64,000 bases of DNA from Alistipes sp. (GTDB taxonomy: Bacteria > Bacteroidota > Bacteroidia > Bacteroidales > Rikenellaceae), in NCBI GenBank assembly GCA_022767745.1, contig JALENN010000006.1, positions 372,001-436,000 on the forward strand. Direction: 5' to 3'. Position 1 is the stretch's first letter. Every line of letters starts with the position of its first letter. Under the pieces are notes generated by a model that saw nothing but the letters and a program-made list of their open reading frames with translations, had not been told where the DNA came from and did not search any database. Positions 1 through 64,000 of this stretch are shown piece by piece. The translations under genes and the position numbers were made by a program.

Positions 1-574
1 CGCCGTCGATGCGCAGCGTCACCGCCAGCCGCTGCGGCACCTCGGCAAAGCCGCGCGTGGTCACCGCCACGGTGCGCTGCCCGCCCGAGGGGGGTTCGAG
101 CGTCATGAACTCGTACCCCGAGCCGAAGGCCTCGACCACCACCTCGGCCACGGCGTCGGGCATCGAGAAGAACGACACCAGGTCGTACTCGCCCGCCGCC
201 AGCGTGCGGCGCTCGCACTGCGCCTCGAGCAGCGTGAAGAGGGCGCCGAGGTCGACCCTCGCGGCGATGAACTTGCGCGTCGGCGCCGCCGTGCCGTTTG
301 CCGTCACCGCCACGCTCAACTGCGCTCCCGTGTCGACCACAGCGCAGCGCTCCACGCCCTCGGGCAGGCGGTAGCTCACAACGCTGCGCAGCATGGGGGC
401 TATGTCGACCGTGCCGCCCGCCGCGGCGCACAGGGTCTTCGTGCCAAGACGCTCACCGCTGGCGGCGTCGCTCACCACGATCTCGATGTCGCCCACCGCC
501 CCCTCGGCGTCGACCGTGTAGGGCAGCGCGTCGTAGAACGACGAGTAGGATTCGGGTATTGATGTAAATTTCAT
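1..574 (-). CDS. hypothetical protein, possibly phage-tail-like island component (3' part outside window)
   Basis: Open frame from ATG at 574 (reverse) to window edge: MKFTSIPESYSSFYDALPYTVDAEGAVGDIEIVVSD...; missing from the ORF list because it runs off the edge. Confidence 0.6.
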   Translation of the reverse strand, partial: MKFTSIPESYSSFYDALPYTVDAEGAVGDIEIVVSDAASGERLGTKTLCAAAGGTVDIAPMLRSVVSYRLPEGVERCAVVDTGAQLSVAVTANGTAAPTRKFIAARVDLGALFTLLEAQCERRTLAAGEYDLVSFFSMPDAVAEVVVEAFGSGYEFMTLEPPSGGQRTVAVTTRGFAEVPQRLAVTLRIDG

Positions 575-625
575 GGTTTTATCGGTTTGGTTATGGTTCG
601 TGCAAATGATGGCCGCCGCGCGCGG

Positions 626-1030
626 TCAGAAGAATGTCACCACGCGTGCCGTGGCCGTCGCGGCCGCCTCGCCGTGGTTCGTGAGCGAACGTGTCTGCGC
701 ATGCACCTCGAGCCGCTCCACCGCCACCACCACATCGGCGAGCGACAGCGCCGTGAAGATCCCCACCGCCGCCGTCTCGAGCCGCGCGTATGCCGCGGCC
801 CTCGCCGCGGGCGACAGCTTGGCCCCCGCCTCGAGCAGATGCAGCGTCACCGTGTAGGTCATGCGTCCGTGGCGCACCCCCTCCATCGACTCGAACTGCG
901 GCGGCGCAAGCCACGCGGCGGGATATGAGGTAAGGCTCTGCGACATGAAACGCTCGTCGCCCGTGTGGAAATCGTACCCGGCGGCGACGGCCGCCTGACG
1001 GATGGCATCTGCAAGTTTCGTGTGGTTCAT
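626..1030 (-). CDS. hypothetical protein (134 aa), likely co-transcribed with the preceding minus-strand gene; phage-like by context
   Basis: ORF MNHTKLADAIRQAAVAAGYDFHTGDERFMSQSLTSYPAAWLAPP... Confidence 0.6.
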   Translation of the reverse strand: MNHTKLADAIRQAAVAAGYDFHTGDERFMSQSLTSYPAAWLAPPQFESMEGVRHGRMTYTVTLHLLEAGAKLSPAARAAAYARLETAAVGIFTALSLADVVVAVERLEVHAQTRSLTNHGEAAATATARVVTFF

Positions 1031-1772
1031 AAAAGTCGGTTTTTATCTGTTCAACTTATCCGTTCGCGCCCCGACGCCGCACCGTTGTCGACAATAGTGT
1101 CGATAAACGGTCGAAAAACGTCAATAACTTTTTCACGATGCGCCGCAACGCCATGCGGCATAGATTATTGCCTACGCGGGGCATATTGTCGATAACCTGC
1201 CGTCGCCCGATGTCAACATGTTGATAACTCCCCGACGGCTCCCCCCGCCGCAACCCGCGGCGGCGATGGTGCGCCCGCCCGTCATCAAATATTTTAACAT
1301 TCGGCCGCCGCGCCCGCTCTCTTCCCCGACGTCGGCCATATAATCGCTATACTACTGCGACTTATGCTATACAGCAACAACCCCGTCGGGCGCTTTCGAC
1401 ACGGCAAATATAATACGGCGGAATACCGCTTGTCAAGTAATTTAACAATAAAAAATCAAATAATTTGACTATAATTTTACAATAGCCTGATTTTACGGGT
1501 ATTAAGAATATTCATTTTTTTACCCTCGGCGGTGATATGCAGACGCCATCCCTTATCCCGCAGTCGCCGCCCCGCCCCCGAGGCCATTCCCGCGGGGCGG
1601 CGCAAAACCCCCGAAAACTCCCCAAAAATGACGGCTGAGGGGAGTAAAAAGCGTTGCGCGGGTTGTTTTTTGTTAAAATACCATTAAATTTGTAAAACGG
1701 CATCCGCCCGCCACCGCGCCCCGAAGCGCCCGCAGGCGCTGCCGCAAACAACCTTAAACGACCTACCGACCT

Positions 1773-2195
1773 ATGAAACGACTACTCGCCATCGTCGCCA
1801 TGCTGTTGGCCGCGCAGAGCCTCGCGGCACAGGCCCTGAGTCCCGAGGAGCTCGCCAAGCGCGCCAAACGCAAGAACCTCACCGTAAAGGAGTGGAACAC
1901 CGACTCGCAGAAGAAGACCCGCTGGCTTGACCACCTTACCGTCTACGACGAGAAGGGGCGCAAGATCGAGGAGGCCGAGTACAACAAGTTCGGCCAGATC
2001 GAGCGCGTGACGTGCGAGTACGATCCCGTCACCGACATGGTCATCAAGGAGGTTGTCTACGACGACCGCGACAAACCCGTCCGCATACGCAAGTACGAGT
2101 ACAACGACGACGGCACCAAGTGCAAGCAGTACAACTACCTGCCCAACGGCAAGCTCTACACGATAAAGATCTTCGAGTACATATTCGAGGAGTGA
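1773..2195 (+). CDS. small secreted protein with YD/RHS-like repeats
   Basis: Signal peptide MKRLLAIVAMLLAAQSLAAQ, then repeated Y-D-x-x-G-K/R motifs. Confidence 0.7.
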   Translation: MKRLLAIVAMLLAAQSLAAQALSPEELAKRAKRKNLTVKEWNTDSQKKTRWLDHLTVYDEKGRKIEEAEYNKFGQIERVTCEYDPVTDMVIKEVVYDDRDKPVRIRKYEYNDDGTKCKQYNYLPNGKLYTIKIFEYIFEE

Positions 2196-2257
2196 CGCCC
2201 GCGCCGCGCCCCCCGAGGCACGGCCCGCGCCACCCCCTCCACACCCCATCACGACGG

Positions 2258-3058
2258 ATGACCTACGAGCAGCTGAACACCCTCGCCGTGTGGCAGCGCA
2301 TGCCCACCATAGACCTCGACCGCATAGCGGCCGTGCGTCTGATGAACCGCGTCGACACCAAGTACCTCCTCGACGAGGCGTGCTGCATGCGCCTGTTCGA
2401 GATGGCCGCCGGGCAGTACTACGTGCAGGAGATCGACTCGTGCCGCGCCTGCCGCTACGAGACGCTCTACTACGACACGCCGCAGTGGGAGATGTACCGC
2501 CTGCACCACAACCGCCGCCTCACGCGCCGCAAGGTGCGCACGCGCACCTACGTCGAGACGGGAGTCTCGTACCTCGAGGTCAAGCACAAGAGCAACAAGG
2601 GACGCACGCACAAGCACCGCATACGCATCGCGGGCGACATCTTCGCCACGGCGCCGCACGATGCCGCCGCGGCCGACTTCCTCCGCGGCGAGACCCCCTA
2701 CGCGCCCGAGACGCTGACCCCGGCGCTCACGACGCGCTTCGTGCGCGTGACGCTGGTCAACCGCGCCATGACCGAGCGCCTGACCCTCGACTTCGACCTG
2801 CACTTCACCAACGAGCGCGGCGACGGCGCCACGGCCTCGATGCAGGGGCTGGTGATCGTCGAGCTCAAGCAGGACGCGCTGGCGCCCTCGCCCATGAAGG
2901 ATATCCTCGCGCAGCTGCGCGTCAAGCCCTTCAAGGTCAGCAAGTACTGCGTGGGTGAGGCCATGACCAACCCGCAGGTCAAGCACAACCGCTTCAAGGC
3001 CAAGCTGCGCGCCATCGCCAAAATGTCACTCAACGCAAACAAAACCACCACGTTATGA
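2258..3058 (+). CDS. VTC domain-containing polyphosphate polymerase-like protein
   Basis: MTYEQLNTLAVWQRMPTIDLDRIAAVRLMNRVDTKYLL...LEVKHKSNKGRTHKHRI...VELKQD typical VTC; ATGA overlap with next gene. Confidence 0.85.
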   Translation: MTYEQLNTLAVWQRMPTIDLDRIAAVRLMNRVDTKYLLDEACCMRLFEMAAGQYYVQEIDSCRACRYETLYYDTPQWEMYRLHHNRRLTRRKVRTRTYVETGVSYLEVKHKSNKGRTHKHRIRIAGDIFATAPHDAAAADFLRGETPYAPETLTPALTTRFVRVTLVNRAMTERLTLDFDLHFTNERGDGATASMQGLVIVELKQDALAPSPMKDILAQLRVKPFKVSKYCVGEAMTNPQVKHNRFKAKLRAIAKMSLNANKTTTL

Positions 3059-3780
3059 TACAACAGGATTTCCCCGATTTCGACCCCTCTATCGCCGAGG
3101 AGTTCGGTTACGACATCGTCAACCAGCTGAGTTTTCTGGGCGTACCGCTGTGCGACACGCAGAACCTCATACACCTGCTCATGCGCTTCGCGTTCAACCT
3201 CATCGTGGCATGGATCATCGTGCGCTTCTGCTACTACCGCAAGAGCCAGCGGCGCGACTACGTGCTGACCTTCATGCTCTTCAGCTCGGCCATGTTCATG
3301 CTCATCTTCCTGATGGAGAACGTCAACCTGCAGATCGGACTGACGCTGGGCCTCTTCGCCATCTTCGGCGTCATACGCTACCGCACGGAGACGGTTCCCG
3401 TGCGCGAGATGACATACCTGTTCGTCGTCATCGCCACGTCGGTCATCAACGGCCTCGCGCTCAACATATCCTACGCCGAACTCTTCGTCGCCGACATACT
3501 CATCGTGGGCATCATGTGGCTTCTGGAGAGCCACCTTCTGCTGCGCCACACCTCGTCCAAACTGGTTCTGTACGAGCGCATCGACCTGATCGTGCCCGAG
3601 CGTCGCGACGAGATGATCGCCGACCTCGAACAGCGCCTTGGCATCAAGATCGAGAAGGTCGAGGTCGGCCATGTCGACTTCCTGCGCGACGTGGCCTTCG
3701 TCAAGGTCTACTACATGCTCTCGGAGGGCGAGCAGAACACCATCGACAACATCACCAAGCCCAACCAGTTCATACAGTGA
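3055..3780 (+). CDS. DUF4956 family integral membrane protein
   Basis: Multi-TM; FGVIRYRTETVPVREMTYLFVVIATSVINGLA; adjacent to VTC gene (common pairing). Confidence 0.85.
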   Translation: MIQQDFPDFDPSIAEEFGYDIVNQLSFLGVPLCDTQNLIHLLMRFAFNLIVAWIIVRFCYYRKSQRRDYVLTFMLFSSAMFMLIFLMENVNLQIGLTLGLFAIFGVIRYRTETVPVREMTYLFVVIATSVINGLALNISYAELFVADILIVGIMWLLESHLLLRHTSSKLVLYERIDLIVPERRDEMIADLEQRLGIKIEKVEVGHVDFLRDVAFVKVYYMLSEGEQNTIDNITKPNQFIQ

Positions 3781-3985
3781 CGGCCCCGCCGCATCCGATA
3801 ACAGCGGCAGCCTTTGACGCCGCGCCCCCGACCGCAAACAACACGGTCGGGGGCGCGCCGTATGGGAAAAAGAGTTATCTTTGCAACCGCCGCGGCAGCA
3901 GACGGGCCGACACCCCCTGCCGCGGCACGGCGCACCGCCCCCGGCATGCGCCGCACACCCACACCACACACCTCAACCGCATACG

Positions 3986-6580
3986 ATGGAATCCGAAATA
4001 CTCAAGGGCCTGAGCGAGGCGCAGCGCGCCGCCGTCGTCAACTACGACACGCCGTCGCTCATCATCGCGGGCGCGGGGTCGGGCAAGACCCGCGTGCTGA
4101 CGGCCCGCATAGCCTACATGCTCGAACAGGGCATCGAGCCGCACAACATACTGGCGCTTACCTTCACCAACAAGGCCGCCGAGCAGATGCGCAGCCGCAT
4201 CGAGCAGATCGTGGGCCCCAAGTGCCGCCGCATACGCATGGGCACGTTCCACTCGATCTTCTCGCGCATCCTTCGCGAGAACGCCGAGCGCATAGGCTTC
4301 ACGTCGAGCTACACGATCTACGAGCCGTCGGATGCCAAGAACCTCATCAAGACCATCTGCAAGCAGATGAACCTCGATGACGACAAGTACAAACCCAACC
4401 GCATACTCTCGCGCATATCCTTCGCCAAGAACTGCCTCGTTACGCCCGCGGCATACGTTGCCAACGCGGCCTACGCGGCCGAGGACCGTCAGGCGCAGAT
4501 ACCCCACTTCGGCGACGTCTACGCCGAGTACTGCCGCCGCTGCAAGCAGAACGGGGCGATGGACTTCGACGACCTGCTGCTGCAGACGAACATCCTGCTG
4601 CGCGACTGCCCCGACGTGCTGGCACGCTATCAGGACCTATTCCAGTATATTCTGGTGGATGAGTACCAGGACACCAACTACGCCCAGTACGTAATCATCC
4701 GCCGCCTTGCGCTGCGCCACTCGCGCGTGTGCGTTGTGGGCGACGACGCACAGAGCATCTACTCGTTCCGCGGCGCCAAGATCGAGAACATACTCTCGTT
4801 CCGCAACGACTACCCCGAGGCGCAGGTCTTCAAGCTCGAACAGAACTACCGCTCGACGCAGACCATCGTCAACGCCGCCAACTCGGTCATCGAGCACAAC
4901 TCGCGCCGCATGGAGAAGCGCTGCTTCTCGCAGGGCGACGCTGGCGAGCGCATACGCATCATCCGCACCTACACCGACCGCGAGGAGGCCGACATGATAG
5001 CCACGGCGCTGCGCGACCGCCTGCGCTCGACGGGCGACGGCTGGGACGAGGCGGCCATACTCTACCGCACCAACAATCAGTCGCAGGCGCTGGAGACGGC
5101 ACTCCGCCGCCGCGGCATTCCCTACCGCATATACAAGGGCAGCTCGTTCTACGACCACAAGGAGATCAAGGACATGCTGGCCTACATACGCCTTGTTATC
5201 AACCCGCTCGACGACGAGGCCTTCCGCCGCGTCGTGAACTACCCCGCGCGCGGCATCGGCGACACCACGGTTGCACGCATCGACCAGATGGCGCGCGAGC
5301 GCGGCCGCTCGATGTGGGAGGCGCTCGACGAGCTTATAGCCTCGCCCGAGGCGGCGGCCGACGCCACGACGCGCGCCATCGTGCGCAAGGCGTCGGAGTT
5401 CGTCGCGCTGATCCGCTCGCTTGCCGAGACGCGCAACGAACGCCCGCTCTACGACTTCGGTCTGGAGGTTGCGTCGCGCTCGGGCATCCTGGCCCTCTAC
5501 CGCGCCGAGAACACCCCCGAGGCCACGAGCGCCATCGACAACATCGAGGAGCTGTTGAACTCGATGCAGCTCTTCCGCGAGCAGCGCGAGGCCGAGATCC
5601 GCAACGGCGAACGCACGGAGGAGGAGCAGCCCACGGTCGAGGAGTGGCTGCAGAACATCATGCTGCTTACCGACCAGGACCAGCAGGAAGAGGAGGGCGA
5701 CGGCAAGGTTACGCTCATGACCGTGCACTCGGCCAAGGGACTCGAATACAAGTATGTCTACATAGCCGGCATGGAGGAAAACCTCTTCCCGTCGCAGCGC
5801 GCGATGGAGACGCCCGACGGCATCGAGGAGGAGCGACGGCTGTTCTACGTCGCCCTCACGCGCGCCAAGTGCGAGGCCACGCTGTCGTTCTGCGAGATGC
5901 GCTTCAAGTGGGGCAACATGGAGTTCTCGCAGCCGAGCCGCTTCCTCTCGGAGATCGACCCGCAGTATGTCGACACCGACTGCGACCTTAGCCGCCGCAG
6001 CGGGAGCATGGCGGCACGCGAGGACGACGGCCGCGGCTTCGACGACTTCGACGGCTACGACCGCAGCGGCTCGGCCCAACGCTACGGGGGCCAGCGCCCG
6101 GGTTACGGCGGAGGCCAGCGGCAGAGCTATGCGGCAGGACAACGCCAGGGCTACGGACAGACTTATGGCGGCCAGCGCGGCGGCTACGGAGGCGGCCAGC
6201 GCAGCGAGGAGCGCCGCGACGGACGCACGGCCATCGAGGCCCTCCGCCACCGCTACGACGTGCGCTACCAGCAGCAGCGGCAGGCGGCCGCGGGCGGCAC
6301 GGGTACCCCGCAGCGCCCCGCAACGCCCGACCCGCGCCTTGTGGCGCAGCCGCGCCAGACCGAGAACCTGCGGCGCATACCCACCGTGCAGCGCAACGAC
6401 GCCGCGCCGGCCGGGGCGTGCGAGTATGCCGTCGGCGACAGGGTCGAACACCCGAAGTTCGGTGCGGGTACCATCACCCGCATCGAGAGCCTCACCACCG
6501 ACCACAAGGTTGTTGTCGACTTCGGCTCCTACGGCGAGAAGACCCTCCTCGCCCGCTTCGCCAAGCTGCGCAAACTGTAA
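3986..6580 (+). CDS. pcrA: UvrD/PcrA-type superfamily 1A ATP-dependent DNA helicase
   Basis: AGAGSGKTRVLTARIAYML, VDEYQDTN, GDDAQSIYSFRGA, MTVHSAKGLEYKYVYI; internal start MESEILKGLSEAQRAAV. Confidence 0.93.
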   Translation: MESEILKGLSEAQRAAVVNYDTPSLIIAGAGSGKTRVLTARIAYMLEQGIEPHNILALTFTNKAAEQMRSRIEQIVGPKCRRIRMGTFHSIFSRILRENAERIGFTSSYTIYEPSDAKNLIKTICKQMNLDDDKYKPNRILSRISFAKNCLVTPAAYVANAAYAAEDRQAQIPHFGDVYAEYCRRCKQNGAMDFDDLLLQTNILLRDCPDVLARYQDLFQYILVDEYQDTNYAQYVIIRRLALRHSRVCVVGDDAQSIYSFRGAKIENILSFRNDYPEAQVFKLEQNYRSTQTIVNAANSVIEHNSRRMEKRCFSQGDAGERIRIIRTYTDREEADMIATALRDRLRSTGDGWDEAAILYRTNNQSQALETALRRRGIPYRIYKGSSFYDHKEIKDMLAYIRLVINPLDDEAFRRVVNYPARGIGDTTVARIDQMARERGRSMWEALDELIASPEAAADATTRAIVRKASEFVALIRSLAETRNERPLYDFGLEVASRSGILALYRAENTPEATSAIDNIEELLNSMQLFREQREAEIRNGERTEEEQPTVEEWLQNIMLLTDQDQQEEEGDGKVTLMTVHSAKGLEYKYVYIAGMEENLFPSQRAMETPDGIEEERRLFYVALTRAKCEATLSFCEMRFKWGNMEFSQPSRFLSEIDPQYVDTDCDLSRRSGSMAAREDDGRGFDDFDGYDRSGSAQRYGGQRPGYGGGQRQSYAAGQRQGYGQTYGGQRGGYGGGQRSEERRDGRTAIEALRHRYDVRYQQQRQAAAGGTGTPQRPATPDPRLVAQPRQTENLRRIPTVQRNDAAPAGACEYAVGDRVEHPKFGAGTITRIESLTTDHKVVVDFGSYGEKTLLARFAKLRKL

Positions 6581-6604
6581 CGGACACCGAAACACGCCAT
6601 ATAT

Positions 6605-6638
6605 AAAAGGAGAGAGGTTCACCGCCTCTCTCCTTTTT
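6605..6638 (+). terminator. intrinsic terminator downstream of helicase gene
   Basis: AAAAGGAGAGAGG-ttcaccg-CCTCTCTCCTTTTT. Confidence 0.85.
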
Positions 6639-6665
6639 GTTTTCCGCCGCACCCGAGAACCTCCG

Positions 6666-7011
6666 TAGCGCGGAGTAGCTGCCCACCTCTACACCTCCTT
6701 TGAAAAACAGTAGTAGCGCGGAGTAGCCGCCTACGCTCCACGCCGCTGCCACCGCGCCATGAAAACCGTTGTAGCGTGGAGTAGCAAACCTATGCTCAAC
6801 GCCACTACCACCGCGCCCCGAAAAAACCGCCGTAGCGCGGAGTAGCAAACCTACGCTCCACGCCACTCCCATCGCGCCATGAAAAGACCGCCGTAGCGCG
6901 GAGTAGCACACCTCGCTCTCCGCCACTCCCACCACGCCCCGAAAAGACCGTTGTAGCGCGGAGTAGCACGCCTCGCTCCGCGCCGCCTCCATCGCGCCCC
7001 GAAAAACGTTG
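6666..7011 (-). repeat. intergenic tandem repeat array, 6 imperfect copies of ~58-61 bp
   Basis: Units begin tagcgcggagtag at 6666, 6714, 6772, 6833, 6894, 6954. Confidence 0.9.
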
Positions 7012-7118
7012 GAAAAGGGATAAATGGTGTTCGGAGGGGAAATGGAGTGTCCGAAATGAATACCGTTTCGCGAAAAAATTGTTACATTTGTACGGATTAG
7101 TATGAAATTTTTCCGCGC

Positions 7119-7805
7119 ATGACTCTCAAGCAACGATACGACGGCATCATCGGATGGTTTTCTGCCAACATGCCCGTTGCCGAGAGCGAGCTCCGTTACG
7201 ACAATCCCTACCAGCTTCTTGTTGCGGTGATGCTCTCGGCGCAGTGCACCGACAAGCGCGTCAACATGACCACGCCGGCGCTCTTCGAGGCCTTTCCCAC
7301 GCCGCAGGCTATGGCCGCGGCCACGGCCGAGGAGATCTTCCCCTACATACGCAGCATCTCCTACCCCAACAACAAGGCCCGCAACCTTGCGGCCATGGCG
7401 CGCATGCTGTGCGCCGAGTTCGGGGGCGAGGTGCCGAGCGACCTTGCGGCGCTGCAGCGCCTTCCGGGCGTGGGCCGCAAGACGGCCAACGTCGTGGGGG
7501 CGGTCATCTGGCACAAGGAGGTGATGCCGGTCGACACGCACGTCTTCCGCGTCTCGGCGCGCATAGGGCTCACGCGCGGCGCCAAGACGCCGCTGCAGAC
7601 CGAGCTGCAGCTCGAGAAGAATATCCCGCGCCACCTGCTCCCCGTGGCGCACCACTGGCTTATCCTGCACGGACGGTACGTGTGCACGGCCCGCTCGCCC
7701 CGCTGCGGCGAGTGCGGCATAGTGGCGTGGTGCCGCCACCATGCCGAGCAGACGAAGCGCAGCGAGCGCACCGCCGCGGCAGCAGACAAACAGACAGACA
7801 TATAA
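7119..7805 (+). CDS. nth: endonuclease III
   Basis: LLVAVMLSAQCTDKRVN, LPGVGRKTANVVGAVIW, DTHVFRV, Fe-S cysteine cluster at C-terminus. Confidence 0.93.
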   Translation: MTLKQRYDGIIGWFSANMPVAESELRYDNPYQLLVAVMLSAQCTDKRVNMTTPALFEAFPTPQAMAAATAEEIFPYIRSISYPNNKARNLAAMARMLCAEFGGEVPSDLAALQRLPGVGRKTANVVGAVIWHKEVMPVDTHVFRVSARIGLTRGAKTPLQTELQLEKNIPRHLLPVAHHWLILHGRYVCTARSPRCGECGIVAWCRHHAEQTKRSERTAAAADKQTDI

Positions 7806-7869
7806 AACAAATTATCGGACAACGCCTTGCCGCGTGCAGGCCATATACGAGAAACAAACCAACACACTT

Positions 7870-9723
7870 ATGAACACAACAACCAACAACCTTACCGCCG
7901 GGCTGCGCCGCAGCCTCACGGTAGTCGCGGCAGCAGCCACCATGCTGTCGCTCCTTGGCTCGTGCAAGGAGAACAAGAAAACCGACGAGGACAAGAGCTT
8001 CGTCGAGGGTGTCGTTATCCCGGCCGACAACACCGCCGAGTGCTCGATGTCGGAGGCCAACATCACGGTAACCTTCCAGACCAAGGACGGCTATACGCTC
8101 GAGGTGAGCGATCCCGATATGCTCGCCATACACGCCGACGATGTCACGGGCGCTGCCGCCGGCAACCACTCGGCACGCGTCACCGTCGCCGCCAACAACA
8201 CCTCGGAAGAGCGCCAGGCCGACATCTTCATCACCGTCAAGGGCTACAACCGCACGGTGCTCTACAGCATCAAGCAGTCGGGCGGCGCCGAGGATCCCGT
8301 CGTGACGTGGGTCGACAAGCGCCTCACCAACGAGTACTACTGGCTCGACGAGTATAAGGAGAAGCGCCCGACGTTCGACTTCTCGCTCACGTACGACCGC
8401 TTCCTGTCGTCGTCGCTGCTGAGCCTCACCACCAACGAGATGGACGGCGGCCGCAACAGCGACGGTTCGCGCTACATCTACTCGTACATCGTGCGCACGG
8501 GCCCCGCAGGCTCGTCGTCGGGTACGCGCGCTGCGGCACAGACCACGGGCCTTGGACTCTACCTCACCAACACGGTATGGCAGCTCGGAGCGCAGCTCTA
8601 CGGCTTTGCCGTCGAGCATGTATACCCCGGCTCTCCGGCCGACAAGGCCGGCATCCAGCGCGGCGACATCATCTCGCAGGTCAACAGCATGGATATCACG
8701 CAGAGCAACATGGAAGACCTGTGGATGAACCTCAACTACGGCGGCTACTCGCAGGTCAAGCTGCGCAAGATCAACTGGTGGGCCGGAAGCAGTGACGAGG
8801 AGAACGCCACCGTCGACGTCGACCTCACGGCCGGCGGCTACCTCGCCAGCCCCGTGGCCTACCACGGCGTACTGGAGATGCCCGAGGCCATCGCCGACAA
8901 GCCCAACAAGATCGGCTACCTGGCATACATGGGCTTCGAGGCCGCATATGACGACGATCTGGCAGCAGCCATGGCCGACCTCAAGGCTGCAGGCGTCACC
9001 GACCTCATCCTCGACCTGCGCTCGAACGGCGGCGGTTCGGTCAACTCGAGCATCAAGCTCGCGAGCATGATCCTCGACGCCAGCTACGCAGGCAAGACCT
9101 ACGCCAAGCTGAAGCGTAACCCGCTGAACCCCTACGGCGACGACGAGTGCCTCCTCACCGAGCAGGCCACCAACCTGGGCATCAAGCACCTCTACATCAT
9201 CGCCACGGGCAATACGGCCTCGGCCAGCGAGATGGTCATTGCGGGTCTGCGCGGCCTTGACGTTCCCGTCACCATCATCGGTTCGCGCACCGAGGGCAAG
9301 AACTGCGGTATGGACGTGATGACGGCCACCATCGACCGCTACGACTACGAGTTCGCACCCATCACCTTCCTCAACTTCAACGCCAAGGACTTCAACGACT
9401 ATGCCAACGGCTTCGAGGCCGATGTCGACGTCGTGGAGTACTTTGCCGACGACGCCAACCTGTCGCACGTCAACAACTCGAAGATGTTCCCCATGCCTCT
9501 GGCACCGTGGGGCATGGCCACCTACGACATAGCGCTCTACGAGGCCATGATGCGCATCACGGGCGGCACGCTCAAGACCGAGACCGCCGAGCCGACGGCT
9601 CCCGCCGCCGTAACGCGCGGCTTCATGCCCGCCACGGTCGAGATCGCACGTCCCGAGATCCCGGGCATGACCCTCACCGAGCAGGAGCGCGACCAGATAC
9701 GCGAGGTGCAGACGCGCCGCTAA
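7870..9723 (+). CDS. lipoprotein with BACON-like, PDZ and S41 (C-terminal processing) peptidase domains
   Basis: Lipobox LLGSC; PDZ GSPADKAGIQRGDIISQVN; S41 DLILDLRSNGGGSVNSS and GNTASASEMVIAGL. Confidence 0.85.
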   Translation: MNTTTNNLTAGLRRSLTVVAAAATMLSLLGSCKENKKTDEDKSFVEGVVIPADNTAECSMSEANITVTFQTKDGYTLEVSDPDMLAIHADDVTGAAAGNHSARVTVAANNTSEERQADIFITVKGYNRTVLYSIKQSGGAEDPVVTWVDKRLTNEYYWLDEYKEKRPTFDFSLTYDRFLSSSLLSLTTNEMDGGRNSDGSRYIYSYIVRTGPAGSSSGTRAAAQTTGLGLYLTNTVWQLGAQLYGFAVEHVYPGSPADKAGIQRGDIISQVNSMDITQSNMEDLWMNLNYGGYSQVKLRKINWWAGSSDEENATVDVDLTAGGYLASPVAYHGVLEMPEAIADKPNKIGYLAYMGFEAAYDDDLAAAMADLKAAGVTDLILDLRSNGGGSVNSSIKLASMILDASYAGKTYAKLKRNPLNPYGDDECLLTEQATNLGIKHLYIIATGNTASASEMVIAGLRGLDVPVTIIGSRTEGKNCGMDVMTATIDRYDYEFAPITFLNFNAKDFNDYANGFEADVDVVEYFADDANLSHVNNSKMFPMPLAPWGMATYDIALYEAMMRITGGTLKTETAEPTAPAAVTRGFMPATVEIARPEIPGMTLTEQERDQIREVQTRR

Positions 9724-9748
9724 ACCCGCCTACCGAAACCCATACGAT

Positions 9749-11020
9749 ATGAACAATCGCAACGCAATCGCCGCCTGTGCCTTGTGCCTGGCGGCGATCG
9801 CCGTTACGGCGCCCGATCTCCGCGCCGCGACGGCGACAACCCGACCCGCCACCATCGCCGTGGCCGACACCCCCGACACCCCCGACGAGGGGAAAAATAC
9901 CGGACAGTACCGCATCACCCACGGGCCCTACCTTCAGGGTCTCACCTACGACGGCGTGACGGTGGCCTTCACCACCTCCGACCGCGGGTTCTCGCGCGTG
10001 GAGCTGCGCCGCCGCGGCAGCGACGGGGTACGCACCTGCGTGACGGCCAGAAACGGCCTCGTCGAGGCGTGGAACACGATGAACGCCATCCGTATCGACT
10101 CGCTCGACGCGGCCACCGAATACGAGTACCGCATCGTCTCGCGCCGCATCGACCGCTTCGAGCCCTACCGCGTCACCTACGGCGACGAGGCCGCCACGCC
10201 GTGGTACCGCTTCCGCACGCCCGACCCCGCGTCGCGCAGCTTCACCTTCGTGGCCATGAACGACATCCACGACACGCCCGACAAGTGCCGCAGCCTGCTC
10301 GAGGCACAGCCCCTCGACAGCGTCGACATGGTATTCTACGTGGGCGACATGATGAACTACTTCGAGCGCGAGGAGCAGCCCTACGAGAGCTTCATCGACG
10401 TGTCGGTCGACCTCTTCGCCCGCCACAAGCCCTTTGCCGTCGTGCGCGGCAACCACGAGACGCGCGGCCGTCTGGCGCGCACCTACGACCGCTACATACA
10501 CAACACGCCCGAGGGCCGCTACTACGGTTTCTACACCTTCGGCGACACGGCCGTCGTCATGCTCGACTGCGGCGAGGACAAGCCCGACAGCCACGACGTC
10601 TACGCCGGCCTTGCGGCCTTCGACGCCTACCGCCTCGAGCAGGCCGAGTGGCTGCGCGGTGTTTTGCGCAGCCGCGAGTTCCGCCGTGCGCGCCACCGCA
10701 TCGTGCTGCTGCACATACCCCCCGTCGACGAGCGCATGGCCGTGCACGACGAGAAACTCGTGGCCGGGATGATGGAGTGGCACGGCAACGTCCACTGGGG
10801 CGAGATACTGCTGCCGCTGCTGCGCGGCACGCGCATCGACCTCATGGTGACGGCGCACCAGCACTCGTTCCACCTGCTGCCGGCGCTGCGCGGCGTACAT
10901 GACTTCCCCATCGTGATCAACGACAACCGCAGCGCGCTCACCGTACGCTGCGACGGCGGGGGCGTACATGTCCGCGCCACCGACCTCGACGGCACCGTCA
11001 AGCTCGACACCACCTTTTAG
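9749..11020 (+). CDS. secreted calcineurin-like metallophosphoesterase with N-terminal FN3-like domain
   Basis: FVAMNDIHDTPD, YVGDMMNY, VRGNHETRG, VTAHQHSFH. Confidence 0.85.
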   Translation: MNNRNAIAACALCLAAIAVTAPDLRAATATTRPATIAVADTPDTPDEGKNTGQYRITHGPYLQGLTYDGVTVAFTTSDRGFSRVELRRRGSDGVRTCVTARNGLVEAWNTMNAIRIDSLDAATEYEYRIVSRRIDRFEPYRVTYGDEAATPWYRFRTPDPASRSFTFVAMNDIHDTPDKCRSLLEAQPLDSVDMVFYVGDMMNYFEREEQPYESFIDVSVDLFARHKPFAVVRGNHETRGRLARTYDRYIHNTPEGRYYGFYTFGDTAVVMLDCGEDKPDSHDVYAGLAAFDAYRLEQAEWLRGVLRSREFRRARHRIVLLHIPPVDERMAVHDEKLVAGMMEWHGNVHWGEILLPLLRGTRIDLMVTAHQHSFHLLPALRGVHDFPIVINDNRSALTVRCDGGGVHVRATDLDGTVKLDTTF

Positions 11021-11126
11021 GGGTGTGAGAACCCGCCCCCGAGCCCTCGCGGCCCTGCCACCGACCGACGGCACCGTCAAGCTAGACACTACCTTTTAAG
11101 GGGTGTGAGAACCCGTCCCCGAGCCC
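10988..11126 (+). repeat. imperfect direct duplication of the 3' end of the metallophosphoesterase gene (copies 10988-11046 and 11067-11126)
   Basis: gacggcaccgtcaagct(c/a)gacac(c/t)accttttaggggtgtgagaacccg(c/t)ccccgagccc repeated. Confidence 0.85.
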
Positions 11127-11134
11127 CGAAAACA

Positions 11135-11174
11135 AGGCCGGCAACCCTCGCAAGAAGGTTGCCGGCCTGTTTTT
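11135..11174. terminator. bidirectional terminator between convergent genes
   Basis: AGGCCGGCAACC-ctcgcaagaa-GGTTGCCGGCCT then T-run. Confidence 0.85.
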
Positions 11175-11195
11175 CAGCCGTTGTCTGCCTGTCGC

Positions 11196-13007
11196 CTACC
11201 TGTCGCCGAAGCGGAAGACGTAGGGCATCATGGCATATACGCCGCGGCGTCCGATCATGCTCTCCACACGGCGGTACTCGTCGTAGAGGTCACCCAGCTC
11301 GTTGCGGGCGGTGATCTGCTCGCGCACCTTGACGTTGAGCGACGAGAGCACGGCCATCAGACCCGTCATCTCGTCCGTAAGCTCGACGATGCGGTAGTTG
11401 TCGCCCAAGCCCGCCTTGTCGATTGCCACGGCGAGGGCGGCCTTCAGTCCGCCGCAGGTATCGACCAGACCCACCTGCTGCGCCTCGACGCCCGTCCATA
11501 CGCGGCCGCCGGCCAGGTCGAGCACCTTCTCGATGGGGAGGTTGCGGCCCTCGGCCACCAGCGCCGTGAAGCGCGCATAGACGCGGTCGACGCCGCGCAT
11601 TACGGCCGCATACTCGGCATCGTTCAGGGGCTTCATGCCCGAGGCGGCATCCGAGTGGCTGTTGGTGGTGACGGCGTCGTAGGTAATGCCGAGCTTCTGC
11701 TCGAGGGCCTTGCCGAATGCGGGCAGCTGGCCGTAGACGCCGATCGAGCCGGTGAGGGTGGTGCGGTCGGCGACGATGGCGTCGGCGGGTGCCGAGATGT
11801 AGTATCCGCCGCTGGCCGCGGTCTGTCCCATCGATATTATGACGGGCTTCTTGTCGCGCAGCAGCTCCATCTGGCGCCATATTATGTCGGCGGCCAGGGC
11901 GCTGCCTCCGGGCGAGTTGACACGCACGACGACGGCCGCAATGTCATCGTCGTCGATGGCCTTCTGCAGCGTCTGCGAGAAGTCCTCCGAGTAGATGTTG
12001 TCGTCGGGGCCGCTGCCGTCGAGCACCATGCCGCCGGCATAGACGATGGCCACCTTGGGGGCGGTGAGGTTGTCGACGTCGAACGTGAGCGTCGAGGCAT
12101 AGTCGCCCAGCGACACCAGCTCTACATCCGACAGGTCGTAGTCCGTCTTCATGGTCTCCACTACCTGGTCGACATACATCAGGCTGTCGACGAACTTGTG
12201 TTCGAGCGCCTCCTGCGGCAGCATCACCTCGAGGTTGTCGGCCAGACGGTCAAGCTCCGCCGTGTCGATGCCGCGCGCCTCCGATACGGCGGCCTTCAGC
12301 ACGCCCCACATGTTGTCGGCCAGGGCCTGCGTCTGCTCGCGGTTCTCGGGCGACATGTCGGTGCGGAAGAAGGGCTCGACGGCGCTCTTGTACTTGCAGG
12401 CCGTGGGGCGCAGGATGGTCATCTCGACGCCGAGCTTGTCGATCAGTCCCTTGAAGAAGAGCGTGCTCATCGACATTCCGGCCCACTCGAAGCTTCCTTC
12501 GGGCTCGATGTAGATGCGGTCGGCCGCCGTGGCGAGGTAGTATCCCCACTGCGAGTAGACCGAGTTGTAGGCCACGACGAACTTGCCGCTTGCGGCCTTG
12601 AAGTCGAGTATCGCCTGGCGCAGCTCCTCGATAGCGGCCACCTCGGCGGTGCCGGCGCCGGCCAGGTTGATGTAGATGCCCTTGATGCGGTCATCGCTCT
12701 GCGCGGCCTCGATGGCACGCAGGGCGTTGTATAGCGTGAGCTGGCGTCCTACGCTCATCGTGGCGAAGTCGAGCTGCGACATGGGGTTTCGCGAGGGGGC
12801 GTCGACCAGGTTCTCGGCCAGGTCGATATGCAGCACGGCCTCCTCGGGTACGGCTACGGTCTCCGACTGCATGAGGCTCGAGATGCTCGAAAAGAGCCCC
12901 AGCCAGAACAGTCCCGACACTACGCTGCCCGCCACCACGGCCAGCAGCGAGGCAAGGAACACCTTGCCGAAGGAGAGATGTCTCTCCCGTTTTCTGATCT
13001 CTTCCAT
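11196..13007 (-). CDS. sppA: signal peptide peptidase SppA, 67K type
   Basis: S49 motifs: VRVNSPGGSALAADIIW, VISMGQTAASGGYYISAPADAIVADRTTLTGSIGVYG; TM near N-terminus. Confidence 0.9.
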   Translation of the reverse strand: MEEIRKRERHLSFGKVFLASLLAVVAGSVVSGLFWLGLFSSISSLMQSETVAVPEEAVLHIDLAENLVDAPSRNPMSQLDFATMSVGRQLTLYNALRAIEAAQSDDRIKGIYINLAGAGTAEVAAIEELRQAILDFKAASGKFVVAYNSVYSQWGYYLATAADRIYIEPEGSFEWAGMSMSTLFFKGLIDKLGVEMTILRPTACKYKSAVEPFFRTDMSPENREQTQALADNMWGVLKAAVSEARGIDTAELDRLADNLEVMLPQEALEHKFVDSLMYVDQVVETMKTDYDLSDVELVSLGDYASTLTFDVDNLTAPKVAIVYAGGMVLDGSGPDDNIYSEDFSQTLQKAIDDDDIAAVVVRVNSPGGSALAADIIWRQMELLRDKKPVIISMGQTAASGGYYISAPADAIVADRTTLTGSIGVYGQLPAFGKALEQKLGITYDAVTTNSHSDAASGMKPLNDAEYAAVMRGVDRVYARFTALVAEGRNLPIEKVLDLAGGRVWTGVEAQQVGLVDTCGGLKAALAVAIDKAGLGDNYRIVELTDEMTGLMAVLSSLNVKVREQITARNELGDLYDEYRRVESMIGRRGVYAMMPYVFRFGDR

Positions 13008-13229
13008 ATTTTTCGGTTTTTCAGCTTTTATAACTTCCATTTCGGCGGAAAGATACACAAAGATAGCGAAAGCCGGGCGCAGAGACAAATCGAAAACAAA
13101 GTTTTCGGATTTGACCCGGCCGAGACGCCTCCCCGCCGCGGGATGCGGTTGCCGAAAACTCTTTTTTTCGTACCTTTGTGGCCGTCGGCTGCGGCCGCAC
13201 GTATTTCAACCCGAGAGACAAAAGAGGAT

Positions 13230-13640
13230 ATGAGACACACCCTGCTTCCGATACTGTGCGCAGCCGCCGTGCTGACGCTCCTGCCGGCCACCGCCGCCCC
13301 CGACGGCCCCCGGCGGACTGGCGCGACGGCGGATGGCGACACGACCGTGGCCATAGCGGCACGCATCACCATACGCGAGGGACGCAGCCGCGCCTTCCTG
13401 CGGCTCTGCCGCCCGCTTGTCGAGCAGACGCGGCGCGAGAAGGGATGCCTGCGCTATGAGCTCTACCGCGACCCGCACCGCCGCAACGTGTTCTTCTTCT
13501 ACGAGGAGTATGCCGACGAGGCGGCACGCACGTTCCACTCGCAGCAGCCCTACATGGACGAATACCGTCGCCGCCGCGAGCCCATGCTCGCCGAGCCGCC
13601 GTCGGTGCGCACCCTTGTGTCTCCCGCCGCAAGAGAGTAA
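13230..13640 (+). CDS. secreted antibiotic biosynthesis monooxygenase (ABM)-like domain protein
   Basis: EKGCLRYELYRDPHRRNVFFFYEEYADEAARTFHSQQPYM typical ABM/quinol monooxygenase fold. Confidence 0.75.
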   Translation: MRHTLLPILCAAAVLTLLPATAAPDGPRRTGATADGDTTVAIAARITIREGRSRAFLRLCRPLVEQTRREKGCLRYELYRDPHRRNVFFFYEEYADEAARTFHSQQPYMDEYRRRREPMLAEPPSVRTLVSPAARE

Positions 13641-13659
13641 CCCCGCCACGTGCGGCAAG

Positions 13660-13792
13660 ACCAACGCCGAAATCTTCGGGGAGACAAGGCCAAAGCCGAA
13701 AATTTGTGGGCGACAAGGTCAAAGCTGAAAAAGCTGAAAAAGCTGAAAAAGCCGAAAAATTTGTGGGCGACAAAGTCAAAGCCGAAAATATT
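13660..13792. repeat. intergenic nested repeat: ~29-bp unit GAAAAWTTTGTGGGCGACAARGTCAAAGC plus 9-bp GAAAAAGCY repeats
   Basis: Three copies (first degenerate) of the 29-bp unit with a run of gaaaaagct between copies 2 and 3. Confidence 0.8.
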
Positions 13793-13811
13793 TATTGGAT
13801 AAGGTAAATAG

Positions 13812-15920
13812 ATGAAAAGAATGAAAAAGGTATTATTTATGCTGGCGCTGCTGGGCACGATGTGGACGGCGCGCGCCGACGAGGGTATGTGGCTTCTGCC
13901 CTACCTTCAGAAGATGAACATCAAGCAGATGCGGGCCGAGGGCTGCCGCCTCACGGCCGAGGATATCTACTCGATGAACAATTCGTCGCTCAAGGACGCC
14001 ATCATCGTCTTCGGCGGCGGCTGCACGGGCGAGATCGTCTCTGACAAGGGACTCATCTTCACCAACCACCACTGCGGCTACGGCTCGATCCAGCAGCTCT
14101 CGTCGGTCGAGCACGACTACCTGAAGTACGGATTCTGGGCTTCGTCGTACGACGAGGAGCTTCCCGTTCCGGGCCTCACGGTGCGTTTCGTGCGCAGCAT
14201 CGAGGATGTCACGGCACAGATCGCGGGCAACGTGCCCTCTACCTCGGGCGAGGCCGAGCGCTCGAAGATCGTCGGCGAGAACATCGCGCTGGTGACCAAG
14301 GAGCTCGAGACGCAGAACAAGGGCATGAGCATACAGGTTCTTCCCTTCTTCGGCGGCAACCAGTACTTCGCCTTCGTGATGGAGGTCTTTCGCGACGTGC
14401 GTCTGGTAGGCACACCCCCCTCGTCGATAGGCAACTACGGCGGCGACACCGACAACTGGATGTGGCCGCGCCACACGGGTGACTTCTCGGTCTTCCGCGT
14501 CTATGCCGACAAGGACAACCGCCCGGCCGAGTACTCGAAGGAGAACCGTCCCTACGAGGCTCCGCGCCACCTCGAGATCTCGCTCGACGGCGTCCGCGAG
14601 AATGATTTCGCCATGGTTATGGGCTTCCCCGGCTCGACGGAGCGCTACATGACCTCGTACGAGATCGACCAGACGCTCGAGGTGTCGAACCCGCAGCGTA
14701 TCTTCATCCGCGGCGAGCGTCAGGAGATCATGCGCCGCCACATGGAGGCCAGCGACGAGGTACGCATCAAGTACGCGTCGAAGTATGCCGGCTCGTCGAA
14801 CTACTGGAAGAACTCGATCGGCATGTCGCGCGGTCTGGAGCGTCTGAACGTACGCGCCAAGAAGCAGGCCGAGGAGGAGGCGTTCCAGAAGTGGGCCGAT
14901 GCCAACACCCTGCCCGAGGAGGGCTACATGGAGGCCCTGCCCAAGATCCGCGAGGCCATCGAGAACATCACCCCCGCCGCCGCCTCGCAGCAGTACCTTC
15001 AGGAGGCCTTCCTGAGCGCCGTCGAGATCATCCGCAACGCTGCGCAGGATCTCGACAAGGAGCGCCTCGAGGAGTTCTTCGGCGACTACGACACGGCTCT
15101 CGACCACGAGGTTGCGCGCCGCATGTTCCGCATCGCCAGGGAGAACATGAAGCCCGAGGACCTGCCCTCGGTCTATAAGGATGTCATCGACGCGCGCTTC
15201 GGCGGCGACACCGACGCCTATGTCGACTGGCTGTACGAGACGTCGGCCTACACGTCGCTCGAGAAGGCCCTGACGCTGACCGACGAGACGCGCAAGCAGG
15301 ATCCGGCCTACGAGCTGGCCAAGTCGGTGATCGATCGCGGCAGGGAGCTGTCGGAGGCACGCCGCGAGTGGACGACGCTCTACAACGAGGGACACCGCCT
15401 CTACATCGCGGGCCTCATGCGCATGCAGCCCGACCGTGCGTGGTATCCCGATGCCAACTTCACCATCCGCCTCACCTACGGACAGGTTCTGCCCTACGAC
15501 CCGGCCGACGCCGTAACGTACAACTACTTCACCACGCTTGAGGGCGTGCTGGCGAAGGAGGATCCCGAGAACCCCACCGAGTTCACCGTCGAGGAGAAGC
15601 TCAAGGAGCTCTACCGCAAGAAGGACTACGGCCGCTATGCCGATGCCGACGGCCGCATCCACACCTGCTTCCTCGCCAACCTCGACATCACGGGCGGCAA
15701 CTCGGGCTCGCCCGTGCTCGACGGCCGCGGCCGCCTCATCGGCCTGGCCTTCGACGGCAACTGGGAGGCCATGTCGGGCGACATAGCCTTCGAGCCCGAG
15801 CTGCAGCGCTGCATCGCCGTCGACATCCGCTACGTGCTGTTCATCATCGACAAGTACGCCGGCTGCAAACACATCATCGACGAGCTGGACATCGCCCCCG
15901 TCAAGAGCCGCCGCAAGTAA
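13812..15920 (+). CDS. S46 family dipeptidyl-peptidase (DPP7-like)
   Basis: ADEGMWLLPYLQKMN, TNHHCGYGSIQQLSSVEHDYL, GNSGSPVLDGRGRLIGLAFDGNWEAMSGDIAF. Confidence 0.92.
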   Translation: MKRMKKVLFMLALLGTMWTARADEGMWLLPYLQKMNIKQMRAEGCRLTAEDIYSMNNSSLKDAIIVFGGGCTGEIVSDKGLIFTNHHCGYGSIQQLSSVEHDYLKYGFWASSYDEELPVPGLTVRFVRSIEDVTAQIAGNVPSTSGEAERSKIVGENIALVTKELETQNKGMSIQVLPFFGGNQYFAFVMEVFRDVRLVGTPPSSIGNYGGDTDNWMWPRHTGDFSVFRVYADKDNRPAEYSKENRPYEAPRHLEISLDGVRENDFAMVMGFPGSTERYMTSYEIDQTLEVSNPQRIFIRGERQEIMRRHMEASDEVRIKYASKYAGSSNYWKNSIGMSRGLERLNVRAKKQAEEEAFQKWADANTLPEEGYMEALPKIREAIENITPAAASQQYLQEAFLSAVEIIRNAAQDLDKERLEEFFGDYDTALDHEVARRMFRIARENMKPEDLPSVYKDVIDARFGGDTDAYVDWLYETSAYTSLEKALTLTDETRKQDPAYELAKSVIDRGRELSEARREWTTLYNEGHRLYIAGLMRMQPDRAWYPDANFTIRLTYGQVLPYDPADAVTYNYFTTLEGVLAKEDPENPTEFTVEEKLKELYRKKDYGRYADADGRIHTCFLANLDITGGNSGSPVLDGRGRLIGLAFDGNWEAMSGDIAFEPELQRCIAVDIRYVLFIIDKYAGCKHIIDELDIAPVKSRRK

Positions 15921-15941
15921 CCGCCTGCGGCGCAGGACAAC

Positions 15942-15985
15942 AAAAAAAAGATTCGCTTCCGAATGCCGGGAGCGAATCTTTTTTT
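15942..15985. terminator. bidirectional terminator between convergent genes
   Basis: AAAAAGATTCGCT...AGCGAATCTTTTTTT. Confidence 0.85.
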
Positions 15986-15997
15986 GCGCGGCCACCG

Positions 15998-16864
15998 CTA
16001 TCGCAGCGAGAGCCACTCGAGCAGCGCCTGCCGCCAGGCGTCGCGGTAGCGGAAACCCTCGCCCATGCCCCAGCCGTGGCCGCCCGAGGGGTAGATGTGT
16101 AGCGACGCCTCGATGCCCTCCTTCTTCAGGGCGTTGTAGTAGCGCGTGCTGCTGATGGGGGGCACCACCGTGTCGTCGTCCGAGAGCAGGAGTATGGCGG
16201 GCGGCGTCGTTGAGGTCACGCGCGTCTCCAGGGAGTACTCGGCACGCTCGGCCTCCGAGGCATCGGCCCCGAGCAGGTTGTCGAACGAACCCTTGTGGCA
16301 GAGCCACGCCTCACCCGTGATGACGGGATAGAAGAGCACCGAGAAGGCGGGCTTGTCGCCGTCGTCGGCAAAGGTCGAGGCGTAGGCCGCCAGATGGCCT
16401 CCGGCCGAGAATCCCATGATGCCCACGCGCGCGGGGTCGACCTTCATCTCGGGAGCCAGGCGGCGCATCGTGCGCAGCGCCTCGACGGCATCCTCCAGCG
16501 GCACCTCGCGGTGGCCGTTGGGCATGCGGTACTTCAGCACGCCGCACGTTATGCCCTTCGACGCGAGCCAGCGGGCAGCCTCGACACCCTCATAGCCCAT
16601 GCACACGACGGCATACCCGCCGCCGGGACATATCACCACGGCCTGCCCCGTAGCGACGGCGGGGTCGGCCTCGAAGATGTAGAGCACGGCCTCGCTCGTG
16701 CCTCCGATGATCATGGGGCTCTGCTCCTTCTCGGGCGCGGTTATGCCGTTCGAGTGCGGGGCCGAGTCGTTGTCCCAAATCTTTACCGTACGGCTCTGGC
16801 CGTACTCCTGTGCCGCCAGCGGCATTGCCGCCAGCGCGAGAATTGCGATAAGTATCCTTTTCAT
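15998..16864 (-). CDS. secreted alpha/beta hydrolase (acetyl-xylan-esterase-like)
   Basis: MKRILIAILALAAMPLAAQ signal; VVICPGGGYAVVCMGYEG, VGIMGFSAGGHLAAYAS, YPSGGHGWG. Confidence 0.85.
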   Translation of the reverse strand: MKRILIAILALAAMPLAAQEYGQSRTVKIWDNDSAPHSNGITAPEKEQSPMIIGGTSEAVLYIFEADPAVATGQAVVICPGGGYAVVCMGYEGVEAARWLASKGITCGVLKYRMPNGHREVPLEDAVEALRTMRRLAPEMKVDPARVGIMGFSAGGHLAAYASTFADDGDKPAFSVLFYPVITGEAWLCHKGSFDNLLGADASEAERAEYSLETRVTSTTPPAILLLSDDDTVVPPISSTRYYNALKKEGIEASLHIYPSGGHGWGMGEGFRYRDAWRQALLEWLSLR

Positions 16865-17052
16865 GACGCAGATGTTGGTTTCGGGGTAGGCGGCGCACGG
16901 CACCGCACAGAACAAATTTACGAAAAAAATCCTCCCTCGCGGCCCCCTCGCGGCAAAATCGCCACATCGGGGGATTGTCCGTTTGGCCTAAAATTCGTTT
17001 CTTTGTACGTATAATGACAACGATAATGCACAAATACAAAAAATTACCTTCC

Positions 17053-17637
17053 ATGAAAACATTCGTCAACATCGCGGCGGCACTCCTCGTCGCCGCTCTC
17101 GCCGCCGTATCGTGCGGCGGCAACGGCAGCGGCAACACGGCCGGCGGCGGTGCGGCCACGCCTGCCATCGAGGTCGACGCCCTTCTGGGCGGTGCGGCCG
17201 ACCTTCTGGGCAAGGAGGTCACCGTCGAGGGTATCTGCACCCACATCTGCCAGCACGGCGGCAAGAAGATCTTCCTCATGGGCACCGACGACACGCAGGT
17301 CATACGCATCGAGGCGGGTGATGCGATCGGGGCCTTCGACGCGGGATGCGTAAACAACGTTGTGCGCGTCACGGGCCGCCTTGTCGAGGAGCGCATCGAC
17401 GAGGCCTACCTCGAGGCGTGGGAGCGCCGCGTGGCCGAGGCCACCGACAAGCAGCACGGCACGGGCGAGGGTGGCTGCACCACCGAGAAACAGGCCCGCG
17501 GCGAGTCGCAGACCGCCTCGACGGCACAGCGCATAGCCGACTTCCGCGCCCGCATCGCCGACCGCCAGGCACGCGAGGGCAAGGCCTACCTGTCATTCTA
17601 CCACGTGGCGGGCGAGAGCTACGAGATACTGAAGTAA
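17053..17637 (+). CDS. lipoprotein, OB-fold-like hypothetical
   Basis: Lipobox AAVSC; LLGKEVTVEGICTHICQHGGKKIFLMGTD. Confidence 0.7.
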   Translation: MKTFVNIAAALLVAALAAVSCGGNGSGNTAGGGAATPAIEVDALLGGAADLLGKEVTVEGICTHICQHGGKKIFLMGTDDTQVIRIEAGDAIGAFDAGCVNNVVRVTGRLVEERIDEAYLEAWERRVAEATDKQHGTGEGGCTTEKQARGESQTASTAQRIADFRARIADRQAREGKAYLSFYHVAGESYEILK

Positions 17638-17650
17638 CACGACCCGCGAG

Positions 17651-18229
17651 ATGCAGAACGGAGAGATCATGCAGCGCGTGCGCCGATGGAGCCGCGTGCT
17701 GCACCGCGACCTGTCGTACTTCTTCACGGGAGTGCTGGTCATATACGCCGTGTCGGGCTTCATGCTCAACCACAAGAAGGACTTCAACTCCGACTACTCG
17801 ATCCGCCGCGAGCAGACGACGCTCCCCACCCCGCTGCCGCAGACGGCCGACGGCTGGAGCCGCGAGCGCGTGGCCGAGGCCATCGCCCCCTACGGCGGCG
17901 CCGCGGCCTACCTGAAACACTACTTCCCCGAGAAGGGCACGCTCAAGGTCTTCATCCGCGGCGGCAGCACCCTCACCGTCGACCTCGCGACGGGCGCAGC
18001 CACCTTCGAGTCGATACGCAAGCGCACGGTGCTGAGCGCCCTGAACCGCCTGCACTACAACCCCACGCGGTGGTGGACCATCTTCTCGGACATCTTCCTG
18101 GCCGCGCTCCTCGTCATCGTCATAACGGGCCTTGTCATGGTGCGCGGCACGAAGGGCATAGCGGGCCGCGGCGCCCTCTACCTTGCGGCAGGCATCGTCG
18201 TGCCGCTGCTCTTCATCTTCCTAACATAG
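17651..18229 (+). CDS. PepSY-associated TM helix domain protein
   Basis: VLHRDLSYFFTGVLVIYAVSGFMLNH ... NRLHYNPTRWWTIFSDIFLAALLVIVITGLVMV. Confidence 0.8.
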   Translation: MQNGEIMQRVRRWSRVLHRDLSYFFTGVLVIYAVSGFMLNHKKDFNSDYSIRREQTTLPTPLPQTADGWSRERVAEAIAPYGGAAAYLKHYFPEKGTLKVFIRGGSTLTVDLATGAATFESIRKRTVLSALNRLHYNPTRWWTIFSDIFLAALLVIVITGLVMVRGTKGIAGRGALYLAAGIVVPLLFIFLT

Positions 18230-18496
18230 AGGCGGCCGCCGCAAAACCACGGGCGGGGAGTTCCATAGCGGAGTTCCCGCCCGTTTCGTTTCCATCCTCC
18301 CCCCGCGGCCGAAAACGGTGCCTAAAATTCCCGAAAAGGGTAAATTGGGCGTAATTGTCGAATGACGGAAACAATTTTTTTATTAATTTTACGACATTGC
18401 GCGGGTGCGGGCCGTGCCGCCGCAGCAGATGCAACGGCAGCGCAGAGAGCACCCCGCACACCGATACCCGTTACTAACCTGTAAACCAGCATACCT

Positions 18497-20260
18497 ATGA
18501 AATTCACAACCGGAAAGATCCTTGCGGTGACGGCCGTCGCCGCGACGTTGCTGGCCGCATCGTGCGGCGGCAACACCACCCCTGTGGAGACCTTTGCCGA
18601 AGCGGCCGACCCCGTAGCCGCCGACTCGACGGCATGGGACGGCGTAAAGAAGGGCCTCAACGCCATGTGGGGCAGCACCGACCGCCTCTACGGCCGCTCG
18701 GTACCCCCCTCGGAGCAGGGCCCCAAGAGCATACGCCTGACGGCATGGCGCGGCGAGCGTGTCTCGGCGCAGGCCGTGCTGTGGAGCGCTTCGGGCGCCG
18801 CGGGAATAGTCTGCACGGCGGGTGACTTCACCTCCGACGCGGCCACCCTCCCCGCCTCGATAGCCACGGCGCGATTCGTGCGCTACACCATCGCCGACAA
18901 GAGCGACCCCAAGTGCATCTGCCCCCGCCCGAAGGACCACCCCGCCGTACTGCAGCCCGACATGCTCGACTCGCTCTCGCGCTTCGACATGGCGGCCCGC
19001 ACCACGCGCCCCGTGTGGATCACGGTCAACGTTCCGGCCGATGCCCCCGCGGGCATCTACCGCTCGCACATAACGGTTACGCGCGCCGACGGCTGGGGCA
19101 AGATACGCCTGCCCTTCGAGCTTGAGGTGCAGGACCACACGCTGCCCGCCGCCTCGGAGTGGCAGTACCACCTCGACCTGTGGCAGCATCCCGCCGCCGT
19201 GGCCCGCGCCGAGGGCGTGGAGCTGTGGAGCGACGCCCACTTCGACGCCCTGCGCCGCACGATGCAGCCGCTGGCCGCCGCCGGACAGAAGGTCATCACG
19301 GCCACGCTGAACAAGGACCCCTGGAACCACCAGTGCTACGACGCCTACGACGACATGATCCTCTGGACGCTGAACGCCGACGGCACGTGGAGCTACGACT
19401 ACAAGGTGTTCGACCGCTGGGTCGAGCTGATGCTCTCGCTGGGCATCGACGGCATGATCAACTGCTACTCGATGGTGCCGTGGAACAACGAGCTGGTATA
19501 TACCGACGAGGCCAAGGGTGAGAAGGTCACCGTCAAGGCCGAGCCGGGCACGCCCGAGTTCGAGCGCATGTGGACGCCCTTCCTCAAGGACTTCAAGTCG
19601 CACCTCGCCGCCAAGGGATGGCTCGAGAAGACCAACATAGCCATGGACGAGCGCTCGCCCGAGGCGATGGACGCCGCCGTGAAGGTACTCGAGAAGTGCG
19701 CCCCCGAGATGGGCTTCGCCCTGGCCGACAACCACGCCTCGTACAAGCGCTACACGATGATGCGCGACGTCTGCATCTCGCTGCAGCAGGGAGCCGACCG
19801 CGCCGACCTCGACAAGCGCCGCGAGGAGGGCTTCTCAACCACGTTCTACGTATGCTGCGGACCCCACTTCCCCAACACGTTCACCTACTCGAACCCCTGG
19901 GAGACCGAGCTGCTGACGTGGTATGGTCTGGCCGCGGGCTTCGACGGCATGCTGCGCTGGGCCTACAACTCATATCCGGCCGACCCGGCCGTCGATTCGC
20001 GCTTCGGCGGCTTCCCGTCGGGTGACACCTACTTCATCTACCCGGGCGCCCGCTCGTCGATACGTCTCGAGAAGCTCGTAGAGGGCATACAGAACGTCGA
20101 GAAGGTACGCCTGCTGCGCGCCGAGAACCCCGACGCCGTGAAGGAGGTGGATGCCGTGCTGAAGGAGATGCTCGGCGTAAACATCCTCGACCCCAAGCAG
20201 CCGTGGCTCGACCTCACCTGCCGCGCCCGCAAGGCTCTCGACGAGGCTTCGCGCAAGTAA
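18497..20260 (+). CDS. DUF4091/GH123-like secreted lipoprotein
   Basis: Lipobox LLAASC; WITVNVPADAPAGIYRSHITVTRADG, DHTLPAASEWQYHLDLWQHP, C-terminal DUF4091-like YPADPAVDSRFGGFPSGDTYFIYPGARSSIRLEKLVEGIQ. Confidence 0.8.
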   Translation: MKFTTGKILAVTAVAATLLAASCGGNTTPVETFAEAADPVAADSTAWDGVKKGLNAMWGSTDRLYGRSVPPSEQGPKSIRLTAWRGERVSAQAVLWSASGAAGIVCTAGDFTSDAATLPASIATARFVRYTIADKSDPKCICPRPKDHPAVLQPDMLDSLSRFDMAARTTRPVWITVNVPADAPAGIYRSHITVTRADGWGKIRLPFELEVQDHTLPAASEWQYHLDLWQHPAAVARAEGVELWSDAHFDALRRTMQPLAAAGQKVITATLNKDPWNHQCYDAYDDMILWTLNADGTWSYDYKVFDRWVELMLSLGIDGMINCYSMVPWNNELVYTDEAKGEKVTVKAEPGTPEFERMWTPFLKDFKSHLAAKGWLEKTNIAMDERSPEAMDAAVKVLEKCAPEMGFALADNHASYKRYTMMRDVCISLQQGADRADLDKRREEGFSTTFYVCCGPHFPNTFTYSNPWETELLTWYGLAAGFDGMLRWAYNSYPADPAVDSRFGGFPSGDTYFIYPGARSSIRLEKLVEGIQNVEKVRLLRAENPDAVKEVDAVLKEMLGVNILDPKQPWLDLTCRARKALDEASRK

Positions 20261-20279
20261 CACTTCTTAGTGCCAAACA

Positions 20280-20319
20280 GGCGGGACGGATGCCACGACG
20301 GTGTCCGTCCCGTCTTTTT
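20280..20319 (+). terminator. intrinsic terminator
   Basis: GGCGGGACGGA...TCCGTCCCGTCTTTTT. Confidence 0.75.
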
Positions 20320-20480
20320 ACACCGCGGCGGCGCCGTGGCCGACCCCGCGAAGGCGGAGAGGGCATCGTGCGCGGCGGCGCAAAAAAAATATGGCCGTTT
20401 GCGATTTATCGAGTAACTTTGCATTGCTGCCCCCGAAAGCGGTGGCAACGACCTGAACAAGACACAAAAACAACTCATCT

Positions 20481-21536
20481 ATGGAAGAGCAGATAAGAGA
20501 AATCCTGTCGGGTGTGGTACACCCCGAGACACAGGAGAACATCGTCGCGGCGGGTATCGTCGAGTCGATCACATCCGATGGAGGCAACACCGTCGTCATG
20601 TTGTGCTTCCCCAAGCCGCGCGACCCCTTCGCCGCACGCATACGCACACAGGCACAGCAGATGATCGAGCGCGCCATCCCCGCACTGAAGGACCACCTTA
20701 CGGTGGTAGTCAAGGAGTCGGCGCCGCGGCCCCAGCCGCCGCAGCGCGAGAGCACCACAAAGAGCGTGCGCCACATCATAGCCGTAGCCTCGGGCAAGGG
20801 CGGCGTGGGCAAGTCGACCGTCACGGCCAACCTGGCCATCGCCCTGCGCAACATGGGCTACCGCACGGGTATCCTCGACGCCGACATATACGGCCCGTCG
20901 CAGCCCAAGATGTTCGGCATCGAGGGCTATGTGCCCGACGCCGTGCAGGAGAACGGCCAGGACTACATCGTGCCGGCGCAGAGCTTCGGCATCGAACTCA
21001 TGTCAATAGGCTTCTTCATCCGTCCCGACGACGCTCTGATGTGGCGCGGCGCCATGGCCACCAACGCCCTGAAGCAGCTGCTGCACCAGACGCTGTGGGG
21101 CGAACTCGACTACCTGCTTATCGACATGCCGCCGGGAACGGGCGACATACACCTGACGATAATCTCGGACCTGAAGCTCGACGGCGCCGTCATCGTCTCA
21201 ACGCCGCAGCAGGTTGCCGTGGCCGATGTCGTGCGCGGCGTGCAGATGTTCCGCCACCCGCAGGTAAACGTGCCGGTGCTGGGCATCATCGAGAACATGT
21301 CGTGGTTCACGCCCAAGGAGCTGCCCGACAACCGCTACTACATCTTCGGCCGCGGCGGGGCGAAGCGTTACGCCGCCGAGTGCGACGCACCGTTCCTGGG
21401 CGAGATACCCGTCATACAGTCCATCATGCAGGGTTCTGACGAAGGCCGCCCCTCGTCGCTGGACGACGCACAGGTCGAGCAGCACTACCGCGAAGTTGCC
21501 GCACACATTGTTGACAACACCCCCGAAAGGTGTTGA
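20481..21536 (+). CDS. apbC: Mrp/NBP35 family ATP-binding Fe-S carrier protein
   Basis: IAVASGKGGVGKSTVTANLAIAL, DADIYGPSQPKMFG, LLIDMPPGTGDIHLT. Confidence 0.93.
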   Translation: MEEQIREILSGVVHPETQENIVAAGIVESITSDGGNTVVMLCFPKPRDPFAARIRTQAQQMIERAIPALKDHLTVVVKESAPRPQPPQRESTTKSVRHIIAVASGKGGVGKSTVTANLAIALRNMGYRTGILDADIYGPSQPKMFGIEGYVPDAVQENGQDYIVPAQSFGIELMSIGFFIRPDDALMWRGAMATNALKQLLHQTLWGELDYLLIDMPPGTGDIHLTIISDLKLDGAVIVSTPQQVAVADVVRGVQMFRHPQVNVPVLGIIENMSWFTPKELPDNRYYIFGRGGAKRYAAECDAPFLGEIPVIQSIMQGSDEGRPSSLDDAQVEQHYREVAAHIVDNTPERC

Positions 21537-21968
21537 AAAGGATGTAGAAAACCGTATGAAAACTTTCGATAACTTTTACGGCCTAAAAACGTGCTCCGAA
21601 GCAACTCACTGCAACAGAGCAGCCATGTGCGAAAGCAAATTTTCGGGCCGGAAAATATTAAAAATCTTTCACACGGTTTTCAACCGGAAATCGGGGCCGG
21701 CTTTTGAAATCTTTTCGCTGTTGATATGTGGAAAAGTTTTTCGACACAGCCCCCGATTATGTTGACAAGCCGTCGGCGCACCGCATAACCCACTCACGGG
21801 CAGTGCGGTGCCGCGCCGAGGCAAACCACTCTTATCACCAACGCCCGCAGACGAAATTGTCGATAAAATTCCCGCTCAAAAGATATCGACACTATCAACA
21901 GCCTTTATTATTAATATTCTTTATTTATTTAATTAAATAAAAGTATAAAAAAGTAAAAATCTTATGTT
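21531..21968. promoter_or_regulatory. cluster of DnaA-box-like 9-mers beside a ~60-bp near-pure A/T tract (candidate oriC/DnaA-binding locus)
   Basis: TTWTCNACA-like sites at 21531, 21543, 21719, 21727, 21738, 21760, 21858, 21883, 21892; A/T tract ~21903-21960. Confidence 0.45.
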
Positions 21969-21972
21969 GACA

Positions 21973-22260
21973 ACATTTCATGGCGCGATGTGTTCGGAGT
22001 GCGAATCCGCTGCAAATCCGCGCTACAACGGTCGGATGTGCTGAAACATTTTTCGAGGCGCGATAGAAGCTGGGTCGTGATCCGCTGCAAATCTGCGCTA
22101 CGACGGTTGGATGTGCTGAAACATTTTTCAAGGCGCGATGGATGCTGGGTCGTGATCCGCGGCTGATCTGCGCTACGACGGTCGGATGTGCTGAAACATT
22201 TTTCAAGGCGCGATGGATGCTGGGCCGTAATCCGCGGCTGATCCGCGTTACTACGGTCGG
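21973..22260 (+). repeat. tandem repeat array, 4 copies of ~73-75 bp plus degenerate copies to ~22370; homologous core to the 6.67-7.0 kb array
   Basis: Units start at 21973, 22046, 22121, 22196: acatttttcaaggcgcgatggatgctgggtcgtgatccgcggctgatctgcgctacgacggtcggatgtgctgaa. Confidence 0.92.
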
Positions 22261-22544
22261 GGGGAATATTATATGCAGAGGTGGAATCCGCGCTGCAATG
22301 CCGGAAAGTGTTGAAATTGTATGCCGAGGGAAAATCCGTACTGCGAAGTTCAAAGACACTGAAAAATATATTCCCCTAAAAACGCGGCCACCGATATTGG
22401 TCCCCTGTTCCGCACATACCGTTCCGCGGCCGTCATTAGGGGGAGAGGTGCCGGATGTTGAAATGTATGTTGAAACATATGTTGAAATCCCGCGCGAAAC
22501 ATTTACGGGGTATATACCATAACATGTAAAAAGCTGAAGAATCA

Positions 22545-23984
22545 ATGAAACGGTTTTTGACATCACTTGTGGCGCTGTGCGCCATGCCGCTGCTGCTCTT
22601 CGGACAGGAGGAGCTGCCGTACCTCGAGGCGCGGAAGGATGCCTCGGGCCGCTACGGCTATTTCGACGAGGAGGGCAACAACGTAATACCCTGCATCTTC
22701 GACTGGGCGTTATCCTTTTCGCACAGGGATGTTGTTTCCAAAGTCAAGTCAGACGGTTTGTATTACCTGATCGACCGCAGCGGCCGTATTTTTCTGGGCG
22801 AGGGTTACGAAAACTCCCCCGATGTTTACGACCATTTCGCCTGCGTGCAGCCCGACGACGACAGCGGGCATTACATCATCGACTTTGCGGGCCGCCGCCT
22901 CTCGCCCGAGGGGTGGAGTGTCATTCCCGTCGAGCGTGACTCCTGGTACGGTGACCCCGTTCTCTTCGCGATGGCCCCCCTCGGCGACGAGCAGAACGGA
23001 TATTACCTTGCCGACTTCAGGTTCGAACCCCTCTCCGAGGTTCGTGCCTCGAAGTACCGCCACATGGTCTACTGTCCCGAGGTGATAGAGTATACCGACC
23101 GGAGTGACGGTGCCCTGTGCTACGGCGTGATGAACGCTGCGGGCGAGGTGCTTGTCGAGGCTGGGCCTGGCACTGAATGGCTTGACGAGGAGCGCCTTTC
23201 GAACCTTGACGAGTCATACGACTTGATCAGGAAGTCGGGTACCTACGGACTCTACAGCGACGAGGAGCAGAATAACGAGATGGTGTTTATCCTCTGCTCG
23301 GGTGACGGCAAGTCGTTTTTGTGCGACATCACGGGCCAGGAGGTTGTGCCGTTGCAGAAGGCCAATTCGCATCTGGCCTTCTATAAACGCAATATCAAGG
23401 ATTACATAGCACCATATCTGCGCCACCATCAGCAGAACCGCGAACGTTTCGCCGAGCGCGTTGCCGCACCCTTCGACAGCTGCGAGGCCTGGGCCCTCGA
23501 ACTTGCGCCGAAGGCCGTCCCGACGGAAAGCGTGGCTCTGGCCGACAGGAAGGAGGCCGCTTCTGACGATGGCGTGGACGGATTTTTCGGTATGGCTGCG
23601 GCCATGGCGGGCGCCACGGTCGACAGGTCGGAGCGGGAGGCTGCGGAGAAGGCGGAAGAGGCGAAACCCGTCAAGGGTGCCATCCCCGAGTCGTATGATC
23701 TCTTCTTTGCCAGCGAGAAGGGAGGCATCATCCGTCTTGTGGGTGACATGTATGCCGGTTCCAATATTTTGATGGTGTTCGACCTTAATGACAAGGTGCT
23801 CTTCACCAGCAACAGCGATATTACCCATAAGGACGGTTACTTTACGTTCCATGACATCGACGACAGCAGTGTCACGGTGAAGGTGAAGGATGACTGGAGC
23901 AGCGTCACCTTCGGTGGCAAGGTCTATGACATGTCGATGACGCGGGATGAGATGGCGCGCATGCTCGGGATATTGGCCAGGTAA
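22545..23984 (+). CDS. secreted WG-repeat-like hypothetical protein
   Basis: Signal peptide; ASGRYGYFDEEGNNVIPCIFD, YYLIDRSGRIF, YGVMNAAGEVLVE. Confidence 0.6.
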   Translation: MKRFLTSLVALCAMPLLLFGQEELPYLEARKDASGRYGYFDEEGNNVIPCIFDWALSFSHRDVVSKVKSDGLYYLIDRSGRIFLGEGYENSPDVYDHFACVQPDDDSGHYIIDFAGRRLSPEGWSVIPVERDSWYGDPVLFAMAPLGDEQNGYYLADFRFEPLSEVRASKYRHMVYCPEVIEYTDRSDGALCYGVMNAAGEVLVEAGPGTEWLDEERLSNLDESYDLIRKSGTYGLYSDEEQNNEMVFILCSGDGKSFLCDITGQEVVPLQKANSHLAFYKRNIKDYIAPYLRHHQQNRERFAERVAAPFDSCEAWALELAPKAVPTESVALADRKEAASDDGVDGFFGMAAAMAGATVDRSEREAAEKAEEAKPVKGAIPESYDLFFASEKGGIIRLVGDMYAGSNILMVFDLNDKVLFTSNSDITHKDGYFTFHDIDDSSVTVKVKDDWSSVTFGGKVYDMSMTRDEMARMLGILAR

Positions 23985-24004
23985 CAGGTATTTGGAATTT
24001 TTAG

Positions 24005-24028
24005 CGGGGCGGATGTAATTCCGCCCCG
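24005..24028 (+). terminator. hairpin terminator
   Basis: CGGGGCGGA-tgtaat-TCCGCCCCG then TTTCGT. Confidence 0.6.
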
Positions 24029-24072
24029 TTTCGTGCGACCATATATATGCCGGCGCAGCTGCCGGTGGAACT

Positions 24073-24570
24073 ATGACTGAAAAAAACTCAATGGAACGCA
24101 GTGACGAGGAGTTCGCCCGGGTTGTGGGCCAGTACCGCGCCGTAATATACAAGGTGTGCAGCATGTACGCCGACAGCGGCGACGAGCTGGCCGACTACTT
24201 CCAGGAGGTGCTCGTCAACATGTGGCGCGGCTGGCGCAGTTTCCGCGGCGAGTGCGCCCTCTCGACGTGGGTCTACCGCGTGGCGCTCTACACGTGCGTG
24301 TCGTTCGTGCGCCGCAAGAGCTCGCGTCCGCGCAGCGTGCCGCTGCCAGTCGACCTGGGCATCGAGGCCGAGGCCGAGCGTGCTCCCATGCTGCGCGAGC
24401 TGTACCGTCTGATAGGGCGTCTGAACCGCTTCGACAGGGCTCTGATACTGCTCTGGCTCGAGGAACGCCCCTATGCCGAGATAGCCGAGATCATGGGTAT
24501 CTCGAAGGCCAACGTGGCGGTTAAGATCCTACGCATCAAGGAGCGGCTCAAGCGCATGAGCGAGGAGTGA
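24073..24570 (+). CDS. ECF-type RNA polymerase sigma factor
   Basis: ELADYFQEVLVNMWRGWRSFRGECALSTWVYRVALYTCVSFVRR; sigma4 ALILLWLEERPYAEIAEIMGISKANVAVKILRIKERL. Confidence 0.9.
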   Translation: MTEKNSMERSDEEFARVVGQYRAVIYKVCSMYADSGDELADYFQEVLVNMWRGWRSFRGECALSTWVYRVALYTCVSFVRRKSSRPRSVPLPVDLGIEAEAERAPMLRELYRLIGRLNRFDRALILLWLEERPYAEIAEIMGISKANVAVKILRIKERLKRMSEE

Positions 24571-24669
24571 CGCGCGGCGGGGAACGTATTATTGGTTTAT
24601 GGTGTGCGGTGCGGCTGCGGTGTCCGTGGTTTAGGGGCAGCGGCTGCGGCGCAGGAAAGGATAACGGAG

Positions 24670-25347
24670 ATGAAGAATCTGGATATTGACGAGATAAGGC
24701 GCGAGTGGTCGGAGTATTCGCGCCGTGTTGAGGAGCGTACCGAGAGCATGGTCACGCCCGAGGCGCTGCGCCGTTCGATCGGCAGCGACGCGCGCGTGCT
24801 GCGCCGCTACGGGTGGATCAACCTTGTGGGCGGCATGGCCATCATACCCTTCATCGTGTGGTACGTGGCGCACCGGCATGGCACGGGGACATTCTTCTGG
24901 CTCTTTGTGGCGGGGCTGGCCGTGGCGGCACTCTTTTCGGTCTATCAGGTTGTAGTCTATCACCGTGCCGGACGCATCAATGCGGGCGTCGTGCAGCGCG
25001 CGGGGGCGGTTATGCGATACATGCGCATCGAGCGGCTGCTTACGATCGCCATCTACGGCTACATGTTCGGCATGCTTATGTACATGCTCGTGGGCAACAT
25101 CTTCGGCCGCGGCGGCACCGATGACGTGGCGCTGTTCGTGCGTTGCCTTGCGGCGTCGCTTGCCATATTCGCCGCGGGCGTGGCCGTTTCGTGGCGCATA
25201 ATGCGCTGGGAGCACTCGCGCCTGCAGCGCATCGACCGCGCCGCCCGCGAACTCGAGGAGTTTCTGAGCGACGGCGGCCATGACGGCACTCTCGACGGTG
25301 AGGATGCCGAGGAGGGCCCCGACGCCGCGCATGCTGCGGAGAGATGA
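24670..25347 (+). CDS. membrane protein downstream of ECF sigma factor
   Basis: MKNLDIDEIRREWSEYSRRVEERTESM plus 4 predicted hydrophobic segments. Confidence 0.65.
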   Translation: MKNLDIDEIRREWSEYSRRVEERTESMVTPEALRRSIGSDARVLRRYGWINLVGGMAIIPFIVWYVAHRHGTGTFFWLFVAGLAVAALFSVYQVVVYHRAGRINAGVVQRAGAVMRYMRIERLLTIAIYGYMFGMLMYMLVGNIFGRGGTDDVALFVRCLAASLAIFAAGVAVSWRIMRWEHSRLQRIDRAARELEEFLSDGGHDGTLDGEDAEEGPDAAHAAER

Positions 25348-25469
25348 TCCTGCGGCGGCGGCCCTTTTCGGCGCCTGAAGGGGAAAAGTGCGGTGCTGCG
25401 GTCGGCGGAGCGGAAAAATTCACTAATTTAGTGGCATCCGTAATTTTCCCAACCCAAAGAGTCAGTGCG

Positions 25470-27011
25470 ATGAAAGCTAACATCTTGTTGCCTGTATGCT
25501 GTCTGGCTGCGGCGCAGAGTGCGCATACGGCCATGGCCTCTCCCGGCGGCCGTGGCAGGCAGGCCAAACCCAACATAATCTACATCCTGGCCGACGACCT
25601 CGGCTATGGCGACCTCGGCTGCTACGGGCAGCAGCGTATCGAGACGCCCAACATCGACCGTCTGGCGCGCGAGGGCATGCGCTTCACCAACCACTATTCG
25701 GGTCAGGCCGTGTCGGCGCCGTCGCGTTGCGTGCTGCTGACGGGACTGCACACGGGCCACGCCTACATCCGCGGCAACGACGAGATGGCCTCGCGCGGCG
25801 ACGTGTGGAGCCACGAGGCCATGCTGGCCGACTCGACGCTGGAGGGTCAGCGTCCCGTTCCGGCCTCTACGGTGATGATACCCGCAAGGCTTAAGGAGGG
25901 GGGCTACACCATGGCCTGCATCGGCAAGTGGGGCCTCGGCTACCCGGGTTCGGAGAGCACGCCAGGGAAGATGGGCTTCGACTTCTTCTACGGCTACAAC
26001 TGCCAGCGTCAGGCCCACACCTACTACCCTCCGTTCCTCTATCGCAACGACCGTCGCGAGTATCTCGACAACGGCATAGTGGCGCCGGGCACGAAGCTCG
26101 ACGCCGGGGCCGACCCGCGCAGCGTGGAGAGCTATGCGAAGTACACGCAGAGGGATTTTGCCCCCGACCTGATGTTCCGCGAGATAATGTCGTTCGTCGA
26201 GCGCGAGAAGGATGGTCCGTTCGCGCTCTTCTGGACCAACCCCATGCCACACGTACCGCTGCAGGCGCCCGAGGGGTGGGTAAGGCATTACGTCGATAAG
26301 TTCGGCGACGAGGATCCCTACACGGGCGGCAGCGGTTACTACCCGTGCCGCTATCCGCATGCCACCTATGCGGCCATGATAAGCTATTTCGACTATCAGG
26401 TCGGATGCCTCGTGCGCCGTCTCAAGGAGCTGGGCATATATGACAACACGCTGATAATCTTCACGAGCGACAACGGTCCCACCTTCAACGGCGGCTCCGA
26501 CTCGCCCTACTTCGACAGCGCGCGTCCGTTCCGCAGCGAGGCGGGATGGGGCAAGGCGTCGCTGCGCGAGGGCGGCATACGGGTGCCGATGATAGCGTCG
26601 TGGCCGGGTGTGATCGAGGCTGGCAGCACGTCGGACCTGCTGTGCGCCTTCTGGGACATGATGCCCACGATGTGCGAGATTGCGGGTGTGGAGTCTCCCG
26701 CCACCGACGGCATCAGCATACTGCCCACGCTGCAGGGGCGCGACCGCCGTCAGCGGCACCACGAATACCTCTACTGGGAGTATCCCGAGGCTGGGGGTCA
26801 GAAGGCGCTGCGCATGGGCCGCTGGAAGGCCTTCGTCAGGGACATACGCAAGGGTGGCCGCAAGGTCGAGCTCTACGACCTGTCGGTGGACGGCCGCGAG
26901 CAGCACGACGTGGCGGCCGAGCATCCCGATGTCGTGGAGCGCGTCCTCGATATCTTCCGCGCCGAGCATACCGACTCCGATATAGCGTCGTTCAACCTTC
27001 CCGTGTGGTAG
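25470..27011 (+). CDS. secreted sulfatase (arylsulfatase A-like, Ser-type active site)
   Basis: PNIIYILADDLGYGDLGCYGQQRIETPNIDRLA; VSAPSRCVLLTGLHTG. Confidence 0.93.
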   Translation: MKANILLPVCCLAAAQSAHTAMASPGGRGRQAKPNIIYILADDLGYGDLGCYGQQRIETPNIDRLAREGMRFTNHYSGQAVSAPSRCVLLTGLHTGHAYIRGNDEMASRGDVWSHEAMLADSTLEGQRPVPASTVMIPARLKEGGYTMACIGKWGLGYPGSESTPGKMGFDFFYGYNCQRQAHTYYPPFLYRNDRREYLDNGIVAPGTKLDAGADPRSVESYAKYTQRDFAPDLMFREIMSFVEREKDGPFALFWTNPMPHVPLQAPEGWVRHYVDKFGDEDPYTGGSGYYPCRYPHATYAAMISYFDYQVGCLVRRLKELGIYDNTLIIFTSDNGPTFNGGSDSPYFDSARPFRSEAGWGKASLREGGIRVPMIASWPGVIEAGSTSDLLCAFWDMMPTMCEIAGVESPATDGISILPTLQGRDRRQRHHEYLYWEYPEAGGQKALRMGRWKAFVRDIRKGGRKVELYDLSVDGREQHDVAAEHPDVVERVLDIFRAEHTDSDIASFNLPVW

Positions 27012-27033
27012 GTCGAGCTGGCGCTTTACGGCA

Positions 27034-27078
27034 ACGGCCGCCGTCCCCAAAGATGCAGGGGCGGCGGCCGTCACTTTT
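27034..27078. terminator. terminator between convergent genes
   Basis: ACGGCCGCCGTCCCC-...-GGGGCGGCGGCCGT then CACTTTTT. Confidence 0.8.
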
Positions 27079-27093
27079 TGCCCGACACGGGGG

Positions 27094-28962
27094 TTATCGT
27101 GCCGCGGGCAGTTTCGATATGCGCCATACGGTGCCCTCGATGAAGGAGAGATATACTGTTCCGTCGCTGTCGCACTCGAATCCGTTTACGGCCGAGCGTC
27201 CCACGCGGCGCACCCACAGCAGGTGTCCCGTCGCGGCGTCGACGGCAGCCACCATGCCGCGGCGCGAGGCGGCATAGACGGTGCCGAGGCTCTCGACCAC
27301 GACGCAGGGCGTGTGTTCGTATCCGAACGTGAGGTCGGTTACCCACCGCAGGCGGTAGTCGTCGGCCGTGGCGTCGACGGCTATCAGCTCGCCGTCCATG
27401 GTGCGGGCATATACGGTGGTGCTGTCGGCCGAGATGCCGAGGCTCTCGCGCACGGTGCGGTCCTTCACGCGCCAGACGGTTTCTCCCGTGGCGCGGTCGA
27501 TGGCCGTCATGCGGCGGTCGGGCGCCACGATGAAGACCCTCTCGCCCACCACCGCGGGCGAGCAGTTGCCGGGGCTGTAGAGGCGCACCGTGTTGCCGTT
27601 GTTCCAGCGCCAGAGGGGACGGCCCGTGGCGGGGTCGAGGGCGTGCAGGAAGGTGTCCCAGGCGCCGAATACGATGTCGCGCCGCGTTACCGAGGGTGCA
27701 GCCTGGCAGTAGTTGCCGACGCCGTCGTAGAGCCACACGAGGCGGCCCGTGCGGGTGTCGATTGCCTCGAACGAGCGGTAGCCGCCCTGGTAGAGTATAC
27801 CGTCGCGCACCACGCCGTTGGCCACATAGGGTCCGCGGCCCTCGTGCTGGCGGCGCAGTCGCCCGTTGCGGGCGTTGAGGGTGAGGATGCGGCCGTCGGA
27901 TGCGGGCACCATGACGCTGCGGCCCGCGGGTGCGGGGCGCGAGAAGAGGGGACCGTCGGTTGCGACGCTCCACAGCTCGCGCCCGTCGCGCTTGTCGATG
28001 GCCTTGGCGCGGCCGAGCGAGTTGCCGAAGTAGATGCGGCGGCGGTCGATGCCCAGGCGTGTGAATATCGATGCCTCGTCGCGGTGCAGCAGCTCGATAC
28101 GGTAGCCTTCGGGCTGCTCCCATGCGGCGTCCTGCCTCTCGACGGCGGGCTTGGGGCTGTCGTCCACGGCCAGTGCCTCGACAAGGGTCGCGCTGCCGTC
28201 GAGGGGCACGTTCCACTGGCGCAGCGAGTCGCGCGTGATCTCGATTAGGGTGTAGCCCTCGTCGCCGTACTCTTCCGAGGGCATGTGCAGCGAGCGGTTC
28301 ACAAGGCCGTCGATGCCCGCCGTGCGGTAGCGTTTGTAGGAGTGGTAGTGTCCGCACAGGTGCACGGCCGTGCGGTGGCGCACCAGCACGTCGGCATAGT
28401 CCTCCCAGTCGTCGATGTCCTCCGTGAGGGGGTAGTGGTTTACCGAGACGACGCGGCGGCCGGGGTTGTGCGTCAGCAGCGAGTCGAGCCACGCCAGATC
28501 CTCGTGCTTGACGTGTCCGTCGCCCATCTTCATGTAGGGGCCGCAGTTTATGCCGGCGAAGAGCGTGCCGCGCACCTCGAAGGCGAAGCGGTCGGCACCC
28601 CACAGAGAGTCGAATGTGCGGCAGGCGCTCTGCGACCAGTTGTCCTCGTGATTGCCGGGGATGACGTATGTGGGCAGGTCGATGAGGTCGAGTATCGATT
28701 TGGCGCATCGCAGCTCCTCGTCGCTGCCCTCGTTCGTAAGGTCGCCGGCGACGATGACGGCATCGGCGCGTGTGCGGTTTATGCGCTCGACGGCGCGTCG
28801 CAGGCGCGCCTCCGACTCGGCCCCTGGCGAGACGTGCAGGTCGGAGAGGAAGATTACGGTGACGGGTTTTTCGGTGGTTACGGTGTCGTGCGCCGTCTGT
28901 GCCGCTGCCGTCAGTGCAAGCACGGCGGCGGCGAGCAGTGTGATCGCTTTGCTGGGTTTCAT
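27094..28962 (-). CDS. secreted metallophosphoesterase fused to PQQ-like beta-propeller
   Basis: VIFLSDLHVSPG, IVAGDLTNEG, VIPGNHEDNW, LCGHYHSY; then repeated IDTRTGRLVW / LDPATGRPLWRW / IDRATGETVWR blades. Confidence 0.88.
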   Translation of the reverse strand: MKPSKAITLLAAAVLALTAAAQTAHDTVTTEKPVTVIFLSDLHVSPGAESEARLRRAVERINRTRADAVIVAGDLTNEGSDEELRCAKSILDLIDLPTYVIPGNHEDNWSQSACRTFDSLWGADRFAFEVRGTLFAGINCGPYMKMGDGHVKHEDLAWLDSLLTHNPGRRVVSVNHYPLTEDIDDWEDYADVLVRHRTAVHLCGHYHSYKRYRTAGIDGLVNRSLHMPSEEYGDEGYTLIEITRDSLRQWNVPLDGSATLVEALAVDDSPKPAVERQDAAWEQPEGYRIELLHRDEASIFTRLGIDRRRIYFGNSLGRAKAIDKRDGRELWSVATDGPLFSRPAPAGRSVMVPASDGRILTLNARNGRLRRQHEGRGPYVANGVVRDGILYQGGYRSFEAIDTRTGRLVWLYDGVGNYCQAAPSVTRRDIVFGAWDTFLHALDPATGRPLWRWNNGNTVRLYSPGNCSPAVVGERVFIVAPDRRMTAIDRATGETVWRVKDRTVRESLGISADSTTVYARTMDGELIAVDATADDYRLRWVTDLTFGYEHTPCVVVESLGTVYAASRRGMVAAVDAATGHLLWVRRVGRSAVNGFECDSDGTVYLSFIEGTVWRISKLPAAR

Positions 28963-29196
28963 CTTTTGGCGAAGGAGTTTTTCAATTCGGGCGCGGCATG
29001 CGCCGCCGATACAAAAGTATTCTTTTTTTGCCTTTCGGGCAACGGTGTGCGCCGCATTGCGGGGCCGAAGATAACGCATATTTTTCGCTTTGAAAGTTTT
29101 TATCGGCTAAATTTCGGTTTCGGTGGTTGGATTATAAAAAAATATTCATAACTTTATAATTCGAATGTAAACCGTAAACCTAAAACTTCTTCTGAT

Positions 29197-31350
29197 ATGA
29201 AAAACTATTCAGCAAAAGAGATCAAGAACATCGTTCTCATCGGCGCGCCGGGCACGGGAAAAACTACCCTTGCCGAAGCGATGGCCTATGAGGGTAAGGT
29301 TATCGACCGCAGGGGTAGTATCGAGACGAACAACACGCTCTCGGACAACACCGATATCGAGCACGAATACAAGCGCTCGATCTATTCGACGATCCTCTTC
29401 ACCGAATTCATGGGGCGCAAGCTCAACATCATAGACTGCCCGGGATCGGACGACTTCTGCGGCAGCCTCTTCTCGGCCTTCAAGGTAGGCGACGTGGGCG
29501 TGATGGTAATGAACGCCCAGAACGGATGGGAGGTCGGCGACGAGATACAGTCGCGCTATGCCCGCATACTGAACAAGCCCGTGATCGGCGTTATCAACCA
29601 GCTGGACGGTGATAAGGCCAATTACGAGGCCATGCTGGAGGGCATCCGCGCCGCATCGCCCGTCAAGCCCGTCATCGTGCAGTACCCCGTGAGCCAGGGA
29701 GCAGGCTTCTCGTCGTTCATCGACGTGCTTATGATGAAGATGTACCACTTCACCGACGAGAACGGCACGCGCGAGGAGCTCGACATCCCCGCCGAGGAGA
29801 TGGAGCGCGCCCGCGCCCTCAACCAGGAGCTGACCGAGGCCGCCGCCGTCTACGACGACGCGCTGATGGAGCTCTACTTCGAGAAGGGCATGCTCACGCA
29901 GGACGACATCCGCTCGGGCCTGAAGCTGGGCGTTGCTAAACGCGACGTCATGCCCATCTTCTGCTGCAGCGGCAAGCGCGACATCGGCACCAAGCGACTC
30001 ATGGAGTTCATCATCAACGTAGCGCCCGGCCCGCAGTCGGCGCCCAAGTTCCTCACCACCGAGGGCGAGGAGCTGGCGGCCGACGAGACGCAGCCGGCCG
30101 TGGCGTTCGTCTTCAAGAGCCAGATCGAGCAGCACATCGGCGAGATCACCTACTTCCGCGTCATCCGCGGCAAGATCACCGAGGGCATGGAGCTTGTCAA
30201 CAGCCGCACGGGCAACAAGGAGAAGCTCTCGCAGCTCTTCGCCGTTGCGGGCAAGAACCGCATCAAGGTCACCGAGCTGTCGGCGGGCGACATCGGCTGC
30301 ACGGTCAAGCTCAAGGGCACGCGCACGAGCGACACGCTGGCCGCGGCGTCGGCTCCCGTCACCGTCGAGCCTATCGTCTTCCCCGAGCCGCGCTACCGCG
30401 CCGCCGTCAAGGCCAAGGAGCAGAGCGACGAGGAGAAGCTGGGCAAGCTGCTGAACGATGCCAAGTATGAGGACCCGACGATCCTTGTCGAGTACTCGAA
30501 GGAGTTGAAGCAGACCATCATACAGGGTCAGGGCGAACACCACCTCAACATCCTCAAGAGCCGCCTTGCGTCGGAGAACAAGATGGAGATCGAGTACTTC
30601 GCGCCGAAGATACCCTACCGCGAGACCATCACCAAGGTTGCGCAGGCCGACTACCGCCACAAGAAGCAGTCGGGCGGTGCGGGCCAGTTCGGCGAGGTGC
30701 ACATGGTCATCGAGCCCTACACCGAGGGCATGCCCGAGCCTACGCGCTACAAGGTTGCCGGCAAGGATATCACGGTCAACATCAAGGGCAAGGAGGAGTA
30801 CGACCTCGAGTGGGGCGGCAAGCTGCAGTTCTACAACTCGATCGTGGGCGGCGCCATCGACGCGCGCTTCATGCCCGCCATCCTGAAGGGTGTGATGGAG
30901 AAGATGGACGAGGGCCCGCTTACGGGATCCTACGCCCGCGACATCCGCGTGGTTATCTACGACGGCAAGATGCACCCCGTCGACTCGAACGAGATCTCGT
31001 TCAAGCTGGCCGCACGCAACGCCTTCAAGGAGGCCTTCCGCAACGCCGGCCCGAAGATCATGGAGCCTATCTACGCCGTCGAGGTGCTCACGCCGAGCGA
31101 GTATATGGGTGCCGTGATGAGCGACCTGCAGAACCGCCGCGCCATGATCATGGGCATGGAGTCGGACAAGGGCTTCGACCGCCTCAACGCCCGCGTGCCT
31201 CTGGCCGAACTGTACCGCTATTCGACGTCGCTCTCGTCGCTCACGTCGGGCGCCGCCACCTATACCATGCAGTTCGCCTCGTACGAGCAGGTACCGGCCG
31301 ACGTGCAGGATAAGCTGCTCAAGGCCTACTCCGACACCGACGAGGATTGA
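29197..31350 (+). CDS. EF-G paralog (EF-G2/FusA2-like) with degenerate GTPase motifs
   Basis: P-loop GAPGTGKTT; DCPGSDDF instead of DTPGHVDF; NQLD instead of NKxD; EF-G domains II-V conserved (QGQGEHHLN, ARNAFKEAF). Confidence 0.9.
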   Translation: MKNYSAKEIKNIVLIGAPGTGKTTLAEAMAYEGKVIDRRGSIETNNTLSDNTDIEHEYKRSIYSTILFTEFMGRKLNIIDCPGSDDFCGSLFSAFKVGDVGVMVMNAQNGWEVGDEIQSRYARILNKPVIGVINQLDGDKANYEAMLEGIRAASPVKPVIVQYPVSQGAGFSSFIDVLMMKMYHFTDENGTREELDIPAEEMERARALNQELTEAAAVYDDALMELYFEKGMLTQDDIRSGLKLGVAKRDVMPIFCCSGKRDIGTKRLMEFIINVAPGPQSAPKFLTTEGEELAADETQPAVAFVFKSQIEQHIGEITYFRVIRGKITEGMELVNSRTGNKEKLSQLFAVAGKNRIKVTELSAGDIGCTVKLKGTRTSDTLAAASAPVTVEPIVFPEPRYRAAVKAKEQSDEEKLGKLLNDAKYEDPTILVEYSKELKQTIIQGQGEHHLNILKSRLASENKMEIEYFAPKIPYRETITKVAQADYRHKKQSGGAGQFGEVHMVIEPYTEGMPEPTRYKVAGKDITVNIKGKEEYDLEWGGKLQFYNSIVGGAIDARFMPAILKGVMEKMDEGPLTGSYARDIRVVIYDGKMHPVDSNEISFKLAARNAFKEAFRNAGPKIMEPIYAVEVLTPSEYMGAVMSDLQNRRAMIMGMESDKGFDRLNARVPLAELYRYSTSLSSLTSGAATYTMQFASYEQVPADVQDKLLKAYSDTDED

Positions 31351-31390
31351 TAACCCCCTGCCCGCCGCCCCGCGCGGCGGAGACCCCAAC

Positions 31391-31431
31391 GGCCGCGATA
31401 CCTGCAACGGGTGTCGCGGCCGCTTTTTTGC
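31391..31431 (+). terminator. intrinsic terminator of EF-G paralog
   Basis: GGCCGCGATACC...GGGTGTCGCGGCCGCTTTTTT. Confidence 0.85.
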
Positions 31432-31998
31432 GCCGCTTTTTTTGCCGCTATAGTGCCGCTTCAGTGCCGCCTTCAGTTCCGCCCGCGGCAGTCCTTTCCC
31501 GCCCGTAAGACCCTGCCCGCAGCCGCACTCCCCTTCCCTTTGCCGCAGCCATGCCTCCCCTCCTTTTCCTCGCATCAGGATCTCTCCTACCGCCTGCAAC
31601 ATGTCCGTTTTGCCATTCGCGGCCCATATTTTGCCGCCGCTGCATCTGTGCTGCCCCGCCGCCTTGTATTACCCCCTCTTTGCCGCATGCGGGCGCGCCG
31701 GCGTCGTTTTTCGGCGCGGCGTGTGCCGTTTGCGACCCGTGCACTGCGCATATCGGTCGTGCACGCGCCGCATCAGCGCCCCGCAGCGCATGCCGCAGAT
31801 GGATGGTTTGGACATTTCCGTCGCCGATGTTGCCTAAAATGCCGCGCGGCGATGCAACAAAGGGTCTGTATGATAGTCTTTTCAGTTTTTTATTGAATAA
31901 TGTTGCAGTATTTATATGTAAACAGCTGAAATTTTGTTATATTTGGCTATGTAACCTTCTGCTGGATAGGGACAGCAGGGTATAACATCTGAAAGCGT

Positions 31999-32934
31999 AT
32001 GAATATGGAGGGAAATGCGGCTTACCCCACGATCGTGAAATACACCGAGGACAACTACGGCGGGATACATCTGACCAGGCTTTCGCGCAATGCGCTGGGC
32101 TATGTCGTACGCGGCACGAAACACATCTACTACGGCGACATGCACTATACGGTCACGCGCGGCGACATCTTCTTCATGGGCGTGGGCAACCACTACGTCG
32201 AGAACCTGCCCGAGGAGGGGCATGCGTTCGAGCAGGTTGTGGTCTACTACTCGCCCGAGCTGCTGCGCCGCATACTTCTGCGCCTGAACATGAACTACGG
32301 CGTAAAGATAAGCAACACCCACCATTGCGACCGCTGCCTGCGCCTGAACCATGCGTCGGTGCCGGCTACGGCGACGCTGCGCAGCTTCTTCGCCCACACG
32401 GCCACCTGCCTGCAGGACGAGAACTTCACGCACGACCACACGGCCGAGACCATCAAGCTGACGGAGCTGATCTACCTCATCGTGTCGCAGCGCGACGACT
32501 GCCTGAAGAACAAGGTTCTGAGCAACGTCGACGACCAGCAGGACAACTTCGAGCAGGTGGTCTACGCCAACATCTTCCGCGACGTATCGATCGAGGAGCT
32601 TGCGGCGATGAGCAACCGTTCGCTCACGTCGTTCAAGAAGGAGTTCCGCCGCCACTTTCAGGAGCCGCCCCACCGCTGGTTCATCCGCCAGCGACTGATG
32701 CAGGCGCGCCTGCTGCTCATATCGACCACAAGGTCGATTTCGGAGATCGGCGCCGAGTGCGTCTTCCCCAACACGTCGCACTTCATCAAGCTCTTCAAGA
32801 ACGAGTACGGACAGACGCCTGCCATGTACCGCCTGAGCCACTGCGCCGACGGCAGCCGCCGCATGCTCTCCGGGAGCGCCGGGGCAGCGGAGACCGCGGA
32901 GGCCGTGGAGGCTGTGGACAGCATCGCCATCTGA
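31999..32934 (+). CDS. AraC family transcriptional regulator
   Basis: SIEELAAMSNRSLTSFKKEFRRHFQEPPHRWFIRQRLMQARLLLISTTRSISEIGAECVFPNTSHFIKLFKNEYGQTPAMYR. Confidence 0.93.
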   Translation: MNMEGNAAYPTIVKYTEDNYGGIHLTRLSRNALGYVVRGTKHIYYGDMHYTVTRGDIFFMGVGNHYVENLPEEGHAFEQVVVYYSPELLRRILLRLNMNYGVKISNTHHCDRCLRLNHASVPATATLRSFFAHTATCLQDENFTHDHTAETIKLTELIYLIVSQRDDCLKNKVLSNVDDQQDNFEQVVYANIFRDVSIEELAAMSNRSLTSFKKEFRRHFQEPPHRWFIRQRLMQARLLLISTTRSISEIGAECVFPNTSHFIKLFKNEYGQTPAMYRLSHCADGSRRMLSGSAGAAETAEAVEAVDSIAI

Positions 32935-33065
32935 CTCGCCCACCGCGGGCGCAACACCCCTGCCCGTGCGGATAAAAGGCATGAAAACCGTCGTGAAAAA
33001 TGTCGGGGAAAATCGGTAAATTATTTTCCGCGATTTCGGTGCGGCATAAAAATGCGCTCCGAAAG

Positions 33066-33184
33066 TTTGCACGGAACCGAAAAAAGATTATCTTTGTACT
33101 ACAGAAGTGGATTACTCACTTATTTTATAAACCTGACCAACCTGAAACGACAACGGAATATCTTTGGTATCCCGTTGTTTTTTT
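33066..33184 (+). ncRNA. candidate small RNA: consensus promoter plus intrinsic terminator with no ORF of note
   Basis: -33 TTTG (33066-33069), 19-nt spacer, -7 TATCTTTG (33089-33096); terminator ACAACGGaATA-tctttgg-TATcCCGTTGT + T7 at 33150-33184. Confidence 0.5.
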
Positions 33185-33395
33185 GTCTCCGCCGCCTGAA
33201 AATCCCGCGGCCTCGCGTGTTCCCGTCCGCTGCCGTATGACGGGGGCGTCGCATTCCGCGACACCCCTCTGACGATCGTATCCCCCGCCCCCTGCCGACA
33301 TTCCTTCCTGCCGCCGTTTTCGGCGCCCTGCGCGGCCTTTTCACGCGTTGCGGGTACGCGGCCCTCCGCGGGACGATCCTCGGCGTAAGGGCACG

Positions 33396-33427
33396 AAAAA
33401 GGCCGTCGCCGGGGCGACAGCCTTTTC
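33396..33427 (-). terminator. terminator of minus-strand OMP gene
   Basis: gaaaaaggccgtcgccggggcgacagccttttc inverted repeat. Confidence 0.8.
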
Positions 33428-33486
33428 ATGCGGGCGGGTGATGCCTGCGGGCTCGGAAGGCGGGCCGTGATAACGTCGCAGGGGCG

Positions 33487-35868
33487 TCAGAAGGGATATC
33501 CCACACCGAAGTTGAGCGCCGTATTCTTCCACCGCAGGTTGTGTATCCACCGTTCGCCTGCGGGGTTGTTGGGGTTGTGGAGCTGCACGCCCCAGTCGAG
33601 TCGCAGGATTACGAACTTTATGTCGAGGCGCAGGCCGAGACCCGTGTTGAATCCCAGCTGCTTGTAGAAGCGGTTGAAGTGGAAGATTCCCTCGGCGGGG
33701 ACTTTGGTCTTGTCCATGCCCAGATACCACACGTTTCCCAGGTCGAGGAACGTGGCGCCGTGGAACATGCCCCAGATGGGGAAACGCAGCTCGACGTTTG
33801 CCTCGAGGCGTATGTCGCCCATCTGCACGGGATATGGCGTCTCCTCGACGGTGGCGTTTCCGGGTCCGAGCGTACGGGGCACCCATCCGCGCATGCTGTT
33901 GCTTCCGCCGACGTAGAAGAGGCGGTCGAAGGGCAGGGCGCTCGAGTTGCCGTATGGTACGCCGCAGCCGGCGAAGATGCGGCCCGCCAGTGCGGTCTTC
34001 TCGCCGAGGACGATCTTGCGGCTGATGCTTATGTCGCTGCGCACGTACTGCGAGTAGCGCACGCCGAGGATGTTGTAGTAACCCTCGTCGGTCTTGTGCG
34101 AGAAGGCGCGCTCGAAGAGGTTTATGAGGTTGCCCGCCGACTCGAAGTTAATGCGCATGAGCGTGGCGTTGCCGTTGAGGTTCTTGTTCTGGTTGTTGTA
34201 GACGTACGAGCCCGAGAATCCGAGTATGGCCTGCGTCTGGTAGCTCTGTCGCAGGTACTCGTTCTTGAGCGAGTTGAAGAAGGCCTCGTCGAGGTAGCTG
34301 ACGTTGATCCAGTTGAGGTCGATCGGGCGCACCTGGTAGTTGTAGCGGCCGTTGACGCTGCGCCACGAGTATGTCCACGTCGCGCGCGAGAGGTCGCGGC
34401 GGTAGTACGGGCGGTCCTGGTAGTTGAACGACAGCTCGACCTTGGTACGGGGCATGTTCACCTTTCGCGAGGTGATGTTGAACGGCAGCAGGAAGCGCGG
34501 GAACGAGAGCCCGACGCTGAGTCCCAGCTCGTTGGCCTGTCGCTTGACGGCGTTGGGGGCCTTCATGTACTCGTAGCCGACGGTGACGGCGGTGCTGAGC
34601 GACTCGATGCCGCGGAAGAGGTTTCGGTTCTGGTATCCGATTGTGGCGCTCAGGCCGTAGAAACTCGACGTGGTGCTTCCCTCGAGCTCGATGTTGAGGC
34701 CCTGCTTGAGCGTGGGCGAGCATAGTATGTAGCAGCGCAGGTAGCTCTCGCGTATGTTGCCGAAGGTCGATGCGGGGGGCGTAAAGCGTCCCTCGCCCAC
34801 GTAGTTGAGGTATGCGGTGTCGCGTCCCTCGGGCTGCGGCAGCTCCTCGAAGGCTATGCGGGCGCTGCGGAAGTAGCCGAGCGACATTATCTCGTTGTAT
34901 GTACGGTCGACGGCGGCGCTGCTGTATATGGCGTTTGGCGTGAGGGGTATGGCCGTGTATAGCACCTCGGGGTGTACGTTCGGCCGTCCGTCCGATATCA
35001 CCTTCAGGCCCTTGTAGTATGTGGTGTCGAGCAGCCGCTTGTTGCGCTGCACGCGGTCGACCGTGGGGTTGTAGTCGGGCAGCACGTTTATCTCGGCAAT
35101 GCGGTATATGGCGTTGTTGTCGCGTATGGGGCGTCCGCGGTCGTCGTATCCCGTGAGGTTGCGCTTGACGATCATCTTCACGCCCACGCGCCGCTGGCCG
35201 CGCAGCGTGTCGACAAGGTACTCGATGTTGTTGACCGAGAAGTTGTAGTATCCGCGGTTGTTGAGGTATGAGGCTATGCGTTCGCGCTCCTTGTCGAGTT
35301 GTGTTATGTCGAATATGTTGCCCTTGCGGATGAGGGTCGAGACGGTGTCGGCCTCGATTACGGCCTTGAGCGAGCGGTCGCGGAAGTCGTACGAGACGGT
35401 GTCGATGCGGTATGGTTCGCCCTGGCGCGTGCGGTAGGTGACGTAGGCGCGGTGCCGGCGGCGCGTGGTGTCGACCTCGAACGAGGCCTCCGAGGCGTAG
35501 TATCCGCGCGAGTTGAGGTATGTCTTGAGGTTGCGCGCGCTCTTGTCGGTGAGCGACATGTCGAGCAGCACGGGCTCCTCGCCCACCTTGCGCTTGAAGT
35601 TGTTCCACCAGTTCTGCTTGTCGGGGTCGGCCAGGTTGTAGGCCCAGACGTAGAAGTTGGTGCCCAGGAAACGCTTGTTGGGCGTCTGGCGCACATACTG
35701 TTCGAGTGTCGAGGGGGTTATCCGCTCCTCCTTGGGCACGTCGCGGTCGGTCTCTATGGTGACCTTCTGCAGCAGGTACTCGCCGTCGCCGAGACGCCGT
35801 GTGGCGCTGCACGCCGTGCAGAGGGCGGCGAGGGCGGCGGCTACGGCCATACGTGATATGCGTGGCAT
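33487..35868 (-). CDS. BamA/TamA-family outer membrane protein (POTRA + beta-barrel)
   Basis: Lipobox-like LCTACSATRRLGDGEYLL; POTRA repeats; C-terminal FYVGGSNSMRGW...LRLDWGVQLHNP; start overlaps dapF stop. Confidence 0.85.
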   Translation of the reverse strand: MPRISRMAVAAALAALCTACSATRRLGDGEYLLQKVTIETDRDVPKEERITPSTLEQYVRQTPNKRFLGTNFYVWAYNLADPDKQNWWNNFKRKVGEEPVLLDMSLTDKSARNLKTYLNSRGYYASEASFEVDTTRRRHRAYVTYRTRQGEPYRIDTVSYDFRDRSLKAVIEADTVSTLIRKGNIFDITQLDKERERIASYLNNRGYYNFSVNNIEYLVDTLRGQRRVGVKMIVKRNLTGYDDRGRPIRDNNAIYRIAEINVLPDYNPTVDRVQRNKRLLDTTYYKGLKVISDGRPNVHPEVLYTAIPLTPNAIYSSAAVDRTYNEIMSLGYFRSARIAFEELPQPEGRDTAYLNYVGEGRFTPPASTFGNIRESYLRCYILCSPTLKQGLNIELEGSTTSSFYGLSATIGYQNRNLFRGIESLSTAVTVGYEYMKAPNAVKRQANELGLSVGLSFPRFLLPFNITSRKVNMPRTKVELSFNYQDRPYYRRDLSRATWTYSWRSVNGRYNYQVRPIDLNWINVSYLDEAFFNSLKNEYLRQSYQTQAILGFSGSYVYNNQNKNLNGNATLMRINFESAGNLINLFERAFSHKTDEGYYNILGVRYSQYVRSDISISRKIVLGEKTALAGRIFAGCGVPYGNSSALPFDRLFYVGGSNSMRGWVPRTLGPGNATVEETPYPVQMGDIRLEANVELRFPIWGMFHGATFLDLGNVWYLGMDKTKVPAEGIFHFNRFYKQLGFNTGLGLRLDIKFVILRLDWGVQLHNPNNPAGERWIHNLRWKNTALNFGVGYPF

Positions 35869-36845
35869 CAGCGACACGTTGCGTTGGGGTATTTTGCGGC
35901 CGTGGCGCGGGCGAACTGTTCGTATTCGGCAATCTCGCCGTGCATGGTCGCGGTGATGCGGGTGTCGGCGAGCGACGATCCGTCCCACATGGTGCGGCCC
36001 GTCCATTCGTATGTGGCGTTACCCGTCAGGCGAGTGGCTATGGCGCCGTCGTCGGCCACGTGGCAGCGGCAGCGCACCATGCCGCCGCGGTTGTAGACCT
36101 CGATGTCGGTGTCGGGGCGGCACAGCCCCGTCAGTACGGCGGCGGTGCTGCACGAGGTCATGGCCGTGCCGCACGAGTATGTTATGCCGGCGCCGCGCTC
36201 GTACGTGGCGGCGAAGATGGCCTGGTCGGCGACGGGGGTGTAGAGGCTGACGTTTATGCCGCGGGGGAAGAGGTGCGGCAGACGTTTTACCCGCTCGCCC
36301 AGGTCGGCGAGCAGCTGCATGTCGATGGCCTCGACGCAGGCCACGATGTGGGGGTTTCCGGGCGAGAGGGCCGTGAAGCGCAGCGCGGGGTCGAACTCCG
36401 CGATGGCGGTGGCTGTGAAACGGTCGCACCCCGCAGCCATGAAGCCGAAGTCGTCGCTGCGGGTGGCTATGGCCATCTCGGCGCCGAAGGTGGGCATCGA
36501 TCCGAATATTGGGTTGCTGCGGCTGATGGGATAGAGCCCGCGGCCCGAGGCGAGTGTGAACGAGTCGCTGTCGATATAGCGCTCGCGCACCAGGCGCGCC
36601 ACGCAGCGTATTCCGTTGCCGCACATCTCGGCCTCCGATCCGTCGGGGTTGAACATGCGCATGGCGTATGTCGTGCCGGAGGGCACGACGTATAGTACGC
36701 CGTCGCAGGGCCGCATGGCGGGCTCGGCGCAGAGGGCGCGTGCGAGTGCCGCCAGGTCGGCGGCGAGGATGTCGGGGCGGGCGACGGCGTCGACCATGAC
36801 GAAGCGGTTGCCCGAGCCGTGACATTTTATGGTGTCGATAATCAT
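35868..36845 (-). CDS. dapF: diaminopimelate epimerase
   Basis: MIIDTIKCHGSGNRFVMVDA, FNPDGSEAEMCGNGIRC, YERGAGITYSCGTAM. Confidence 0.92.
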   Translation of the reverse strand: MIIDTIKCHGSGNRFVMVDAVARPDILAADLAALARALCAEPAMRPCDGVLYVVPSGTTYAMRMFNPDGSEAEMCGNGIRCVARLVRERYIDSDSFTLASGRGLYPISRSNPIFGSMPTFGAEMAIATRSDDFGFMAAGCDRFTATAIAEFDPALRFTALSPGNPHIVACVEAIDMQLLADLGERVKRLPHLFPRGINVSLYTPVADQAIFAATYERGAGITYSCGTAMTSCSTAAVLTGLCRPDTDIEVYNRGGMVRCRCHVADDGAIATRLTGNATYEWTGRTMWDGSSLADTRITATMHGEIAEYEQFARATAAKYPNATCR

Positions 36846-37023
36846 AAACTGCTGATTGTCAAAATTGTTGTGTGGCCGTCGGTTCCCGTTGGGGAAAAGA
36901 CCTTTCAAAGGTATAAATATTTCGTCCGACATACAAATATTTTCGCGCGCGCGTCCTCTTGTCCGCGTGTGGGGGCGAAGTTCGCGGAAAATTGTTAATT
37001 TTACGCATCAAAACGTGTAACTT

Positions 37024-37902
37024 ATGATGAAGGAGAAATTTATTATGGCCGACGGCACGGCGCTGCACATCAGCGATTCGGGCCGCGGCGAGCGGTGTGT
37101 GGTGCTTGTGCACGGCTATCTCGAGGCCATGTACGTGTGGGACGACTTCGCGCCGCTGCTCACGCCCGAGGTGCGTGTTATCACGGTCGACGTGCCGGGA
37201 CACGGCATATCGCAGGTGCTGGGCGAGGTGCATACGATGGAGATGATGGCCGACGTCATGCGCGGCATGCTCGATGCGCTGGGCATCGCCCGCGCCACGT
37301 TCGTGGGCCACTCGATGGGAGGCTACATATCGCTGGCCTTCTGTGCGAAGTACCCCGAGCGTATGGACGGCATCGTGCTGCTCAGCTCGTCGCCCTGCCC
37401 CGACGACGAGACCAAGCGCGAGAACCGCCGCCGCGAGATCGCCCTCGTGCGTGCGGGCAAGAAGGACGTGCTGGCGCGCGTGGCCCCCGAGACGGGCTTC
37501 GCCGTGCAGAACCGCGAGCGGCTGAAGGACTACATCGAGGACCTTGTCGAGCAGGTGCACATCACCGAGGACGACGGCATCGTGGCGCTGCTGGGCGGCA
37601 TGATCGCGCGCGTCGACCAGAATGCCATGCTTCGTGCGAGCCGCGTGCCGCAGCTCTTCATCCTGGGCCGCCACGACAACTACATCCCCGTCGAGGCGGC
37701 GGAGCGCTTCGTGGCCGACAACCCGCAGGCGCAGGTGGTGTGGCTCGGCGCGTCGGGACACATGGGCTTTATCGAGGAGCCGCAGCGTTGCGCCGACGCC
37801 ATCCTGGGCTTCGTGCTTGAGGGCGACGCCCATGCCCGCATAAATGCCCGCGCGGCGGAGACCCCCGCCGGGGCGGATGCGGCGGAAGAGAAGGAACAAT
37901 AA
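37024..37902 (+). CDS. alpha/beta hydrolase
   Basis: [58 protein letters not shown]. Confidence 0.88.
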
Positions 37903-37914
37903 ATCCGAAAGCAT

Positions 37915-38805
37915 ATGAAAAAGATTGTGTTGATGGCCGTGGCGGCCTTGGTGTCGCTTGCCGCATCGGCCCAGAACGACTGGTCGAAGATGATGAGCCG
38001 CGTCGAGCACCACACCATCCACAGCGAGGTGCTGGGCTGCGACCGCAACTATACGGTGTTCCTGCCCGCGGGCTACGATGTGGAGAAGGATCGCCGCTAC
38101 CCCATCCTCTACCTGCTGCACGGCATGAGCGACACCGACCGCAACTGGTACGAGCGCGGCCACGTCAAGGACGTGATGGACCAGCTCGTGGCCGACGGCA
38201 CCGTCGAGCCGATGATAATCGTCACGCCCGACGCGGGCGGCATGCCCGTCGAGGAGAAGCAGAACGGCTACTTCGACATGGAGGGGTGGGCCTACGAGCG
38301 CTTCTTCTTCGAGGAGTTCCTGCCCCACGTCGAGAGCGAGTACCGCGTCGTGGGCGACCGCGCCCACCGCGGCGTTGCGGGCCTGTCGATGGGCGGCGGC
38401 GGCTCTACGAGCTACGCCCAGCGCCATTCGGACCTCTTCTGCGCCTGCTACGCCATGAGTGCGCTGATGCACCTTCCCGAGGCCGATGCTGCGCAGCTGG
38501 CCGCGGGCAACAAGTTCGCGCTGCTGACCGACGCGGTGCACCGCCTGAGCTGCGTGGAGTATGTACAGAGTGCCGACGAGGCGCGCCGTCAGGCGCTGCG
38601 CACCGTCGCGTGGTATATCGACTGCGGCGACGACGACTTCCTGCTGGACTGCAACCTCGACCTGGTGAAGGCGCTGCGTGCGGCGCACATACCCTACAGC
38701 CTGCGCGTGCGCGACGGCGGCCATACGTGGGAGTACTGGCACTCGGCGTTGTACAACGCCCTGCCCTTCTTCTCGCGCACCTTCGCCGCGGCCGACCGCA
38801 GGTAG
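37915..38805 (+). CDS. secreted esterase (esterase D/tributyrin-esterase-like)
   Basis: Signal peptide; YPILYLLHGMSDTDRNW, GVAGLSMGGGGSTSYAQRHSDLF, RDGGHTWEYWHSAL. Confidence 0.85.
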   Translation: MKKIVLMAVAALVSLAASAQNDWSKMMSRVEHHTIHSEVLGCDRNYTVFLPAGYDVEKDRRYPILYLLHGMSDTDRNWYERGHVKDVMDQLVADGTVEPMIIVTPDAGGMPVEEKQNGYFDMEGWAYERFFFEEFLPHVESEYRVVGDRAHRGVAGLSMGGGGSTSYAQRHSDLFCACYAMSALMHLPEADAAQLAAGNKFALLTDAVHRLSCVEYVQSADEARRQALRTVAWYIDCGDDDFLLDCNLDLVKALRAAHIPYSLRVRDGGHTWEYWHSALYNALPFFSRTFAAADRR

Positions 38806-38873
38806 CGGCTGGCGCGTGGAGGGCGTGGCGGAGTTGACCGTGACGCGGATTGCGGCCCGTGCGGCCCGAAAAA

Positions 38874-39010
38874 TTTGGATGCGCGGGACATAATGCCTAT
38901 CTTTGCCCGCCGAAAACAGTACGAGAGCGTTTTGTAATCCTCATCGGAGGGCGTGAAACAGAGCCGGATAAGATGACTGGGTAAAACCAATCTGACGATC
39001 CGGCCTTTTT
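38874..39010 (+). promoter_or_regulatory. promoter plus structured attenuator-like leader upstream of MATE transporter
   Basis: TTTG (38874), 20-nt spacer, TATCTTTG (38898-38905); hairpin GCCGGAT(38962-38968)/ATCCGGC(38997-39003) then T6. Confidence 0.5.
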
Positions 39011-39100
39011 TACGCCCTTTCGTCAGCGGTGGGGCCTGCGCCCGCCGTGCGGTGGGGGAACGCGACGCCGCGAGTACGCACAACTTAAAAACAGGGAGAT

Positions 39101-40459
39101 ATGGAAAGAAATGCAATCGATTTGGGCACGGTGGACGTGCCGAAACTCTTTCGCCGGATGTTCCTTCCTACTTTGTTCGGTATGTTGAGCATCTCGGCCG
39201 TAACGGCCGTCGACGGCATCTTCATCGGCCACGGCGTGGGCAGCGACGGCATTGCCGCCGTCAACCTCTGCGTGCCCGTGATGATGGTCTTCACGGGGCT
39301 GGGGCTGATGATGGGCGTCGGCTGCTCGGTCGTGGCGGCGGTGCACCTGTCGCGCTCGCAGGCGCGGGCGGCGCGCATAAACGTCACGCAGGCGCTGGCC
39401 TTTGTCTCGGCGGTGACGGTGGCCGCCACGACGCTGATCGTCGTCTTCGCGCGGCAGACGGCCCTTGCGATGGGGTCGTCGGAGCGTCTGCTGCCGCTGG
39501 TGGTCGACTACCTGCAGTGGTTCATGCCCTCGATGGTGTTCCAGATGTGGGTGTCGATCTCGCTCTTCATCATACGCCTCGACGGCGCCCCGCGCGTGGC
39601 CATGTGGTGTTCGGTGGTGTCGGCGGCGCTGAACGTCGTGCTCGACTACATATTCATCTTCCCGCTGGGCTGGGGCGTGCGCGGCGCGGCCTTCGCCACG
39701 TCGCTCAGCGTGGCCACGGGCGGCGTGATGGCGCTGGGCTACCTGCTCTTCTTCGCCCGCACGCTGCGACCCGAGAGGGTGAAGCTGAGCGCGAAGAGCA
39801 TGCGCCTTACGGCGCGCAACCTCGGCTACCAGTGCCGCATAGGGTCGTCGACGCTGCTCGGCGAGCTGACGCTGGCGATGCTCATGTACGTGGGCAACGT
39901 CACCTTCATGCGCTACCTGGGCGACGACGGCGTGGGTGCCTTCGGCGTGGCGTGCTACTATACGCCCTTCGTCTTCATGGTGGGCAACGCCATAGCGCAG
40001 TCGGCGCAGCCCATCCTGAGCTACAACTACGGCGTGGGCAACTTCGAGCGCGTGTGGCAGGCCGGCCGCCTGGCCGTGCGCACGGCCGTCGTGTGCGGCG
40101 GCGTGGTGATGCTGGTCTTCATGGCCGTGCCCGACGGGCTGGTGGGTCTCTTCCTCGGGAGCGGGGGCGAGGCGGCGCGCATCGCCATCGACGGCCTGCC
40201 CTACTTCTCGGCGGGATTCATCTTCTTCGTGGTCAACCTGGCCGTCATAGGCTACAACCAGAGCCTCGAACGTATGGCCGTCTCGACGTCGTTCGCGCTG
40301 CTGCGCGGGGCGCTGTTCCTCGTGCCGAGCTTCATGGTGATGCCCCTCGTGGCCGGCACGGCGGGCATATGGATGGCCATGCCCGTGTCGGAGTTCCTCA
40401 CGACGCTCGCCATTGTGGCCTACTACGGCGCACGCCGCATGCGCCGCCGCAGTGCCTGA
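39101..40459 (+). CDS. MATE family efflux transporter
   Basis: FRRMFLPTLFGMLSISAVTAVDGIFIGHGVGSDGIAAVNL; 12-TM pattern; VNLAVIGYNQSLERMAVSTSFALLRG. Confidence 0.9.
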   Translation: MERNAIDLGTVDVPKLFRRMFLPTLFGMLSISAVTAVDGIFIGHGVGSDGIAAVNLCVPVMMVFTGLGLMMGVGCSVVAAVHLSRSQARAARINVTQALAFVSAVTVAATTLIVVFARQTALAMGSSERLLPLVVDYLQWFMPSMVFQMWVSISLFIIRLDGAPRVAMWCSVVSAALNVVLDYIFIFPLGWGVRGAAFATSLSVATGGVMALGYLLFFARTLRPERVKLSAKSMRLTARNLGYQCRIGSSTLLGELTLAMLMYVGNVTFMRYLGDDGVGAFGVACYYTPFVFMVGNAIAQSAQPILSYNYGVGNFERVWQAGRLAVRTAVVCGGVVMLVFMAVPDGLVGLFLGSGGEAARIAIDGLPYFSAGFIFFVVNLAVIGYNQSLERMAVSTSFALLRGALFLVPSFMVMPLVAGTAGIWMAMPVSEFLTTLAIVAYYGARRMRRRSA

Positions 40460-40829
40460 CGATTGCCGTATCGCCGCACCCTGCCCGCCCGCCAGCGCCG
40501 CCGCGCCTGCGGGCGGACTTTTTTTCTCTGCCGTCGGCTTCCTCCGCCGTGCCGCCTGCGAAACCATTTTCGGCCTGTCCTTGCCCTTCTTTTACCCCCC
40601 CCCGGCGGCATGTGGTGCCGTTGCCGCCGCATCCCCCGCTTACGGGCTGCGGCGTGGCCCCTGCCGCGGGTGCAGCGGCCGCCCCGAAACCCCGCTGCAT
40701 GGGGCCGCGGAGGGATTTTGTGCCGAAAAATTTTCCCAATCGCAATAAAATGTTGTATTTTTGGAACAAATTATGTTTTTTACCGCCGGCGCCGTGTCAC
40801 GCGCGCCGTCATTAATCTTCAAATAACTT

Positions 40830-42872
40830 ATGGCCAAGGAGTTCAAACGTTATCTCATCACTTCGGCACTTCCCTATGCCAACGGTCCGGTGCATATCGG
40901 CCACCTGGCGGGCGTATACGTGCCGTCGGACATATACACGCGCTACCTGCGTCTGCGGGGCCGCGACGTGATCTCGGTGTGCGGCAGCGACGAGCACGGC
41001 GTGCCCATCACCATCAAGGCCCGCAAGGAGGGTGTCTCGCCCCAGGCGATCGTCGACCGCTACCACGAGATCATAAAGGATTCGTTCCGCCGTCTGGGCA
41101 TCTCGTTCGACATCTATTCGCGCACCTCGTCGCCCACGCACCGCAAGACGGCGTCGGATTTCTTCCGCAAGCTCTACGACGAGGGCAAGTTCATCGAGAA
41201 GAGCTCGATGCAGTACTACGACGAGGAGGCGCAGACCTTCCTTGCCGACCGCTACATCGTCGGCACCTGCCCCCGCTGCGGCAACGAGCGCGCCTATGGC
41301 GACCAGTGCGAGCAGTGCGGCTCGACGCTCTCGCCCGACGAGCTGATCAACCCCCACAGCGCCGTGTCGGGATCGGTTCCCGTCAAGCGCGAGACCAAGC
41401 ACTGGTACCTGCCGCTGGACCAGTATGAGGGCTTCCTGCGCGAGTGGATCCTCGAGGGCCACAAGGAGTGGAAGAGCAACGTCTACGGCCAGTGCAAGAG
41501 CTGGCTCGACCTCGGCCTGCAGCCGCGTGCCGTGAGCCGCGACCTCGACTGGGGTATCCCCGTGCCCGTCGAGGGTGCCGAGGGCAAGGTGCTCTACGTA
41601 TGGTTCGACGCCCCTATCGGCTATATCTCGGCCACGAAGGACCTCACGCCCGACTGGGAGAAGTACTGGAAGAGCGACGACACGAAAATGGTGCACTTCA
41701 TCGGCAAGGACAATATCGTCTTCCACTGCATCGTCTTCCCGTCGATGCTCAAGGCGCACGGCGGCTACATCCTGCCCGAGAACGTGCCCGCGAACGAGTT
41801 CCTGAACCTCGAGGGCGACAAGATTTCCACCTCGCGCAACTGGGCCGTATGGCTTCACGAGTACCTCGACGACTTCCCCGGCAAGGAGGATGTCCTTCGA
41901 TACGTCCTCTGCGCCAACGCTCCCGAGACCAAGGACAACGACTTCACGTGGCGTGACTTCCAGGCCCGCAACAACAACGAGCTGGTGGCCATCCTCGGCA
42001 ACTTCGTCAACCGCGCGCTGGTGCTGACGAAGAAGTACTACGAGGGCCGCGTGCCCGCCCGCGGCGAGCTTACCGACTACGACCGCGCCACCATAGCCGA
42101 GCTGCAGGGCATCCGCTCGCAGCTGGAGTCGAACATCGAGAACTACCGCTTCCGCGAGGCGCTGAAGGATGCCATGAACTTCGCCCGCATCGGCAACAAG
42201 TACCTGGCCGACACCGAGCCGTGGAAGGTTGTCAAGAGCGACCCGGCACGCGTGGAGACGATTCTCAACATAGCGCTGCAGATCACGGCCAACGTCGCCG
42301 TCGCCATCGAGCCCTTCATGCCCTTCTCGTCGGAGAAGATCCTGCGCATGCTCTCGATCGAGCGCCCGACGTGGGACGATCTGGGATCGATGGAGATCGT
42401 GGCCGCCGGCCACACCATCGGCGAGCCGCAGCTGCTCTTCGAGAAGATCGAGGACGAGGCTATCGAGCGCCAGCTGGCCAAGCTCGCCGCCTCGAAGGCC
42501 GCCAACGCCGCCGCCGAGGCTGCCTCGCACGTGCCCGAGCAGAAGGCCGAGGTGTCGTTCGACGACTTCGACAAGATGGATATCCGCATCTCGACGATCG
42601 TCGCCGCCGAGAAGGTCGCCAAGACCAAGAAGCTGCTCAAGCTCACCGTCGATACGGGTATCGACCGCCGCACCATCGTCTCGGGCATAGCCGAGTACTT
42701 CAAGCCCGAGGAGCTTGTCGGACGTCAGGTTCCCGTGCTGGTGAACCTCGCGCCGCGCGAGCTGAAGGGTATCCGCTCCGAGGGTATGATCCTCATGGCC
42801 GAGGACGTCCTGCGCGGACTGGTGATGCTGCAGCCCGAGCAGAAGGTGGGCGAAGGCTCGCAGATAGGCTGA
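40830..42872 (+). CDS. metG: methionyl-tRNA synthetase with C-terminal tRNA-binding domain
   Basis: [65 protein letters not shown]-terminal [18 protein letters not shown]. Confidence 0.96.
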
Positions 42873-42924
42873 TGCACGGCAGAGTGTTTACTGAATGATA
42901 TAAAACAATGAAAATCAATATATT

Positions 42925-43941
42925 ATGAAAGCGATTGATTGGAAGGCGCTGGGCTTCGACTACATGAAGACCGACGTAAACGCCCGCTACTACTACAAGG
43001 ATGGCAAGTGGAGCGAGATGGAGATCACCGAGGATGAGTATATCAAGATGCACATGTCGACCACATGCCTGCACTACGGCCTCGAGGCCTTCGAGGGTCT
43101 GAAGGCGTTCCGCGGCGTCGACGGCAAGGTGCGCATCTTCCGCATGGATGCCAACGCGCGGCGCATGCAGTCGTCGGCACGCAAGCTGTGCCTTCCCGAG
43201 CCTACGGTCGAGATGTTCACGGCGGCCTGCTACGAGGTCGTAAAGCGCAACATCGACTATGTGCCCCCCTACGAGTCGGGCGCATCGCTCTACCTGCGTC
43301 CCGTGCTCATCGGCACCAAGGTGGGACTGGGCGTGAAGGCGTCGCACGAGGCCATGCTTATAGTCTTCTGCTCGCCCGTTGGCCCCTACTTCAAGGGCGG
43401 AATGACCACCATAAAGGTGGTTGTCGACCGCGAACAGGACCGTGCTGCTCCACGTGGAACAGGCGACATCAAGGCGGGCGGCAACTATGCGTCGAGCATC
43501 CTCTCGGGCGAGAAGGCGCACGACCTGGGCTATGCCAACGTCATGTATCTCGACGCGCGCGAGCATAAGTATATCGAGGAGTGCGGTGCCGCAAACTTCT
43601 TCGGCATCAAGGACGGCAAGTACATTACGCCCAAGTCGCCCTCGATCCTTCCGTCGATCACCAACATGAGCCTGCGCCAGCTTGCTGCCGACATGGGCCT
43701 CACGGTCGAGGAGCGCCCCGTTCCCGTCGACGAGCTCGATACGTTCGAGGAGGCCGGCGCGTGCGGTACGGCTGCCGTCATCTCGCCTATCGAGTCGGTT
43801 TACGACCTCGACACCGGCAAATCGGTAACCTATGGCAAGCAGGTGGGCAAAACCTGCCTCGCCCTCTACAACAAGCTGCAGGATATCCAGTACGGACGCT
43901 GCGAGGATACCTACGGCTGGACAACCATCGTAGAGGAGTAG
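42925..43941 (+). CDS. ilvE: branched-chain amino acid aminotransferase
   Basis: LHYGLEAFEGLKAFRGVDGKVRIFRMDANARRM, IKAGGNYASSILSGEKAHDLGYANVMYLDAREHKYIEECGAANFFGI. Confidence 0.94.
   Translation: MKAIDWKALGFDYMKTDVNARYYYKDGKWSEMEITEDEYIKMHMSTTCLHYGLEAFEGLKAFRGVDGKVRIFRMDANARRMQSSARKLCLPEPTVEMFTAACYEVVKRNIDYVPPYESGASLYLRPVLIGTKVGLGVKASHEAMLIVFCSPVGPYFKGGMTTIKVVVDREQDRAAPRGTGDIKAGGNYASSILSGEKAHDLGYANVMYLDAREHKYIEECGAANFFGIKDGKYITPKSPSILPSITNMSLRQLAADMGLTVEERPVPVDELDTFEEAGACGTAAVISPIESVYDLDTGKSVTYGKQVGKTCLALYNKLQDIQYGRCEDTYGWTTIVEE
43446..43461. promoter_or_regulatory. parS-like site inside ilvE
   Basis: TGCTCCACGTGGAACA, 15/16 match to palindrome TGTTCCACGTGGAACA. Confidence 0.75.
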
Positions 43942-44058
43942 GCCTATCCCCATGTCCGGGTCGCGCATACGCTCGGACTTGCGATTTTCTGCCGTTTTTT
44001 ACAGCTTTGAGTAATGCGGCGGCAGAAATTTATAAAAATAATGTTTCATAGCTGGAAA

Positions 44059-44105
44059 GTTGCCTTTTCGGGTCTTTATGACTCTGAAAAGGCAGCTTTT
44101 TTATA
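44059..44105 (+). terminator. terminator of ilvE
   Basis: AGTTGCCTTTTC...GAAAAGGCAGCTTTTTT. Confidence 0.85.
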
Positions 44106-44394
44106 TGCTCCAATTTTCGCGCCGTCCGTGCAACGTCCCGCCCTTGCCCGAAATATCGCGATTTTGAACGCGTTTATTTTTTGAGCGATTTTGAGGTGTT
44201 TCGGGGTTTGTTTGTTGCTGTTGTCTTATTTTTTTGGCCCGCTTTTCTCTTTTCTCTAATTTCCCTTCTACCTCTCTTTCCTTCCTGTCTTTGCCGAAAG
44301 CTGTTGCTTTTCTCTTTTCTGTTTACTCTGCTTCGCCCCTCCCTCCCATTGCCTTGTTTTGCGATTTCTTTATTTTGTTCTGTTATTTTCTCTT

Positions 44395-44410
44395 TGTTCC
44401 ACGTGGAACA
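44395..44410. promoter_or_regulatory. parS-like site
   Basis: perfect palindrome TGTTCCACGTGGAACA. Confidence 0.85.
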
Positions 44411-44434
44411 TCGTTCTTCTCTCCCTTGTTAAAG

Positions 44435-44450
44435 CGTTTCACGTGGAACA
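44435..44450. promoter_or_regulatory. parS-like site
   Basis: CGTTTCACGTGGAACA. Confidence 0.8.
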
Positions 44451-44515
44451 CTTCTGCTCAATTCATTCTACCCTCCCCTGCTCCTCAAATATCTAATTCT
44501 TTTACGCTATTCCTC

Positions 44516-44531
44516 TGCTCCACGTGGAACA
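44516..44531. promoter_or_regulatory. parS-like site
   Basis: TGCTCCACGTGGAACA. Confidence 0.8.
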
Positions 44532-44561
44532 ATTTGTCTCGCCTTCCTCTTTTTTTTTGTC

Positions 44562-44577
44562 TGTTCCACGTGGAACA
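44562..44577. promoter_or_regulatory. parS-like site
   Basis: perfect palindrome TGTTCCACGTGGAACA. Confidence 0.85.
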
Positions 44578-44665
44578 TTCCCATCAAGGATGCTTGAGAA
44601 AAGACTGATGAATGTGCTGCGGCGGGTATGCGAAAGGGAGATAATGCTGCCAAGGAAAAGGCCAC

Positions 44666-44698
44666 AAAAAACGCCCGCAATCGTAAGACTGCGGGCGT
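44666..44698 (-). terminator. terminator of mnmG
   Basis: aaaaaACGCCCGCA-...-TGCGGGCGT (T-run on minus strand). Confidence 0.8.
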
Positions 44699-44754
44699 GT
44701 ATCATGTTGAGATGTGCGGAATTTTGTGCGGGAAAAAAACTTTTTCCGGGGCGG

Positions 44755-46709
<1,955 letters not shown>

Positions 46710-46713
<4 letters not shown>

Positions 46714-47165
46714 TTATGCCCGTTTTTGGGCGCCGCCTCGCGTGCGGGGAACTGCGCCAGGTACTTGTCCTCCTTGCGGTGCATCTGCCGCTCGGCCGTG
46801 GGGGTCTTGTCCTTCTGTCCGCAGAGGTGCAGCACGCCGTGCACCACCACGCGGCGCATCTCCTGCAGCGGTGTCGAGCCGTAGATGCGGGCGTTGTCGG
46901 CCACGGTCTCCACGTCGATGAATATGTCGCCGCTGACGATGTGCGAGCCCTTGCGGTCGCTGTAGTCGAAGGTTATGACGTCGGTGAAGTAGTCGTGCCC
47001 CAGATACTGGCGGTTCATCTCCAGCAGGCGTTGTGCCGAGCAGAATATGTAGGTTACGTCGCCCAGCTTGTATCCCTCCTGCTCGGCCACCGAGCGCAGC
47101 CACGCTGCCGTGAGCCGCTTGTCGGGCAGACGGTAGGTGCAGGAGTCGTTGTAGTATCGGACCAT
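46710..47165 (-). CDS. ybeY: rRNA maturation RNase YbeY
   Basis: [29 protein letters not shown]. Confidence 0.92.
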
Positions 47166-47231
47166 TGTCGTATGTTATCGGATTTTTTCGGTTCGTGTTC
47201 GTGGCGTCGGGCGCGCGTTGCGTTGCGGCGC

Positions 47232-48377
47232 CTATTTCTTCTTGAAGCAGTCGGCTGCGCTGAGCACCTCCTTGGGCGAGGGCGAGTAGATGCCGAATAC
47301 GAGTTTGTACTCGGGCTGCATCGTGGTGAGGTTTACCGACGAGCCGACGGTGCCCAGAGCGCCGTTTCTTGCCACTTTCTGGCCCTTGTCGACGCTTGTC
47401 GACTCGAGGTTGGCGTACGATGTTATGTACTCGCCATGTGCGACGAAAACGTCGAATTTGCCCGAAATACGGTTTCTGCGCACCTCGACCACCTTGCCCT
47501 CGTAGATCGACCGCACGGTCGCCCCCTCCGAGGCTATGATCTCGGCCATGTTCTTCTTGTACTCGCGCACGCGTCCGCCGTCGACGGGCAGATTGAGGTT
47601 CGACGTCGAGCGCGAGAACGACGCTCCGGCCGTGTTGCCCTTGGTGAGCCTGCGCAGCTGGTCGATGGCGGCGTCGAGCTGCTCCTCGCGCTGCATTTTC
47701 TCGCGCAGGGCGGCCTTCTCGCGCGTCGAGAGCTGGTTCATGGTGCGCTGTGCGGCGGCCACGTCGAGTTTCAGCTGCGTGCGCTGCGCCACGGCGCGGC
47801 TCTGTATCGAGTCCAGTTCCTGACGGCGTGCCGCCAGCTCGTCCTGCTGCTGCCCGAGGGCCGTGGCCAGCGAGTCGATGCGGCGCATGCGCTTGGCGCG
47901 CAGCGTCGCCACGGCGCGTATGTTGGCTATGCGTCGGGCCGCGTCGGAGAAGTCGCGCGAGGCGAGAAGGTATGTTATGTAGTTGTTCTGCTTGTAGTTG
48001 CGGTACGCCTCGCGTACCATTTCGGCGTAGCGGTCGCGCTCGGTCGCGAGTTCGTCGCGCGTGGCCGTTATGATCGAGTCGTTGCGGGCGATGTTGCGCG
48101 AGATGAGACCCATCTCGTTCTCGGTGCGGGTGAGGATCTGGTTGCGCGAGTCGATCTGACGCGTTATCGAGCGCACGCGCTGCTGCGCCGTCGACTTGTC
48201 GCGCTTGATGCCCGAGAGGCGTTTCTCCTCCTGTGCTATCTGCTCCTCCAGCTCGGCTATCTTGCGCCGCTGCGCCTCGATGCGCTGCTTCTCCTGCGCC
48301 GTCTGTGCCGCAGCGTGCTGCGCCGACGCCGTTACCAGCGCCGCTGTCGCCATGAGTATGTAGATTGTTCTCTTCAT
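47232..48377 (-). CDS. EnvC-like coiled-coil murein hydrolase activator (degenerate M23)
   Basis: Signal peptide, long coiled coil, C-terminal LytM-like VFVAHGEYITSYANLESTSVDKGQKVARNGALGTVG. Confidence 0.88.
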   Translation of the reverse strand: MKRTIYILMATAALVTASAQHAAAQTAQEKQRIEAQRRKIAELEEQIAQEEKRLSGIKRDKSTAQQRVRSITRQIDSRNQILTRTENEMGLISRNIARNDSIITATRDELATERDRYAEMVREAYRNYKQNNYITYLLASRDFSDAARRIANIRAVATLRAKRMRRIDSLATALGQQQDELAARRQELDSIQSRAVAQRTQLKLDVAAAQRTMNQLSTREKAALREKMQREEQLDAAIDQLRRLTKGNTAGASFSRSTSNLNLPVDGGRVREYKKNMAEIIASEGATVRSIYEGKVVEVRRNRISGKFDVFVAHGEYITSYANLESTSVDKGQKVARNGALGTVGSSVNLTTMQPEYKLVFGIYSPSPKEVLSAADCFKKK

Positions 48378-48658
48378 GTCGCTCGTGATACGATGCCCGT
48401 GCCGCCTTCGCCTGTGTGCGCTCTTATCAGCGCCCCACTCTTGCGCGGCCCCACTCGTGTGTGCCTGCTGCGCCCGGCCTTTGTGCACTCTCTGCTCAAT
48501 GCCCCGCCCGGCCGTCTCTTCTTGCCGGCCTTCCCAGCTTGCTGCTCCTTTACCGCTGCCCTGCTCTGCTGCCGCCTCCCCTGCCGTTCTGCAACGGGCG
48601 TTTTGGGGCTTATCGGCGGCTTTTGGCCTGCGGCTGCAGAATCGGTCGCCCCGGGGCG

Positions 48659-50797
48659 TTACTTGCCGCTGCGGCGGCTCTTTCCGGCCTTTTTGGGCTG
48701 TTTGCCGTCCGTGGTCTGCTGCCCGTCTGTCTGCGGCTGCTTGAGCCGTGCCAGACGCTCCTCCACCTGCTCCTTGTCGGCACCCAGGTCGAGGGCCTTG
48801 CGCCAGTAGGTTTCGGCCATGAAGTTCTCGCCCAGGGCGTAGAGTATGTCGCCGTAGTGGAGCGGCAGCGCGGCGCTCTCGGTGCGGTCGAGCGAGAGTG
48901 CCTGACGCATGCTTGTGCGGGCCTCGTCGTAGCGTCCCAGCTCGTAGAGTATCCACGCGTAGGTGTCGATGAAGGTGGCGTTGCCCTGCTCGAGGGCCAT
49001 TGCGCGCGACGACATCTCGAGGGCGCGCTCCAGGTCGCGTTTCTCGAGCGAGAGGTAGTAGGCGTAGTTGTTCAGCACCGAGGCGTTGTCGGGATAGAGT
49101 CCCAGCGCCGTCTCGTAGGCCTCGTAGCAGCGCTTGGCCGCGGTGCGGGCCCCCATGCGGCTCTTCTCGGGGATCGAGTCGGGGCGCTCGCTGCGTCCCG
49201 AGGCGAACTCGGCTATCTGGTGGTAGGTGTCGCCGATGAAACCCCACAGCTGGCCGCGCAGCGAGTCGGTGTCGGCATATCGCAGCGCCTCGTCGAAGGC
49301 GTCGATGGCGGCATCGTAGTCGCCCTTGACGTAGAGGCGGTTTGCCTTGCGTATGTAGAGTACGGGGTCTTCGGGGAAGAGCTCGACGGCGCGCTGCACG
49401 TATCGGTCGACCGAGTCGGGCCGCTGCAGGTAGGTCTCGATGTCGATGACGGCCATGTAGTAGTCCATCTGCGGGGGCTCGTCGGCCAGATGCAGCTTGA
49501 AGTGGCGCATTGCGTTCTCGACGTCGCCGCCGGCGATGAGGTGGTCGCCGTAGAGGTCGACGACGCGCTTGTCGTCGGGATACTTGATGGCGAGGATCGA
49601 GGCCAGCGCCCCGATGTTGAAGTAGTTCTCGCCGTAGAACTTGCGGCTCGACGTGAGTCGTCTGAAGAGGCCCACCTTGCGCTCGAGCGGGAACTGCTCG
49701 TTGGCGAAGAGCAGCTTCAGGGCGGCCATGTATTCGGTCATGTCGCCGCGTTCGGTGCTGTAGTCGGCGTATGCGGCCAGGGCGTCGACGTTTGTCGAGT
49801 CCATCTCGACGGCGCGCCGCAGCGTGGCGCGTGCCAGCGAGTCGCGTCCGGCGGCGGCGTAGGCCTGCCCGAGCGAGAGGACGTTGCTCTGCTCGTAGGG
49901 TGCGGCCTCGTATGCCTCGCGCGCCTCCTCGATGGCGCGGTCATACTGCCGTGTCGTGACCAGAAGGTGGCGCTTGAGGGCGCTCAGGTACGGTATCTTG
50001 CCCAGACGCATGTCGGCCGAGTCGAGCACCGAGATGGCCGAGTACGGCTGCTGCCGCTGCTGGTAGAGTATGGCCAGTATGCGGTAGTTGTCGGGGTTGT
50101 TGGCGTCCATGCGTATGAGGCGGCGGAATACGGGCAGGGCGCGGTCGTAGTCGCCCGCCACGATGAGCGACTGGGCGTAGATGCTGGTGTACCAGCGGCT
50201 TGTGGTGTCGGTGAGGTATGCCTTGCGGGCGTATTCGATGGCGCGGGCGGGGTCGCTCTCGAGATACTGCGACGCCATCTCGTAGAGGGCCGGGGCGTAG
50301 TCGCCGTCCGCGGCGAGTGCCTTTTCGAAGAGCGAGCGTGCGGCGGCCGAGTCGCCGTATATGGCGGCGCGCTTGAGTCCGTCGGTGAAGGCGTAGGCGG
50401 CGCGCAGCGAGTCGGGTATGTCGAGCCGCGGGCGCAGCTCCTCGGGCCACGAGTCGAAGCGTCGGAGCGAGGTGTCGGCCTGCGCGGCGGCCTGCGGCAG
50501 CGTGTCGGCCGCGCGGTTTGCCTCGACAGCCAGCTGCAGTTCGGTCTGCAGGCCCGTCGCGACGCGTGTCCTGCGCCGTGCGGCGCGTTTTTTGTCGTCG
50601 CTGTCCTTCTTCTCCCGTGCCGTGGTGTCGTCGCGGGTGGTGTCGGACGCTATTGCGGCCGTGGTGCGGTATGCGGTGCCGGTGTCGGGGTGCAGCGCGG
50701 GTGCGGCGAATCCCGCCGCGATGAGCAGCACCGCCGCCGTGGTAAGCACCTTGCGATATGTTGCGCCTCTGTTCACTCTGCTTTTTCTTTCACTCAT
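48659..50797 (-). CDS. TPR repeat protein
   Basis: Repeated TPR motifs, e.g. ARAIEYARKAYLTDTTSRWYTSIYAQSLIVAGDYDRALPVFRRLIRMDANNPDNYRILA. Confidence 0.88.
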   Translation of the reverse strand: MSERKSRVNRGATYRKVLTTAAVLLIAAGFAAPALHPDTGTAYRTTAAIASDTTRDDTTAREKKDSDDKKRAARRRTRVATGLQTELQLAVEANRAADTLPQAAAQADTSLRRFDSWPEELRPRLDIPDSLRAAYAFTDGLKRAAIYGDSAAARSLFEKALAADGDYAPALYEMASQYLESDPARAIEYARKAYLTDTTSRWYTSIYAQSLIVAGDYDRALPVFRRLIRMDANNPDNYRILAILYQQRQQPYSAISVLDSADMRLGKIPYLSALKRHLLVTTRQYDRAIEEAREAYEAAPYEQSNVLSLGQAYAAAGRDSLARATLRRAVEMDSTNVDALAAYADYSTERGDMTEYMAALKLLFANEQFPLERKVGLFRRLTSSRKFYGENYFNIGALASILAIKYPDDKRVVDLYGDHLIAGGDVENAMRHFKLHLADEPPQMDYYMAVIDIETYLQRPDSVDRYVQRAVELFPEDPVLYIRKANRLYVKGDYDAAIDAFDEALRYADTDSLRGQLWGFIGDTYHQIAEFASGRSERPDSIPEKSRMGARTAAKRCYEAYETALGLYPDNASVLNNYAYYLSLEKRDLERALEMSSRAMALEQGNATFIDTYAWILYELGRYDEARTSMRQALSLDRTESAALPLHYGDILYALGENFMAETYWRKALDLGADKEQVEERLARLKQPQTDGQQTTDGKQPKKAGKSRRSGK

Positions 50798-50907
50798 TTC
50801 ATCCTGCCGGGCCTGTTGCCGCCGCCCCCGCAGGTGTGCGTCGGGGCGTCATGCGGCCCCGCTGGCGGGGACCCGTCGGGATACTAACGTCGGCCGTGGG
50901 CGTTTTG

Positions 50908-51933
50908 TTACAGCACGCTCTCGAATTGGCGCAGGAAACGCACGTCGTTCTCGAAGTAGAGACGCAGGTCCTTGACGCCGTACTTGAGCATGGCGATTCG
51001 CTCGACACCCATGCCGAAGGCGAAGCCCGAATACTTCTTCGAGTCGATGCCGTTGGCCTCCAGAACGTTGGGGTCGACCATTCCGCATCCCATGATCTCG
51101 AGCCATCCCGTGCCCTTGCATACGTTGCAGCCCTTGCCGCCGCAGAGGTTGCACGACACGTCCATCTCGGCCGAGGGCTCGGTGAAGGGGAAGTACGAGG
51201 GTCGCAGCCTTATCGAGGCGTTCTCGCCGAACATCTCCTTTGCGAAGTAGAGCAGCGACTGCTTCAGGTCGGCGAACGATACTCCCTCGTCGATGTAGAG
51301 GCCCTCCACTTGGTGGAAGATGCAGTGTGCGCGGTACGATATGGCCTCGTTGCGGAATACGCGGCCGGGGCATACGATGCGGATGGGCGGTTTGCTGCGC
51401 TCCATGGCCCTCACCTGTATCGACGAGGTGTGCGTACGCAGCAGTATGTCGGGGTTCTTCTCGATGAAGAACGTGTCCTGCATGTCGCGGGCGGGGTGCT
51501 CGGGCGGGAAGTTCAGCGCCGAGAATACGTGCCAGTCGTCCTCGATTTCGGGGCCTTCGGCTACGGTGTATCCCATCCTCGAGAAGATCTCTACGATCTG
51601 GTTGCGCACGAGCGATATGGGGTGGCGCGTACCGAGCGGCTCCTCCGAGCCGGGGCGGGTCATGTCGCCGACGGTGGCGGCGCTGTTTTCGGCGGCCTGC
51701 TGTGCTGCGGCCTTCAGGGCGTTGATGCGCTCCTGTGCGGCCACCTTCAGTGCGTTTATGCGCTGGCCTATTTCGCGCTTGCGCTCGGGGGCTACGGTCT
51801 TGAACTCCTCCATGAGGGCGTTCAGTTCGCCCTTCTTGCCGAGTATTTTGATGCGGAACTCCTCAATCTCCGCTGCGGCCTTGGGGCTGAACTCCTCGAC
51901 GCGCTTCAACAGATCGTTGATTCTGTCTATCAT
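50908..51933 (-). CDS. pheS: phenylalanyl-tRNA synthetase alpha subunit
   Basis: HPISLVRNQIVEIFSRMGYTVAEGPEIEDDWHVFSALNFPPEHPARDMQDTFF; GFAFGMGVERIAMLKYGVKDLR. Confidence 0.96.
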   Translation of the reverse strand: MIDRINDLLKRVEEFSPKAAAEIEEFRIKILGKKGELNALMEEFKTVAPERKREIGQRINALKVAAQERINALKAAAQQAAENSAATVGDMTRPGSEEPLGTRHPISLVRNQIVEIFSRMGYTVAEGPEIEDDWHVFSALNFPPEHPARDMQDTFFIEKNPDILLRTHTSSIQVRAMERSKPPIRIVCPGRVFRNEAISYRAHCIFHQVEGLYIDEGVSFADLKQSLLYFAKEMFGENASIRLRPSYFPFTEPSAEMDVSCNLCGGKGCNVCKGTGWLEIMGCGMVDPNVLEANGIDSKKYSGFAFGMGVERIAMLKYGVKDLRLYFENDVRFLRQFESVL

Positions 51934-52009
51934 GGCTATTTTGCGGTTTTATATATTTTCGTACATTTGTAGCGTGCACGGTGGTTAGTGTGCAAAGTTA
52001 CTAAAAAAT

Positions 52010-54484
52010 ATGAGAATCATCCGTTTTTTCGCACTAATTATGCTCGGTGCGGCCACGGCGGCCGCGGGTGTGGCCGCGGCGCAGGGGCGCGATGCCGCCA
52101 AGGGTGCTGCCGCACGCATGGCGGCGGAGGCCGTGTCGCCCGCCGCGGGCCGCGATACGCTGCCCGAGGGTACGGCCGTGCGTCTGGGACAGCAGGCCGC
52201 CGACCAGATCAACAACCGCCACTTCGGTGCCGATGCCCGTGTGGGCCTGGTGCTTGCGGGCGGCGGTGCGAGGGGACTCTACCACATAGGCGTGCTCCGC
52301 GCGCTGGAGGAGAACGGCATCCCCGTCGATTACGTTTCGGGCACCTCGATGGGTGCCATCGTGGCGGCGCTCTACGCCGCGGGCTACAGCCCCGAGGAGA
52401 TGGCGGCGATCGTGGCCTCGGGCGACGTCGAGCGCTGGATCTCGGGCCGCATCGACGACAAGTACCGCTTCTACTACACCGAGCGGGCCGACGGCCCCAC
52501 CATGCTCTCGGTCTATGCCGAGATGAAGCGCGACTCGGTGAGCAACAAGAACTCGCTGTCGCTGGCCCTGCCCCACGCCTTCATCAACACGGCGCAGATC
52601 GACCTGGCGCTGACGGGGCTCTTCGCGCCGGCGTCGACGGCGTGCGGCGGCGACTTCGACCGCCTGATGGTACCGTTCCGCTGCGCCGCCACCGACATGA
52701 ACGGCCACCGCGCCGTCGAGTTCTCGGAGGGCTACCTTCCGTTCGTGGTGCGCGCGTCGATGGCCTACCCGCTGGCGTTCCGCCCCGTGACCACCGACGA
52801 CGGCATGGTGCTGGTCGACGGCGGCTGCTACAACAACTTCCCGTGGCAGGTGCTCGACCGTGACTTCGCGCCCGACTTCCTCATAGGGTCGCAGTGCGTG
52901 GCCGACGACGAGTACGCCACGCAGGATTCGTCGGTCGAGCAGCAGGTGATGGCCCTCATCACCAGCCCCACGGACTATGTGCTGCCGGCGGGCCGCAGCG
53001 TGCTTATCAAGCGCGAGGTCGATGCCGGTGTGCTGGACTTCGCCGCGGGCATGGATATCATCGAGCAGGGCTACGAGGATGCCATGGCGATGATGCCCGA
53101 GCTGCTGGCGCGTCTCGACGCGCGCCGCACCCCCGCCGAGATGGCGGCACGGCGTGCCGAGTTCCGCGCGCGCTGCCCCGAGCTCGAGGTCAACGACTTC
53201 ACGGTCGAGGGGCTGCGCAAGCGCCAGAGCTACTACGCCCACACCTTCATGCACTTCGACGAGCGCCCGGGTGCGGGCGACGACAAGGGTCCCTTCGACT
53301 TCGAGACGGTCAAGGAGCGCTACTACTCGCTCATGGCCACCAACGAGTTCACGGCGAGCGCCCTCCCGTCGGTGCGCTACGACTCGGTGCGGCGCAACTA
53401 CGACATGACCTTCTACCTCGAGAGCAAGCCCCGCTGGCGGTTCCTCGTCGGCGGCAACATCTCGTCGACGGTCTTCAACCAGGCCTACGTGGGCTTCAAC
53501 TACTTCTCGGTGGGCCGCACGGCGCAGTACGCCCACGGTGACCTCTACCTCAGCCCCGTGTCGGTGATGGCGGGCATCGGCGGCCGCACGGTTATCCTCA
53601 AGCGCCGCCCGATGTATGTCGACTACGAGATGACGCTGTCGCACCGCACCACGCTGCACGGCACCTTCGGCAACATCACGCCCGTGCGCAACTCGATCGA
53701 GGCGCGCGTGAACGAGATCTTCTTCCATTCGGCCTTCGGCGTTGCGATGACGCGCAAGAGCATCGTCGAGGCGTCGGTCAACACGGGCTTCAACTACTAC
53801 GGCTACCAGGCCGACTACGACCCCCACGACACGCCCCACACCCACGACCGCTTCCGCTTCGTCGCGGGGCGCGTGGCGCTCGAGCGCAGCACGCTCGACA
53901 AGATAATCTACCCGACGCGCGGAACGAAGCTCTCGGTGTCGGCCATCGCCGTCCACGGCCGCGACTCCTACGAGAATGCCGCCACGCGCCTGTCGGGCCG
54001 CCGCGGGCAGGAGCTGCGCTCGTGGTTCGGCGGCAAGGTGCAGTGGGAGCACTACCCGGGCGACTGGCAGCGGTCGTGGTTCTCGATGGGGTATAACATC
54101 GAGGCGGTCTACACCAACCACCCGCGCTTCGGCAACACCGAGTCGACCATCCTCACGGCGCCGCGCTACGCCCCCATCTCGCACTCGAAGATGATCTACA
54201 TGCCCGACTACTTCGCCGACCGCTACCTTGCGGGCGGACTGATGCCCACGTTCGAGCTCATGCGCAGCTTCTACCTTCGGGCGAGCTTCTACGCCATGCT
54301 GCGCGACCGTACCTCGGCGCGCGACTACATGCGCTACATCAGCGACCTGACGCTGGTCTACCACACGCGTATCGGCCCCGTGAGCCTGTCGCTCACGAAG
54401 TACGACCTCGACTCGTGGAACAATATGTACGTAACCTTCAACTTCGGCTACCCCATCTTCGGCCGCAAGGCCCTCTACTATTGA
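52010..54484 (+). CDS. patatin-like phospholipase with C-terminal BamA-like beta-barrel
   Basis: VGLVLAGGGARGLYHIGVLRALEENGIPVDYVSGTSMGAIVAALYA; LVDGGCYNNFP; POTRA-like and barrel C-terminal region. Confidence 0.9.
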   Translation: MRIIRFFALIMLGAATAAAGVAAAQGRDAAKGAAARMAAEAVSPAAGRDTLPEGTAVRLGQQAADQINNRHFGADARVGLVLAGGGARGLYHIGVLRALEENGIPVDYVSGTSMGAIVAALYAAGYSPEEMAAIVASGDVERWISGRIDDKYRFYYTERADGPTMLSVYAEMKRDSVSNKNSLSLALPHAFINTAQIDLALTGLFAPASTACGGDFDRLMVPFRCAATDMNGHRAVEFSEGYLPFVVRASMAYPLAFRPVTTDDGMVLVDGGCYNNFPWQVLDRDFAPDFLIGSQCVADDEYATQDSSVEQQVMALITSPTDYVLPAGRSVLIKREVDAGVLDFAAGMDIIEQGYEDAMAMMPELLARLDARRTPAEMAARRAEFRARCPELEVNDFTVEGLRKRQSYYAHTFMHFDERPGAGDDKGPFDFETVKERYYSLMATNEFTASALPSVRYDSVRRNYDMTFYLESKPRWRFLVGGNISSTVFNQAYVGFNYFSVGRTAQYAHGDLYLSPVSVMAGIGGRTVILKRRPMYVDYEMTLSHRTTLHGTFGNITPVRNSIEARVNEIFFHSAFGVAMTRKSIVEASVNTGFNYYGYQADYDPHDTPHTHDRFRFVAGRVALERSTLDKIIYPTRGTKLSVSAIAVHGRDSYENAATRLSGRRGQELRSWFGGKVQWEHYPGDWQRSWFSMGYNIEAVYTNHPRFGNTESTILTAPRYAPISHSKMIYMPDYFADRYLAGGLMPTFELMRSFYLRASFYAMLRDRTSARDYMRYISDLTLVYHTRIGPVSLSLTKYDLDSWNNMYVTFNFGYPIFGRKALYY

Positions 54485-54555
54485 CGGAGGCCGGCGGCGC
54501 GGGGCGAACCCGCGCCGCCGGTGTTGTCGCCGGGGCCGCGTAAACGACTACAGAC

Positions 54556-56502
54556 ATGAGACGAAGGAAAATGACGGCCCTGCTGCTTGTCGCGGCGGCC
54601 GTGGCGACGGTTGCAGCGTACGGAATTATGCTTGCGCGCCGCGCCGACATCGGGATATACCCCATGCGGCCCGACCACAGGATCGACTGCCGCGAGGGCG
54701 AGCTCTACCGCCGCCTGCTCGACCACGGGGCCGAGGGGGCCGACTGGAGCCTTCTGGACGGCACGCTGGAGTACGTGGCGGGCGAGTACGACTGCTCCGA
54801 CTTCCGTCTGGTGAACCTTGTGCGCATACTCTACGAGTACGGCGACGCGGTCCCGCAGCCTGTGATGGAGCGCATCGAGCGCACGGTCACGGGCTTCAGG
54901 TTCTGGTGGGACGACGCTGGCGGCAACTCGATGTGCTACTGGAGCGAGAACCACCAGATACTCTTCGCCTCGGCCGAATACCTGCTGGGGCGCTACTTTC
55001 CCGACGCGCACTTCACGAAGGCGGGGCTCTCGGGCCGCGCGCTGGCTGAGCGCGGCAGGCGGCGCATAGCCGAATGGCTGGAGCTGCGGTGGCGCTACGG
55101 CTTCTCGGAGTACTGCTCCAACGTCTATTACCGCGAGGACATCGCGGCGCTGGTGAACATCATCGACTACACCGACGACGAGGCGCTGCGGCGCCGTGCC
55201 TCGATCGTGCTCGACCTGCTCTTCTACGACCTCGTGTCGCACGGCCTGGGCGGGAACGTGGTGTCGGCCTCGTCGCGCGCCTACCGCGACAACCGCCGCG
55301 CCAACGACTTCGACGGCCTGCCGCGCTATCTGGGCGGCGAGGAGGGCTACATGCCGCGCTCGGCCATGCTCTACGGCCTTGCCGTCACCGGCCGCTACCG
55401 CGTGCCGCCGGTGATGGTGTCGATCTTCAACGACCGCTCGGAGCAGGTCGTAAGGCAGGACAACGGCATCGACGCGGCCGACCTGTCGCGCTGCGGCCTG
55501 CTGGGCACCGGCGAGCGGCAGGTGATGATGCAGTTCGGCATGGAGGCCTTCGTCAACCCGCCCGTCGCGGCGAACACCATGCGCGTGCTGAAGGAGAAAC
55601 GCATGTTCGGCAACGCCTTCCTCGCCGACATGAGGTGGTTCGACCTTCCGCTCGTGGGCGACACGTGGGTTATGCGTGCGCTGATGGGGCTGCTGCACCC
55701 CGTCTTCGAGGGCACGGCGCTGCAGCGCGCCAACACCTACACCTACCGCACGCGCTGCTACTCGATCTACACGGTGCAGGCGCACCATCCGGGCCTCACG
55801 GCCGACCAGCAGCACGTCTTCGGCGTCAACATGTCGGACGGCGTGTCGATCTACCACACCCACCCCGCCGCGGGGCCTGACAGCAGGCAGATGTCGCCCA
55901 ACTTCTGGGTCGGGTACGGCCGCCTGCCCCACTCGGTGCAGGAGCGCAACGTGAACCTCACGATGTACAGGATCCCCGCCCGCAGGACTATGCTCGAGGG
56001 CGAGCTGCTCGACTATACGTACCTGTTTGTCCCCGAGGCGGAGATGGACACCGTGGCGGTCGATGGCAACCGCCTCTTCGGCCGCGTCGGCGACGCCTAC
56101 TGCGCCTTCATCGCGGGCGGCCGGCTCGAACGGGCGGAGGTTGAGGGCGGCGCCATCTACATCCAGCGCGGGCGGCGGCAGTTCTGGGTCACCGAGATGG
56201 GGTCGCGCGACAGCGACGGCGACTTCCGTTCGTTCGTGGGCCGCGTGTCGGCGAACCGCTGCGCGGAGGAGGAGGGTACGCTCCGATACGAGTCGGCGGG
56301 CCGCAGCTACGCGCTGAGGTTCGGGGGCTGCTTTACGGTCGACGGCACGCCCGTCGACACCGATTACGACGGCTACGAGTCGTCGTACGTCACCGCGCGC
56401 CGCGACGACCGCGAACGGGTCTTCGCCTGCGGCGGCGACACGCTTGTGCTGAACTTTACGGATAACGTCAGGGCGTACGACTGCGCCGGGGCGGATGATT
56501 GA
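54556..56502 (+). CDS. large secreted/membrane-anchored protein of unknown function, possible polysaccharide-lyase-like (alpha/alpha toroid + beta-sandwich)
   Basis: N-terminal TM; helix-rich region with WWDDAGGNSMCYWSENHQILFASAEYLLGRYFPD, then beta-rich C-terminal half. Confidence 0.6.
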   Translation: MRRRKMTALLLVAAAVATVAAYGIMLARRADIGIYPMRPDHRIDCREGELYRRLLDHGAEGADWSLLDGTLEYVAGEYDCSDFRLVNLVRILYEYGDAVPQPVMERIERTVTGFRFWWDDAGGNSMCYWSENHQILFASAEYLLGRYFPDAHFTKAGLSGRALAERGRRRIAEWLELRWRYGFSEYCSNVYYREDIAALVNIIDYTDDEALRRRASIVLDLLFYDLVSHGLGGNVVSASSRAYRDNRRANDFDGLPRYLGGEEGYMPRSAMLYGLAVTGRYRVPPVMVSIFNDRSEQVVRQDNGIDAADLSRCGLLGTGERQVMMQFGMEAFVNPPVAANTMRVLKEKRMFGNAFLADMRWFDLPLVGDTWVMRALMGLLHPVFEGTALQRANTYTYRTRCYSIYTVQAHHPGLTADQQHVFGVNMSDGVSIYHTHPAAGPDSRQMSPNFWVGYGRLPHSVQERNVNLTMYRIPARRTMLEGELLDYTYLFVPEAEMDTVAVDGNRLFGRVGDAYCAFIAGGRLERAEVEGGAIYIQRGRRQFWVTEMGSRDSDGDFRSFVGRVSANRCAEEEGTLRYESAGRSYALRFGGCFTVDGTPVDTDYDGYESSYVTARRDDRERVFACGGDTLVLNFTDNVRAYDCAGADD

Positions 56503-56519
56503 CATATTTTTTACGAGTT

Positions 56520-57965
56520 ATGATCTGTGATACGGATGTAAGGCCTCTGATCGAGATGCGGGGCGGCATTGCCGCCGACCCTGCGCGGAGGCTTGCCGCG
56601 GCGGCCGACTTCACGCTGCGGCGCGGCCGCCATGTGGCCGTCACGGGAGGCAACGGCAGCGGCAAGAGCACGCTGGTGAAGATGGTGACGGGAGGACTCT
56701 ACCTGCGTCAGGGGAGCATCGCGTACGGCTTCCGCGAGGGCGTGCGCCTCTACGAGGCGGTGCGCACGGTATGTTTTAACGACGCCTACGGCACGGCCGA
56801 GTCGCCCTACTACTACCAGCAGCGGTGGAACGCCTCCGACCGCGCCGCATCGCCCTCCGTCGGGTCGCTGCTCACGGGGGCCGAGGCCGCGGGCGAGGCG
56901 TGGCGCGACGAGCTGTTCGGTCTGCTGGGGCTGCGGCCGCTGTTCGACCGCGAGCTGGTGACGCTCTCGAGCGGCGAGCTGCGCCGCTACCACATAGCGC
57001 GTGCGCTGCTCACGGCGCCCGAGGTGCTGGTACTCGAGAGCCCCTTCATCGGGCTCGACCCGCCGACGCGCGAGCTGCTGTGCGAGGTGATGGAGCGTGT
57101 GGCCGAACGCCTGGGCGTCACCTTCGTGCTGACGCTCACGTCGGCGTCGGAGGCGCCGCGCATGGTGTCGGAGGTCTACCGCATGGATGCCATGCGCTGC
57201 ACGGGCCCCATGGGCGTGGCCGAGGCGGTGGCTGCGGAACAGGCCGCGCGTGGCGACGAACCCCTGCCCTGCCTTCCCGCGCCGACGCACGACACGCCGC
57301 GCTACGACCGTGTCGTCGAGCTGCGCGACGCCACCATATCCTACGGCGCGCGCACCGTCTTCAGCCACCTCGACTGGCGCGTCGCCTCGGGCGAGGGGTG
57401 GAACGTCACGGGCCGCAACGGCAGCGGCAAGAGCACGCTGCTGAGCCTCGTCTGCGCCGACAACCCGCGCGCCTATGCGCTCGACCTGACGCTCTTCGAC
57501 CGCCGCCGCGGCACGGGCGAGAGCATCTGGGACATCAAGAGCCACATCGGCTACCTCTCGCCCGAGATGCACCGCGCCTTTACGGACGACGTGCCGGCTG
57601 TGGAGGTCGTCGCCTCGGGCCTCTTCGATGCCGTCGGGGGCGGCCGCCGCATCACCGACAGCCTGCGCGCCGCGGCCCTGCCGTGGATGGAGGCGCTCGG
57701 GGCGGGACACCTCGCCGGGCGCAGCTTCGTGCGCCTGTCGAGCGGCGAGCAGCGTCTGGTGCTGCTGGCGCGGGCCTTTGTCAAGGACCCCGACCTGCTT
57801 ATCCTCGACGAGCCGTTCCAGGGTCTCGACCCCGTGGTGCGGGCGCGCGCCAAACGCGTGGTGGAGGCCTTCTGCAGCCGCCCCAACAAGGCGCTGCTCT
57901 TTGTTACGCACTACCCCGAACTGCTGCCCTCGGCCATAAACCGCACCCTGCGGCTGGGCGAGTAA
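56520..57965 (+). CDS. tandem ABC ATPase (ModF/PhrA-like)
   Basis: Two ABC domains: VTGGNGSGKSTLVKMV / LSSGELRRYHIARAL and VTGRNGSGKSTLLSLV / LSSGEQRLVLLARAFVKDPDLLILDEPFQGLDP. Confidence 0.88.
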   Translation: MICDTDVRPLIEMRGGIAADPARRLAAAADFTLRRGRHVAVTGGNGSGKSTLVKMVTGGLYLRQGSIAYGFREGVRLYEAVRTVCFNDAYGTAESPYYYQQRWNASDRAASPSVGSLLTGAEAAGEAWRDELFGLLGLRPLFDRELVTLSSGELRRYHIARALLTAPEVLVLESPFIGLDPPTRELLCEVMERVAERLGVTFVLTLTSASEAPRMVSEVYRMDAMRCTGPMGVAEAVAAEQAARGDEPLPCLPAPTHDTPRYDRVVELRDATISYGARTVFSHLDWRVASGEGWNVTGRNGSGKSTLLSLVCADNPRAYALDLTLFDRRRGTGESIWDIKSHIGYLSPEMHRAFTDDVPAVEVVASGLFDAVGGGRRITDSLRAAALPWMEALGAGHLAGRSFVRLSSGEQRLVLLARAFVKDPDLLILDEPFQGLDPVVRARAKRVVEAFCSRPNKALLFVTHYPELLPSAINRTLRLGE

Positions 57966-57990
57966 CGGCGGCGACAAACATAAAACATAA

Positions 57991-58017
57991 AAAAGGAGGC
58001 CGAAAAAGCCTCCTTTT
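57991..58017 (+). terminator. intrinsic terminator
   Basis: AAAAGGAGGC-cgaaaaa-GCCTCCTTTT. Confidence 0.85.
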
Positions 58018-58055
58018 GTGTCTTCTGTATTTTCAGTGTCCTTTACCGTACCCTG

Positions 58056-58146
58056 TCCTGCACCTTTGCCTGCACCTTTCCCCGCACTCTTTCCTGCACC
58101 TTCGCCTGCACTCTTTCTGTACCCTTCTCTGCGCCCTTTCTGTGCC
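58056..58146. repeat. 12-bp minisatellite-like tandem repeat (CCTGCACCTTTG)n, imperfect, ~7 copies
   Basis: cctgcacctttg cctgcacctttc cccgcactcttt cctgcaccttcg cctgcactcttt ... Confidence 0.75.
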
Positions 58147-58313
58147 GTCGGCCCTGCCTTTTCCGGCACCCCGTTTGCCGCCCGAAAACCTGCGGCCCTC
58201 TTTTCGGCCCTTTTCGGGGGATATGGCTGCACGGGACGCTCCGCCTGCGGGATTTTATGCTCTCTGCCCGATGGTCCGCCAAAACCGCCATTTACGGCGT
58301 TTTGCGCGGGGCG

Positions 58314-60158
58314 CTATGCGAGGCTCTGCAGCTCGATCAGCTTGGCGTAGATGCCGCCGCGGGCCAGCAGCTCGGCATGGGTACCCTGCTCGGCGATGCG
58401 TCCCTGCTCGATGACAAGGATGCGGTCGGCGTTGTGTATGGTGCTCAGACGGTGGGCTATGACTATCGACGTGCGGCCCTTGAGCAGCGACGTGAGGGCC
58501 TCCTGCACCAGCTTCTCGCTCTCGGTGTCGAGGGCCGAGGTGGCCTCGTCGAGGATGAGTATCTCGGGGTTCTTGAGCACGGCGCGCGCTATGCTGAGGC
58601 GCTGGCGCTGGCCGCCCGAGAGTTTCGAGCCGCGGTCGCCGATGTTGGTGTCGTAGCCGTCGGGGGTCTGTATGATGAACTCGTGGGCGTTTGCGACGCG
58701 TGCCGCGGCCTCGATCTGCTCGTCGGTGACGTCGTTGCGGCCCATGGCTATGTTGTTGCGTATCGAGTCGTTGAACAGCACCGTATCCTGCGACACGATT
58801 CCCATGTGGGCGCGGAGGCTCTCCTGCGTGTAGTCGCCGAGGGGCACGCCGTCGATGAGGATCTGGCCGCGTGCGGGGTCGTAGAAGCGGGGTATGAGCT
58901 CGCTTATGGTCGACTTGCCGCCGCCCGAGGGGCCTACCAGGGCCACGGTCTCGCCCTTGCGCACGGTGAACGATATGTCGTGCAGCACCTCGCGCGCGTC
59001 GTCGTACGAGAAGGATACGTTGCGGAACTCTATGCTGTGGTTGAAGTGTTCGAGGGTGCGGGCATCGGGACGGTCCTCGACGCGGCTGCGGGCGTCGAGT
59101 ATCGAGAATATGCGCTCGCCTGCGGCCAGGCCCTGGTTGATGTTCGCGAACTGGTCGATCAGGGCGCGCAGCGGGCGCGTTATCTGCGAGAAGGCGGCGA
59201 TGTAGGCCACGAACCACGATGCCGACATCGAGCCGCGCATGACGAGCATGCCGCCGAAGATGAGCACCACCGATATGGCCGTTATGCCGAGGAACTCGCT
59301 CATGGGCGATGCGAGCTGCTGCTTGCGCGCCATCGAGAGCAGTATCTCCGACATGCGGGCGTTCACGACGCTGAACTTGCGGCGCATGTAGTCGAAGGCG
59401 TTGTATCCCTTCACTATCTTCACGGCCGAGAGCGACTCCTCCATTATGCTGACCATGTCGCCCATACGCTCCTGTCCCTCGCGGGCGGGGAGACGCAGGC
59501 GCTTGACTACGGCGCCTATGACGAATGCCACCAGCGGCAGGTAGAGCACCGAGAAGAGCGTGAGCTCCCACGATATCTTGAGCATCATTACGATGTATCC
59601 GACGATGAGGAACGGCTCGCGGAAGAGCACCTGCAGCGTGTTGGTGATGCAGAACTGCACCATCATCACGTCGGAGGTTATCTTCGACATTATGTCGCCC
59701 TTGCGCTGGTCGCTGAAGTATCCTATGTGCATTCCCATCGTGTGAGCGAACATCTCGTTTCGCATCTTCTCGAGGGTGCGCATTCGCATGGTCTCGACGG
59801 TCATTGCCCCGAGGTAGCGGAAGAGGTTGCTGAGCAGGTTCGAGGCGATGAGTATTGCCGAGAGCAGCATGAGCAGGTACGTTATGTTGAACTGCTCGCC
59901 GAAGACGGCGGTGTAGGCGTAGCATAGCACCTCGTTCAGACACTCGCCCGAGAGGCGTATGCGCGGCATCTCGTATGTGGGAACGAAGGTGTATCCGTCG
60001 GAGAAGAGCGAGCTCACGATGGGCATTATCATCGTGTAGGTGAAGGTGTTGAATACGGCGTGCAGCACCGAGTAGAAGAAGTAGGGCACGGTGTATCGGC
60101 TCAGGGGCCTTGCGAAGCCCAGCAGACGCCAGTAGGTTTTCAACATCGTAATTTTCAT
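58314..60158 (-). CDS. ABC transporter, ATP-binding/permease (MsbA-like)
   Basis: 6-TM domain then VALVGPSGGGKSTISELIPRFYDP, LSGGQRQRLSIARAVLKNPEILILDEATSALDTESE. Confidence 0.92.
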   Translation of the reverse strand: MKITMLKTYWRLLGFARPLSRYTVPYFFYSVLHAVFNTFTYTMIMPIVSSLFSDGYTFVPTYEMPRIRLSGECLNEVLCYAYTAVFGEQFNITYLLMLLSAILIASNLLSNLFRYLGAMTVETMRMRTLEKMRNEMFAHTMGMHIGYFSDQRKGDIMSKITSDVMMVQFCITNTLQVLFREPFLIVGYIVMMLKISWELTLFSVLYLPLVAFVIGAVVKRLRLPAREGQERMGDMVSIMEESLSAVKIVKGYNAFDYMRRKFSVVNARMSEILLSMARKQQLASPMSEFLGITAISVVLIFGGMLVMRGSMSASWFVAYIAAFSQITRPLRALIDQFANINQGLAAGERIFSILDARSRVEDRPDARTLEHFNHSIEFRNVSFSYDDAREVLHDISFTVRKGETVALVGPSGGGKSTISELIPRFYDPARGQILIDGVPLGDYTQESLRAHMGIVSQDTVLFNDSIRNNIAMGRNDVTDEQIEAAARVANAHEFIIQTPDGYDTNIGDRGSKLSGGQRQRLSIARAVLKNPEILILDEATSALDTESEKLVQEALTSLLKGRTSIVIAHRLSTIHNADRILVIEQGRIAEQGTHAELLARGGIYAKLIELQSLA

Positions 60159-60178
60159 CGCGCGGGCTTGTTATCGGT

Positions 60179-61207
60179 TCAGAGGAGTCCTTCGGCGGCG
60201 AATTCGTCGACGGCGCGTTCAAACCGGGCGATTGTCTGTGCCATGGGCTCGAACGACTTTCCGCCTGCGGCGTTGCGGTGGCCTCCGCCGTTGAAGTAGC
60301 GGCCCGCGAAGAGGTTGACGTCCACATCGCCGCGCGAGCGCAGCGACACGCGTATGAAGTCGTGGTGCTCGATGAATATGGCCGACATCTTCATCTTCTT
60401 GATTGTGAGGGGGTAGTTTACGAAGCCCTCGCTGTCGCCCTGCTGGAACCAGTATCGGCGCATCTCCTCCTCGGTGAGCGACATGTGGGCCACGGTGCCG
60501 CGGCGCAGGATGCGCATCTTGCGGTTTATGACATATCCGAAGAGGCGTGCGCGCCCCTCGGTGAACGAGTTGTAGACGTTGTTGTAGATCGTGGGCACGT
60601 CGATGCCGGTCTCCACGAGCGCGGCCACGGCGTGGAAGAGGTCGGGCGTGAGGAACGAGAACGAGAAGTTGCCCGTGTCGGTCATCATGCCTACGTAGAG
60701 CACTTCGGCCTGCGATTTCGATATGCTCTGCCGGCCCCACAGCGCCTCGATTATGCGGTAGATGAGGTAGCACGTGCTCGACGACTCGGGGTGCGAGAAG
60801 CTCAGGTCGAAGGGCTCGGTGGGGTTGAGGTGGTGGTCGATGAGGATGCGCCGTGCCGAGGTGTTTGCCGCTATTACGTCGCTCAGGGCGTCGAGGCGCG
60901 AGAGCGAGTGGAAGTCGAGGCAGAATATGAGGTCGGCCTCTTCGACGGCGCGGGCGGCGCGCTGCTCGTCGTCATGCTTGAAAATGACGATGTCGCGTAT
61001 GCCGGCCATCCAGTCGAGGTAATAGGGGTATTTGTTGGGTACGATGCACGTAACGGTGTGGCCTGCGCGGCGCAGGGCCTCGGCCCACGCGAGCGACGAG
61101 CCTACGGCGTCGCCGTCGGGATTGGTGTGGGAAAGTGTGACGATCTTGCGCGCCGGCGAGGCGAGCAGTTCGCGCAGGGCCTCTATGTCGGGACGAGATA
61201 ATTCCAT
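60179..61207 (-). CDS. DHH/DHHA1 phosphoesterase (NrnA-like bifunctional oligoribonuclease/PAP phosphatase)
   Basis: VTLSHTNPDGDAVGSSLAWAEAL, ILIDHHLNP, YVGMMTDTGNF, GGGHRNAAGG. Confidence 0.9.
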   Translation of the reverse strand: MELSRPDIEALRELLASPARKIVTLSHTNPDGDAVGSSLAWAEALRRAGHTVTCIVPNKYPYYLDWMAGIRDIVIFKHDDEQRAARAVEEADLIFCLDFHSLSRLDALSDVIAANTSARRILIDHHLNPTEPFDLSFSHPESSSTCYLIYRIIEALWGRQSISKSQAEVLYVGMMTDTGNFSFSFLTPDLFHAVAALVETGIDVPTIYNNVYNSFTEGRARLFGYVINRKMRILRRGTVAHMSLTEEEMRRYWFQQGDSEGFVNYPLTIKKMKMSAIFIEHHDFIRVSLRSRGDVDVNLFAGRYFNGGGHRNAAGGKSFEPMAQTIARFERAVDEFAAEGLL

Positions 61208-61466
61208 TGTCAGAAGTTTACCGAGACTGCAAAGGTAGTAAAAACTTCGCCAATTCCCATAATGGGAGGTGCTTTTTGTCGCCGTGCGGGCGATTGTAGT
61301 GGAGTTTCGGAACAGTTTTGACGCGCTTGCACCGCCGTGGGCTTGTGTGTATTGAAGAAATTTTATAAATTGCGTCACCGTTGCCCCCGCCCCGCCGCCG
61401 CGGCGGGATGCGGGCTCCGCACGGCACCTAGAAACCAACTGCAAACCTGATAAAACCACTTGTCTG

Positions 61467-62954
61467 ATGAAGAAAATCATTCTCCCCGCCCTTGCCGCGT
61501 CGTTCGTGCTGGGCGCAGCGGGTGCGGCCACGGCGCAGGAGCGCGCCGCGGTCGACACGGTCTATTTCCAGCCAAAGAAGGACTTCGTGATGCACGTGAC
61601 GCCGCGTCACGACTACTCGCAGACCTACGTCACCAAGCTCTTCATGGCGCAGGCCAACTTCGACGGCCGCTACAAGCGCCGCGACAACGGCACCACCACC
61701 GTCCGCATGACCTGCGAGCAGGCCGTCGAGATCATTCGCGGCATGGACAACATCACGCTCGGCATGCCCAAGATCGTCTACCTCGTGGGCTGGCAGTACA
61801 ACGGCCACGACTCGAAGTACCCCGCCTTCTTCGACGGCAACTACGCGCTCAAGCGCCCGCAGGACCGCACGGCGCTCGAGAGCCTGCGCTGGGTGATGGC
61901 CGAGGGCAAGAAGTACAACACCTCGGTGTCGGTGCACATCAACATGATCGACGCCTACGAGGACAGCCCCCTGTGGGACAAGTACGTCGAGAACGACGTC
62001 ATCTCGCGCACCGAGTACGGCGCCATCCGCGGCGGCGAGTGGGGCTACCCCATCAGCTACGCGCAGGAGTGGAAGCTGGGCTTCACGCAGCAGCGCCTCG
62101 ACAAGCTGCTTGAGATCCTGCCCATACAGGAGGCCGGCACGATCCACATCGACGCCTTCCACTCGGAGGTTCCGCAGCCCGTGAAGAAGGAGGACGGCAC
62201 GTGGGGCATCGAGATGCAGTCGCCCATAAGCCCCTACCTCGGCTTCACGCGCGAGGACGAGATCGAGGCGCAGCGCAACATCATCAAGTACCTCGACTCG
62301 AAGGGTGTCGACGTCACCACCGAGGGCATCCCGCAGGGCGAGCTGCTGGGTATCTTCGACGGCTACCAGACGATGGGCTGGTGGTTCGTCGGCCGCGACA
62401 TCTACATGAACTACACGGCGCAGCAGATGTGCGGCGGCTACGACCCCTACAGCGGCGAGTGGGGCCGCCTCTTCGGCACGAACCTCAACGCCGAGCACGT
62501 CTTCCTTGAGGATCGCCCGCTGGCGGAGTCGTTCGCCGATTTCAAGGGCAAGTTCTGCACCATGACCGCCATCTTCAACTACCTGAACCGCTTCGACCGC
62601 AAGTACCGGGTCGAGGGCGGCGGCTATTACGCCGTGCAGTTCTCTGACGGCGTGCGGTCGGAGGTCGACAACGGCCGCTACATGATAAGCAAGGACGGCG
62701 TCATGATGGTCGACGACAACGACCTGCTGCTGCCAGCGCTGTGGCTCGACTCTCCGAGCATGATCGCCTACAGCGCCGACGGATACAAGAAGCGTACGTG
62801 GGAGCTTCCCGAGGGACAGTTCACGGCATCGAAGGTGGCCGTCTACCGCGTCGACGAGAACGGCCGCGAGCTGGTGGGCCACAAGAGCGTCGCCGGCGGC
62901 AAGCTGACCCTCTCGCTCGCCCCCAACGAGATGCTTCTCATAACGCAGGAGTAG
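61467..62954 (+). CDS. secreted putative glycoside hydrolase (endo-alpha-N-acetylgalactosaminidase/GH101-like TIM barrel)
   Basis: Signal peptide; VSVHINMIDAYEDSPLWDKY, AGTIHIDAFHSEVP, DVTTEGIPQGELLGIFDGYQTMGWWFVGRDIYMNY. Confidence 0.55.
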   Translation: MKKIILPALAASFVLGAAGAATAQERAAVDTVYFQPKKDFVMHVTPRHDYSQTYVTKLFMAQANFDGRYKRRDNGTTTVRMTCEQAVEIIRGMDNITLGMPKIVYLVGWQYNGHDSKYPAFFDGNYALKRPQDRTALESLRWVMAEGKKYNTSVSVHINMIDAYEDSPLWDKYVENDVISRTEYGAIRGGEWGYPISYAQEWKLGFTQQRLDKLLEILPIQEAGTIHIDAFHSEVPQPVKKEDGTWGIEMQSPISPYLGFTREDEIEAQRNIIKYLDSKGVDVTTEGIPQGELLGIFDGYQTMGWWFVGRDIYMNYTAQQMCGGYDPYSGEWGRLFGTNLNAEHVFLEDRPLAESFADFKGKFCTMTAIFNYLNRFDRKYRVEGGGYYAVQFSDGVRSEVDNGRYMISKDGVMMVDDNDLLLPALWLDSPSMIAYSADGYKKRTWELPEGQFTASKVAVYRVDENGRELVGHKSVAGGKLTLSLAPNEMLLITQE

Positions 62955-63001
62955 CACTCTGCGGCCGCACGGCTCTCCCCGAGCCCCTTCCCTGCCCACA
63001 G

Positions 63002-63035
63002 TCCCGACACGCCGCGGCGTGCCGGGATTTTTTTT
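63002..63035 (+). terminator. intrinsic terminator
   Basis: TCCCGaCACGCCGCGGCGTGcCGGGA + T8. Confidence 0.85.
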
Positions 63036-63161
63036 CGGCCGTGTCCGTACATGCGTCCGCCGTCGGATCGGTCCTTCCGGCCGGAAACTGACTAAAAAAC
63101 AGTAAATTTACCCGTTGCAGACGTTTTTTTCGTATCTTTGTAAACAACCTAAATGCCAACC

Positions 63162-64000
63162 ACCATGAAACGCACGATTATTGCCCTTGTCGCAGTGCTT
63201 GCAGCGGGTATTTTGGCGGCACATGCGCAGCGCTATCCCAAAAAGTATATCGAGGTGCATAAGTATGGCAAGGTCACGCCTGCCGAATTCGATGAAAGTA
63301 CGTATCCCGAGTCGGTGCGGGATTACGATGCCGTCATACTGGAACATACCGACGATATCTTCTTGGAGGTGGATTCGACATATAGCAAAGGCTTCGACGG
63401 GAAACCTCAATGGATAAAATACTACAATTACTATCGCACCGAACGTTACAAGATAAAGATCCGAAAGGAGTCGGGCCTGAAATATGCCGATATCGAGCTG
63501 CTGCACCGGCATATTGCCAAACCTACGGACCATGTAGGCTTCCTTTACGGGGTACAGGGGGTGCACATACAACATGAAGAGGGACAAGGTCGTCGACAGC
63601 AAGTTGAAACCGCGCCATATATCAAACCGCATGCTCGATGATTCGACCCAGCAGATCTCATTCACCATGCCTGATGTGGCCGTGGGGTCGATAATCGAGT
63701 ATGAGTTCGAGCGGAAGTATGTTTCGACCTACCCGATTGACAGGGAGGTGATTCTGCAGCACGACCGGCCGATATTGAAGAGCCGGTGTATAGTTTCGAT
63801 GGCATATTGGAACAGTAACCTGGATGTGTTCAAGGCGTTTCTGTCAGACTGTTACGGGGACATCCCGTACCGTACCGAAAACGGCTTCTACGGGAGACAT
63901 TTCAGGACAAATTATGTCGAGGGAATGCCCGAATGGACATGTGACGATCCGTTCGGCATGCGCACCAATTTGTCATACCGCATGCCATCGAGGCCAGATA
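63162..64000 (+). pseudogene. DUF3857-type (transglutaminase-associated) secreted protein, apparently frameshifted at G5 tract 63557-63561; 3' end outside window
   Basis: Frame 1 MKRTIIALVAVLAAGILAAHAQRYPKKYIEVHKYG...GVQG then, one G removed, CTYNMKRDKVVDSKLKPRHISNRMLDDSTQQISFTMPDVAVGSIIEYEFERKY to the window end. Confidence 0.7.

Follow-up and report, generated by a model that had tools for sequence, protein, structure and literature searches.

In Bacillus subtilis, the parS sites recognised by Spo0J/ParB (TGTTNCACGTGAAACA) are 16-bp palindromes with a CACGTG core, which form a cluster near the origin and are served by a single chromosomal ParAB pair. ParB proteins of the parS-binding type carry R173 and G201, while the Noc type is characterised by Q173, K179, K184 and R201; the side chain of G201 makes no contact with position 6 of parS (PMC7383237). 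ParB of Thermus thermophilus binds a one-sided parS, TGTTTCCCGTGAAACA, with the core CCCGTG, in EMSA (PMC4409726). The ParB of Pseudomonas aeruginosa binds GTTCCAC half-sites, and this heptamer is one of its two most preferentially bound variants (PMC10419367). In B. caecimuris and M. intestinale, studied by Hi-C, a parS cluster together with a switch in GC skew marks the origin and dnaA does not always do so; homologs of known condensins are reported as not found in either species (PMC10197239).

The window analysed here, a stretch of 64,000 nucleotides from Alistipes sp., contains a cluster of parS-like sites between the genes ilvE and mnmG (gidA) and within ilvE, which is almost certainly, as judged from sequence, the chromosomal parS centromere of this Alistipes-like (Rikenellaceae) bacterium. 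The cluster shares with that of B. subtilis all of the features listed above; it differs in the CC/GG pairs flanking the core, in the location of dnaA away from the cluster, in the anchoring of the sites to mnmG and in that no ScpA was found in the genome. The one-sided core of the Thermus site shows the same A6-to-C change as the sites of some relatives of this bacterium, but in the Alistipes-like genus one-sidedness arises repeatedly and tracks avoidance of ACGT or CACGTG. The GTTCCAC half-site is shared with P. aeruginosa, although all sites of the present genome lie at a single locus, and relatives with broken palindromes always keep one half intact. As in B. caecimuris and M. intestinale, the parS cluster and the skew switch mark the origin, whereas mnmG anchoring, coding parS and one-sided sites are absent from the available part of the account of their clusters (PMC10197239).

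parS sites at the ilvE-mnmG locus

The sequence-only reading had placed four palindromic 16-mers in a 183-bp convergent intergenic region, and all four are found at its coordinates (Table 1). The two genes are indeed convergent, but the figure of 183 bp describes the stretch from the first of the four sites to the last; the gap between ilvE and mnmG measures 813 bp (43942-44754). A fifth site, additional to these four, lies within the ilvE reading frame. The pyrimidine-rich tract also described there is real for one part of the gap, which contains 74.6% C+T and partly coincides with the 378-bp segment of highest pyrimidine content on the 510-kb contig, but the rest of the gap is not strongly pyrimidine-rich. 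Family relatives lack such a tract, and a role for it was dropped, as the tract is not conserved.

Table 1. Features of the window, with positions counted from its first nucleotide.
Feature	Coordinates	Strand	Description
parS site 1	44395..44410	.	TGTTCCACGTGGAACA, perfect palindrome
parS site 2	44435..44450	.	CGTTTCACGTGGAACA, one TTTCAC-type and one TTCCAC-type half
parS site 3	44516..44531	.	TGCTCCACGTGGAACA, one mismatch to the palindrome
parS site 4	44562..44577	.	TGTTCCACGTGGAACA, perfect palindrome
parS site 5	43446..43461	.	TGCTCCACGTGGAACA within the ilvE frame, codons GCT GCT CCA CGT GGA ACA, residues 174-179
ilvE	42925..43941	+	Branched-chain aminotransferase holding parS site 5; TIGR01123 and NF009897 above cut-off
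mnmG (gidA)	44755..46713	-	parS anchor gene across Bacteroidota; TIGR00136 above cut-off
Pyrimidine-rich tract	44200..44577	+	Surrounds sites 1-4; lineage-specific and dispensable for parS, from composition and family comparison
Probable oriC	21537..22544	.	Intergenic, downstream of mrp; skew minimum (21918), TTTTCCACA/TTTTCAACA-type boxes, A+T-rich tract, 75-bp x 3.4 tandem repeat
Tandem repeat	22005-22260		75 bp, 3.4 copies, beside probable oriC
mrp	20481..21536	+	mrp/apbC-like Fe-S carrier ATPase, flanking probable oriC here and in related genomes

Within the window, five matches to the motif occur at up to three mismatches, against 0.21 expected from shuffled sequence. The source assembly is a draft of 2,513,859 bp in 15 contigs and is 93% complete. 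The strict motif GTTNCACGTGNAAC, which represents the 14-bp core, has three copies in this genome, all of them at the locus, and its reversed control has none. With TGTTCCACGTGGAACA as the query and up to two mismatches allowed, all copies in the whole genome are the five sites of Table 1, so that the motif is limited to 1.1 kb and not scattered uniformly round the chromosome. At three mismatches six further matches appear elsewhere, which is background level (23 for the control). Relative to the 16-bp parS palindrome TGTTNCACGTGNAACA, the locus comprises three strict core matches and two one-mismatch sites.

Origin of replication

The cumulative GC skew of the contig falls steadily to window position 21918 and rises thereafter. 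As its minimum is inside the window, the window holds the origin region, with parS 22.5 kb away, in agreement with the origin-proximal position proposed from the sequence alone. The parS sites of the complete relative G008 are similarly confined near the origin, with a local skew minimum within about 9 kb of parS. The dnaA gene is located on another contig (C14, 257167-257652), where the skew is uniformly positive with no switch nearby, and therefore does not serve as an origin marker in this genome. The parAB genes are on a separate small contig (C6). The parS cluster marks the origin in a draft genome of a gut bacterium where dnaA fails to do so.

The skew minimum falls into the intergenic region downstream of mrp, which is the probable oriC. 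Local skew minima are likewise found at mrp in G008, G054 and G309, 7.7-8.6 kb from the parS of the respective genome, and a similar A+T-rich intergenic region beside mrp is present in G054, G309, G315 and G008. The gene next to this region is read, from its N-terminal sequence, as a putative nadA. The placement of oriC is only probable because the local minima of G315 and G272 fall away from mrp. Canonical DnaA boxes (TTATCCACA) were tried as the sole guide to oriC and rejected, being unclustered throughout contigs C10 and C14; the skew minimum and the conserved mrp-side region were used instead.

Conservation of parS beside mnmG

The motif is kept at the same position in close and distant relatives. 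The strict form was found in 58 of 61 genomes of the family, and 28 of the 29 family loci that were fetched by the motif alone adjoin mnmG, whichever gene lies on the other side. In a survey of the phylum, 184 of 198 genomes contain the strict motif; of the 29 loci fetched from this set, 22 lie beside mnmG. Starting from the gene, 66 of 80 Bacteroidota mnmG loci have a strict parS no more than 250 bp away from it, 30 of them on both sides, while the reversed control gives none; the other 14 loci have no strict site within this distance. The anchoring of parS to mnmG is therefore phylum-wide in Bacteroidota, and parS at mnmG offers a way to find origins in this phylum. Many of the mnmG-side sites are situated 10 bp or less from the start or stop codon. 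The titles and abstracts returned by a literature search contained nothing on point about parS with gidA in Bacteroides. In a Flavobacterium locus (L064, 7327-7678), repeats of TGTTCCACATGGAACA with a spacing of about 117 bp are located upstream of mnmG.

ParB and its partners

The genome encodes one ParB_N protein, on contig C6, with a gene for a ParA-like ATPase adjacent. It contains the GERRWRA motif and a parS-type HTH, which corresponds to the CTPase-plus-HTH architecture of chromosomal ParB proteins, and is predicted to act on CTP. In an alignment with Caulobacter ParB, R156 and G184 are the equivalents of R173 and G201, and the positions equivalent to 179 and 184 are occupied by Y and S, not by the lysines of Noc. 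Compatibility of this HTH with the variant palindrome had been proposed as a check, and the residues are those of a ParB that would bind parS and not of Noc.

The palindromes could instead be the sites of another regulator, for instance a transcription factor of the E-box-like kind or a nucleoid occlusion protein of the Noc type. The CACGTG core is generic, and the Noc family model matches ParB, though with only 229 bits where its cut-off is 315. However, no promoter-like site was found in the convergent ilvE/mnmG region, the sites are found near the origin, at a single locus in each genome, and fit the parS consensus, and the sole ParB_N protein found bears the parS-type R and G residues (PMC7383237), all of which makes such a regulator extremely improbable. 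An assignment to Noc and its NBS sites in particular was rejected on the residues R, Y, S and G at the Noc positions, the parS-type G1 and A6 of the sites and the below-cut-off score of TIGR04285. The proposal that this locus is the chromosomal centromere is thus upheld by the confinement of the sites, their proximity to the origin, their conservation at mnmG and the parS-type HTH of ParB. Since the motif is restricted to a single locus, a single parS-type ParB is encoded, a skew minimum is nearby and the position is conserved, the cluster is an ordinary chromosomal parS cluster of the textbook kind.

By analogy with ParABS models, ParB produced from C6 together with ParA would nucleate on the five palindromes, load as a CTP-dependent clamp and spread across the mnmG-ilvE region, and ParA would move the newly replicated origin regions apart.

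A search of the genome (93% complete) gave no match to ScpA. Among the SMC_N matches above cut-off, two come from a single stretch each and fall within open frames that are 559 and 368 aa long, and a third, in a 643-aa frame, counts only when taken together with its neighbours; no SMC_N frame above cut-off is longer. The combination of ScpA and a full-length SMC, which ParB-loaded SMC-ScpAB requires, was thus not recovered, in agreement with the condensin result for B. caecimuris and M. intestinale (PMC10197239). With no ScpA and no long-frame SMC among the above-cut-off matches, ParB may operate in this Alistipes-like genome without its usual condensin partner. This bears on the role of ParB in Bacteroidales, where an SMC-ScpAB partner was not found.

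A parS site within the coding region of ilvE

Of the 46 same-genus genomes that have canonical parS and an ilvE of the PRGT type, 43 retain the codons GCT CCA CGT GGA ACA of the ilvE site, two genomes having ACG as the last codon. Among genomes of the genus the identity of the ilvE protein decreases to about 63% and the codons around the site drift. CCA, GGA and ACA are rare, accounting for 13-16% of the codons for their amino acids in these genes, and the codon window of the site ranks first of 41 (a score of 0.97, against a mean of 0.19 with sd 0.25). The site is missing from all 24 fetched ilvE genes of the family that have no mnmG nearby. The constraint thus acts on the DNA sequence, and recognition by ParB is its best explanation. 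The ilvE site is an example of a centromere site held within a protein gene through codon choice.

Four of the genomes in which every parS is of the one-sided form (see below) have a PRGT-type ilvE. In G289 the coding site has been converted by a synonymous change, CGT to CGG, which alters the core in the same way as in the intergenic site of this genome; in G046, G314 and G327 it has been lost. Conversion or loss is associated with variant status (Fisher p = 1.5e-4, a value weakened by shared ancestry).

One-sided parS sites and avoidance of ACGT

A catalogue of 154 parS sites was compiled from 70 genomes, all but one from the same genus. The core is CACGTG in 123 sites and has one half altered in 31, while no site has both halves altered. 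The altered cores are CACGGG/CCCGTG or CTCGTG/CACGAG, in either orientation. In 12 of the 70 genomes all sites (27 of 27) are one-sided.

Depletion of ACGT, or failing that of CACGTG, is common to all 12 of these variant genomes. ACGT occurs once against 140 expected in 60 kb of G324, 12 times against 202 in 100 kb of G314 and 101 times against 306 in G283; in G046 its depletion is weaker (216 against 339 expected), with CACGTG at 0 against 11 in 100 kb. The variant genomes are mostly drafts, of which loci of 5-9 kb each were examined; such loci contain no or one ACGT in 10 of the 12 variant genomes, and are similarly low in 3 of 54 canonical ones. The two groups differ in ACGT by a Mann-Whitney test (p = 1.6e-7) and by Fisher's test (8e-8), both of which ignore shared ancestry; sister contrasts go in the same direction in five of five cases (p = 0.03). 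The correspondence has exceptions on both sides: G260 and G285 avoid ACGT yet retain CACGTG parS, and L043, L103, L106, L107 and L109 have one-sided sites without ACGT avoidance. The locus L085, from an uncultured member of Bacteroidales, with ACGT at 4 against 37 expected and mnmG flanked on either side by altered parS cores, is an independent case of the pattern outside the genus. A search for methyltransferase motifs in stretches of 60-100 kb from four variant genomes found none.

The lack of contact between G201 and position 6, the one-sided binding in Thermus and the half-site binding in P. aeruginosa make selective pressure combined with half-site tolerance the simplest reading. A lineage would acquire a restriction-like pressure, or a similar defence, against ACGT or CACGTG; this would remove the palindrome, and one intact half would suffice for an unchanged ParB, since position 6 is not read. 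It is reasonably probable that such pressure replaced every parS with the one-sided form in several independent origins, and that it reached the ilvE site through synonymous change or loss, with the same ParB still in use. Comparison of these genomes would show, as a natural experiment, how much of the parS palindrome ParB can do without and how a centromere may be remodelled under restriction pressure.

The sites of a genome change all together, which a trans-acting factor would also explain, so that the one-sided form might reflect a shift in ParB specificity by co-evolution of protein and site and not restriction avoidance. This is unlikely: no ParB residue separates variant from canonical genomes, the HTHs of the sister pairs G289/G272 and G283/G290 are near-identical, the ParB tree requires six or more changes of the label, and one-sidedness tracks the genome-wide loss of ACGT or CACGTG. 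A specificity switch was rejected as the cause of the variant sites in the absence of a separating residue. The extreme depletion of ACGT in genomes such as G324 could in principle be mutational, for example through deamination of methylated cytosine, and not selective. The parS changes, however, replace A6 with C or T by transversion and are not C-to-T substitutions, which makes a mutational loss very unlikely; deamination as the source was rejected, with ATGT/ACAT in G314 and G324 at 0.99-1.00 and thus not raised. An equally low probability attaches to retention of the ilvE site for protein or codon reasons and not as parS. The AAPRGT motif does belong to a conserved part of the enzyme, but the rare CCA, GGA and ACA codons are retained while adjacent ones drift, and the coding site follows the variant state of the genome, subject to the ancestry effect on its p value given above.

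The titles and abstracts covered by the literature search hold nothing on point about parS with restriction or palindrome avoidance; so far as this search shows, a coding parS held by codons and one-sided parS accompanying ACGT avoidance have not been described and look new. In the stretch examined from G272 (L259-L262), CCGG, CATG, GGCC and CTAG are nearly absent, suggesting several restriction pressures in this genome.
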